Of a DNA stretch of 35,699 nucleotides, positions 1-35,699 are shown in pieces; within the stretch, counting starts at the first letter, position 1, and each line of letters begins with the position of its first letter. The notes beneath the pieces are model-generated. The model did no database searches and was not told the DNA's origin. It saw only the letters and a list, made by a program, of their open reading frames with translations. The DNA comes from Candidatus Polarisedimenticolia bacterium (GTDB taxonomy: Bacteria > Acidobacteriota > Polarisedimenticolia > Gp22-AA2). The translations under genes were made by a program, and so were the position numbers. The stretch covers positions 1-35,699 of the forward strand of contig DASYUH010000088.1 in assembly GCA_036001465.1 (NCBI GenBank), in the 5' to 3' direction.

Positions 1-40
1 CCTCCGCGCGGGCGGTAAGCATCGCCAATCGGGAACGGCC

Positions 41-137
41 GCCGAACTACCGGTTGCAGGCGGCGGTGGGCGGGTTGGGAGGTGCTGGGCCGGCGCGTTG
101 GGCGTTCGCCCCCCGCGCCTGAACCGGGGCGTTGGGC
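41..137 (+). repeat. attC site 1
   Basis: R'' GCCGAAC is at 41-47, L'' at 50-62, L' at 116-127 and R' GTTGGGC at 131-137. L'' (ccggttGcaggcg) pairs with L' (cgcctgaaccgg) except for one extra G, the extrahelical base typical of attC. It closes a cassette whose gene lies left of the window; the 40 bases before it show no gene. Roughly 97 bp long, within the usual attC range. Confidence 0.8.
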
Positions 138-148
138 GGACTAGCGCA

Positions 149-505
149 ATGACTGATCAGAACGTGAACGAAGCGCCGCGTGTCGAATTCGACGAGGCCG
201 GCATTGCCGCTTGGTTTAGCGGAGCCCGCCAGTTTTACGTCCGGTGGTGTGATATTCGGACCGTTGAGATTGAAGTAGTCACCTCTGGAGAAGTGTATGC
301 GGAGGCGTTCTGGGCGATTAACGGTTCGCAGTCCACCCCGGGCAATTTTGCGTTTTATGCCCCAGTCGAGCTAGTAGTCGGTGGAGACGAACTCACAGCA
401 AAGCTCAGTTCCATGGAAGGCTTCGACCACGAGGCATTCAAACGGGCGCGGATCGCTGAGGACCGTGGTGAAGAAGGTACGTTCTTGTGTTGGCGCAGCA
501 AATAG
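149..505 (+). CDS. Cassette A: small protein of unknown function
   Basis: This encodes 118 residues, soluble, with no signal peptide or membrane segment. The ATG at 149 is chosen because it lies 12 bases after the attC core. An upstream in-frame TTG at 98 would run translation through the attC site and is unlikely. The protein has an alternating beta-strand pattern in its first half (a stretch around VRWCDIRTVEIEVV), which resembles small PH-like or immunity-type folds. It ends with a conserved-looking Phe-x-Cys-Trp. I do not recognise the family. Single genes without their own clear promoter, placed immediately after attC, are normal for integron cassettes; expression would depend on upstream transcription. 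No strong Shine-Dalgarno is visible. Confidence 0.75.
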   Translation: MTDQNVNEAPRVEFDEAGIAAWFSGARQFYVRWCDIRTVEIEVVTSGEVYAEAFWAINGSQSTPGNFAFYAPVELVVGGDELTAKLSSMEGFDHEAFKRARIAEDRGEEGTFLCWRSK

Positions 506-533
506 CCCATTACGTGTCTAGTCTCGAAGAGCC

Positions 534-626
534 GCCCAACAACCGGCTGAAGCTGGCGGCGCGCGGGGGGCCGTGGCGGATTGAGAGGCTGCGCACGCGC
601 GCCGCAGCTTAGCCGGGGCGTTGGGC
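534..626 (+). repeat. attC site 2
   Basis: R'' GCCCAAC is at 534-540, L'' ccggctGaagctg at 543-555, L' cagcttagccgg at 605-616 and R' GTTGGGC at 620-626. L'' and L' pair over 12 bases with a single extra G in L''. R'' is the exact reverse complement of the start of cassette A (GTTGGGC at 131). The central part is nearly identical to that of attC site 5. This is the clearest attC in the window. Confidence 0.9.
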
Positions 627-769
627 CGACAGAGGCGCGGAGTACCTCGATTGGCTGGGCAAACCATTGACGAGGCTCGAATGGGTTGGTAAGCACCTTG
701 AACGAGCGGCGCTTTGCGGCTGTGCCACCGTTTGTCTTGCAGCCGGTATCTGTAGAGGAGGGTGGTATT

Positions 770-1477
770 ATGCGAAGACCTTTTGCATACTTCGCTATTG
801 TGGTGATTCTGTTTGTATTGGCTAGCTCCTGCGAGCAACCTCCTACAGACACGATCAACCCTGCAAATGCAACCGCTAATACCGAGGCGGCTGCTGGCAA
901 TCCGGCACTGAACGAGGCGGCAGTCGACTCATACCTTGCCGGGTACGCGGCAGCAATGTCGACGCGTGACTTCAGCGCTCTTAATAGGGCGTGGGCTGAC
1001 GAGTTTACGTTTGTCAGCCACGACGGCGAGATTTTCACTAAGGCGCAGCTCCTTGAATTGTTCAAGTCGGGCACCGAGAAGTTCGAATCACTCGTCTTTG
1101 AAGACGCAAAAACTCGAATTTACGGTGATACGGCCGTTGTCACCGCAAACAGCACTCAGAAGGCGACTCTAGAGGGGAAGGATCACAGCGGCACCGCCAG
1201 GGTCTCAATTGTGTTGGTGATGGTGCGACAGGGATGGCGAATGGTTCTGGCGCAGCTGGCTGAGCTAAAGCCATCGACGAAGCCAGCTAGAGCGACTATC
1301 AGCATGGGCGGCAATACGAATACCGGGGCAAGGCCCCAGTGGATGTTGACGCCGATTCGTTCAGGGCCCATGGTGCGACCGAACATGGTAGACCAGCGGG
1401 CCAACTACCCGCTGCAGCCGTCGGCGGCCAGCGGGTCTGAGGTTGACGTCAGGAGGTCCTGCGCCCGCCGCGCCTGA
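770..1477 (+). CDS. Cassette B: exported SnoaL/DUF4440-like protein
   Basis: 235 residues. The ATG at 770 follows a GAGGAGG ribosome site at 756-762; longer in-frame starts from 686 lack this. Residues 1-21 form a signal peptide ending in a lipobox-like Leu-Ala-Ser-Ser-Cys, so the protein is probably a lipoprotein. Residues of about 55-170 (a stretch beginning VDSYLAGYAAAMSTRDF and ending in the GWRMVLAQ region) match the cone-shaped NTF2-like/DUF4440 fold, known in stress proteins, hydrolases and isomerases; function cannot be predicted. The C-terminal 30 residues are encoded by the attC site itself: the stop TGA lies in its L' arm, so the real domain ends earlier and the tail is a by-product of cassette structure. 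Confidence 0.75.
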   Translation: MRRPFAYFAIVVILFVLASSCEQPPTDTINPANATANTEAAAGNPALNEAAVDSYLAGYAAAMSTRDFSALNRAWADEFTFVSHDGEIFTKAQLLELFKSGTEKFESLVFEDAKTRIYGDTAVVTANSTQKATLEGKDHSGTARVSIVLVMVRQGWRMVLAQLAELKPSTKPARATISMGGNTNTGARPQWMLTPIRSGPMVRPNMVDQRANYPLQPSAASGSEVDVRRSCARRA

Positions 1478-1492
1478 GCGGGAACGTCAGGC
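1399..1492 (+). repeat. attC site 3 with atypical core
   Basis: R'' GGCCAAC is at 1399-1405, L'' cccgctGcagccg at 1408-1420, L' cgcctgagcggg at 1471-1482 and the R' position at 1486-1492 reads GTCAGGC instead of GTTRRRY. L''/L' pairing has the extra G and one mismatch. The variant core is not a misreading: the following cassette ends with R'' GCCTAAC (1975), which matches it at all but the substituted base. Confidence 0.75.
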
Positions 1493-1544
1493 GACCTGAA
1501 GCTGCTGACGAGTCGAGATACATCAAAGAGGAGGATCACCCCTT

Positions 1545-1991
1545 ATGAAACTCATGAACATGGAGCGGGCAAGGCAAATCACAGTTTTCCTATTACGCGT
1601 CGTTGCCGGCCTGCTGTTTCTCCAAGCTGGAGGCATGAAGATCTTTGATTGGTTCGGCGGAGTCCCCGCCCAGTACGGGGGACACCCGCCGATGATGTCA
1701 CAGACGTGGATCGGAGGTGTGCTGGAGTTTTACGGCGGCACTGCGATCCTGCTCGGGCTCTTCACCCAACCGGTCGCCTTTGTCTTGTCGGGGGAGATGG
1801 CAGTGGCCTATTTTCAGTTTCATCAGCCCGGCGGCGCCTGGCCCATCCAAAACCACGGGGAGCCCGCCGTGCTGCTTTGCTTCATATTCATGTTTTTCGC
1901 CTCGCACGGCGCCGGGAGTTGGAGCGTCGACGGTTTCGTCCGGCGAAGGAGGCAAATGCACGGAGGTATGGGTCGCCTAACAAGCGCGTGA
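1545..1991 (+). CDS. Cassette C: DoxX-family membrane protein
   Basis: 148 residues with four hydrophobic helices (about residues 10-30, 55-75, 80-95 and 108-124). The family signature is an N-terminal LLRVVAGLLFLQAGGMKIF stretch, followed by a conserved histidine/proline loop and FYGGTAILLGLFTQP. DoxX-like proteins are inner-membrane proteins linked in some species to quinone or thiosulfate oxidation and oxidative stress; the specific role here is unknown. AGAGGAGG at 1527-1534 is a strong ribosome site for the ATG at 1545. The last codons run into attC site 4, and the TGA stop (1989-1991) overlaps the L'' arm. DoxX genes are known integron cargo. Confidence 0.9.
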   Translation: MKLMNMERARQITVFLLRVVAGLLFLQAGGMKIFDWFGGVPAQYGGHPPMMSQTWIGGVLEFYGGTAILLGLFTQPVAFVLSGEMAVAYFQFHQPGGAWPIQNHGEPAVLLCFIFMFFASHGAGSWSVDGFVRRRRQMHGGMGRLTSA

Positions 1992-2076
1992 ACCTGACGG
2001 TCCGTTCCGTCACGCGCCTTGCAAGAACGGCAAGGCGCGCGCCGGTCCGGCCCGCAGGTTATGCGGGGCGTTATGC
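1975..2076 (+). repeat. attC site 4
   Basis: R'' GCCTAAC is at 1975-1981, L'' cgcgtGaacctg at 1985-1996, L' caggttatgcg at 2055-2065 and R' GTTATGC at 2070-2076. An internal stem (cgccttgc/gcaaggcg, about 2014-2037) forms the variable terminal structure. R'' matches the start of cassette C (GTCAGGCGACC at 1486) over 11 bases with one mismatch. Confidence 0.85.
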
Positions 2077-2119
2077 GTACTGATTGCATCCGGGCCAGTG
2101 CCGGCGTAAACTTTGGGAC

Positions 2120-2341
2120 ATGAGTCCAGCCCAGCTTGAAGAAATTCTGAGCCTCAGTATCGAGGAGCGTATCCAACTTGTTGAGGCCGCGTGGGATAGC
2201 ATCGCTCAGCACCCTGAGTCGCTTCCCGTAACCGAGGCCCAACGCAAGGAATTGGACCGTCGCCTCGCCGAGCACCAGAAAGACCCTCGAGCGGCCCGGC
2301 CCTGGTCGGCGGTTCGCGACTCCTTGGCGCGCAAGAAGTGA
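2120..2341 (+). CDS. Cassette D antitoxin, addiction-module component (TIGR02574/PF09720-like)
   Basis: 73 residues, short and charged. The sequence around LEEILSLSIEERIQLVEAAW, followed by PVTEAQRKELDRRL, is the typical pattern of the 'putative addiction module component' antitoxins. These pair with RelE/ParE toxins: the N-terminal helices dimerise and the C-terminal part wraps the toxin. The ATG at 2120 is preferred over the upstream ATG at 2084, which lies close to the attC core and adds an atypical N-terminus. The stop TGA overlaps the GTG start of the next gene (GTGA at 2338-2341), so the two were translationally coupled. Such cassettes are believed to stabilise large arrays. Here the partner toxin is interrupted. 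Confidence 0.88.
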   Translation: MSPAQLEEILSLSIEERIQLVEAAWDSIAQHPESLPVTEAQRKELDRRLAEHQKDPRAARPWSAVRDSLARKK

Positions 2342-2634
2342 CGCTACGCCTCACGCCCGCGGCGGAGGCGGACGTCGAGGGGGTTCTCGGGTAGTACCGA
2401 GAGCGAGGTCATGATCTTGGTGACCAGTTCCTGCAAACCCTTGATCGTTGCCTCGAAACCATCGAGCGCAGCCCGCTTGCCTTCGCGATCGCCCACGGCG
2501 ACATGCGACGCGCCCTACTCCGCCGGTTTCCCTATTGTGTTTTCTACCTCGTATCCGAGCACGAGATCGTGGTGCTGGCCTGCCTACACGGGCACCGAGA
2601 TCCCGAGACCTGGAAGAGTCGGCGAGACGCATAA
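2338..2634 (+). pseudogene. Cassette D toxin, ParE/RelE family, interrupted by in-frame TAG
   Basis: Reading from the GTG at 2338 (overlapping the antitoxin stop) gives a full-length 98-codon ParE/RelE toxin with a single in-frame stop, TAG at 2392-2394 (codon 19). The reading starts with TLRLTPAAEADVE, and after the stop continues YRERGHDLGDQFL, SPLAF, RRALLRRFPYCVFYLV and VVLACLHGHRDPETW, which covers the whole fold including the conserved Arg-Phe-Pro-Tyr strand. In homologues the residue at the stop is usually Trp (Trp-Tyr-x-x-Arg), so one G-to-A change (TGG to TAG) explains it. The frame is otherwise intact, so inactivation looks recent. The TAA stop lies inside the R'' arm of attC site 5. 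Alternatives are a sequencing error or amber suppression. Confidence 0.85.
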
Positions 2635-2715
2635 CATCAGCTGGCGGCGCGCGGGACATCCGTGGCGGATTGAGCGGCTGCGCACGCGCGTCGCAGCTTA
2701 GCCGGGGCGTTGGAC
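2629..2715 (+). repeat. attC site 5, L'' arm shortened
   Basis: R'' GCATAAC is at 2629-2635, L' gcagcttagccgg at 2693-2705 and R' GTTGGAC at 2709-2715. R'' with its flank matches the start of cassette D (GTTATGCGT at 2070) over nine bases. From about 2640 on it is almost the same as attC site 2. The L'' arm, which in site 2 is ccggctgaagctg, is cut to a few bases here (atcagctgg). The extrahelical base and part of the pairing are lost, so folding and recombination should be impaired. Confidence 0.75.
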
Positions 2716-2736
2716 GCCCAGATAATCGAGCACTGT

Positions 2737-3066
2737 ATGGATTATGAAACAGGAGTAAGGTTGAACTGGGTCGCTCTGATCGTGGCCCCGCTCGTCGCGG
2801 GTTGGATCGCAAGCGTGTTCGCTCGCGCAAGCGCCCGGTTGGGATCCGTCTGGCTTCGAGGTTTTCTGGGCACTCTCGCGATCGGTGTCATGCTGGGGGC
2901 CGCTTCCGGCTTGGTCATCGACCTCCTTCACCCGGGCTTCATGCCTCCTGCGACCGTGATGCTGGGAGCCTTAGAGGTGCCCATCAGCGCAGGAGTTGGT
3001 CTCGTCGTCGGATGGGCGTGCGCAAGGAGCGTCGGTCAGCATCGCGTGCCCCAGGACAAGGCGTGA
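2737..3066 (+). CDS. Cassette E: small membrane protein of unknown function
   Basis: 109 residues from ATG 2737, with three hydrophobic segments (roughly residues 8-28, 36-60 and 70-95) separated by short Arg-rich loops. I recognise no family. The start is open to question: an AGGAG at 2751-2755 sits five bases before a TTG at 2761 (Leu-Asn-Trp-Val...), which could be the true start of a 101-residue protein, whereas ATG 2737 has no ribosome site. Placement 22 bases after the attC core fits a cassette gene. A hairpin followed by a T run starts at its stop codon. Confidence 0.65.
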   Translation: MDYETGVRLNWVALIVAPLVAGWIASVFARASARLGSVWLRGFLGTLAIGVMLGAASGLVIDLLHPGFMPPATVMLGALEVPISAGVGLVVGWACARSVGQHRVPQDKA

Positions 3067-3115
3067 TGAGAGGGCGCGCGCGATCTTCATTGCAATGAGG
3101 GAGCACGCCTTTTTT
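3058..3115 (+). terminator. Possible intrinsic terminator after cassette E gene
   Basis: An 8-bp stem, aaggcgtg (3058-3065) with cacgcctt (3104-3111), is followed directly by a T run (3110-3115). Inside the loop is a perfect 12-base palindrome, tcattgcaatga (3087-3098). The outer loop is long for a terminator, so the call is tentative. Confidence 0.4.
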
Positions 3116-3145
3116 GGTTGGGAAGCCACACTGCCCCTGCGCGCC

Positions 3146-3246
3146 GCCTGACTCGCCGCCGCAGCCGACGGCCACCGCTTCACCATCCTCGCAGGTGCTA
3201 CAGTGTCGCGTGCGGTGGCCGCGGCTGAGAGGCAAGGCCGTTGGAC
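3146..3246 (+). repeat. attC-like site 6, divergent left arm
   Basis: The core GTTGGAC is clear at 3240-3246. A long hairpin lies inside it: gcagccgAcggccaccgc (3161-3178) pairs with gcggtggccgcggctg (3212-3227), with one extra A. The best R'' candidate is GCCTGAC at 3146-3152, which does not match the start of cassette E. The site is therefore partly degenerate or misassigned on its left side. Confidence 0.45.
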
Positions 3247-3252
3247 GGCATC

Positions 3253-3849
3253 ATGATGGAGCGTTGCTTGGTCAGCGTCCCCATTCCGAAACACCGAGCC
3301 AGCTGGTCTGATGTCGCGGAGGGTCTGGAAGTCATCATCCCCGCCAGGCGTCACGTCTTCGCGATACTGTTCCTGCCAGTCTGGCTCGCGGGCTGGCTGT
3401 TCGGCGAGGTGATGGTCATCCGGCAGCTCCTCGAAAAACCGGCAGACGGCCAGCCAAGCCTGTTTCTTTTTGTGTGGCTCGTCATGTGGACGGCGTTCGG
3501 TGGTCTGGCGCTGAAGTCCCTGCTCTGGATGCTCTGCGGAAGGGAGCGCGTCGTCCTCCGACCCGATGCGTTGCTTGTCCGCCGCGAACTCTTTGGCATC
3601 GCGCGTGCCCGGGAATATGAGATCGGGAGTATCTCAAATCTTCGGGTGTCTCCGGCGACGTTCAATCCCTGGGATGGTCGGTCGAGCTGGAAACCCGGGG
3701 GTATGTGTGCTGGAGTCATCGCCTTCGACTATGGAGCCAGGACGTTTCGTTTTGCCGAGGGGATCGACGAGGCAGAGGGCCATGACATCGTTGCTCTGAT
3801 GCGACAGCGGCACACGTTCCGAACTTCGCCTGATGCTGTCCAACCATGA
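3253..3849 (+). CDS. Cassette F: membrane protein with PH-like domain
   Basis: 198 residues from the ATG at 3253, nine bases after the core of attC-like site 6 (a second ATG follows at 3256). Two hydrophobic helices lie at about residues 34-58 and 70-95. A cytosolic part follows whose pattern (around VVLRPDALLVRRELFGIAR, then YEIGSISNLRVSP) resembles the bacterial PH-like fold seen in YdbS/YdbT-type membrane proteins. The function is unknown. The stop overlaps the ATG of the next gene (ATGA, 3846-3849). Ten bases just upstream of that overlap (3835-3844) match nine of ten bases expected for this cassette's own R'' arm. Confidence 0.7.
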   Translation: MMERCLVSVPIPKHRASWSDVAEGLEVIIPARRHVFAILFLPVWLAGWLFGEVMVIRQLLEKPADGQPSLFLFVWLVMWTAFGGLALKSLLWMLCGRERVVLRPDALLVRRELFGIARAREYEIGSISNLRVSPATFNPWDGRSSWKPGGMCAGVIAFDYGARTFRFAEGIDEAEGHDIVALMRQRHTFRTSPDAVQP

Positions 3850-4406
3850 AGACATTGCTTGTGAGGACGCTCGATCAGTGGCGCGAATGGCTCACCGGGC
3901 ATCATGCCTCGGTGTCGGAGGTCTGGCTGATCTTCTACAAGCGACACACCGGCGTTGCGTCGATCGCGTACAAGGACGCGCGGGACGAGGCGCTGTGCTT
4001 TGGCTGGGTGGACAGTCTCGTCAAGCGCCTGGACGACCGGCGGTACGCGCAGAAGTTCACGCCGCGCAGAGCGAACAGCCGATGGTCCGCCGTGAATCGG
4101 CAACGCTACGCCGAGCTGAAGGCCAGCGGGCGATTGAAACCGCCAGGGATCGAACGGGCCCCCACCGATCGCGGCTATGGTCCTCGACCACCGCGGCTTC
4201 CGATGCCTTCAAGGCTTCCGGCCTGCATCCAGGCAGAGTTGAGGAATCACCCGAAAGCCTTGCGCCACTTCGAAGCGTTGGCGCCCTCGCAACGCCGGCG
4301 GTATTTCGCCTGGATTGAGTCCGCCAAGCGCGAGGACACGAAACTCAGACGTCTCAAGGAGGCGATTCGCCTCCTGGCTGCCGGCAAAGCGCTGGGACTG
4401 AAATAA
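3846..4406 (+). CDS. YdeI/OmpD-associated (OmdA-like) family protein
   Basis: 186 residues. The N-terminal half has the family pattern: WREWLTGHHASVSEVWLIFYKR, then DEALCFGWVDSLVKRLDDRRYAQKFTPRRANSRWS. The C-terminal half carries the helical YdeI/OmdA segment with AELRNHPKALRHFEALAPSQ and a WIESAKREDTKLRRLKEAIRLL ending. Members are widespread small cytosolic proteins associated with stress phenotypes (bacteriocin protection in some annotations); no enzymatic activity is established. Its ATG overlaps the stop of the preceding gene, and no attC separates the two. It therefore does not stand as an independent cassette. Confidence 0.85.
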   Translation: MKTLLVRTLDQWREWLTGHHASVSEVWLIFYKRHTGVASIAYKDARDEALCFGWVDSLVKRLDDRRYAQKFTPRRANSRWSAVNRQRYAELKASGRLKPPGIERAPTDRGYGPRPPRLPMPSRLPACIQAELRNHPKALRHFEALAPSQRRRYFAWIESAKREDTKLRRLKEAIRLLAAGKALGLK

Positions 4407-4439
4407 GACGTCTTACGCATCCAGACAGGAGAAGCGCCG

Positions 4440-4859
4440 ATGATTGAGCCGAATCCGTTCGAGACGCTACGACAGATCGCCGGAGGTTACTGTCTGTCGC
4501 GTGGCCTGCACGTCGTGGCCAATCTTGCCGTCGCGGACAAGCTGGACGAGACCCCACGAACTGCCGCCGAGCTGGCCACGTCGGTCGGCGCGCACCCTGA
4601 AGCCCTGGGCCGGGTCCTGCGGCTTCTTTCCGCGCACGGCGTGTTCGAATCGTGCGATGGCAAGTTCCGCCACTCGCCGGCGTCTCGAATGCTGCGCGCC
4701 GATCATCCACAGTCCATGCGCGATTACGTGCGGATGTTCGGGTTGCCCCCCTTTTGGGCGACATTCGGGGAGTACGTGGCGCTGTTTGATGCAGCGGGTT
4801 TCTCATTCACACGTGAGATTGAAACGGGCGCCGGCATCTCGATTCTAGAGGGCGCCTGA
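4440..4859 (+). pseudogene. O-methyltransferase reduced to its two ends by an in-frame internal deletion
   Basis: 139 codons, with AGGAG at 4427-4431 before ATG 4440. Residues 1-105 are the N-terminal winged-helix/dimerisation part of plant-type small-molecule O-methyltransferases (FETLRQIAGGYCLSRGLHVV, TAAELATSVGAHPEALGRVL, DYVRMFGLPPFWATFGE). Residues from about 110 (YVALFDAAGFSFTREIETG then AGISILEG) are the extreme C-terminus of the same family. Normal members are about 330-340 residues long. The roughly 200 missing residues contain the whole Rossmann core that binds S-adenosylmethionine and the catalytic histidine. The join is in frame, so a small stable protein may still be made, but it cannot be a methyltransferase. 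It is followed within a few bases by half of an attC site. Confidence 0.8.
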
Positions 4860-4864
4860 CCATC

Positions 4865-4884
4865 GCTTGACCGGGGCGTTCGGC
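4865..4884 (+). repeat. Half attC site 7 (L'-R' only)
   Basis: The sequence cgcttgaccggggc followed by GTTCGGC (4878-4884) has the same L'-spacer-R' layout as attC sites 1, 2 and 5. No matching R''/L'' half can be found in the preceding 150 bases, which are occupied by the end of the deleted methyltransferase. Confidence 0.55.
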
Positions 4885-4933
4885 GGACGCGGCGGCACAC
4901 TACGATGCTTCCTCATGAGAAAGGCGGCCAGAA

Positions 4934-5449
4934 ATGAAGACCCCACATGCACGATGTTCTGCCTTCCCGCCACGATCCACGGTGGCCTGGACGGTGTTCG
5001 CCCTGATGATATCGGTGGCCTGCCCAGCGGCCCCGCCGCCCCAGGTCGGCGAGGCATCGGCGACAGAGGTGGAAGCCGCTTTGAAGGGGTTTGCAGCCGC
5101 CTGGGAGCGCGAGGATGTGGAAGCTGCCGCGGGCACGTTCACACGGGACGCCATCGTGTTTGATCCGGTGCCGCCTGGGAAATTCGAGAATGCCGAGGGA
5201 ATTCGCGCCTGGATCTCCGGGTCCTTCGACACTCTGGAGGGAATCTCCATCAGCCTCTCGCAGCTCCGGGTCCAGACAGCCGGGCAGGTGGCGTGGTGCA
5301 CAGCCCACTTCCTCTTTACAGCTCAACAGGGGGGGATGCCGCTGCGCGCGGAGGGGTACGTGTCCACAGTCTGGGTGCGCCAGGCGGACGGCTCACCCAA
5401 GCTGTCCGTGTTCCACGCCTCTCATCTCCCCGCGCCGACGGGCAGTTAA
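4934..5449 (+). CDS. Cassette H: exported SnoaL/DUF4440-like protein
   Basis: 171 residues. Residues 1-30 form a signal peptide with a possible lipobox ending at Cys30. Residues of about 45-165 show the NTF2-like cone pattern: EVEAALKGFAAAWEREDVEA, FTRDAIVFDPVPPG, RAWISGSFDTLEG, VAWCTAHFLFTAQ, then GYVSTVWVRQADGSPKLSVFHAS. This is the DUF4440/SnoaL_3 type also seen in cassette B, but the sequences are too different to be a recent duplication. The ligand or reaction is unknown. The gene begins about 50 bases after a half attC core and is followed by another partial attC, so it behaves as a cassette. Confidence 0.75.
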   Translation: MKTPHARCSAFPPRSTVAWTVFALMISVACPAAPPPQVGEASATEVEAALKGFAAAWEREDVEAAAGTFTRDAIVFDPVPPGKFENAEGIRAWISGSFDTLEGISISLSQLRVQTAGQVAWCTAHFLFTAQQGGMPLRAEGYVSTVWVRQADGSPKLSVFHASHLPAPTGS

Positions 5450-5479
5450 GATGGCTCCCATAGGGGTTCGCGCCCGCCG

Positions 5480-5501
5480 CGCCTGAGCGGGAGCGTTGCG
5501 C
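5480..5501 (+). repeat. Partial attC site 8 (L'-R')
   Basis: L' cgcctgagcggg at 5480-5491 and R' GTTGCGC at 5495-5501 are almost identical to the right half of attC site 3, including the preceding cgcccgcc stretch. The left half is not recognisable; only a weak GCCGAC-like candidate lies near 5436. This is the last integron-like site seen on the + strand. Confidence 0.55.
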
Positions 5502-5516
5502 GGGCTCGGATCGAGG

Positions 5517-5594
5517 ATGCTCATGGAAATCGGACATGTGGAGGCGATCTTCCGGTATCCCGTGAAGTCCATGGGGGGTCGCTCGCATCGGTTG
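5517..5594 (+). pseudogene. N-terminal fragment of a MOSC-domain protein
   Basis: The ATG at 5517 (or 5523) is followed by about 25 codons reading [19 protein letters not shown], which is the characteristic start of MOSC proteins (molybdenum-cofactor sulfurase C-terminal-like; the N-terminal barrel with the RYPVKSM motif). The similarity then ends and the rest of the domain, including the cysteine used for sulfur transfer, is absent. The frame stays open into the following methyltransferase remnant, but the junction looks like debris, not a fusion protein. Confidence 0.6.
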
Positions 5595-5663
5595 ACTGGC
5601 GGTCGGACAGACCCTACTCTTCCGTGCGGCGATCGAGAGAAGGGAGCGTGGAGACACGATCCG

Positions 5664-6022
5664 ATGACACCCGCAGATGAGGCCAAGTCTGGAAGCGAAG
5701 CGGAGAGGCTGACTCAGTTCCAGCTCCAGGGCCATGCTGCGGAGCGGTACGAGCGGTGGGTCGTGCCGTTCATCAGTGGACCGTGGGTGCCGCCACTCCT
5801 CGATCTTTTGGATTTACGAGCGGGCGAGCGTGTGCTTGACGTCGCATGCGGAACGGGCGTCGTCTCGCGACTCGCGGCGCGTCGGGTGGCCCCCGGCGGC
5901 GCCGTCACAGGCCTCGATCTATGCTCTCGGTCGCCGGACGACTCCCGCTGCCGCAGTATGTCGACGGGTATGGCTTGGCCGTGCCACAGGAGGTCAACGT
6001 GGCGATCGGGCGGGCGGCATAA
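5664..6022 (+). pseudogene. Class I methyltransferase remnant, internally deleted and frameshifted
   Basis: From ATG 5664 the first 85 codons read as the N-terminal half of a SAM-dependent methyltransferase: [19 protein letters not shown], then motif [18 protein letters not shown], then VTGLDL at the acidic ribose-binding position. After 5920 that frame stops making sense. A different frame (5921-6022) continues [16 protein letters not shown], then [16 protein letters not shown] and stop. The second part looks like the post-motif-I start plus the extreme C-terminus of the same family. About 150 residues of the catalytic domain are missing, and the frame is broken at the join. Confidence 0.65.
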
Positions 6023-6122
6023 CAACACAAGTGGGGATCCAATCGAGACCTGGTTGTGACATATGATGACCCAGCCGAGGTCGGTTGCGCAGCATGCGAC
6101 TATGAATCCGTGCCCATCGACC

Positions 6123-6401
6123 ATGCTTAAGCACCCGAGCGCCTTCCTCCCCGTTGCCATGTCCCTTGGTGCCCTCGCCACGGTGTTGATCTTCCTTGCC
6201 TTGCACGGTCCCGCGCCCCAGGCAGATGAGGGTGCAGCTGCTCACATCTGGCAGCTTCTCATGGCCGCGCAGGTGCCGATCGTGCTGTTTTTCACGATCC
6301 AATGGGTGCCGCAGTCACCAAGACAGGCCGTGCCGATCCTGGCGCTGCAAGTCGGCGCTGCCGTTGCAGCGATGGCGCCCGTCTTCTTGCTTCACTGGTA
6401 G
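6123..6401 (+). CDS. Small membrane protein of unknown function
   Basis: 92 residues from ATG 6123 with three hydrophobic helices (about residues 8-27, 44-62 and 70-90). Their arrangement, with a short HIWQLL segment before the second helix, is like that of small uncharacterised inner-membrane proteins. Upstream in-frame ATGs at 6063 and 6102 are possible but add a polar stretch that does not look like a natural N-terminus. It is the first intact gene right of the cassette debris, and its composition is already that of the GC-rich region. The next gene begins about 58 bases later. Function unknown. Confidence 0.65.
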   Translation: MLKHPSAFLPVAMSLGALATVLIFLALHGPAPQADEGAAAHIWQLLMAAQVPIVLFFTIQWVPQSPRQAVPILALQVGAAVAAMAPVFLLHW

Positions 6402-6458
6402 TGGCCGGGTCGTCGAGTGAAAGGATACGTGGCCGGATTGTCCAGCGGTTGGCTCGAG

Positions 6459-7241
6459 ATGACCGCGCACCGGATCCCCGGGAGGGGATTCCGATGGCCT
6501 GCGCGTGCCGCCGCCCTGGCGCTGCTTCCACTTCTGGGCTGGCCGATACGTGCGCAGGCAGACCTGACGCACGATGGACGCGAGACGGTCGTTCTTCTAC
6601 ACGGTCTCGGTCGGTCTCCTCAATCGATGGAGCGGCTCGGACGGCGGCTCGAGGCCCGGGGCTATCGCGTGGTGAGCGTCGCCTATGCGTCGCGGCATGA
6701 GTCGGTCGAGGCGATTGCCAGACACCTCGATATCGAGCTGGCGCGGCGCTGTCCTGAGCGTGCTGTGCGCGTTCATTTTGTCACGCACTCGCTCGGCAGC
6801 ATCGTGGTGCGCTACTACATCAAACACCACCGACCGGCGAATCTTGGCCGTGTGGTCATGCTCGGCCCACCCAACGGTGGCAGCGAGCTGGTCGATCTGA
6901 TGAGACGGATCCCGATTGTCCGTCATCACATGGGTCCATCGCGCGGCCAGTTGGGCACGGACTCATCGAGCTTGCCCGCTCGACTCGGGCCTGTCGACTT
7001 CGAGCTGGGGGTCATCGCGGGCACCCGCACATGGAACCCGTTGTTCTCATGGCTGCTTCCGGGCGCCGACGATGGCATGGTGACGGTCGAGCGGACCAAG
7101 GTCGAGGGCATGAGCGATTTCCTGGCCGTTCCACGGACGCACACCTTCATGATGAAAGGCCCGGACGTGATCGCACAGACCATCGCCTTTCTTCGTCACG
7201 GTGAATTCGATCATGATTGTCCGGATCGGACCGGGGCATGA
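6459..7241 (+). CDS. Secreted alpha/beta-hydrolase, lipase/PGAP1-like
   Basis: 260 residues from ATG 6459, which gives a clean signal peptide (RWPARAAALALLPLLGWPIRAQA) ending near residue 34. A longer form from GTG 6417 would bury the signal behind 14 residues. The mature part has the hydrolase pattern: oxyanion motif VVLLHGLGRS, then a nucleophile elbow THSLGS (Gly-His-Ser-Leu-Gly variant with Thr first), a PPNGGSE loop, the acidic residue in LPGADDGMV, and the catalytic histidine in PRTHTFMM. This is the order seen in triacylglycerol lipases and PGAP1-like esterases. It is probably periplasmic or secreted and acts on lipid esters; the substrate is unknown. The stop is six bases before the next start. 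Confidence 0.85.
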   Translation: MTAHRIPGRGFRWPARAAALALLPLLGWPIRAQADLTHDGRETVVLLHGLGRSPQSMERLGRRLEARGYRVVSVAYASRHESVEAIARHLDIELARRCPERAVRVHFVTHSLGSIVVRYYIKHHRPANLGRVVMLGPPNGGSELVDLMRRIPIVRHHMGPSRGQLGTDSSSLPARLGPVDFELGVIAGTRTWNPLFSWLLPGADDGMVTVERTKVEGMSDFLAVPRTHTFMMKGPDVIAQTIAFLRHGEFDHDCPDRTGA

Positions 7242-7247
7242 ACGGCC

Positions 7248-7718
7248 GTGAAGCGAGACTCGATCCACCCTGATCCCGTCCCGCCGCCGCGCGTCCGCCC
7301 CGGCTGGGTCTGGGGGATCTTCATCTTCTACGTCATCTCGACGGCGTGGGGTCTGCTGGCGAGAGCGTTGATTCAGCTTGGGGTCTATCCTCTCCCGGAG
7401 GAGCAGCTGGCCATCCTCCGCAACCAGTCGACCGGGAGCGTTCTCTTCGGCATGGGGCTCACGATCCTGAGCCTGGTCGCGGCCACCTGGCTGTGGTTGT
7501 TGCGGAAGCGAGCCTTCGAACTCTTTGTCGCCGCCCTTGCTCTCAGCATCGCCAGCGTGATATGGCAGCTCTTCATGGGGGGCCCGCTGGCGACCCTCCT
7601 GACCAGGAACGCCCTGGTGATCGCGATCGGCTTCTTCGGCTTGATCGTGGGCTGGGGCATCTCGGTGGCGATATGCCTGTACGCCTGGAGGCTGAGGCAA
7701 CGCGGAGTGCTGCAGTGA
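7248..7718 (+). CDS. Integral membrane protein of unknown function
   Basis: 156 residues from GTG 7248. Four hydrophobic helices lie at about residues 20-42, 62-86, 91-111 and 120-147. No conserved catalytic or transport motif is visible, and I do not recognise the family. The last codons overlap the GTG start of the next gene (GTGA at 7715-7718), so the two are probably co-translated. Confidence 0.7.
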   Translation: MKRDSIHPDPVPPPRVRPGWVWGIFIFYVISTAWGLLARALIQLGVYPLPEEQLAILRNQSTGSVLFGMGLTILSLVAATWLWLLRKRAFELFVAALALSIASVIWQLFMGGPLATLLTRNALVIAIGFFGLIVGWGISVAICLYAWRLRQRGVLQ

Positions 7719-8485
7719 GGGCGGGCGTGCTGCGTTCCGCGGTGCTGCTGGTCGCGGTCGGCGGATCGGCCTTCGCGGCCGACGCGCCCCCGCTCCGCTT
7801 GAGCCACGCGTGGATCGTGGTCGGGACCGGAGCGCGGGAGCGCACGGCACTGGAGAAGGCGGGGTTCCGCATCGCCGCGACGATCAATCGTCACGATGGC
7901 CAGGGGACGGCGTCGGTCTCGGTCGAGCTCCTCAATGGGTTCCTCGAGCTTCTCTATCCCGACCCGGCCGTTCCGGTCTCGCCGGCATCGAAGGCCGGCG
8001 CCGAGAAGTTCCGGCTGAAGTCGGCGTGGCGCGAGACGGGCTACTCTCCGATCGGCATCGTCTTCGATCGCACGCCGGCGACGCCGCAGAAGCTCCCCTT
8101 CCCGACCTGGACGGTCACCGCCGATTGGATGGATCCAGGCACCGTCATCGAGATGATGACGCCGAAGGAGATGCCCAGGGCCGTCTCGCTCTCCATCTCG
8201 TCCCATCGCGAAAGCACGCGCGAGAAAGAGAACGAGGCGCTCGCGCGAGACCCGGTCAAGGGGGCGATGTTCCTCCACCCCAATGGCGCGCGGCGCCTGA
8301 CCCGACTGCGCGTCGTCGCGCCCGGAGAGGACCGCCTTCCCCCCGCCGCGTCCTATCTTGCCGGACAGGGGCTCGTGACGTTCGATGTGGGCACGCGGTG
8401 GCTGCTCGACGTGACGCTCGACAACGGCACTCAGGGGGTCACCAGGGATCTTCAGCCCGGGCTCCCGATGATCGTTCATTATTGA
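7715..8485 (+). CDS. Exported glyoxalase-like (VOC superfamily) protein
   Basis: 256 residues. The GTG at 7715 overlaps the upstream stop and begins a signal peptide (VLRSAVLLVAVGGSAFA, cleavage near Ala-Ala-Asp). The mature part starts LRLSHAWIVVGTGARERTALEKAGF, the strand-helix beginning of a Glyoxalase-like (PF13468-type) domain. It contains SVSVELLNGFLELLYPD, where the Glu could be a metal ligand of the VOC fold, and a second half repeating the fold (around RRLTRLRVVAPG). VOC enzymes need a metal and act on small organics; export of such a protein is uncommon. Its specific reaction cannot be told. The following gene begins 13 bases later after a GACGAGG ribosome site. Confidence 0.75.
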   Translation: MRAGVLRSAVLLVAVGGSAFAADAPPLRLSHAWIVVGTGARERTALEKAGFRIAATINRHDGQGTASVSVELLNGFLELLYPDPAVPVSPASKAGAEKFRLKSAWRETGYSPIGIVFDRTPATPQKLPFPTWTVTADWMDPGTVIEMMTPKEMPRAVSLSISSHRESTREKENEALARDPVKGAMFLHPNGARRLTRLRVVAPGEDRLPPAASYLAGQGLVTFDVGTRWLLDVTLDNGTQGVTRDLQPGLPMIVHY

Positions 8486-8498
8486 CGAGGCGATCGAG

Positions 8499-9569
8499 AT
8501 GGGCAGGTACGATCCATTCGTCCGTGGTCGCTTCCCTGTCGGCGTGCGCACGATCCAGGCGCGTGACGCGGCGCGTGACTGCCGGTTCCCTTGCGAGGTC
8601 TGGTATCCGGCGGCCGAGCGGCATGCGGGCCAGGACCTGGCTCCCGAGACCCAGGACTGCTTCACCGTGCCGTCGATCGGCACGCCTCGGCGTCAGATGG
8701 CCGTGCGGGATGCCGCCGCCAGGCCGGATACGTATCCGCTTGTCATCTTCTCGCACGGCACCGCGCGGTGGCAGCGACGGATGGCCACCTTTCTCTGCAC
8801 GCATCTGACCAGCCACGGGTACGTGGTCGCGGCCATGGATCACTCCGAAGTGGTCGCGGCCGGGCTGGCGCGCGCGGATGATGAATCCAGCGAGCGAAGG
8901 GCCGCGCGGGCGCAGGCCTGGATCGCAAACCGTGTCCCGGACATCCGCTTTCTTCTCGATCACTTTCTCGGCGCCGCGCCGTGGGACCCGGACTCCCGCA
9001 TCGATGCCGCACGCATCGGAATCGCGGGATACAGCTTCGGTGGCTGGACCGCGCTCGCCGCAACCGGCGCGGATGGGCGAATCGGGGCCGTGGTGGCCCT
9101 CGCCCCGGGCGGAAGCTCCCGGCCGAAGCCGGGGATTCTCCCCGTCCAGCTCGATTTCACCTGGGGGCGTGACGTTCCGACCCTCTACCTGGCGGCGGAG
9201 AACGATGCGATGATCCCCCTCGCCGGCCTGTACGAGCTGCTCGAGCGGACTCGGGCGACCAAACAGATGGTCATTCTGCGCCGGGCCGACCACGCTCATT
9301 TCCTGGACCACGTCGAAGAGGAGCACGAGGCCGTGCGGGCGATGCCGTTCACCGGGGAGCTGGCCTGGATTCCGAAGGAGATGCGGCCGGCGGCGGAGCT
9401 CTGTCCGGGGGAGCAGGCTCACCTGTTCGTGCGCGGCCTGACGCTGTGCCACATGGATGCCGCACTGAGGGGACATGACGAAGCGCGACGGCTTCTGGCC
9501 GGTGATGTGGAGGCCGAGCTCGCAGCGCGGGGCGTCGAAGTCATCGTGGCCGCGAGGCCGCGCGCATGA
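8499..9569 (+). CDS. Dienelactone hydrolase / PAF-acetylhydrolase-like esterase
   Basis: 356 residues with no signal peptide. Order of motifs: an N-terminal beta region ending in CEVWYPA, the oxyanion strand YPLVIFSHGTARWQ, the nucleophile elbow GIAGYSFGGWTAL (Ser of Gly-Tyr-Ser-Phe-Gly), the acid in LYLAAENDAMIPL and the histidine in RRADHAHFLDHV. This triad spacing matches the dienelactone hydrolase/platelet-activating-factor acetylhydrolase isoform II group, which cleaves small esters and short acyl chains. The C-terminal 60 residues (with CPGEQAHLFVRGLTLCHMDA) form an extra helical piece. The stop overlaps the start of the next gene (ATGA, 9566-9569). Confidence 0.85.
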   Translation: MGRYDPFVRGRFPVGVRTIQARDAARDCRFPCEVWYPAAERHAGQDLAPETQDCFTVPSIGTPRRQMAVRDAAARPDTYPLVIFSHGTARWQRRMATFLCTHLTSHGYVVAAMDHSEVVAAGLARADDESSERRAARAQAWIANRVPDIRFLLDHFLGAAPWDPDSRIDAARIGIAGYSFGGWTALAATGADGRIGAVVALAPGGSSRPKPGILPVQLDFTWGRDVPTLYLAAENDAMIPLAGLYELLERTRATKQMVILRRADHAHFLDHVEEEHEAVRAMPFTGELAWIPKEMRPAAELCPGEQAHLFVRGLTLCHMDAALRGHDEARRLLAGDVEAELAARGVEVIVAARPRA

Positions 9570-10213
9570 CCTGCTGCCGCTGCCAGGCCACCGATGAACA
9601 GTTCGACGCCCGCTTCGCGCAGCACGATTTGAAGCGCTTCCAGAGCCGCGGCCCCGACGCCAGCACCCGGCAGCTGCTCGCGGCCATCGGGGAGATCCCC
9701 CTCCCCCCGGAACCGGTCCTGCTGGATGTCGGCGGCGGCGTCGGCGCGATTCATCACGTCCTCCTGGAGCGCGGTTTCGCCCGCGCGGTGCACGTGGATG
9801 CCTCGGCGGCCTACCTGGCGGTCGCGGAAGCGGAGGCCGGGCGGCGCGGCCATGCCGGGCGGGTCGACTTCCTGCATGCCGACTTTCCGGAAGTGGCGCA
9901 GAGCCTCCCCCTGGCCGACCTCGTGACTCTCGACCGGGTGGTCTGCTGCGATCCTGACTTCACCCGGCTCCTGGGCGCCGCCGCGGACCGCGCGAGGCGG
10001 CTCGTGGCGTTCAGCTATCCCCGCCCGCGGTTCATCGTCCGCCTCGTCATGGCGGCGTTCAATTTCACGAACCGGCTTCGGGGCCGGACGTTCCGGGCGT
10101 ACGTGCACCCGCCGGCGGCGATGACCGCGGCGCTGGAGCGGGCGGGAACGCATCGGCGACGGGAAGGCGGGACCTGGTTCTGGGCCGTGGAGGTCTTCGA
10201 GCGCACGCTCTGA
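9566..10213 (+). CDS. Class I SAM-dependent methyltransferase
   Basis: 215 residues with an ATG overlapping the previous stop. Motif I is VLLDVGGGVGAIHHVLLERG, followed by the acidic ribose ligand in AVHVDASAAYL, VDFLHADFPE (adenine contact), and post-motif residues in LVTLDRVVCCDPD. The C-terminal part has FSYPRPRFIVRL and FRAYVHPPAAMTAALERAG. The general shape recalls Mg-protoporphyrin O-methyltransferase-like enzymes, but no other pigment gene is nearby. The N-terminal Cys-Cys-x-Cys is unusual for this class and might bind a metal. Substrate unknown. It is the last gene before the cobalamin-regulated operon. Confidence 0.82.
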   Translation: MTCCRCQATDEQFDARFAQHDLKRFQSRGPDASTRQLLAAIGEIPLPPEPVLLDVGGGVGAIHHVLLERGFARAVHVDASAAYLAVAEAEAGRRGHAGRVDFLHADFPEVAQSLPLADLVTLDRVVCCDPDFTRLLGAAADRARRLVAFSYPRPRFIVRLVMAAFNFTNRLRGRTFRAYVHPPAAMTAALERAGTHRRREGGTWFWAVEVFERTL

Positions 10214-10238
10214 CGCCCGCCGGGACGACGCCTTGACA

Positions 10239-10267
10239 TTGACAAGGCCGGAGGCCCGGCGTATATA
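10239..10267 (+). promoter_or_regulatory. Sigma-70-type promoter of the cobalamin operon
   Basis: TTGACA (10239-10244) and TATATA (10262-10267) are separated by exactly 17 bases, a near-consensus housekeeping promoter. A second TTGACA at 10233-10238 has a 23-base spacing and is less likely. Transcription would start near 10274, leaving room for the whole riboswitch. Confidence 0.75.
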
Positions 10268-10304
10268 AGGGGCGCTTTCGATCTTTGTCATTTCGCATCG
10301 TGGG

Positions 10305-10475
10305 CGATCGTGCCGGCGGCCTGCCGGGACGATTGAAAAGGGAAGGGGGGTGTGAAGCCCCCGCTGCCCCGCAACTGTGAGCGGTACCGAAAGCCGGAAA
10401 GTCCCACTGGGAGCCACGGGCTTCTGGGAAGGGCCGGTGAGTAGACAGCCGCGAGCCAGGAAACCTGCCCGCGAT
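10305..10475 (+). promoter_or_regulatory. Cobalamin (B12) riboswitch
   Basis: The conserved blocks are in the right order: ggtgtgaagcccccgctg then ccccgcaactgtgagcgg (10349-10384), gaaagcc.ggaaagtcccactggga (about 10389-10412), gggaaggg (10427-10434) and the B12 box agccaggaaacctgcc at 10454-10469. This is the class-I-like cobalamin aptamer (RF00174). Cobalamin binding stabilises a pseudoknot and lowers expression. It lies between a strong promoter and an intrinsic terminator, so control is probably by premature transcription termination of the five-gene operon that follows. Confidence 0.95.
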
Positions 10476-10531
10476 GATGTCGTGACGGACCTCTCGCGGG
10501 AGAGGGATCTCGGCGCACGCCACCGATGACT

Positions 10532-10560
10532 CCCCGGCTCGAGAGAGGCCGGGGTTTTTT
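10532..10560 (+). terminator. Riboswitch expression-platform terminator
   Basis: CCCCGGC (10532-10538) pairs with GCCGGGG (10548-10554) around a short loop and is followed by six T. Just upstream, cctctcgcgggagagg (about 10490-10506) is another hairpin. Its cctctc could instead pair with gagagagg (10541-10548) in the terminator loop, giving a candidate antiterminator. It ends 59 bases before the first gene. Confidence 0.85.
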
Positions 10561-10619
10561 GTTTCCCTGTCTCCCCCGGCAATCCGTCGCGAGGTCGTTC
10601 TGCCTCGAGGGGGGTTGCC

Positions 10620-11852
10620 ATGCGCCGTCTCGCCGCCGTCGCGCTCGTCGCGATCCTGGCCGCGGCTCCGGGTCCCGGAGCCCGCGCCCAGTCGCTCACC
10701 GACTGCTTCCCCGATCGGATCGTGTCCCTCGTCATGGGCACGATTTCGTCTCCGCCGGCGACCAACAGCTGGCAGCCGGGGATTGTCTTTGGTCCGCCGG
10801 GAAACGCCACGCCGACCACCGGGTCGCTCGCGGTGCTGTCGCTGGGGCACGGCGGGCAGATCACCCTTGAGTTCACCGACAGCGAGGTGATCGACGCCCC
10901 GGGACCCGATTTCATCGTCTTCGAGAATCCGTTCTTCTGCACGTCCGTACCCCAATCCGCGGCCGATCCCTACAGCGTCTTCGCCGAGCCGGGGATCGTG
11001 GAGGCGAGCGACGACGGGATCGACTTCAGGATGTTCCCGTACGATGCGGCGGCCCTGTCCCAGGTGGTCTCGATCTGCACCGACAAGAGCCTCCTCCCTC
11101 GTCTGGTCGGCCTCGCCGGGATCACGCCGAGCTTCACCGGCAACTACCTGGTCCCCGACGACCCGCTGGTCTTCGATGCGGCGGCGCCGGGCGGGGTCTC
11201 GGGGCACGGCGGCGACGCCTTCGATCTGGCGACCGTCGGCCTGGCCCGGGCCCGGTACGTGCGCATCACCGATCCGAACCTTCCGATCGGCGTGCCCGGT
11301 CCTTCCGACGGGCTCGATCTCGATTCGGTCGTGGCGATTCACGCGCGTCCGCTCCCCCCGGGCACGGCGCCCGACGGCGACGGGGACGGACTGTCCGACG
11401 AGGCCGAGAGGGACTACTACCTGACCGACCCGGCGCGCCCCGACACGGACGGCGACGGGGTGATCGACGGTCTGGAGGCCGCCTCCTGCCGCAATCCGGC
11501 GAGCGACGCTCCGGATCCCTTCTTCGTGCCCGTCCTGGATCTCGAGGTGGCCGAGGCGTCGCCGACGGTGGTCCGCTGGAACTTCCTCGGCACGGGGATC
11601 ACCTACGACGTCGTTCGCGGCGGCGTCGCGGCTCTGCACGCCACGGGGGGGCTGGTCGATCTCGGGGTCGTCACCTGCGTCGAGAACGACTCGACCGATC
11701 TCACGACGCGCGGCCTGGCCGACGCCGCCGCCCCCGCGCGGGGCGCGGCGTTCTTCTACCTGGTGCGCCAGAACCCGCCGGGGAGCGGTCTCGGCTACGG
11801 CTTCTCCTCGGCCCACGATGTGCGGCGGCCGGCCGCCGGTGACTGCCTGTGA
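10620..11852 (+). CDS. Secreted cell-surface protein with TSP3-like calcium repeats, cobalamin-regulated
   Basis: 410 residues. The ATG at 10620 has a GAGGGGGG site upstream. Residues 1-24 are a signal peptide ending Ala-Arg-Ala. Residues 25-245 form a beta-rich domain with GPDFIVFENPFF, VEASDDGIDFRMFP and RARYVRITDPN. Similar 'cell surface protein' domains with a Val-Phe-Glu-Asn motif occur in cobalamin-regulated loci of other bacteria as I recall them, so a role in B12 capture is inferred, not shown. Residues of about 250-285 hold two Asp-rich calcium-binding repeats (DGDGDGLSDEAE and DTDGDGVIDGLEA). The rest is a fibronectin-like beta domain. Four cysteines could form disulfides. The GTG of the next gene overlaps the stop by four bases. 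Confidence 0.8.
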   Translation: MRRLAAVALVAILAAAPGPGARAQSLTDCFPDRIVSLVMGTISSPPATNSWQPGIVFGPPGNATPTTGSLAVLSLGHGGQITLEFTDSEVIDAPGPDFIVFENPFFCTSVPQSAADPYSVFAEPGIVEASDDGIDFRMFPYDAAALSQVVSICTDKSLLPRLVGLAGITPSFTGNYLVPDDPLVFDAAAPGGVSGHGGDAFDLATVGLARARYVRITDPNLPIGVPGPSDGLDLDSVVAIHARPLPPGTAPDGDGDGLSDEAERDYYLTDPARPDTDGDGVIDGLEAASCRNPASDAPDPFFVPVLDLEVAEASPTVVRWNFLGTGITYDVVRGGVAALHATGGLVDLGVVTCVENDSTDLTTRGLADAAAPARGAAFFYLVRQNPPGSGLGYGFSSAHDVRRPAAGDCL

Positions 11853-13858
11853 AGCGATCCGCCGCCTGGCTGCTCGCGCTCGGGCTGCCCCTCGCCGGGG
11901 CCGCGGCGGCGAACGATCCTCCCGCGCCCGATCGCCCCGTCGAGAGGGTCGAGGTCCGCGGCAACGCCGAAGGCCAGGCGGCCCTCGACTCGACGGCGTT
12001 CGCCACGGTCATCCGGGCGGAGGACTTCGCCGGCCGCGTCACGTCCGTCCAGGAGCTCCTGCGCGACGCGGTCGGGGTGCAGGTCCGCGGCCTGGGGGGG
12101 GAGTTCGCCACGGTCTCGATCCGCGGATCGAGCGCCGAGCAGGTGATCGTCTACCTCGATGGCGTGCCGCTCAACCGGGCCCTGGGAGGCGGCGTCAACC
12201 TGGCCGACCTGCCGCTCGGCCAGGTCGAGTCGATCGAGGTGTACCGCGGGTTCACTCCGGCCGGCGTGCCGGCCGCCTCCATCGGCGGGGCGATCATGAT
12301 CCACACCCGGCGGACCGGCGGCGACCCCGCGGGGGGCGCCTCGGTCTCGGTCGGATCATTTCGTTCGGGTGAGGCGATCGCCTCGGTTGCAGGGACGCGC
12401 GGGCGGGGGGACTACACCTTCGGCTTCGACGGCGCGGGGAGCCGGGGCGATTTCGAATACCTGAACAACAACAGCACGCCCCACGAGCCGGGGGACGATC
12501 GAAACCTCCTCCGGGACAACAACGACTTCCGCCGCGGCCACCTGTCGGGGCGGTTTTCGCTGAAGGCCGGGCCGAGAGCGCGTTTCCAGGTCGCCACCGA
12601 TCTGTTCGCGCGCGAGCAGGGCGTGCCCGGCCTCGACAGCGGCCTGTCCCCCTGGGCGCGGTTCACGACCTCCCGCTTCCTCATCCGGCCGGAGCTGGAG
12701 GTGCCGGGGCTCGCCGGCGGCCGCCTCCTGGCCAGGGTCGCGGCCGATTTCACGCGCTACCGCGAGGAGTTCGACGACCCGCGCGGCCTGATCGGGCTGT
12801 CCGGCAGGAACGTCGACGACGTCGCCCTGACCGACTCGATCGGGGCGGAGGCCGCCCTCGTCGTCGCCGCCTCGTCGCGGCAGGCGATTTCCTTCCTGGC
12901 GTCGCGGCGCGCCGAGACGGCGGATCTCGAGGACCTCGCGTCGTCCGGCCCGAGCGGCCGGGGGACGGCCCATCGCCGCACGACCACGACGACGCTGGAG
13001 GATCAGATCTCCTTCGGATCCGACCGGCTGGTGATCAACCCTTCGCTGCGGCACGAGCGCTACGAGAGCACCTTCCGGCCGGGCCCCACCGGCGGCCTGG
13101 TCTTCGACCTCCCCGCCGGTCGGCGCACCACCGGCAAATTGGGGTTCCGCCTGAGGGCCGGGGGCGCGCTGACCCTCAAAGGGAATTTCGGCCGCTTCCA
13201 GCGCCTGCCCGACTTCGTCGAGCTGTTCGGCAATCGGGGCTCGGTCCTGGGCAATCCCGCGCTCCGCCCGGAAAGCGGCCGCAGCCTCGACCTCGGCCTG
13301 GCGATCGACGTGCGCCGACCCGCCGGCCCTCTGTTGCGTCACGCGCGCATCGAGGCGACCGGGTTCGAGACCACGGCGGAGGACCTCATCCAGTTCGTCC
13401 CCAACTCCCAGAACACCGTGGTGGCCCTGAATATCAACAGGGCGCGGATCCGCGGCGTGGAGCTGAGCCTGGCGCTGGCCCTGGGGTCGCGCTTCACCGG
13501 CTCCCTGAACGCCACGCACCAGAGTCCGGTCGACACCCGCCGCCGACCTGGCGACGGCAACATCCTGCCCGGACGCGCGCAGGACGAGGTGGGCGCCGGG
13601 GCGGTGCTCGATCTGGGCCTTGGGCGGATCTTCTACGAGTTCACATACGTCGGCCGGAACTTCGTCGATCCTTCGAATACGCCGAGCCGGGCACTGCCGG
13701 CCCGCTACCTGCACGATCTCGGGTATCGCGCGCGACTGCGCCGGGGCCTGCAAGGCACGATCGAGATCAAGAACATCGCCGATGAGCCGACGCGCGACGT
13801 CGCCCGCTTCCCCCTGCCGGGACGGAGCATCCACGGGAGGCTGTCGTGGGAGTTTTGA
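11849..13858 (+). CDS. btuB: TonB-dependent outer-membrane receptor, BtuB-like
   Basis: 669 residues, starting at GTG 11849 inside the previous stop. The signal peptide covers residues 1-22. The plug domain follows (VERVEVRGNAEGQAA, LLRDAVGVQVRGLGG, STVSIRGSS-like segment, VYLDGVPLNRALGGG, VESIEVYRGFTPAG, IGGAIMIHTRR), and then a 22-strand barrel pattern. It includes the C-terminal signature NPALRPESGRSLDLG and RGVELSLALALG, and ends in phenylalanine as outer-membrane barrels do. It would import a ligand using TonB energy. The cobalamin riboswitch upstream and the propeller protein downstream make B12 or a corrinoid the likely cargo; sequence alone does not separate BtuB from other small receptors. 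It overlaps the next gene by 13 bases. Confidence 0.88.
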   Translation: MKRSAAWLLALGLPLAGAAAANDPPAPDRPVERVEVRGNAEGQAALDSTAFATVIRAEDFAGRVTSVQELLRDAVGVQVRGLGGEFATVSIRGSSAEQVIVYLDGVPLNRALGGGVNLADLPLGQVESIEVYRGFTPAGVPAASIGGAIMIHTRRTGGDPAGGASVSVGSFRSGEAIASVAGTRGRGDYTFGFDGAGSRGDFEYLNNNSTPHEPGDDRNLLRDNNDFRRGHLSGRFSLKAGPRARFQVATDLFAREQGVPGLDSGLSPWARFTTSRFLIRPELEVPGLAGGRLLARVAADFTRYREEFDDPRGLIGLSGRNVDDVALTDSIGAEAALVVAASSRQAISFLASRRAETADLEDLASSGPSGRGTAHRRTTTTTLEDQISFGSDRLVINPSLRHERYESTFRPGPTGGLVFDLPAGRRTTGKLGFRLRAGGALTLKGNFGRFQRLPDFVELFGNRGSVLGNPALRPESGRSLDLGLAIDVRRPAGPLLRHARIEATGFETTAEDLIQFVPNSQNTVVALNINRARIRGVELSLALALGSRFTGSLNATHQSPVDTRRRPGDGNILPGRAQDEVGAGAVLDLGLGRIFYEFTYVGRNFVDPSNTPSRALPARYLHDLGYRARLRRGLQGTIEIKNIADEPTRDVARFPLPGRSIHGRLSWEF

Positions 13859-15489
13859 GCCGCGCGCCGGCTGCGAGATTCGCGACCGCGACCTTCGCGA
13901 CCGCAGCGACGACGCTCGCGACCGCGGCGGCGGCCCTGGCGATCGGAGCGACGGGGCTGGGCTGCGGCCCGGGGGTCCAGCCGATCCACCCTCTCCCCGG
14001 GGCGGGGACCGCCCGGCTGCAGCCAATCTATGACGTCGTGGCGACCTACCCCGACACGACCATCATCGTCGTGGGGCTGCCCTACCGCGGACTGGATGTC
14101 GAAATGGAGATGACCTTCGATGACGCCACGCTGCGCGACGATGAGGAGTCGTTCGAAGCGCGGGCGCGCATCGTCTCGGTGCTGGCCGGCGGGGTGCCGC
14201 AGGCGTTCGAGGCGCCGCAGCCGATGGCCATCCGCGGCACTCTGGCCGGCGGCGTCGTGGCGACCGGGCTCTTCGGACCGATCCACGTCGGCAATGCCGC
14301 GCTGCTGCTCGACCTGACCGGGCCCCTGCAGGACGGTTCCCGCAGGTTCGCGGGGGGAGCAACCCTGTACGGCATCCCGGACCCCGGGACGTTCGTCGCG
14401 GTGAAGCGCCGCCGCTACCTGGTCGCCGGGACCGACATGCAGGGGCCGATCGGCAAGGTCGCCGTCGTCCAGGTGCGCTACGACTCGCGCATCACGCTCG
14501 AGACGGATCTCGAGGTGACGAGCAGCGATCCGATCGCCCGCGTCGAGGACGGCCGACCGATCATCGTGAACCGCTTCACGTTCGACAATCTGCAGGGGCT
14601 CGATCCGCACGGTTCGTTCACTACGATCTTCGAGCACTCGACCGGAATCCTCTCGAACCCGCACGACCTCGTCGTCCTGCCGCCCGACGCGCCCGGGGCC
14701 GGCGGGAGCAGCACAACCGTCGAAGACGCCGGGCTCGCCTTCGTGACGCGCTACGGCGCGGCGTTCAACGACGTGGCCGTCGTCGATCTCGGGGACGGCG
14801 CCGTCATCGACCGCATCGATCTCACGCCGTACGCCGCCAATTCCGATCGCCTGCCGCGCGCCGACCAGGCTCTGCTGCACGACGGGCTCATCTACGTGAC
14901 GCTGCAGGACGCCAACGCCAGCTTCAGCGAGTTCAAGAGCGGGCGACTCGCGGTGATCGACCCGGTGTCGCGCCGGGTGGTCGATGTCATCGACCTGTCC
15001 GGGCAGAATCCGTTCGAGTCGCTGTCCTACTCGGGGGCGACCGGCCTGATCTACGTCGGCCTGGCCGGCCTCTTCCCCGGGATCGCCAGCAGGGTCCCGG
15101 TCCTGAGCGGCGGCATCGAGACGGTGGATCCGATCACCCGCGCCGCCCGCGGCCTCCTGGTGGACGACGACACGCTGGGAGGGAACGTGTCGGCCGTCGC
15201 CGTGCACTCCGCCAGCCGCGGCTATTGCGTCGTCTCGGACGCCTCGTTCCACAACTACGTCAAGGCGTTCGATCCGACGACCGGCGAGGTCCTCGGGACG
15301 ATCTTCGACAGCCCCGGACAGATCGCCACCATCGAGGTGGACGGGGACGGGCTCCTGCTGGTCGCCGACACGAGCTTCTTCGATCCGCGCATCCTGATCT
15401 TCAACGCCGAGAACGGCGCTCCCGTCGCGGCCCTGCCGGCACGCCTTCCGCCGTTCTCTTTCGCCATTCTCACAAGGAGCCTGCCATGA
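13846..15489 (+). CDS. YncE/BtuG-like beta-propeller protein, probable surface corrinoid-binding partner
   Basis: 547 residues from GTG 13846. A long hydrophobic N-terminus (residues 10-40) ends at Gly-Leu-Gly-Cys, a weak lipobox. Residues of about 50-230 are a beta-rich region of unknown type. From about residue 250 on there are repeated propeller blades of the YncE type: DVAVVDLGDGAVIDRIDL, RLAVIDPVSRRVVDVIDL, FDPTTGEVLGTIFDSPGQ, with LVADTSFFDPRILIFN near the end. In Bacteroides, BtuG is a propeller lipoprotein that sits on BtuB and binds B12 with extreme affinity. The position here, directly after a receptor and under a B12 riboswitch, suggests an equivalent job. The large N-terminal extension differs from BtuG. 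Four-base overlap with the next gene. Confidence 0.75.
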   Translation: MGVLSRAPAARFATATFATAATTLATAAAALAIGATGLGCGPGVQPIHPLPGAGTARLQPIYDVVATYPDTTIIVVGLPYRGLDVEMEMTFDDATLRDDEESFEARARIVSVLAGGVPQAFEAPQPMAIRGTLAGGVVATGLFGPIHVGNAALLLDLTGPLQDGSRRFAGGATLYGIPDPGTFVAVKRRRYLVAGTDMQGPIGKVAVVQVRYDSRITLETDLEVTSSDPIARVEDGRPIIVNRFTFDNLQGLDPHGSFTTIFEHSTGILSNPHDLVVLPPDAPGAGGSSTTVEDAGLAFVTRYGAAFNDVAVVDLGDGAVIDRIDLTPYAANSDRLPRADQALLHDGLIYVTLQDANASFSEFKSGRLAVIDPVSRRVVDVIDLSGQNPFESLSYSGATGLIYVGLAGLFPGIASRVPVLSGGIETVDPITRAARGLLVDDDTLGGNVSAVAVHSASRGYCVVSDASFHNYVKAFDPTTGEVLGTIFDSPGQIATIEVDGDGLLLVADTSFFDPRILIFNAENGAPVAALPARLPPFSFAILTRSLP

Positions 15490-16364
15490 CCAAGACGAGC
15501 GCCGTGAACCGCACCCTCCTGACCGCCGCCCTCGGGGCGTCCCTTGCCCTGGCCGGGGGCGCAGCCCCCGCCGGGGCCCAGATGGTGGAGCGCTTCGAAG
15601 CCGATCCGATTGCGGGGGAGTCCGGAAACGTCTTCTTCCAGGAAGGGGATGTCGCCGCCCGCTTCGCCTACGTCCCCGAGGAGGCGCCGCACTTCGCGGG
15701 CGACCGCCCGGGAACGCTCCGGGTGCTGTACGACACGACCCTCCCGGCGGCCCGCATCTCGACGCCGATCGGCCGGGTCCTCTCATCGGCCGACGATTTC
15801 GAGTTCGGGGCGATTCTGACGATCCGCTCCGACGGCTTCTTCGCCGATCCGAACGGCTTCTCGCAGATCGCCTTCGGACTGTGGAACGCCGTCACGACGG
15901 GGATGAACCGGACCGGGTTCCCCTCCGACGCCTTCGACCTGGTGGGGTTCGACTACTTCCCGAACTCCGGCGAGTTCGGCGGGCCGTTCCTGTCGCCGGG
16001 CGTGTTCGGCGGAAACGTCCTCGACAACGCCTTCTTCAATTTCGCCTTCGCCTCGGCCGAGGTGGCCCTTCCCCTGGACGTGCCGCTTCTCTGCCAGTTC
16101 CACTGCATCGCGGCCCAGAAGCGCCTGAACTTGAGGGTCAGCCGTCGCGGAGCCGGCGTCACGTTCGAGCGGATTCCGGGGGCGATGGTCTCCGTGGACC
16201 TGTCGCGGCTCGACCCGGACTTCCTGGTGGACGTGGCCGGCATCGCCGCCTATTTCGAGGGATTCGCCTCGATCCGCGCCAGCGTGGATTACGATTTGCT
16301 GTACGTTGGGAGCCTGCCGGCGCCGTTCGGCGTCGTGAACCGCCGGCTGGCCCCGTCGAGGTGA
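15486..16364 (+). CDS. Exported protein of unknown function in the cobalamin operon
   Basis: 292 residues. The ATG at 15486 overlaps the upstream stop. Residues 1-31 are a clear signal peptide (LLTAALGASLALAGGAAPAGA then Gln). The mature protein is beta-rich with aromatic-glycine turns (FEFGAILTIRSDGFFADPNG, FSQIAFGLWNAVTTG, FDLVGFDYFPN) and a pair of cysteines four apart (LLCQFHCIAA). The pattern looks like a jelly-roll or PEP-CTERM-type secreted domain, but I do not recognise it. No membrane anchor or sorting signal is seen at the C-terminus. Tight coupling with the receptor and the propeller implies a shared surface role. Four-base overlap with the next gene. Confidence 0.7.
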   Translation: MTKTSAVNRTLLTAALGASLALAGGAAPAGAQMVERFEADPIAGESGNVFFQEGDVAARFAYVPEEAPHFAGDRPGTLRVLYDTTLPAARISTPIGRVLSSADDFEFGAILTIRSDGFFADPNGFSQIAFGLWNAVTTGMNRTGFPSDAFDLVGFDYFPNSGEFGGPFLSPGVFGGNVLDNAFFNFAFASAEVALPLDVPLLCQFHCIAAQKRLNLRVSRRGAGVTFERIPGAMVSVDLSRLDPDFLVDVAGIAAYFEGFASIRASVDYDLLYVGSLPAPFGVVNRRLAPSR

Positions 16365-17092
16365 GCGCGGGGCGCTCCGGACTGAACGAGGCCGAGGACG
16401 TGTGGGAACCCGGGACGGGACTCCGGATGGACGATGAGGCGCGCCGCCTCCTGCGCGCCGGATTGATCCATGCCGCGCCGGTCGCGGTGGGACCGGCCGG
16501 CGAGCCGCTCCTGGCCGAGATGGAGCGGATCGCCGCCGCCCTGGCATCGGAGCACGCGGGGCGCGCGCCGGGGGAGATCGCCGATCTGGCCCCGGCGCGC
16601 GAGCTCTACCGCGACTTCGGGATCGATCCGACCCGCACGCGGCCTTCCTCCGAGGCCCTGCTGCGCCGTGTCCTGCAGGGGAAGGGGCTGCCGCGCATCC
16701 TGAACGCCGTGGACGTCTGCACCCTGTGCTCCCTGCGGTTCCTGCTGCCGATCGGCCTGTACGATGCCGGGTGCGTTCGCGGGGAGGTGACGCTGCGACG
16801 CGGCAGGCCGGGCGAGTCGTATCCCGGCATCCGCAAGGACGAGGTCCACCTGGAAGGGCGTCCGACCCTGGCGGACGCCGAGGGGCCGTTCGGGAACCCG
16901 ACCTCCGATTCGTTCAGGACCTCGGTGACTCCCGCCACGCGCGCGCTGGCGATGGTGATCTTCGCCCCTTCGTCGTGCGCCCGCGATCGCCTCGCGGCGC
17001 ACGTCGCCGAGGCGCAAGCCCTCCTCGCCCGGCACCTGGCCCCCGCGGGAGAGGCGGTCACGACCTCGGGGTCGGTCCTCCCGGCCCCCTGA
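16361..17092 (+). CDS. B3/4 (tRNA-synthetase-editing-like) domain protein
   Basis: 243 residues from GTG 16361, overlapping the upstream stop; ATG 16427 is an alternative that removes 22 residues. The core matches free-standing B3/4 domains (PF03483), the module of phenylalanyl-tRNA synthetase beta. Visible are ELYRDFGIDPTRTRPSSEALLRRVLQGKGLPRILNAVD, then LCSLRFLLPIGLYD, and TSDSFRTSVTPATRALAMVIFAP. Free B3/4 proteins are thought to clear mischarged tRNA or bind small ligands. It has no signal peptide, so it is cytosolic, unlike the four exported products upstream. Why it is cobalamin-regulated is unclear. It is the last gene of the operon; the convergent YceI gene ends 28 bases later. Confidence 0.8.
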   Translation: MSAGRSGLNEAEDVWEPGTGLRMDDEARRLLRAGLIHAAPVAVGPAGEPLLAEMERIAAALASEHAGRAPGEIADLAPARELYRDFGIDPTRTRPSSEALLRRVLQGKGLPRILNAVDVCTLCSLRFLLPIGLYDAGCVRGEVTLRRGRPGESYPGIRKDEVHLEGRPTLADAEGPFGNPTSDSFRTSVTPATRALAMVIFAPSSCARDRLAAHVAEAQALLARHLAPAGEAVTTSGSVLPAP

Positions 17093-17119
17093 ACCCCGGG
17101 AGCCCGTCGGAATCTCGGC

Positions 17120-17794
17120 CTAGTTCCCCTTCTTGGGGGTCGGGGTCGCGGCGGGCTGCGCGGGCTTCTCCTTCGCCGCCTCGATGTTGATCTTGATCTC
17201 CACCTCGTCGCCGAGGACGGCGCCGCCCCCCTCGATGATGTCATTCCAGGCGACTCCGAAGTCCTGGCGATTGATCTTGGTGCGCGCCTCGAAGCCCCCC
17301 AGCGTCTTGCCGCCGTACCCCGGGCCGAAGCCGAGCACGTCGACGTCCAGCGTGACCGGTTTGGTGGTGCCGCGGATCGTGAGGTTTCCTTCGACGGACA
17401 GCTTGTTCGGCCCGGCCTGGGTCACCTTGGTCGACTTGAAGGTGAGCTTCGGGTTCTTGGCCACGTCGAAGAAGTCGGGGCTCTTCAGGTGCTTGTCGCG
17501 CGCCGGCTCGTTGGTGTCGATGCTCGCGGCGTCGATCGACACGTCGACGGAGCCCTTCGTGTAGTCGGCCTGATCGACGACGATCTTCCCTTCGAACTTG
17601 GTGAACCGCCCGGGCACGCGGCTGAACAGGTGGCGGATCGAGAAGCCGACGGCGCTGTGCGCCGGATCGATGACGTAGGTCTCCGGCGCCGCGAACGCCG
17701 GCGTCGCGGCGGCCGCGAGCCCGGCGGCCGACAGGATGACGGCCGCGGCGGCCGCGACCGGTCGATTGGCGATCCGAATGATTCGCTGATTCAT
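17120..17794 (-). CDS. YceI-family periplasmic lipid-binding protein
   Basis: 224 residues. The start ATG (17794) follows AAGGAGG. Residues 1-36 are a signal peptide ending Ala-Phe-Ala. The lipocalin-like YceI fold is plain: YVIDPAHSAVGFSIRHLFSRVPGRF, VDVSIDAASIDTNEPARDKHLKS, FFDVAKNPKLTFKST, LTIRGTTKPVTLDV and KINRQDFGVAWND. Such proteins bind polyisoprenoids or quinone-like lipids in the periplasm and are induced by base or osmotic stress in E. coli. The C-terminal tail (KEKPAQPAATPTPKKGN) is a low-complexity extension not found in the basic fold. It is transcribed away from the operon at 17850-24454 by its own upstream region of 55 bases. Confidence 0.93.
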   Translation of the reverse strand: MNQRIIRIANRPVAAAAAVILSAAGLAAAATPAFAAPETYVIDPAHSAVGFSIRHLFSRVPGRFTKFEGKIVVDQADYTKGSVDVSIDAASIDTNEPARDKHLKSPDFFDVAKNPKLTFKSTKVTQAGPNKLSVEGNLTIRGTTKPVTLDVDVLGFGPGYGGKTLGGFEARTKINRQDFGVAWNDIIEGGGAVLGDEVEIKINIEAAKEKPAQPAATPTPKKGN

Positions 17795-17849
17795 GGTCGA
17801 GCCTCCTTGTTTCAGGGGGGCGAATACTACAACAGGATCCCCAGGTTGA

Positions 17850-19312
17850 CTAGGAGGCGGTCCGAGTCTTCGGCCGGGCGAGCCGGGTACGAATGCCGAA
17901 GCCGATGGCGGCGAGAACCGCCAGGCCGAGGCAGAGCGGGGCCAGGGGGAAGTCGCCCGGCGACAGCCCCGCGAGCGAACGAAGGTCCTCGAGGAACGCG
18001 AATGCCCGGGTGTCGCAGAACATGGTCCCCTTGAGGGCGCCGACGAGATTCACCGCCGTCGAAGCGATGGCGAGGGCTCCCGCGGCCACCGCCGGCCAGA
18101 CCCTCCTCCCCGCCTTCCCCCACGCCAGGAGGGGCGCCAACCCGAGCATCGCGAGAGGCACGATCGGAATCAGATACCGGGGGCCGTACTGGCAGCCCCC
18201 GATCGTCTCGATGTTCAGCACGTAGGCGAGATGCAGGGCGATCGCCCCCCACAGCATGCGCCTCTCGGCGCGGAGGCGGCGATCCAGGAAGCCGATCCCC
18301 GCTCCCCCGAGGAGCACGATCGGCATGTACTTCCACAGCGACAGGTCTCCCGTCCCGAAATAGACATTCAGGTGATGCAGGAAGCTCCCGGCGTCCGGCC
18401 GGAAGAACGTGTCGGTGAAGCCCCCTGCCGCGTTCGCCTGCAGGAACGGGCTGCCGAAATAGTGCGCGTTGTACGCCAGAAGCGGGAGCAACCCCGCGAG
18501 CAGGCCGGCCAGCACGGCCAGGGTGCGCATCCGGCTCCGCGCGAGCGCCACGCGCGCCACGATGACCAGCAGGATCATCGCCGGCAGCAGGTGCACAGCG
18601 TCAGGCCCAGGAGGACCCCCGCGCCCAGGGGCGCGGCGAGGGTCCGGCCCCTCGCGGCGCCGGCCGGCCCTTCCGTGTGGATCGACTTCTCGATCAGAAG
18701 GAGCGCGATGACCAGGCAGGAGACCGCCAGGATGTCGTGATGGGCCACTCCCGAATAGGGGAAAAGGATGGTGGCCACGCCGCAGGCGGCCGCCGCGAGG
18801 GCGGCGAGCGCGGGGGCGAACCCCCAGACACCGGCCAGGAGCAGATACAGGCAGGCCGCCGCCAGGGCGGACAGAAGCGACGACGTCAGCCACGTGACCG
18901 CGGCCGAGGCCAGGATCCGATCCCGGTTGTAGGCGATGCCGAACGGGGCGCACGCCAGATAGGCCAGGGCGCCGATGGTGAACTGCCCCGGCTGCTTGGC
19001 CGGCAACCGCCGGCCGTCGTAGACGAAGGTGTCGGTCACCCGCTTGAGCCGATCGTCGCCGGCCTCTCCGATCGCATACGTGCCCCGGCCGACCAGGGAG
19101 GCGATGACGAACTGCTGCAGGGCGTAGTCGTAGACGTCGGTCCGGTCGATCGTCGCGCCGTACAGGAACCAGAGGCCGAGGAAGATGACGAGCGCGTCGC
19201 GCCGCAGGCGCCCGCTCCGCGGGACAGGCGCGCCCGGGGCCGGCGCGCCTCCCCTCGGCGCGACGGAGCCCCTTCCTCCCCTGCCCGGCTTCGACGGTCG
19301 AGACGGTTTCAT
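17850..19312 (-). pseudogene. Multi-spanning membrane glycosyltransferase-like gene split by a frameshift
   Basis: Two overlapping frames together make one protein of about 480 residues. The first runs from ATG 19312 and gives a basic N-terminus, RDALVIFLGLWFLYGATIDRTD, RLPAKQPGQFTIGALAYL, and further helices. It ends out of frame after LLGLTLCT at about 18600. The second frame picks up at about 18605 with HLLPAMILLVIVARVAL and runs to the stop at 17850 with ARYLIPIVPLA-like (YGPRYLIPIVPLAMLG) and more helices. Stop positions differ by two in phase, so a single-base deletion (or two-base insertion) near 18600 is enough. There is no homopolymer or slippery heptamer there. The layout resembles PMT/ArnT-like transferases acting on lipid-linked sugars. 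Sequencing error is possible. Confidence 0.7.
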
Positions 19313-19337
19313 GTCGGTCGGTCCCGGCCGGGACCCT

Positions 19338-20075
19338 TCAGCGGAGGTGACGGCCGCCGTCGACGCGCAGGCATTCCCCGGTGACGAACTCGGTCTCCAC
19401 GAGAAACACCACGGCGCGCGCGATCTCCTCCGGGCCGCCCCAGCGCCCGAGCGGCGTCTCCCGGCGCACCGCCCGGTCGGCCTTGGCGCTGAATCCGGGC
19501 GGCTTCAGGATGGGACCCGGGGCGATGGAGTTCACCAGGATCTCCGGGGCCAGCTCGAGCGCCAGGCTCTCGGCCAGGCCGATGATCCCTGCCTTGGCGA
19601 CGTAGTACGGCAGGAAACCGTGATAGCGCGGGCGGCCGCTCGCGGGGAGCCAGTCGGCGAGCAGGACGATCCGCCCGGAGCCCGCCTGCTTCATGATGGG
19701 AGCGGCGCGCCGCGCCAGGTGGAACGCGCTCGACAGGTCCACGTCGAGGTTGGCCCGCCAGGCGTCCTCGTCGAGGCCGGCGAACGGCGTCTTGCCGTAG
19801 ACCGACGCCATGCCGACCAGGATGTCGGGGCCGCCGAGCTTGGCGCGGACCGCATCGACGGCCGCCGCGGCCCCCTTCGGCGCCGACAGATCGGCGCGCA
19901 GGGCGAGGGCCCGGGGGCCGAGGGCGCGGACCCTGGCCGCGGCCTCCTCGGCGCTGTCGCGCGAGCGGTTGTAGGTGAGCGCCACGTGGCAGCCGCGGCG
20001 CGCCAGGGCCTCGGCCACGGACCGCCCGACGCGCGCGGCCCCCGAGATCAGCGCGACCTTGCCCTTCGGATCCAC
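19338..20075 (-). CDS. SDR-family oxidoreductase
   Basis: 245 residues from GTG 20075 with GAGGGGGG upstream. The classical short-chain dehydrogenase pattern has a cofactor loop SGAARVGRSVAEAL (Gly-x3-Gly-x-Gly variant), then LTYNRSRDS, where the Arg residues favour NADPH. DLSAP follows, then a structural VGMASVYG (Asn-Ala-Ala variant), the catalytic Tyr-x3-Lys in LPYYVAKAGIIG, and GPILKPP. Pteridine reductase-like and FolM-like enzymes share such features, but 3-oxoacyl-ACP reductase-like activity is equally possible. The serine usually before the tyrosine is replaced in LLADW, which is unusual. The start lies seven bases after the amidase stop. Confidence 0.88.
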   Translation of the reverse strand: MDPKGKVALISGAARVGRSVAEALARRGCHVALTYNRSRDSAEEAAARVRALGPRALALRADLSAPKGAAAAVDAVRAKLGGPDILVGMASVYGKTPFAGLDEDAWRANLDVDLSSAFHLARRAAPIMKQAGSGRIVLLADWLPASGRPRYHGFLPYYVAKAGIIGLAESLALELAPEILVNSIAPGPILKPPGFSAKADRAVRRETPLGRWGGPEEIARAVVFLVETEFVTGECLRVDGGRHLR

Positions 20076-20082
20076 GCCCCCC

Positions 20083-21543
20083 TCAGGAGCCCGCGGGCGA
20101 CGGGGCCCCGGCGGCTCGCACTCCGGCGGCGCGCGTCCCGGTCGGCGGGTCGAGCGCCGGTCGCTTCACGTGCCACGAGGTGATCTGCTGGAAGTGCCGG
20201 GCGATGGAGATCCCCTTGTCCTCCTCGAAGGAAGAGGTCAGGGCCGTGAGACTGACCGGCAGGCCGCCCTCGCCGAAGCCGCACGGCACGGAGATCGCCG
20301 GCAGGCCGCACAGGTTGCCTGCGGCGCCGACCGGGTCGGCCCAGGCGATGTCGCTGAAATCCTTGTCGAGCGGGAAGGCGGTGTGCCCCTCGCCCGGATA
20401 GAGCAGGACGTCGTAGCGCGAGAAGAAATCGGCCATGGCCTGCTGGCACACCGTGCGCACGCGCTGGGCCTTCACGTAATCGGCGCCGCCCACCGCCCGG
20501 GCGGTCACGAACGACAGCGGCGCGCCCGAGCTGACCATCGTGCGCGCCTCACCCGTCTTCTCGAGCTCCTCGAAGGCGGTCGCCACCTCCGCCGACAGCA
20601 CCACGACGGTGGTCGATTCGAACGGCAGGTCGGGGAGCTTCGCCTCCTCCATGCGGACTCCCGAGCGGCGCAGATCCTCCAGCGCCGCCAGGAAGGCCTT
20701 CTCGACCGACTTGTCGCCGAATTTCTCGAAGTCGAGCTTGAACCAGCCGAGCTTCAGTCGCTTCACGGCCGACGGGTCGGACGCGGGGGCCGGTTTCTCC
20801 TCGGACGAGTACGGGTCGTCCGGGTCGCGCCCCTGGATGCGCTCGAGGACGAGCTCGCAGTCTCTGGCCGAGCGGGCCATCGGACCGAGCTTGTCGAGGG
20901 TCCACGACAGCGCCATCGCCCCCCGCCGCGACACGCGGCCGAAAGTGGGGCGCAGGCCGGAGACGCCGCAGAAGGAGGACGGGCAGATGATCGATCCCCA
21001 GGTCTCCGAGCCGATGGCGAACGGCACCAGGGCCGCCGCGACCGCCGCTCCCGATCCGGACGACGAGCCGCAGGTCCAGCGATCGAGGGCCCACGGATTG
21101 TGCGCCCCGCCGGTCAGGGAGGCATCCCCCTTCGAGTAGCCGAGCCCGCCCGCCAGCTCGATCATGGCGAGCTTGCCGAGCAGGATCGCCCCCGCGGCGC
21201 GCAGCTTCGTGACGACCGCCCCGTCCCGGTCGAACACCTGGTGCTCGTACGGCTTCGCGCCCCAGGTCGTCCTGATTCCCCTGGTGGCGACGAGGTCCTT
21301 GACGCCATACGGAATGCCGTGGAGCGGGCCGCGGTTCCGGCCGGCGGCGATCTCCCTCTCGGCCTGCTTCGCCTCCGCGAGCGCCAGGTCGTCGGTGACG
21401 GTCACGAAGGCGGAGAGTCTCGGGTTCAGCGCGTCGATGCGGGCCAGGCAGGCGCGCGTCAGCTCGACGGGAGAGATCTTCCGCGAGCGCACGAGGCGCG
21501 ACAGCTCGGTGACCGGCTTGTAGAGGACGTCGTCACCGAGCAT
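20083..21543 (-). CDS. Amidase-signature enzyme
   Basis: 486 residues. ATG 21543 follows GAGGAGG. The Ser-cisSer-Lys triad is complete: Lys82 in YGVKDLVATRG, the cis-Ser in the glycine-rich GSSSGSGAAVAAAL, and the nucleophile in GSETWGSIICPSS. The order fits GatA/fatty-acid-amide-hydrolase relatives. No signal peptide is present, so it is cytosolic. It is not obviously GatA, because gatB and gatC are not nearby. The N-terminus overlaps the preceding small Tat-type gene by 11 bases, an arrangement I have seen described for amidases in this kind of genome but cannot verify here. The substrate amide is unknown. Confidence 0.92.
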   Translation of the reverse strand: MLGDDVLYKPVTELSRLVRSRKISPVELTRACLARIDALNPRLSAFVTVTDDLALAEAKQAEREIAAGRNRGPLHGIPYGVKDLVATRGIRTTWGAKPYEHQVFDRDGAVVTKLRAAGAILLGKLAMIELAGGLGYSKGDASLTGGAHNPWALDRWTCGSSSGSGAAVAAALVPFAIGSETWGSIICPSSFCGVSGLRPTFGRVSRRGAMALSWTLDKLGPMARSARDCELVLERIQGRDPDDPYSSEEKPAPASDPSAVKRLKLGWFKLDFEKFGDKSVEKAFLAALEDLRRSGVRMEEAKLPDLPFESTTVVVLSAEVATAFEELEKTGEARTMVSSGAPLSFVTARAVGGADYVKAQRVRTVCQQAMADFFSRYDVLLYPGEGHTAFPLDKDFSDIAWADPVGAAGNLCGLPAISVPCGFGEGGLPVSLTALTSSFEEDKGISIARHFQQITSWHVKRPALDPPTGTRAAGVRAAGAPSPAGS

Positions 21544-21883
21544 GGGACCTCCTCGCCCTGAGGGCGCGGAAGGTGCCGCTCGGAGGGACCTCGTTGCCGA
21601 TCTTGAAGTCGCGGACCTCCTTGAGCGCCTGCTCCAGCTGCGTCACGTCCCGGCGCACGCGCTTGCGCTCGTCGGAGCTCAGGCCCTCCTCCTGGCGCGC
21701 CAGGAATCGGGCGACGGGCGGCTCGTCCGGCTCGGGCCGGGACGCCTGCGGCTCGTCGGCCTGGCCGGCGGCGCGGGCCGCTCCGATCCCGAACAGGGAC
21801 TCCAGCCCGGCCGCCGACGCGGCGGCCAGGACCAGCGGGGCGCCGACCACGGCGCGGGCCATCGTCCTGCGAGACAGTTTCAT
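21533..21883 (-). CDS. Small Tat-exported protein of unknown function
   Basis: 116 residues with a strong GGAGGAG site before ATG 21883. The N-terminus (MKLSRRTMARAVVGAPLVL) has a twin-arginine motif Ser-Arg-Arg-Thr-Met and a hydrophobic stretch ending Ala-Arg-Ala, so it is probably exported folded. The mature part (about 75 residues) is charged and helical, with SSDERKRVRRDVTQLEQALKEVR. No cofactor-binding motif is visible. Its last codons overlap the amidase start, which suggests translational coupling. I do not recognise the family. Confidence 0.72.
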   Translation of the reverse strand: MKLSRRTMARAVVGAPLVLAAASAAGLESLFGIGAARAAGQADEPQASRPEPDEPPVARFLARQEEGLSSDERKRVRRDVTQLEQALKEVRDFKIGNEVPPSGTFRALRARRSHAR

Positions 21884-21929
21884 GCGACTCCTCCTGCGAA
21901 CCCGCCTCCCGCGGCACGCGGGCGGGCCG

Positions 21930-22502
21930 TCATTTTCCCACGCGCTTCACGAATTCCCCGGTGCCGGTGTCCACGATCACGGTCTCGCCTGCCGCCAGGT
22001 AGACCGGCACCCTGATTTCCGTGCCGTTCTCGAGCGTCGCGGCCTTCGTCACCTTGCCGCTCGCCATGTCCGAGCGTCCCCCGGGGCCGGTCTCGATCAC
22101 CTTCAGCTCGACGAACTGGGGAAGCTCGACGCCGACCACGCGGCCCTCGAAGACGATCGAGCGCAGCGTCACCCCCTCCCTCAGCCACTGCACCGTCTCC
22201 CCCAGGGCCCGGCGGTCCATGTGGAACTGCTCGTACGACTCTTCGTCCATGAAATGGAAATCGTCGCCGTCCGCATACATGAAATTGATCTTGCGGCGCT
22301 CGAGGTCCGGCTCCTCGAACTTGTCCCCCGACTTGAAGGTCATGTCCAGGACCTGGCCGGTGATCACGTTCCGTCCCTTGATGCGGACGAGGGTCGCCGA
22401 GCCGCGCGCCGAGGGCGTCTGGACCGAGTACTCCATGATGATGTACGGGAGACCCTCGACCTGGATCGCCAGCCCCTTCTTGAAGTCGGACGTGGTCAGC
22501 AT
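21930..22502 (-). CDS. efp: Translation elongation factor P
   Basis: 190 residues, the usual length. Three beta-barrel domains: KOW-like domain I (residues 1-65), OB domain II (about 66-130) and domain III ending VDTGTGEFVKRVGK. EF-P enters stalled ribosomes at polyproline stretches. The tip of its domain I loop reads TPSARGSATLVR. Aligning with the E. coli loop places Arg33 where Lys34 is modified there, so this is an Arg-type protein. No modification enzyme (EarP, EpmA/B) is in the window. The gene lies 21 bases after the methyltransferase stop in the minus-strand run and has a GAGGGTG-like ribosome site. Confidence 0.95.
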   Translation of the reverse strand: MLTTSDFKKGLAIQVEGLPYIIMEYSVQTPSARGSATLVRIKGRNVITGQVLDMTFKSGDKFEEPDLERRKINFMYADGDDFHFMDEESYEQFHMDRRALGETVQWLREGVTLRSIVFEGRVVGVELPQFVELKVIETGPGGRSDMASGKVTKAATLENGTEIRVPVYLAAGETVIVDTGTGEFVKRVGK

Positions 22503-22523
22503 GTCACCCTCGGGCGCCGCGGC

Positions 22524-23198
22524 TCAGCGCGGCGCGGGCTGGAAGATCAGGAAGTAGTGGTACGGCAGGAAGGTCTTCTCGCCCGCGAGCGACCAGCCCG
22601 CCTGCGTCATCTCGTCCAGCACGAAATCGCGCGCCAGCTTGTGCTGGAGCGGCGGCCCCACCGGCAGCTCGCGCTTGTGGAAGTCGATGATCGCGACCCG
22701 GCCCCCGGGGGCCAGCGCCCCTTTCATCCGCCGGAAGTAGTTGAGGCGATCGTCGATGTGATGGTACGTGTCGACGATCAGGACGCAGTCGACCCGGCCG
22801 GGCGGGAGGAACGGCTCGTCCGGCAGCGCCAGGACCGGCACGACGTTCGGAGTCTGCTCCTTCAGGGCCCGCCGGCCCAGGTGCTGCACCATCTCCGGCT
22901 CGGAGTCGATCGCCAGGACGATGCCCCCCGGCGCGACCGCCCGGGAGAGATGGCGCTCGAAGTAGCCGGTGCCGGCCCCCAGGTCGGCGACGATCTGTCC
23001 CGGCTTGAGCCCCAGCCCGGCGACGGTTTCCTGCGGCTTCTGCCACTCGTCCCGTTTCGGGTCGTCGAACAGCTTCGTCCACTTGTCGACGTCCGTGAAC
23101 GGGTGGTGCGCCGTGGCGTCGTGAGGATTCGGGGGCGGCTCCCCGGCGGGCGCCGTCCCGGCCGCCAGGGCCGACAGCAGGACGAGGCCCAGGATCAC
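22524..23198 (-). CDS. Exported class I methyltransferase-like protein
   Basis: 224 residues from GTG 23198, whose codon overlaps the TGA stop of the peptidase gene. Residues 1-19 look like a signal peptide (ILGLVLLSALAAGTAPAGE). The rest is a complete methyltransferase fold: WQKPQETVAGLGLKPGQIVADLGAGTGYFERHL (motif I), VLAIDSEPEMV (acidic ribose ligand), DCVLIVDTYHHIDDR, and APGGRVAIIDFHKRE. A methyltransferase in the periplasm would lack SAM, so either the hydrophobic start is a membrane anchor facing the cytosol or the real start is lower. The protein type with a signal-like leader occurs in many environmental genomes. Substrate unknown. Confidence 0.82.
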   Translation of the reverse strand: MILGLVLLSALAAGTAPAGEPPPNPHDATAHHPFTDVDKWTKLFDDPKRDEWQKPQETVAGLGLKPGQIVADLGAGTGYFERHLSRAVAPGGIVLAIDSEPEMVQHLGRRALKEQTPNVVPVLALPDEPFLPPGRVDCVLIVDTYHHIDDRLNYFRRMKGALAPGGRVAIIDFHKRELPVGPPLQHKLARDFVLDEMTQAGWSLAGEKTFLPYHYFLIFQPAPR

Positions 23199-24454
23199 GC
23201 ACGCTTCTCGTTCGCGATCTCGAACGCCAGGTTGGCGAGGCGGCCGGCGAAAGTCACGAGCTGCTCCACCTCGATCTCCTCGTTGGGCTGGTGATAGGTC
23301 GCCTCGTCGCCGCACGACCATCCGACCGCGTCCACGCCCATCAGGACCAGGTCCTTGGCGAACGTGCCGCCGCCGCTGCCGGTGATCTTCGCGTCCGGAG
23401 CGTGCCGCAGGATCCGCTTGACGATGGGCGCGTCGGGAGCCACCTCGCACGGCTTCGCGTCCTGCAGGATCTCGACCGAGAGGGAGCCCGCGGCGACCTC
23501 GCCCGGCCCCCAGATCGCCTCGTCGGCCAGCGCCTGCACCTCCGCCCGGATCCCGTCCCCCGTCTGGCCGGGGACGTAGCGGATGTCGAGCGTCGCCTCG
23601 CAGTCGGCCGGCACGGCGTTGGGGGCCACGCCTCCGCGGATGAGGCCGGCATTGACGGTCGGCCCGCCCAGGACCGGATGCGCCCGGTGGCGCAGCCGGG
23701 TGTTCTGCAGCGCCACGAGGAAGCGCGACATGGCGTTGATCGCGTTCACCCCCTTGGCCGGCTCCATCGCGTGCGCCTGCTTGCCGCGCGCCTTCACCTT
23801 GAGGAGGACGCGCCCCTTCTCCGCGATGTTGATCTCCTTCATGTTCCCGGCGATGTCCGGAATGACGGCGTCGGTGCACTTGATCAGCCCCTGCTCGATC
23901 AGGAACGGCAGACCGACGCCGATGCCGACCTCCTCGTCCCCGACCGCGCCGAAGGTGAAGGCCCCCTGCAGCTGGTCCTCGTGCGCCTTCAGGATGCGCA
24001 GCGCCGCGAACGACGCCACCAGCGGCCCCTTGTCGTCCAGAACGCCGCGGCCGTAGAGCTTCCCCCCCTTCTCGAACGGCTCGAACGGGGAAAACCTCCA
24101 GTCGGACGGCGCGCCGCTCGGCACGACGTCCGTGTGCAGCAGCACCAGCATGTGGCGGAACCCCGGCTGCCCCTTGCCGACCGTCGCCAGGAGGTTGTCC
24201 CGGCCCGGCACCTTGGCGTGCGTGGTGGGGCGCATGTCCAGCTTCTGCAGCTCTCCGGCCAGAACGGCGGTGACCTTCCCCTCCTGCCCGGGCGAGGTCA
24301 TGCCGTCCGGGCCGCCCCCCGGGAAGTCCTCCGGGAAGTAGTTGACGGTCCTCTCGCGGCAGACGCGCAGGGTGAGGTCGACGATGAAGGAGCGGAGCGA
24401 CCGCGCCTCCTCGAGGATGGCCCGAGGGTCCGGAAGGGACGTGCTGCCTGTCAT
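23195..24454 (-). CDS. M20-family metallopeptidase (dipeptidase-like)
   Basis: 419 residues from ATG 24454. The longer frame from 24493 begins at a TTG and is less likely. Metal ligands and catalytic residues are in order: His and Asp in MLVLLHTDVVPSG, the bridging Asp in LYGRGVLDDKGPL, the catalytic Glu and its neighbour in FGAVGDEEVGIG, Asp in VIPDIAG, and His in the C-terminal TYHQPNEEI. The lid domain (KGRVLLKVKARGKQAHAMEP) is present. The family (PepV, carboxypeptidase G2, ArgE/DapE) removes terminal residues or acyl groups with two zinc ions. No signal peptide is seen. It is the first gene of the minus-strand run, so its upstream 181 bases, shared with the divergent DUF983 gene, probably hold the promoters. 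Confidence 0.92.
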   Translation of the reverse strand: MTGSTSLPDPRAILEEARSLRSFIVDLTLRVCRERTVNYFPEDFPGGGPDGMTSPGQEGKVTAVLAGELQKLDMRPTTHAKVPGRDNLLATVGKGQPGFRHMLVLLHTDVVPSGAPSDWRFSPFEPFEKGGKLYGRGVLDDKGPLVASFAALRILKAHEDQLQGAFTFGAVGDEEVGIGVGLPFLIEQGLIKCTDAVIPDIAGNMKEINIAEKGRVLLKVKARGKQAHAMEPAKGVNAINAMSRFLVALQNTRLRHRAHPVLGGPTVNAGLIRGGVAPNAVPADCEATLDIRYVPGQTGDGIRAEVQALADEAIWGPGEVAAGSLSVEILQDAKPCEVAPDAPIVKRILRHAPDAKITGSGGGTFAKDLVLMGVDAVGWSCGDEATYHQPNEEIEVEQLVTFAGRLANLAFEIANEKRA

Positions 24455-24635
24455 GGTGGGGCAGAGCCTACATGAGCCGCGCGCCGGGATCAAGAACGGC
24501 GTCCCATTGCACCATCCAGCCGGGTGTCACTCCGCGCGCCGTCGTGATCCCATCGCGGCGCTTGCGTAAGGTCTGGCGGACCGGGTCGCGCGGGGCGCCA
24601 TGGTAGGCTCGGTCCGGTTTCCGCGGAGGTAGGGG

Positions 24636-24998
24636 ATGCCGGCGCACAACCTGAAGGACCGGGCGATCGCCGTGCTGCGCCAGCGTTGCCCGAGGTGCCT
24701 GGAAGGGCGCGCCTTCCGCGGCCTCCTGACGATGAACGACGCTTGTCCTGTGTGCGGCCTCGTCTTCGAGCGGGAGCCGGGGTACTTCGTCGGGGCCATG
24801 TACGTCAGCTATGCCATGGCGGTCCCGGCGTACCTGCTGGCCGTCCTTCTCGTGCATGCCCTCTTCCGGCGCCTTTCGGACCTGGCGGTCCTGGCGGCCG
24901 GCCTGCCGGTCATCCTCCTCGGCTCGCCGGTTCTGTTCCGGTACTCTCGCGTGATCTGGATGCACGTCGATCGGACGCTCGACCCCGGAGAGACCTAG
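24636..24998 (+). CDS. DUF983-family zinc-ribbon membrane protein
   Basis: 120 residues from ATG 24636, preceded by GGAGG. The N-terminal zinc ribbon has Cys-Pro-Arg-Cys (RQRCPRCLEGRAF) and Cys-Pro-Val-Cys-Gly (DACPVCGLVFEREPGYF). Two membrane helices follow at about residues 54-78 and 84-104. This is the DUF983 pattern. DUF983 proteins are small inner-membrane proteins sometimes encoded near cytochrome oxidase genes, but none is near here. Role unknown. Confidence 0.88.
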   Translation: MPAHNLKDRAIAVLRQRCPRCLEGRAFRGLLTMNDACPVCGLVFEREPGYFVGAMYVSYAMAVPAYLLAVLLVHALFRRLSDLAVLAAGLPVILLGSPVLFRYSRVIWMHVDRTLDPGET

Positions 24999-25034
24999 GA
25001 GCCCGTCCGGGCATGGTGCCGGGGACCGCGGCGG

Positions 25035-26132
25035 TCAGGCGGGCCCGTCGGGGGCGCACGCCTTGCGGCCGCCGCGCTCGATCGTCGCGGCCCCCTCGCC
25101 CGACGCCACCAGCACCGTGGCCATCTGCAGGCAGCGGTCGGCCAGGGCCCGGGTGCCGTCGCGCAGCCGCGGGTCCTTCCTGACGAAGGCCATGTTCTCC
25201 TCCATGTCCTCCGCCGACCAGCCGCGGCTGTGGGCGACGAACGGGAACTGCGGGAACAGGAACCCCAGCTCGCCGAAGAACATCATCATCTGGCCGGCCA
25301 CCGCCTGGATGTTGTCCTGGCCGCCCGTGATGATGAAGCCGGCCACCTTGTTGCGGATGAGCACGCGGTTGTGCAGCGTGATCTGGTTCTGCACGCAGTT
25401 CAGCCGCTCGATCATCTTCGAATAGAGCGAGGCGGGGGCCCCCCAGCGGATCGAGGTGGCGATCAGGACCACGTCGGCCCAGAAGATCAGGGCCTCGTAG
25501 ACCTCCGTCAACTCGTCCTTCGGATTCGACTGGGTGAGAGTGCACGGCCAGGTGCAGGCCCAGGCGCTCTGCGAGTAGTACCCCTCGCAGGTGCCGAACC
25601 GGAGGTCGTTGAGCCGGATCAGCTTCGTCTCGGTGCCGCGGGTGGCCGCCTGATCGAGCGCGACCTGGAGCAGGTCCTCCGAAGTCGAGTAGCGCGGGAA
25701 GGTCCGGTTCATCGCCGCGGTCGAGATCCCGGCGACGCGCAGCGGCCCCGGCTCGCGCCGGATCTCCCGGGTCAGCGGGTGGGGCTTGTGCGGCGCCTGG
25801 ACGCGCTTCGTCGCCGGCGTCAGGTCGACGTAGAGGTCGCCGCTCTCCACCTTGAGGTCGTGGCGCGGCACGGCCGCCGGGATCCCCGGCCGCTCTTCGC
25901 CCGTGATCCGATGAAACCTCCAGTGGTGCCAGGGGCAGACGATGTAGCCCTGGTCGTCGACCTGCCCGTCGCCGAGAGGCCCGCCGGCGTGGTTGCAGCG
26001 GCCGGAGACCGCCCCGAACACGCCGTCCTTGAAGGACAGGGCGAGCCAGACGTCGCCGGCCTTGATCTGCTGAAGCGGCTTCGTCTTCAGGTCGTCGACC
26101 GTGCCGAGTCGGTGCCAGCGCGGTGGGCTCAT
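25035..26132 (-). CDS. Fusion of Rieske [2Fe-2S] domain and NAD(P)H-dependent FMN reductase-like flavodoxin
   Basis: 365 residues; ATG 26132 overlaps the symporter stop (ATGA). Residues 1-115 are a Rieske ferredoxin: Cys46 and His48 in [11 protein letters not shown], Cys66 and His69 in VCPWHHWRF, the C-x-H...C-x2-H set that holds a [2Fe-2S] cluster. Residues of about 128-345 look like a flavodoxin-fold reductase ([50 protein letters not shown]). Extra cysteines occur ([17 protein letters not shown]). Such a chain could pass electrons between flavin and cluster inside one protein. I know Rieske and NADPH-FMN reductase domains as separate partners; their fusion in this order is unusual. Substrate not known. 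Confidence 0.82.
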
Positions 26133-27700
26133 GGCTCCCCCGCCGCGCCCAGGTGCATGCGCCGCTGCAGGCTGGCGAACCCCGCCGCTTCCTCCCGGCG
26201 GGCGGTGCAGAGCGAGACGACGACGCCGGCGGCGAACGACAGCGGCATCGTGACGAGGGCCGGGTTCTTCAGCGGGAACCAGGCGGCCTCGTGCTTGAGG
26301 ATGTCGATCTGCACGGTCGGGGACAGGTAGATCAGGACCAGCGTCGTGATCGTCCCGAGCAGCATGCTGGTCACGGCGCCGCTGGTCGTGTAGCCGCGCC
26401 AGAAGATCGACAGGACCAGGGCCGGGAAGTTGGCGCTGGCGGCGATGGCGAAGGCGAGCCCGACCATGAACGCCACGTTCTGGCCCTTGAAGGTGATCCC
26501 CAGGAGGACGCCGAGGACTCCCAGCCCCACGGTGGCGATGCGGGCGACGCGCAGCTGCTCCCTGGGGCTCGCGAGGTCCTTGCGGACGACGTGGACCCAC
26601 AGGTCGTGCGACAGGGCCGCGGCGCCCGAGAGGGTGAGCCCGGCCACGACCGCCAGGATCGTCGCGAAGGCGACGGCGGCGATGAACCCGAGGAATGCGG
26701 TCCCGCCCAGGAACTCGGCCAGGAGCGGCGCGGCCATGTTGCCGCCGGGCTCGACCGCGCGGATGGCGTCCGGGCCGACGAACACCATCGCCCCGAACCC
26801 GAGAATGAAGGTCATGAGGTAGAAGAACCCGATCAACCCCGTGGCGTAGAACACGGAGGTCCGCGCCGCCTTGGCGTCCGGCACGGTGTAGAACCGCATC
26901 AGGATGTGCGGCAGCCCCGCGGTGCCGAACATCAGTGCGAGGCCCAGCGAAACGGCATCGAGCGGCTTCTGCACGAGGCGTCCGGGCGACAGGACGCCCT
27001 GTCCGTAGCGCTCCGCCGCGGCGGCGAAGAGAGCCGCCGGGTTGAAGTCGAAGCGTACGAGGACGAGCGTTGCCAGGACCGCCGCGCCCCCGAGCAGGAG
27101 GAACGCCTTGACGATCTGCACCCACGTCGTCGCGATCATCCCGCCGAACAGGACGTACGCGATCATCGCGGCCCCCACGATCACGATGGCCGACTCGTAC
27201 GGGATGCCGAACATCAGCTTGATCAGCCCGCCGGCCCCGACCATCTGGGCGATCAGGTACAGGGTCACCGTGGCGAGCGTCCCCACCGCCGCCGCGATGC
27301 GCACCGGCGCCTGGCGCAGGCGCGCGGCGACCACGTCCGCGAACGTGTACCGCCCGAGGTTGCGCAGCGGCTCCGCGATCAGGAAGAGGACCACCGGCCA
27401 GCCGACGAGCCAGCCGGTCGAATAGATGAGCCCGTCGAACCCGGTGGTCGACACGAGCCCCGCGATGCCGAGAAACGAGGCGGCGCTCATGTAGTCGCCC
27501 GCCAGGGCGAAACCGTTCTGCCCTGGGCTGATCACCCGGCCGGCGGCGTAGAAGTGCTCCGTCGTGCGCGTGCGGCGGGCCGCCCACCAGGTGATGCCGA
27601 GGGTCGTCACGATGAAGAGGAAGAAGAACCCCATCGCGACCGCGTTCGGCTCTCCGATCCGCGTGGCCACCTGGGTCACGGGCTCCACCCTAGTCACCAT
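26129..27700 (-). CDS. actP: Sodium:solute symporter, cation/acetate permease-like
   Basis: 523 residues from ATG 27700; the longer frame reaching 27889 overlaps the DUF485 gene and has no sense. The protein has 13 membrane helices typical of the SSS family: [34 protein letters not shown] is the conserved second helix, [20 protein letters not shown] is the signature of the ActP/acetate branch, and [19 protein letters not shown] follows. These carry monocarboxylates such as acetate with sodium or protons. The DUF485 gene directly upstream is the usual partner. The exact substrate cannot be told from sequence. The Rieske-reductase fusion follows with an overlap. Confidence 0.92.
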
Positions 27701-27977
27701 TCCGGAGCCGGCCCCGCCCGGCGTCGTAATGGGTGTTGGCCCAGCGCACGTACACCCAGGTGAGGAGCCAGGAGCAGACGATGACCAGCGCCCCCAGCAG
27801 GATGCCGAGGGACAGCCCCGGGATGACCAGCCGGGCCAGGAACGCCTTGTTGAAGGCGATGAGCAGGATGAACCCGAAGTACAGCGCAATCATCGCGGCG
27901 GTCAGCGTCGCGGCGATGCGCCACTGCGCGGCCGCCAGGGCGCGCAACCCCTCCTGTCCACCCTCGACCTTCGGCAC
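27690..27977 (-). CDS. yjcH: DUF485-family membrane protein (YjcH-like)
   Basis: 95 residues from GTG 27977. Two long helices (about residues 22-45 and 54-78) with [38 protein letters not shown] and [26 protein letters not shown]: the DUF485 pattern, nearly always encoded just before ActP-type symporters. Its role is unknown but presumed to be in symporter assembly or control. The last 11 bases overlap the symporter start. Confidence 0.9.
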
Positions 27978-28082
27978 GGCGGGACTCCCCTGGAGGCTCC
28001 TGGCCGGTCTTTATCAGTGCCGCCCTCCTTCCGCCAGGGCCTGACAGGCGCAATTGTAGGCCGGAATGGCGCAGGCTCGATC

Positions 28083-28415
28083 CTACGCGGCCGTCGATCC
28101 CTCGGCGGGCGCGAAGAAGACGAGCGCCACGAGCTCCTCCCGGATGTCGTGGAAGCGATGCTCCGCCCGGGCCGGCACGTAGAGGAGGCTCCCCGGCATG
28201 AACTCGTGCTCCTCCGTCCCGACCCGCAGCATCCCCCGGCCGCCGACGATGTAGTACACCTCGTCCTCGGTGTGCGGCTCCTGGGGGTCGGCGGCCCCCG
28301 CCCCCAGCACGTAGACCCCCGTGCTGAGCGACGGAACGCGCAGGAACTCGATCCAGGACTCGCCCGACTCGCGGTGCCTCTCGATGATCCGCGGCAGATC
28401 GTGGATGGTCTGCAT
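28083..28415 (-). CDS. Cupin-domain protein
   Basis: 110 residues. ATG 28415 has GAGGAGG upstream. The two cupin motifs are visible: EPHTEDEVYYIVGGRGMLRVG (His and Glu metal ligands) and GSLLYVPARAEHRFHDI (second histidine). Single-domain cupins of this size bind a divalent metal and act as small-molecule dioxygenases, isomerases or ligand sensors; no reaction can be assigned. It ends 105 bases from the start of the DUF485 gene, and follows the PMT-type transferase gene by 11 bases, so it is probably co-transcribed with the latter. Confidence 0.88.
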   Translation of the reverse strand: MQTIHDLPRIIERHRESGESWIEFLRVPSLSTGVYVLGAGAADPQEPHTEDEVYYIVGGRGMLRVGTEEHEFMPGSLLYVPARAEHRFHDIREELVALVFFAPAEGSTAA

Positions 28416-28426
28416 CAACCTCCTCC

Positions 28427-29968
28427 TCAGTTCCAGTGCTTGACGCTCGGCCAGAGCACGGCGAGCGGGGTCTTCAGCCCGCGGCAGAGATAGATCTCGT
28501 TGTTCTCCTCCTCCATCCCCCAGGGATGATGGTGCTCACCCGCCGTCTCGACCGACTCGAACTGCTCCTGCAGCTCGTCGCGGTCCCCCTGCAGCACGAT
28601 GACGATCTCTCCCGTGTAGCCGCGCGGACCCCAGAAGAAATGGGTCTGGTGGCCGCTGATCGCCGGCGGCAGCCCGAGCCGCGGACCGAACAGGTTGATC
28701 GCCCCCGCCTCGCCGTAGTTGTTGGCGTAGATCGCCGTCCGGGCGCGCTCCTCCTCGGGCAGCGAGTCATAGATGCGCGCCACCTCCGCGACCAGCTCCT
28801 CCCAGCCGAACTGATCGCCGAAGAGCTGCGGCAACGGGCCGCGGTGGGCCACCTCGGTCTTGGGCGGCGCGGAACCGAGCGCCTTCTCGTAGGCGACGTA
28901 CCGCTCGGGGGAGAGGATGGGGAGCGAGAGGGGCGCCGTCGCGGCCCCCGCCGCGAGGACCAGAGCGACGATCGCCCCCCTCGGCCACATCCGGCCCGCC
29001 GTGACCCGCCAGCGGGACAGCCCTGCATCGAGCCACGTCCCCCCCGCGGCGAACAGCACCGGGTAGATCGGCGCGAGGTAGTAGTTCTTCCCCTTCAAGG
29101 CGAAGAGGGTGACGGACAGGGCGACGTACGTCCACCCGAAGGCACGATACCGGCCGCCCGATCCCCCAAACAGCCACGCCAGGCCCGCCAGCCACAAGGG
29201 GAACAGGACGGGATGCAGGAGGATGATTTGCTGGCCGAAGAACGCCACGGGCCCCAGGACGACGTTCTTCCCCTCGCGTGAAACATTCTGCAGGTCTTCA
29301 AGCGTCGGGAAGCCGTGCGCGATTTGCCACGCCACGTTCGGCGAGACGATCACCAGCGCGATCGCGACCCCCGCCCACGGCCAGGGCCCTCGCAGCTCCC
29401 GCCGCAGCGGGGTGAGCAGGACGCCGGCCGCCAGCGCGGCGAGGAAGAAGACCGTCGAGTGCTTGTTCATGAGCCCGAGCCCGGCCAGCGCGCCCACACC
29501 CATCCAGAGCCGCGAGTTCCCCGTCTGCACGATCCGGATGAGCAGATAGACGGACCCCATCCAGAACAGGGGCTCGAAGGCGTTCATCGACAGGATGCTG
29601 TCGGTTCCCAGGTAGATCGGCGCGACGAGGACCGCCAGCCCGGCCAGCCCCTGCCCGAAGCGGCCCGCGCCGAGCCGCCAGGCGATGAGCATCGTCAGCG
29701 CCACCAGGGCCGCCCCGGCGATGGCCGGGAAAATCCGGAGGGCGTGCAGGGAGCCGCCGAGGATCAGCGCCAGCCGGGACACCAGTCCGATCAGCGGCGC
29801 GTGATCGACGTACCCCCAGTCGAGGTGACGGCCGCAGTCCAGGAAGTAGAGCTCGTCGCGGAAATAGCCGTACCGGTCCGCGAGCAGGACGTGGATGAGA
29901 AGCTTGGTCCCGCTCAGGCCGAGGAGCAGACGGCGGTCCGGCGTGGAGGACCCCGTCGCCTCGCTCAC
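28427..29968 (-). CDS. PMT-like (GT39) membrane glycosyltransferase
   Basis: 513 residues from GTG 29968, 13 bases after the GFA-family gene; the longer frame from 30067 overlaps that gene. The family pattern is plain: RYGYFRDELYFLDCGRHLDWGYVDHAPL in the first periplasmic loop (acidic pair for catalysis), ten or more helices, MNKHSTVFFLAALAAG, LKGKNYYLAPIYPVLFAAGG, and a C-terminal soluble domain with IYANNYGEAGAINLFG and SGHQTHFFWGP. ArnT/PMT relatives move sugars from polyprenyl phosphate carriers to lipids or proteins in the periplasm. The actual acceptor is unknown. It differs from the frameshifted transferase at 17850-19312, so they are not duplicates. Confidence 0.9.
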   Translation of the reverse strand: MSEATGSSTPDRRLLLGLSGTKLLIHVLLADRYGYFRDELYFLDCGRHLDWGYVDHAPLIGLVSRLALILGGSLHALRIFPAIAGAALVALTMLIAWRLGAGRFGQGLAGLAVLVAPIYLGTDSILSMNAFEPLFWMGSVYLLIRIVQTGNSRLWMGVGALAGLGLMNKHSTVFFLAALAAGVLLTPLRRELRGPWPWAGVAIALVIVSPNVAWQIAHGFPTLEDLQNVSREGKNVVLGPVAFFGQQIILLHPVLFPLWLAGLAWLFGGSGGRYRAFGWTYVALSVTLFALKGKNYYLAPIYPVLFAAGGTWLDAGLSRWRVTAGRMWPRGAIVALVLAAGAATAPLSLPILSPERYVAYEKALGSAPPKTEVAHRGPLPQLFGDQFGWEELVAEVARIYDSLPEEERARTAIYANNYGEAGAINLFGPRLGLPPAISGHQTHFFWGPRGYTGEIVIVLQGDRDELQEQFESVETAGEHHHPWGMEEENNEIYLCRGLKTPLAVLWPSVKHWN

Positions 29969-29981
29969 GGGGTTCCGGCCA

Positions 29982-30386
29982 TCATGGGCCGTCCGCGCGG
30001 CGCCGCCGATAGGTCGGGAGGCCGTCGGCGAGGCGGACCCAGGGCAGTTTGCCGTCGTGATAGACATGGTCCTGCGGCGTCACGCGCGCCGGCTCGTCCA
30101 GGCTGCACACCGTCACGTCCACGGTGCCGGGCGTATCGACATGCCTGTAGGTCAACGGCGTGCCGCACGAGGTGCAGAAGGATCGGGTCACTCCCGGCCG
30201 GCTCTGGAAGGACCCCGGCGTCCCCATCGTGAACGAGAATCCCGCCGCGGGACATTCGACCCAGGTCAGAAACGCCGCGCCGCTCGTGCGCCGACAGTGC
30301 TCGCAGTGGCAGTGCGTGGAGATGCCCGGATCCCCATTCACCTCGTAGCGGACGGCGCCGCAGAAACACCCGCCTTTCCATTTCAT
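29982..30386 (-). CDS. GFA-family (CENP-V-like) zinc protein
   Basis: 134 residues from ATG 30386. The eight-cysteine pattern of the GFA domain is seen: Cys7-Phe-Cys (KGGCFCGAVRYEV), HCHCEHCRRTSG and FCTSCGTPLTYRH, ligands for one or two zincs. The family name comes from glutathione-dependent formaldehyde-activating enzyme, but most members are uncharacterised and the activity in the founding case is disputed. No formaldehyde pathway gene is near. The weak ribosome site before the start suggests modest expression. Confidence 0.92.
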   Translation of the reverse strand: MKWKGGCFCGAVRYEVNGDPGISTHCHCEHCRRTSGAAFLTWVECPAAGFSFTMGTPGSFQSRPGVTRSFCTSCGTPLTYRHVDTPGTVDVTVCSLDEPARVTPQDHVYHDGKLPWVRLADGLPTYRRRRADGP

Positions 30387-30400
30387 CGTCGCTTCACCCG

Positions 30401-31177
30401 CTAATACCTCACCAGCATGCAGTCCCGGTCGTAGTCGAGCCTGGTGTAGCTTGCGGGTACATCATAGGTTCCGGGCGCCACGTCCCGTTGCTCGATCTCG
30501 ACCGTTTCCTCCCTGTACTTGAATTCCGTTTCGGGCTGGCGCTCGGCTTCTTCCCAGAGGAGCGGCAGCCCCCCGGCCAGCGGCAGGAGGTCCAACCAGC
30601 CACCGCCACTGAATCGCAGGTTGTGGAGAGCCATGCGGAGGGCCACGGCCGGACCTGGATCCGCGGGGAAGTCCTTCGTGAGCACGAAGGTGGCGCGCCA
30701 CCGGCTGCGCATCCCGTTCGCCAGAGTGGCGGAGTATTTCACCGCCGGTCGTCCCAGGCCGCTCGTCGACTCCGGCCCGGTGAGGGTTTCGAGACGGAAC
30801 TGAAGAAGGTCCGGACCGGCCATTTTTTGGAATCCCGACCGATATTTCTGATACGCGATCGGAAGCTTCAGGTACGCGTATTTCTTGTCGCCCGGGAAGA
30901 CGAAAGACAGGCGCCGTTGATCGAGACGGAGAATCACGGACACGGCTGGTCCATCCAAGCGGACCCTGTCGGTCCCCAGGGTGAGGACCAGGTTGTCACC
31001 CGTACGGAAGGTCGGGAGCGGCACCTGGCAGGGATTCGACGAGGAACCCTTTGCGGGGAAGGAAATCACGTCGGCTTCCACCTTCATTTTCATGATCACG
31101 TCCGCTGACACGGTCGTGACCGTCGCGAGAACGATCGGCAGAAGCTGGATCACATGGCGAACCGGCACGCGGATCAT
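30401..31177 (-). CDS. Secreted protein of unknown function (DUF4412-like)
   Basis: 258 residues from ATG 31177, with GGAGG about eight bases upstream. Signal peptide at residues 1-25 (VIQLLPIVLATVTTVSA). The mature part begins DVIMKMKVEADVISFPAKG, then alternates strands with aromatic residues (VSVILRLDQRRLSFVFPGDKKYAYLKLP, YSATLANGMRSRWRATFVLT), and ends in an acidic region with a final cysteine (YDRDCMLVRY). The beta-sandwich-like pattern and the opening resemble DUF4412-type periplasmic proteins, but this is weak. No lipobox. Its stop lies 14 bases before the GFA gene, so the two may be one unit. Confidence 0.68.
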   Translation of the reverse strand: MIRVPVRHVIQLLPIVLATVTTVSADVIMKMKVEADVISFPAKGSSSNPCQVPLPTFRTGDNLVLTLGTDRVRLDGPAVSVILRLDQRRLSFVFPGDKKYAYLKLPIAYQKYRSGFQKMAGPDLLQFRLETLTGPESTSGLGRPAVKYSATLANGMRSRWRATFVLTKDFPADPGPAVALRMALHNLRFSGGGWLDLLPLAGGLPLLWEEAERQPETEFKYREETVEIEQRDVAPGTYDVPASYTRLDYDRDCMLVRY

Positions 31178-31212
31178 GGGTCCCACCTCCGGCCTGATGG
31201 GAGGACTATAAC

Positions 31213-34200
31213 CTACGCCGCCGACTCCACCGCCATCGCCAGGGCCTTGCCGAGATCGGCGGCGGTCTGGAAGCGCTGATTCCGATCCGGGGCGAGGGCG
31301 CGGAGGATCGCGTCGGACAGCGGGCGGGGCAGGGTCTTGTCCAGCGTGTGCGGTGGCTGGGGACGGGCGGAGAGGTGCTTCATGAGGATTTCCTGGATGT
31401 CCTTGCCGTGGAACGGCTCGACGCCGGTGAACAGGTAATAGAGCACGGCGCCGAGGGAGTAGATGTCGGTGCGGCGGTCGACCCCCATCGCCTGGATCTG
31501 CTCGGGGGACATGTACATGGGAGAGCCTACGACGGCGCCGGTCGCGGTCAGGGTGTGGCCGGGGTTCTCGGGACGGGCGATGCCGAAGTCGAGGACCTTG
31601 GCGTCGCCGCCGGCGGACACCAGGATGTTCTCGGGCTTGATGTCCCGGTGCACGACGCCGATCTGGTGCGCGGCGTCGAGAGCGGTGGCAAGCTGCTGCG
31701 CGAGCCGCAGGCGGTCGCCGCGCCCCGGGGCCGGGCTCCTGCCCATCCAGCGGGGGAGCGAGACGCCGTCGATGTACTCCATGACGATGAAGCGGTGGTC
31801 CTGCCATTTCTCCATCGTGAAGACGCGCACGACGTTCGGGTGGTTCACCTTGCGCGCCGTCTTGATCTCCTGCACGAAGCGCGCGGCCAGGTCGGCGCCT
31901 ATCTCCCCTTTGAGGAACTTCAGCGCCACGGTCTCGTCCAGCTCCACGTCGCGCGCCCGGAAGATGGTCCCCATGCCGCCGCGGCCGATCTCGGCAAGGA
32001 CTTCGTAGCGGTTGGCGACGGTCATGCCGGGGACGATCTCCTTCAGCTCGAGATCGGCGAGGACGGCGCGCGCGTCGGGGTAGCGCCGTTCCTTGTCCTT
32101 CTCCATGAGGCGCAGGATGATCGCCTTGAGAAATTCCGGCAGCGGCCGCTCGCCGGGGCCGGGCAGCGGCACCTGGGCGTGCGCCTGCATCTGGCCGACG
32201 TCGCTCCCCTGGAAGGGGGGATGCCCGACCGCCATCTCGTACAGGACGATGCCGAGTGCATACAGGTCGGTGCGCTGATCGACCTTGTCCTTGAGGAGGA
32301 CCTCGGGCGGGGTGTACTGGATGATGCGCCCGGCCGAGAGCTCCTGGGTCGACAGGTCGGTCAGGCGGATGCCCAGGCCGAAATCGGACACGCTCACCTT
32401 GTCGTCGTCGGTGACGAAGATGTTCTCGGGGCGGAGATTGCGGTTCAGGACGCCGCGGCCGTGGGCGTGGTCGAGGGCTTGCAGGATCTGGCGGCCGATC
32501 TCGACGACCCGGTTCGCCTCGAAGCGCACCTTGCCGTCGAGGAGCGCGCGCAGCGTGCGCCCCTCGGCGAGGGCGGAAACGATGAAGCGGCCGGCCTCGT
32601 CGGCGCCGGTGTCATAGATCGACACGATGTTCGGGTGGCTGAGCTGGGCGGCGGTCGCCGCCTCCTTCAGGAAGCGGTCGGCCTTGCCGGTCTCGTTCGG
32701 CCCCTCGGCCAGGCGCCGCACGGCCACCTTCCGGCCCAGCTCGGTGTCGACTGCGCGGAAGACCTCGCCGAGCTTCCCCTTGCCGAGGGACTGCTCGATC
32801 CGGTAGCGGCCCGGCTCGGACCAGCCGCTCTCCTGGGTCTCCTGCCTCGAGCCGCCGCGCGCTCCCAGCATGGCCAAAGGCGTCTCCTCGATCGCCTTCA
32901 TGCGGGACAGGGCGTCCTTGTACGAGTAGTCGTACGCCACGATCTTCTGATACACGGGGAGCGCATCGCGCGGCCGCATGTTCCCCTCGTGGGCGAGCGC
33001 CAGGGAGTAGTGGATGAGCACCGTGTCGTCGTTGACGTCCTCGCCGTCGAGGGCGGCCTGGAACTTGTCGGCCGCCAGCGTGTGCAGTCCCTGCTCGGCG
33101 AAGATGCGGCCCAGAAGGAACGCCGCCTTGCGGAATTCCCGGTCCTCCGGCGTCACCTTCTGCAGCGCCTTGATGCAGGCGTCGTAGTTCTTCTTCTCGT
33201 AGTACAGGCGGGCGGCGGCGACCGGGTCCTCGGCCTTCATGTAGACGCGCGCCGCGTCCTCGGTCCTGCCGGCCTTGCGGTACAGCTCGGCGGCGTTCTT
33301 GAAGTCGCGCGCCGACTCGAACAGGCGCGCCGCGTCCTCGTGCTTGCCGGCGCGCACGTAGAGGTTGGCCGCCTGGTCGGTCTCGCCGTCCTTCTCGAAC
33401 AGGACCGCGGCGCGCAGCGGCTCGCCCGCTTCCTTCCAGGCTTCGGCGGCCTTGATCAGGACTCCCGCCGCCTCGAGGATCTCGGCCGCCTCGCGGTGCT
33501 TCCCCTGCCGCGTCAGGATCTCGGCCTGCACCCCCGGCGCCATGGACGACAGCTGTCGCCCCGATTCCTGCAGGATGCGGAACGCCTCTTCCGGCCGCTG
33601 CAGCTTCAGGAGAAGGTCCGCCGCCTTCTCGGCGTGGCCGGCCAGGCGCCAGGCCTCCGCCGCCTGGTCGAACATCAGCGCCAGCTCGAAGTGGGAGGCG
33701 GCCTTCTCGGGCCGCTCGAGCTTCAAATGCAGCTCGCCCGCGAAGCGGTGATACCTGAGGAGCATCCCGCGCTCCGCCTCGGAGCGAAAGCCCCCGGGGT
33801 CCTGCCGGTTGAGGTCCTCGATCAGTTCCTCGAACAGGGATGCGGCCAGCGCCTCCTGCCCCGCCTTGACGTACAGGATCGCCGCCTTGTCCTTGAAGCC
33901 CCCGCGCTTGTAATTCTGTGCCGCCGCGGCGTACTGCTCGGTCGACTCGAGGAGCTCGGCGGCCCGTCCGAACTGGCCGGCCTTGTTGAACATCCACGCG
34001 GCCTTGTCGCGGTTGTCCAGCTTGAGCTCGATCTCCCCGGCCGCCGCCAGGTCCCCCGCCTTCAGGTAATACAGGGAGGCGTTCGGCAGGTCCCCCATCT
34101 CTTCCGCGAGCCGGGCGGCCAGCTCGAAGTGGCTGCCCTTCAGGTACATCTCGTTGGCCAGCTTCCAGTCGCCCGCCAGGCGGTAGAAGTCCCCGGCCTG

Positions 34201-34434
34201 GTCGTAGTTGCCGGCCCTCGCCGCCTGCTTCGCCCTCTTCGAGTACTCCGCTGGTGTCGGTATGGGCGACTCCCCTTCCCTCGGGGGACGGGGCCGCCTT
34301 GAGGCGGCAGACCTCCCCCCTCGCGGTCCGTCCCGGCGGCAGAATCTAGGCCCCGGGAGGGCGGAGCGCCACCTTCCCGTGCACGGGGCCAGGGGGAACG
34401 AAGAGGGGCCGGGGAGGTCCGGACGGCATGGCAT
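31213..34434 (-). CDS. TPR-repeat protein with tandem pseudokinase and Ser/Thr kinase domains
   Basis: 1073 residues if begun at ATG 34434, with numbering from there. Residues of about 60-500 are short helical repeats (YLKAGDLAAAGEIELKLDNR, GQFGRAAELLES) of TPR type. Residues of about 542-795 form a first kinase domain with a glycine loop (LGKGKLGEVF) and DFG (Asp684). Its VAIK lysine is Arg573 and its HRD aspartate is Asn666 (LNRNLRPENIF), so it should be a pseudokinase. Residues of about 808-1065 are a second, intact kinase: Lys839, Asp931 (HRDIKPENIL), Asp949 (DFG). No transmembrane helix is visible, so it is cytosolic. The true start may be ATA at 34263 (before PTPAEYSKRA), where AAGGGGAG lies six bases upstream; the 57 codons before it look non-coding. 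Confidence 0.9.
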   Translation of the reverse strand: MPCRPDLPGPSSFPLAPCTGRWRSALPGPRFCRRDGPRGGRSAASRRPRPPREGESPIPTPAEYSKRAKQAARAGNYDQAGDFYRLAGDWKLANEMYLKGSHFELAARLAEEMGDLPNASLYYLKAGDLAAAGEIELKLDNRDKAAWMFNKAGQFGRAAELLESTEQYAAAAQNYKRGGFKDKAAILYVKAGQEALAASLFEELIEDLNRQDPGGFRSEAERGMLLRYHRFAGELHLKLERPEKAASHFELALMFDQAAEAWRLAGHAEKAADLLLKLQRPEEAFRILQESGRQLSSMAPGVQAEILTRQGKHREAAEILEAAGVLIKAAEAWKEAGEPLRAAVLFEKDGETDQAANLYVRAGKHEDAARLFESARDFKNAAELYRKAGRTEDAARVYMKAEDPVAAARLYYEKKNYDACIKALQKVTPEDREFRKAAFLLGRIFAEQGLHTLAADKFQAALDGEDVNDDTVLIHYSLALAHEGNMRPRDALPVYQKIVAYDYSYKDALSRMKAIEETPLAMLGARGGSRQETQESGWSEPGRYRIEQSLGKGKLGEVFRAVDTELGRKVAVRRLAEGPNETGKADRFLKEAATAAQLSHPNIVSIYDTGADEAGRFIVSALAEGRTLRALLDGKVRFEANRVVEIGRQILQALDHAHGRGVLNRNLRPENIFVTDDDKVSVSDFGLGIRLTDLSTQELSAGRIIQYTPPEVLLKDKVDQRTDLYALGIVLYEMAVGHPPFQGSDVGQMQAHAQVPLPGPGERPLPEFLKAIILRLMEKDKERRYPDARAVLADLELKEIVPGMTVANRYEVLAEIGRGGMGTIFRARDVELDETVALKFLKGEIGADLAARFVQEIKTARKVNHPNVVRVFTMEKWQDHRFIVMEYIDGVSLPRWMGRSPAPGRGDRLRLAQQLATALDAAHQIGVVHRDIKPENILVSAGGDAKVLDFGIARPENPGHTLTATGAVVGSPMYMSPEQIQAMGVDRRTDIYSLGAVLYYLFTGVEPFHGKDIQEILMKHLSARPQPPHTLDKTLPRPLSDAILRALAPDRNQRFQTAADLGKALAMAVESAA

Positions 34435-34458
34435 CCCGTCCGGGAATCGAGCCGGCGC

Positions 34459-34800
34459 CTAGCGGCCCGGCGCCGCCTGGGTCCTGAAGGCCTGCTCGAC
34501 CAGGGGCTGAAGCTCCCCCTTCTGGTGCATCTCCATCACGATATCGCAACCGCCGATGAACTTGCCTCCCACGAAGACCTGCGGGATGGTCGGCCAGCTG
34601 CTGACCGAGGACAGGACCTGGCGGATGCGGGGGTCCGGGAGGACGTCCACCGTCTTGAACGGCTTCCCCAGCTCCTTGAAGACGGCGATGGTGCGCGCCG
34701 AGAAGCCGCACATCGGCATGTCGGCCGTCCCCTTGGTGAACAGGCAGATGGTGTTGGAATCGATTTCCTTCTTGATCATTTCGACGATGTCCTGCGACAT
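34459..34800 (-). CDS. grxD: Monothiol glutaredoxin, Grx4/GrxD type
   Basis: 113 residues. ATG 34800 follows GGAG. The CGFS active site (DMPMCGFSARTIAVF) marks the monothiol glutaredoxins that hold a [2Fe-2S] cluster with glutathione and pass it to carriers, not ordinary disulfide reductases. The glutathione-binding WPTIPQVFVGGKFIGGCDIVMEM segment is intact. The gene begins exactly where the bolA stop ends, so both are in one transcript; BolA and Grx4 form a cluster-bridged heterodimer in many organisms, which makes this a likely iron-sulfur delivery or iron-sensing pair. Confidence 0.96.
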   Translation of the reverse strand: MSQDIVEMIKKEIDSNTICLFTKGTADMPMCGFSARTIAVFKELGKPFKTVDVLPDPRIRQVLSSVSSWPTIPQVFVGGKFIGGCDIVMEMHQKGELQPLVEQAFRTQAAPGR

Positions 34801-35040
34801 TCAGATCTCCTTCTCCCATTCGGCCGGGGTGACGGTGCGCAGCTGCAGCGCGTGCACCTCTCCGCCGGCCATCTCCTTCCGGAACAGCGCGTAGATCATC
34901 TGGTGCTGCTCGATCCGAGTCTTCCCCTCGAATGCCTTGGCGACCACCACCGCGCTGAAGTGGGCCTCGGCCCCCTCGACGCGCGCCATGGCCCCGGGAA
35001 GGGCCTCTTCGATCCGTTCCTGCATCTCCTTCGGGTCCAG
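34801..35040 (-). CDS. BolA/IbaG-family protein
   Basis: 79 residues if begun at CTG 35040, 74 from ATG 35025. The sequence runs (M)DPKEMQERIEEALPG, HFSAVVVAKAFEGKTRIEQHQMIYALF, then EVHALQLRTVTPAEW: a complete BolA domain with the conserved helix-turn-helix-like His (EQHQMIY) that ligates the shared cluster with Grx4. Homologues often begin with Met-Asp-Pro, and a GGAAGGAG (35048-35055) stands seven bases before the CTG. The ATG at 35025 has its GGAG directly against it, with no spacing. The stop codon abuts the grxD start. Confidence 0.9.
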   Translation of the reverse strand: MDPKEMQERIEEALPGAMARVEGAEAHFSAVVVAKAFEGKTRIEQHQMIYALFRKEMAGGEVHALQLRTVTPAEWEKEI

Positions 35041-35077
35041 GTGGAATCTCCTTCCGGCCGGAACGGCGACTTGCGCG

Positions 35078-35644
35078 TCAGTTGATGCTGGCGTCGATCG
35101 CCAGGCTGGAATCGAGGCTGCACGACGTGTCGAGCCCGCCGATACCGTCGGAGTCGATCTCGACCGAATCGCATCCGCCGGACAGCGTTCCGTTGCTGAT
35201 GGTGAACGTGCCGATGCACTGGACGTAGAGCGCCTCGTCCGGATCCCAGACCCGCAGGAGCGCCAGGCAGGAATCGGCCTGGATCGTGCCGGTGACCTCG
35301 CGGTCGACCGTCGGGTCGTCACCGCTGTCGGTCCGGTCGGCGATGATCTGAAAGCTGGTGCTCCCGTCGCTCCCGAACACGTTGACGCCGTCAGGGCCCC
35401 CGTACGTCCGCGGGAAGTCATCGATCAGGATGGTGCCGCTGAGGCCCGGTGCGTCCCCCGTGCAGTTCTGCAAGGTGCGACTGGCTGACGTCATGTCGAT
35501 CGTCCAGTTTCCCACCAGGTCGTCGCGGATCAGGCCGCAGTCGATCCCCTGGTTGATGATGGTCGTGGTGTTGCCGTTGTCGTTGCAGCCCGCCAGCAGC
35601 GCCGTCCCGCCCAACAGTGCCAGCAGCGTGATTCGAGTTCGCAC
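35078..35644 (-). CDS. Lipoprotein of unknown function
   Basis: 188 residues from GTG 35644 with GGAGG upstream. Residues 1-20 (LLALLGGTALLAGC) are a lipoprotein signal with lipobox Leu-Ala-Gly-Cys20. The mature part is acidic, Thr/Ser/Asp-rich and beta-rich: a run NTTTIINQ, four or five cysteines likely in disulfides (CGLIRDDLVGNW, LQNCTG, ADSCLALL, LYVQCIGTF, GGCDSV), and an Asp-rich region near SDGIGGLDTS. I do not recognise the family. It lies 37 bases before the bolA start. At position 18-20 the signal is unambiguous; function is not. Confidence 0.8.
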   Translation of the reverse strand: MRTRITLLALLGGTALLAGCNDNGNTTTIINQGIDCGLIRDDLVGNWTIDMTSASRTLQNCTGDAPGLSGTILIDDFPRTYGGPDGVNVFGSDGSTSFQIIADRTDSGDDPTVDREVTGTIQADSCLALLRVWDPDEALYVQCIGTFTISNGTLSGGCDSVEIDSDGIGGLDTSCSLDSSLAIDASIN

Positions 35645-35699
35645 GTGCGCTTTCCTCCGCGATTCGAGCCTCGGATTCTATCCCCGAACGCCTTCGGCG

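Follow-up and report, generated by a model that had tools for sequence, protein, structure and literature searches.

Eukaryotes provide well-known cases of a pseudokinase and a kinase paired on a single polypeptide: the JAKs, GCN2, which carries RWD and HisRS-like accessory domains, and the plant tandem kinases. In the JAKs, the JH2 pseudokinase regulates the live kinase adjacent to it, has an Asn in place of the HRD aspartate and still binds ATP (PMC4718504). A pseudokinase and another kinase domain also share one polypeptide, in the same order, in GCN2 (PMC3014569). Bacterial pseudokinases, on the other hand, are almost unstudied (PMC12599244). The families ActPs1-3, GLW, CP1, DYD and DLHK have been described as having a kinase fold with lost catalytic residues, and the review that treats them uses none of the terms tandem, TPR or Acidobacter (PMC12599244). 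Surveys of bacterial kinase architectures report many TPR kinases, and the sections of these surveys considered here do not describe a pseudokinase-kinase pair (PMC1262709, PMC2877116). A search of the literature outside preprints and most subscription papers found no published bacterial tandem pseudokinase-kinase, which is weak evidence of novelty.

The window, which is the whole 35,699-nucleotide stretch of DNA analysed here, encodes a protein in which an N-terminal helical array is followed by a pseudokinase domain (K1) and, directly after it, by an intact kinase domain (K2). The open reading frame lies on the minus strand (31213-34434), a detail that the earlier note had left out, and encodes 1073 aa from an ATG at 34434, the codon from which residues are numbered here as in the earlier note. 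Pfam recognizes Pkinase twice in the protein, with 308.7 bits over the two stretches, and each domain is above the cut-off in a scan of the genome. K2 (residues 806-1067; 31234..32019, minus strand; Pfam 168.1 bits) is a PknB-like Ser/Thr kinase domain containing VALK839, HRDIKPEN (929-936, with HRD at 929-931) and DFG (949-951). Among the matches listed, the solved structure nearest to K2 is that of Mtb PknB (Z 34.5, 36% identity). The Pfam scan of the protein returned only kinase-fold and TPR/SNAP-type families, with no FERM, SH2 or PASTA domain; a score of 509 (cut-off 450) for the PASTA kinase model NF033483 arises from the two kinase domains. The Kyte-Doolittle hydropathy of the protein, averaged over 19 residues, peaks at 0.95, and no transmembrane helix is present. 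We favor the view that the protein is a PknB-like Ser/Thr kinase of the cytosol, with the pseudokinase K1 probably setting its activity or its choice of substrate in cis.

K1 (residues 541-795; 32050..32814, minus strand; Pfam Pkinase 148.3 bits) has a confidently assigned kinase fold. In the family alignment Arg573 (VAVR; 32716..32718, minus strand) takes the place of the VAIK lysine, and Asn666 that of the HRD aspartate, followed by Leu667 and by Arg668 at the position of the catalytic-loop Lys (32431..32439, minus strand). The catalytic loop thus reads N664-R-N666-L-R668-P-E-N671 (NRNLRPEN), where the change of the HRD His to Asn at residue 664 is found in the window's species only. K1 of the window's family retains the glycine loop (GKGKLG, residues 551-556), the alpha-C Glu (RFLKE), the metal-binding Asn671 and the DFG (residues 684-686; 32377..32385, minus strand). 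The earlier note had read Arg573, Asn666, a kept glycine loop and DFG, an intact second domain and a missing membrane helix from this sequence; all of these hold, and Arg668 is a third substitution beyond the two that it had listed. Having lost two of the three residues VAIK Lys, HRD Asp and DFG Asp, K1 is a pseudokinase by the sequence definition applied to bacteria. All other kinase domains of the same genome that are well aligned over the motifs retain the catalytic-loop aspartate as well as the VAIK lysine, which makes K1 an exception in its genome and not a chance variant; a short, poorly aligned kinase fragment (L164) reads HID. The lost residues suggest that K1 is catalytically inactive. 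They do not prove it, since the JH2 domain of JAK2 has low activity (PMC4718504).

The earlier note had called the arrangement JAK-like. The likeness stands for the domain order, in which a pseudokinase immediately precedes an active kinase on the same polypeptide, and for the Asn where the HRD Asp is expected, as in JAK JH2 (PMC4718504). It does not extend to JAK membership: where the JAKs have FERM and SH2 domains this protein has a solenoid, the active JAK domain is of the tyrosine-kinase type whereas K2, with HRDIKPEN, is nearest to PknB-type Ser/Thr kinases, and the VAIK Lys retained in JAK2 JH2 is Arg in K1. Because it lacks FERM and SH2 and has a Ser/Thr-type K2, the protein is not a JAK. 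The likeness to GCN2 is likewise one of domain order, the accessory domains being different. PknB/Stk1-type kinases are nearest to K2, but the protein in the window is without their PASTA domains and membrane helix and adds a second, dead domain and the N-terminal solenoid. Like K1, the DYD pseudokinases have Arg in place of the VAIK Lys (PMC12599244); they have lost the alpha-C Glu and are membrane-associated, whereas K1 of the window's family retains this Glu in a protein without a membrane helix. On these features the protein does not fit the DYD family, the one bacterial pseudokinase family tested.

Relatives were sought in 60 related genomes, 41 genomes of the class and 119 of the phylum; a scan of contigs from all bacteria, which reaches close relatives only, gave four close relatives. 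The solenoid-K1-K2 protein, or identifiable pieces of it, is found in 37 Acidobacteriota genomes from at least 10 families, with seven genomes in the window's family, 11 in family f4 and 19 elsewhere in the phylum. K2 retains its VALK, HRD and DFG motifs wherever these are covered. The HRD aspartate of K1 is absent from 36 of the 37 genomes, the exception being L104, and the VAIK lysine is absent from 34 of the 36 that cover it (present only in L104 and L115); all covering members of families f1 and f4 have Arg at this position (L102 does not cover it). The window's family is uniform, with VA[IVL]R and [HN]RNLRPEN in 7/7 members and HRNLRPEN in the six relatives. K1 of family f4 has V-x-L-R, and ARN, ART, ARS, ARV or CRT where HRD is expected. 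In more distant families K1 also loses parts of the DFG and the glycine loop, and its alignment there is less certain. Orthologues that keep both Lys and Asp would, according to the earlier note, have pointed to a single damaged gene; a single damaged gene is ruled out by orthologues with the same K1 losses, and the pseudokinase directly before an active kinase is an architecture conserved across these genomes.

Five proteins of the same phylum (L008, L009, L107, L110 and L128) combine an N-terminal helical array with one intact kinase and lack K1; as L008 and L009 consist of a solenoid and a single kinase, some solenoid kinases can do without K1. Another protein, L126, is of a different kind, with two adjacent kinase domains and all catalytic motifs in both.

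Within the window's family, dN/dS estimated by a simple counting method is 0.11-0.31 for K1, 0.11-0.25 for K2 and 0.12-0.36 for the solenoid, and K1 is under purifying selection similar to that on K2. In a quick tree the K1s and the K2s form two separate groups with parallel branching inside each; the K1 branches are long between families, and by branch length K1 evolves faster than K2 across families. This faster evolution, together with the probable loss of catalytic residues more than once, is what might be seen if K1 were a decaying duplicate kept merely by sharing the reading frame of K2. Such decay is very improbable given a K1 dN/dS well below 1, a K1 length that is kept in relatives across the phylum, and a D-to-N and K-to-R state that is fixed in the whole window's family. 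Taken together, the dN/dS values, the grouping of K1s and K2s and an ungapped junction between the domains indicate that K1 is being preserved, in a constant position relative to K2.

The K1 domain of L104 (genome G018, of the same class) contains GRGSYG, VAVK, the alpha-C Glu, HRDIRPEN and DFG, and looks active apart from the catalytic-loop Arg that is common to its relatives. The whole-protein tree places L104 just outside a group of the window's family, f4 and f5, with modest support (81/74). Judging from this one sequence, K1 was probably once active and was then inactivated repeatedly; if activity was not regained, L104 implies that K1 was inactivated at least once in the class and separately in other classes. 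Beyond its DFG, the K2 domain of L104 is interrupted by what looks like a frameshift, perhaps an artefact of the assembly.

The K1-K2 junction (residues 788-812, ...LELKEIVPGMTVANRYEV; 31999..32073, minus strand) runs for 25 residues from the last helix of K1 to the first strand of K2. An alignment of 36 sequences contains no insertion or deletion in it, and its Pro-Gly is mostly conserved, a pattern more suggestive of a defined geometry than of a loose tether. In the AlphaFold2 model of the K1-K2 tandem (pLDDT 88, pTM 0.71) both domains are kinase folds and the junction is ordered, and we are moderately confident of the predicted arrangement of the two domains. The full-length model (pLDDT 85, pTM 0.43) does not fix the placement of the solenoid relative to the kinases, in view of its low pTM. 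Foldseek and VIA-align ranked single kinase domains first; no JAK or GCN2 entry was among the matches listed, and none of the solved tandems there reproduced the geometry of the model. The sole listed match spanning both domains was EGFR-KDD (rmsd 13.5), from a search that ranks single domains first; as single kinase domains are what the search returns, the missing JAK or GCN2 match is no evidence of difference.

It is conceivable, if rather unlikely, that K1 is a docking platform, recruiting or positioning either a substrate or another molecule of the same protein while the intrinsic activity of K2 is unchanged. The strong divergence of K1 between families with its fold retained, seen in the long branches, would be expected for lineage-specific partners, and TPR arrays of bacterial kinases have been linked to the control of substrate phosphorylation, as in PknG (PMC8546545). 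The defined geometry suggested by the indel-free junction speaks against a docking platform.

In the window's family K1 may still bind ATP, since the glycine loop, alpha-C Glu, Asn671 and DFG are retained, and it might then act as a nucleotide-sensitive switch. The same residues, present in L082-L087, would also serve an unconventional active enzyme, at least in this family: a weak kinase or an ATP-dependent transferase such as an AMPylase. Pseudokinases with other activities do exist, for example SelO and SidJ (PMC12599244). Even so, such an enzyme is improbable, and as several of these residues are lost in most other families its activity could not be the conserved function. For the same reason, what K1 does in common across the families is probably protein-protein contact and not the binding of nucleotides.

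The N-terminal region is mainly an alpha-solenoid of 13-residue single-helix repeats (residues 58-430; 33145..34263, minus strand), identified by autocorrelation, AlphaFold2 and Pfam. Autocorrelation of its sequence peaks at 13, 26, 39 and 52, and in the AlphaFold2 model (pLDDT mostly 85-95) helices, most of them 10 residues long, alternate regularly with 3-residue turns. About two TPR units of ordinary length, recognized by longer helices in the model, join it to K1 (residues 431-520; 32875..33144, minus strand). The Pfam families SNAP and TPR_WDR35 exceed the cut-off on the helical array, TPR models are near the cut-off and mostly below it, and gamma-SNAP, IFT144 and IFT140 are weak matches to the solenoid. 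The array is probably for the most part not TPR in the strict sense of 34-residue repeats. Of the roughly 440 residues of TPR-like repeats reported earlier, the helical region itself is upheld, but it spans about 480 aa, has mainly a 13-residue period and includes only about two TPRs. A kinase coupled to a TPR array is also seen in PknG of actinobacteria, where the array ties signal detection to substrate phosphorylation (PMC8546545); PknG, however, has its TPRs at the C-terminus and a single kinase domain, while the protein in the window has an N-terminal solenoid and two kinase domains.

The true start of the kinase gene is probably codon 58, an ATA at 34263-34261, giving a probable coding sequence of 31213..34263 (minus strand) and a solenoid-pseudokinase-kinase protein of 1016 aa. 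This placement is drawn from the onset of conservation at that codon and from L087, which has an in-frame stop 9 codons upstream of codon 58 and no ATG, GTG or TTG between this stop and residue 96. Across the six family members covering the region, codon 58 is always ATA or ATT, and it is precisely there that coding-type conservation sets in. Differences at codon positions 1/2/3 within the window's family amount to 0.18/0.13/0.37 of comparisons for residues 58-95, the same as for residues 96-200 (0.20/0.15/0.38), and conservation collapses upstream of codon 58 (0.55/0.43/0.67 for residues 30-57). By sequence reading, a Shine-Dalgarno-like GGGGAG (34270..34275, minus strand) lies 6 nt before the ATA codon, and L082-L085 and L087 have comparable purine runs, similarly spaced, the spacing in family members being about 6-8 nt. 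A near-cognate start, of which infC is a known case, would be the simplest reading of the pattern at codon 58. Distant relatives such as L114 and L115 seemingly use an ATG start. An open frame of 984 codons on the plus strand (31348-34302), antisense to the kinase gene, is probably a shadow of GC-rich coding sequence.

Adjacent BolA and glutaredoxin genes (34459-35115, minus strand) lie just upstream of the kinase gene on the same strand, and this pair is common to the window's family only. Families f14 and f39 have PhoH/PIN, DUF4390 and an NtrY-like histidine kinase (identified in L139) downstream, conserved together (L139, L143-L146), and families f31 and f46 have UbiD upstream. No partner or substrate gene is common to all families in the neighborhoods compared, and the differing neighbors thus suggest no common partner or substrate.

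We infer allosteric control of K2 in cis by a K1 that is itself inactive; that inference also covers the contact between the two domains, the direction of the control and the role of the solenoid as input. The solenoid would bind a partner, substrate or ligand. The last K1 helix would continue through the fixed-length junction into K2, so that the two domains probably move together. K1, while transferring no phosphate, would determine how active K2 is or how substrates reach it. There is about an even chance that these proteins form a bacterial family spanning the phylum, with the pseudokinase as the allosteric switch of the adjoining Ser/Thr kinase and an origin independent of JAK and GCN2. 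Bacteria would then appear to have evolved on their own a built-in kinase regulator of the kind known from human JAKs. The conserved bacterial pair, together with L104, would be an independent case of a dead kinase becoming a regulator and, as K1 of L104 still looks active, would open the loss of catalysis to stepwise study. The pair also offers a concrete target for asking whether pseudokinases control bacterial Ser/Thr kinases in cis.
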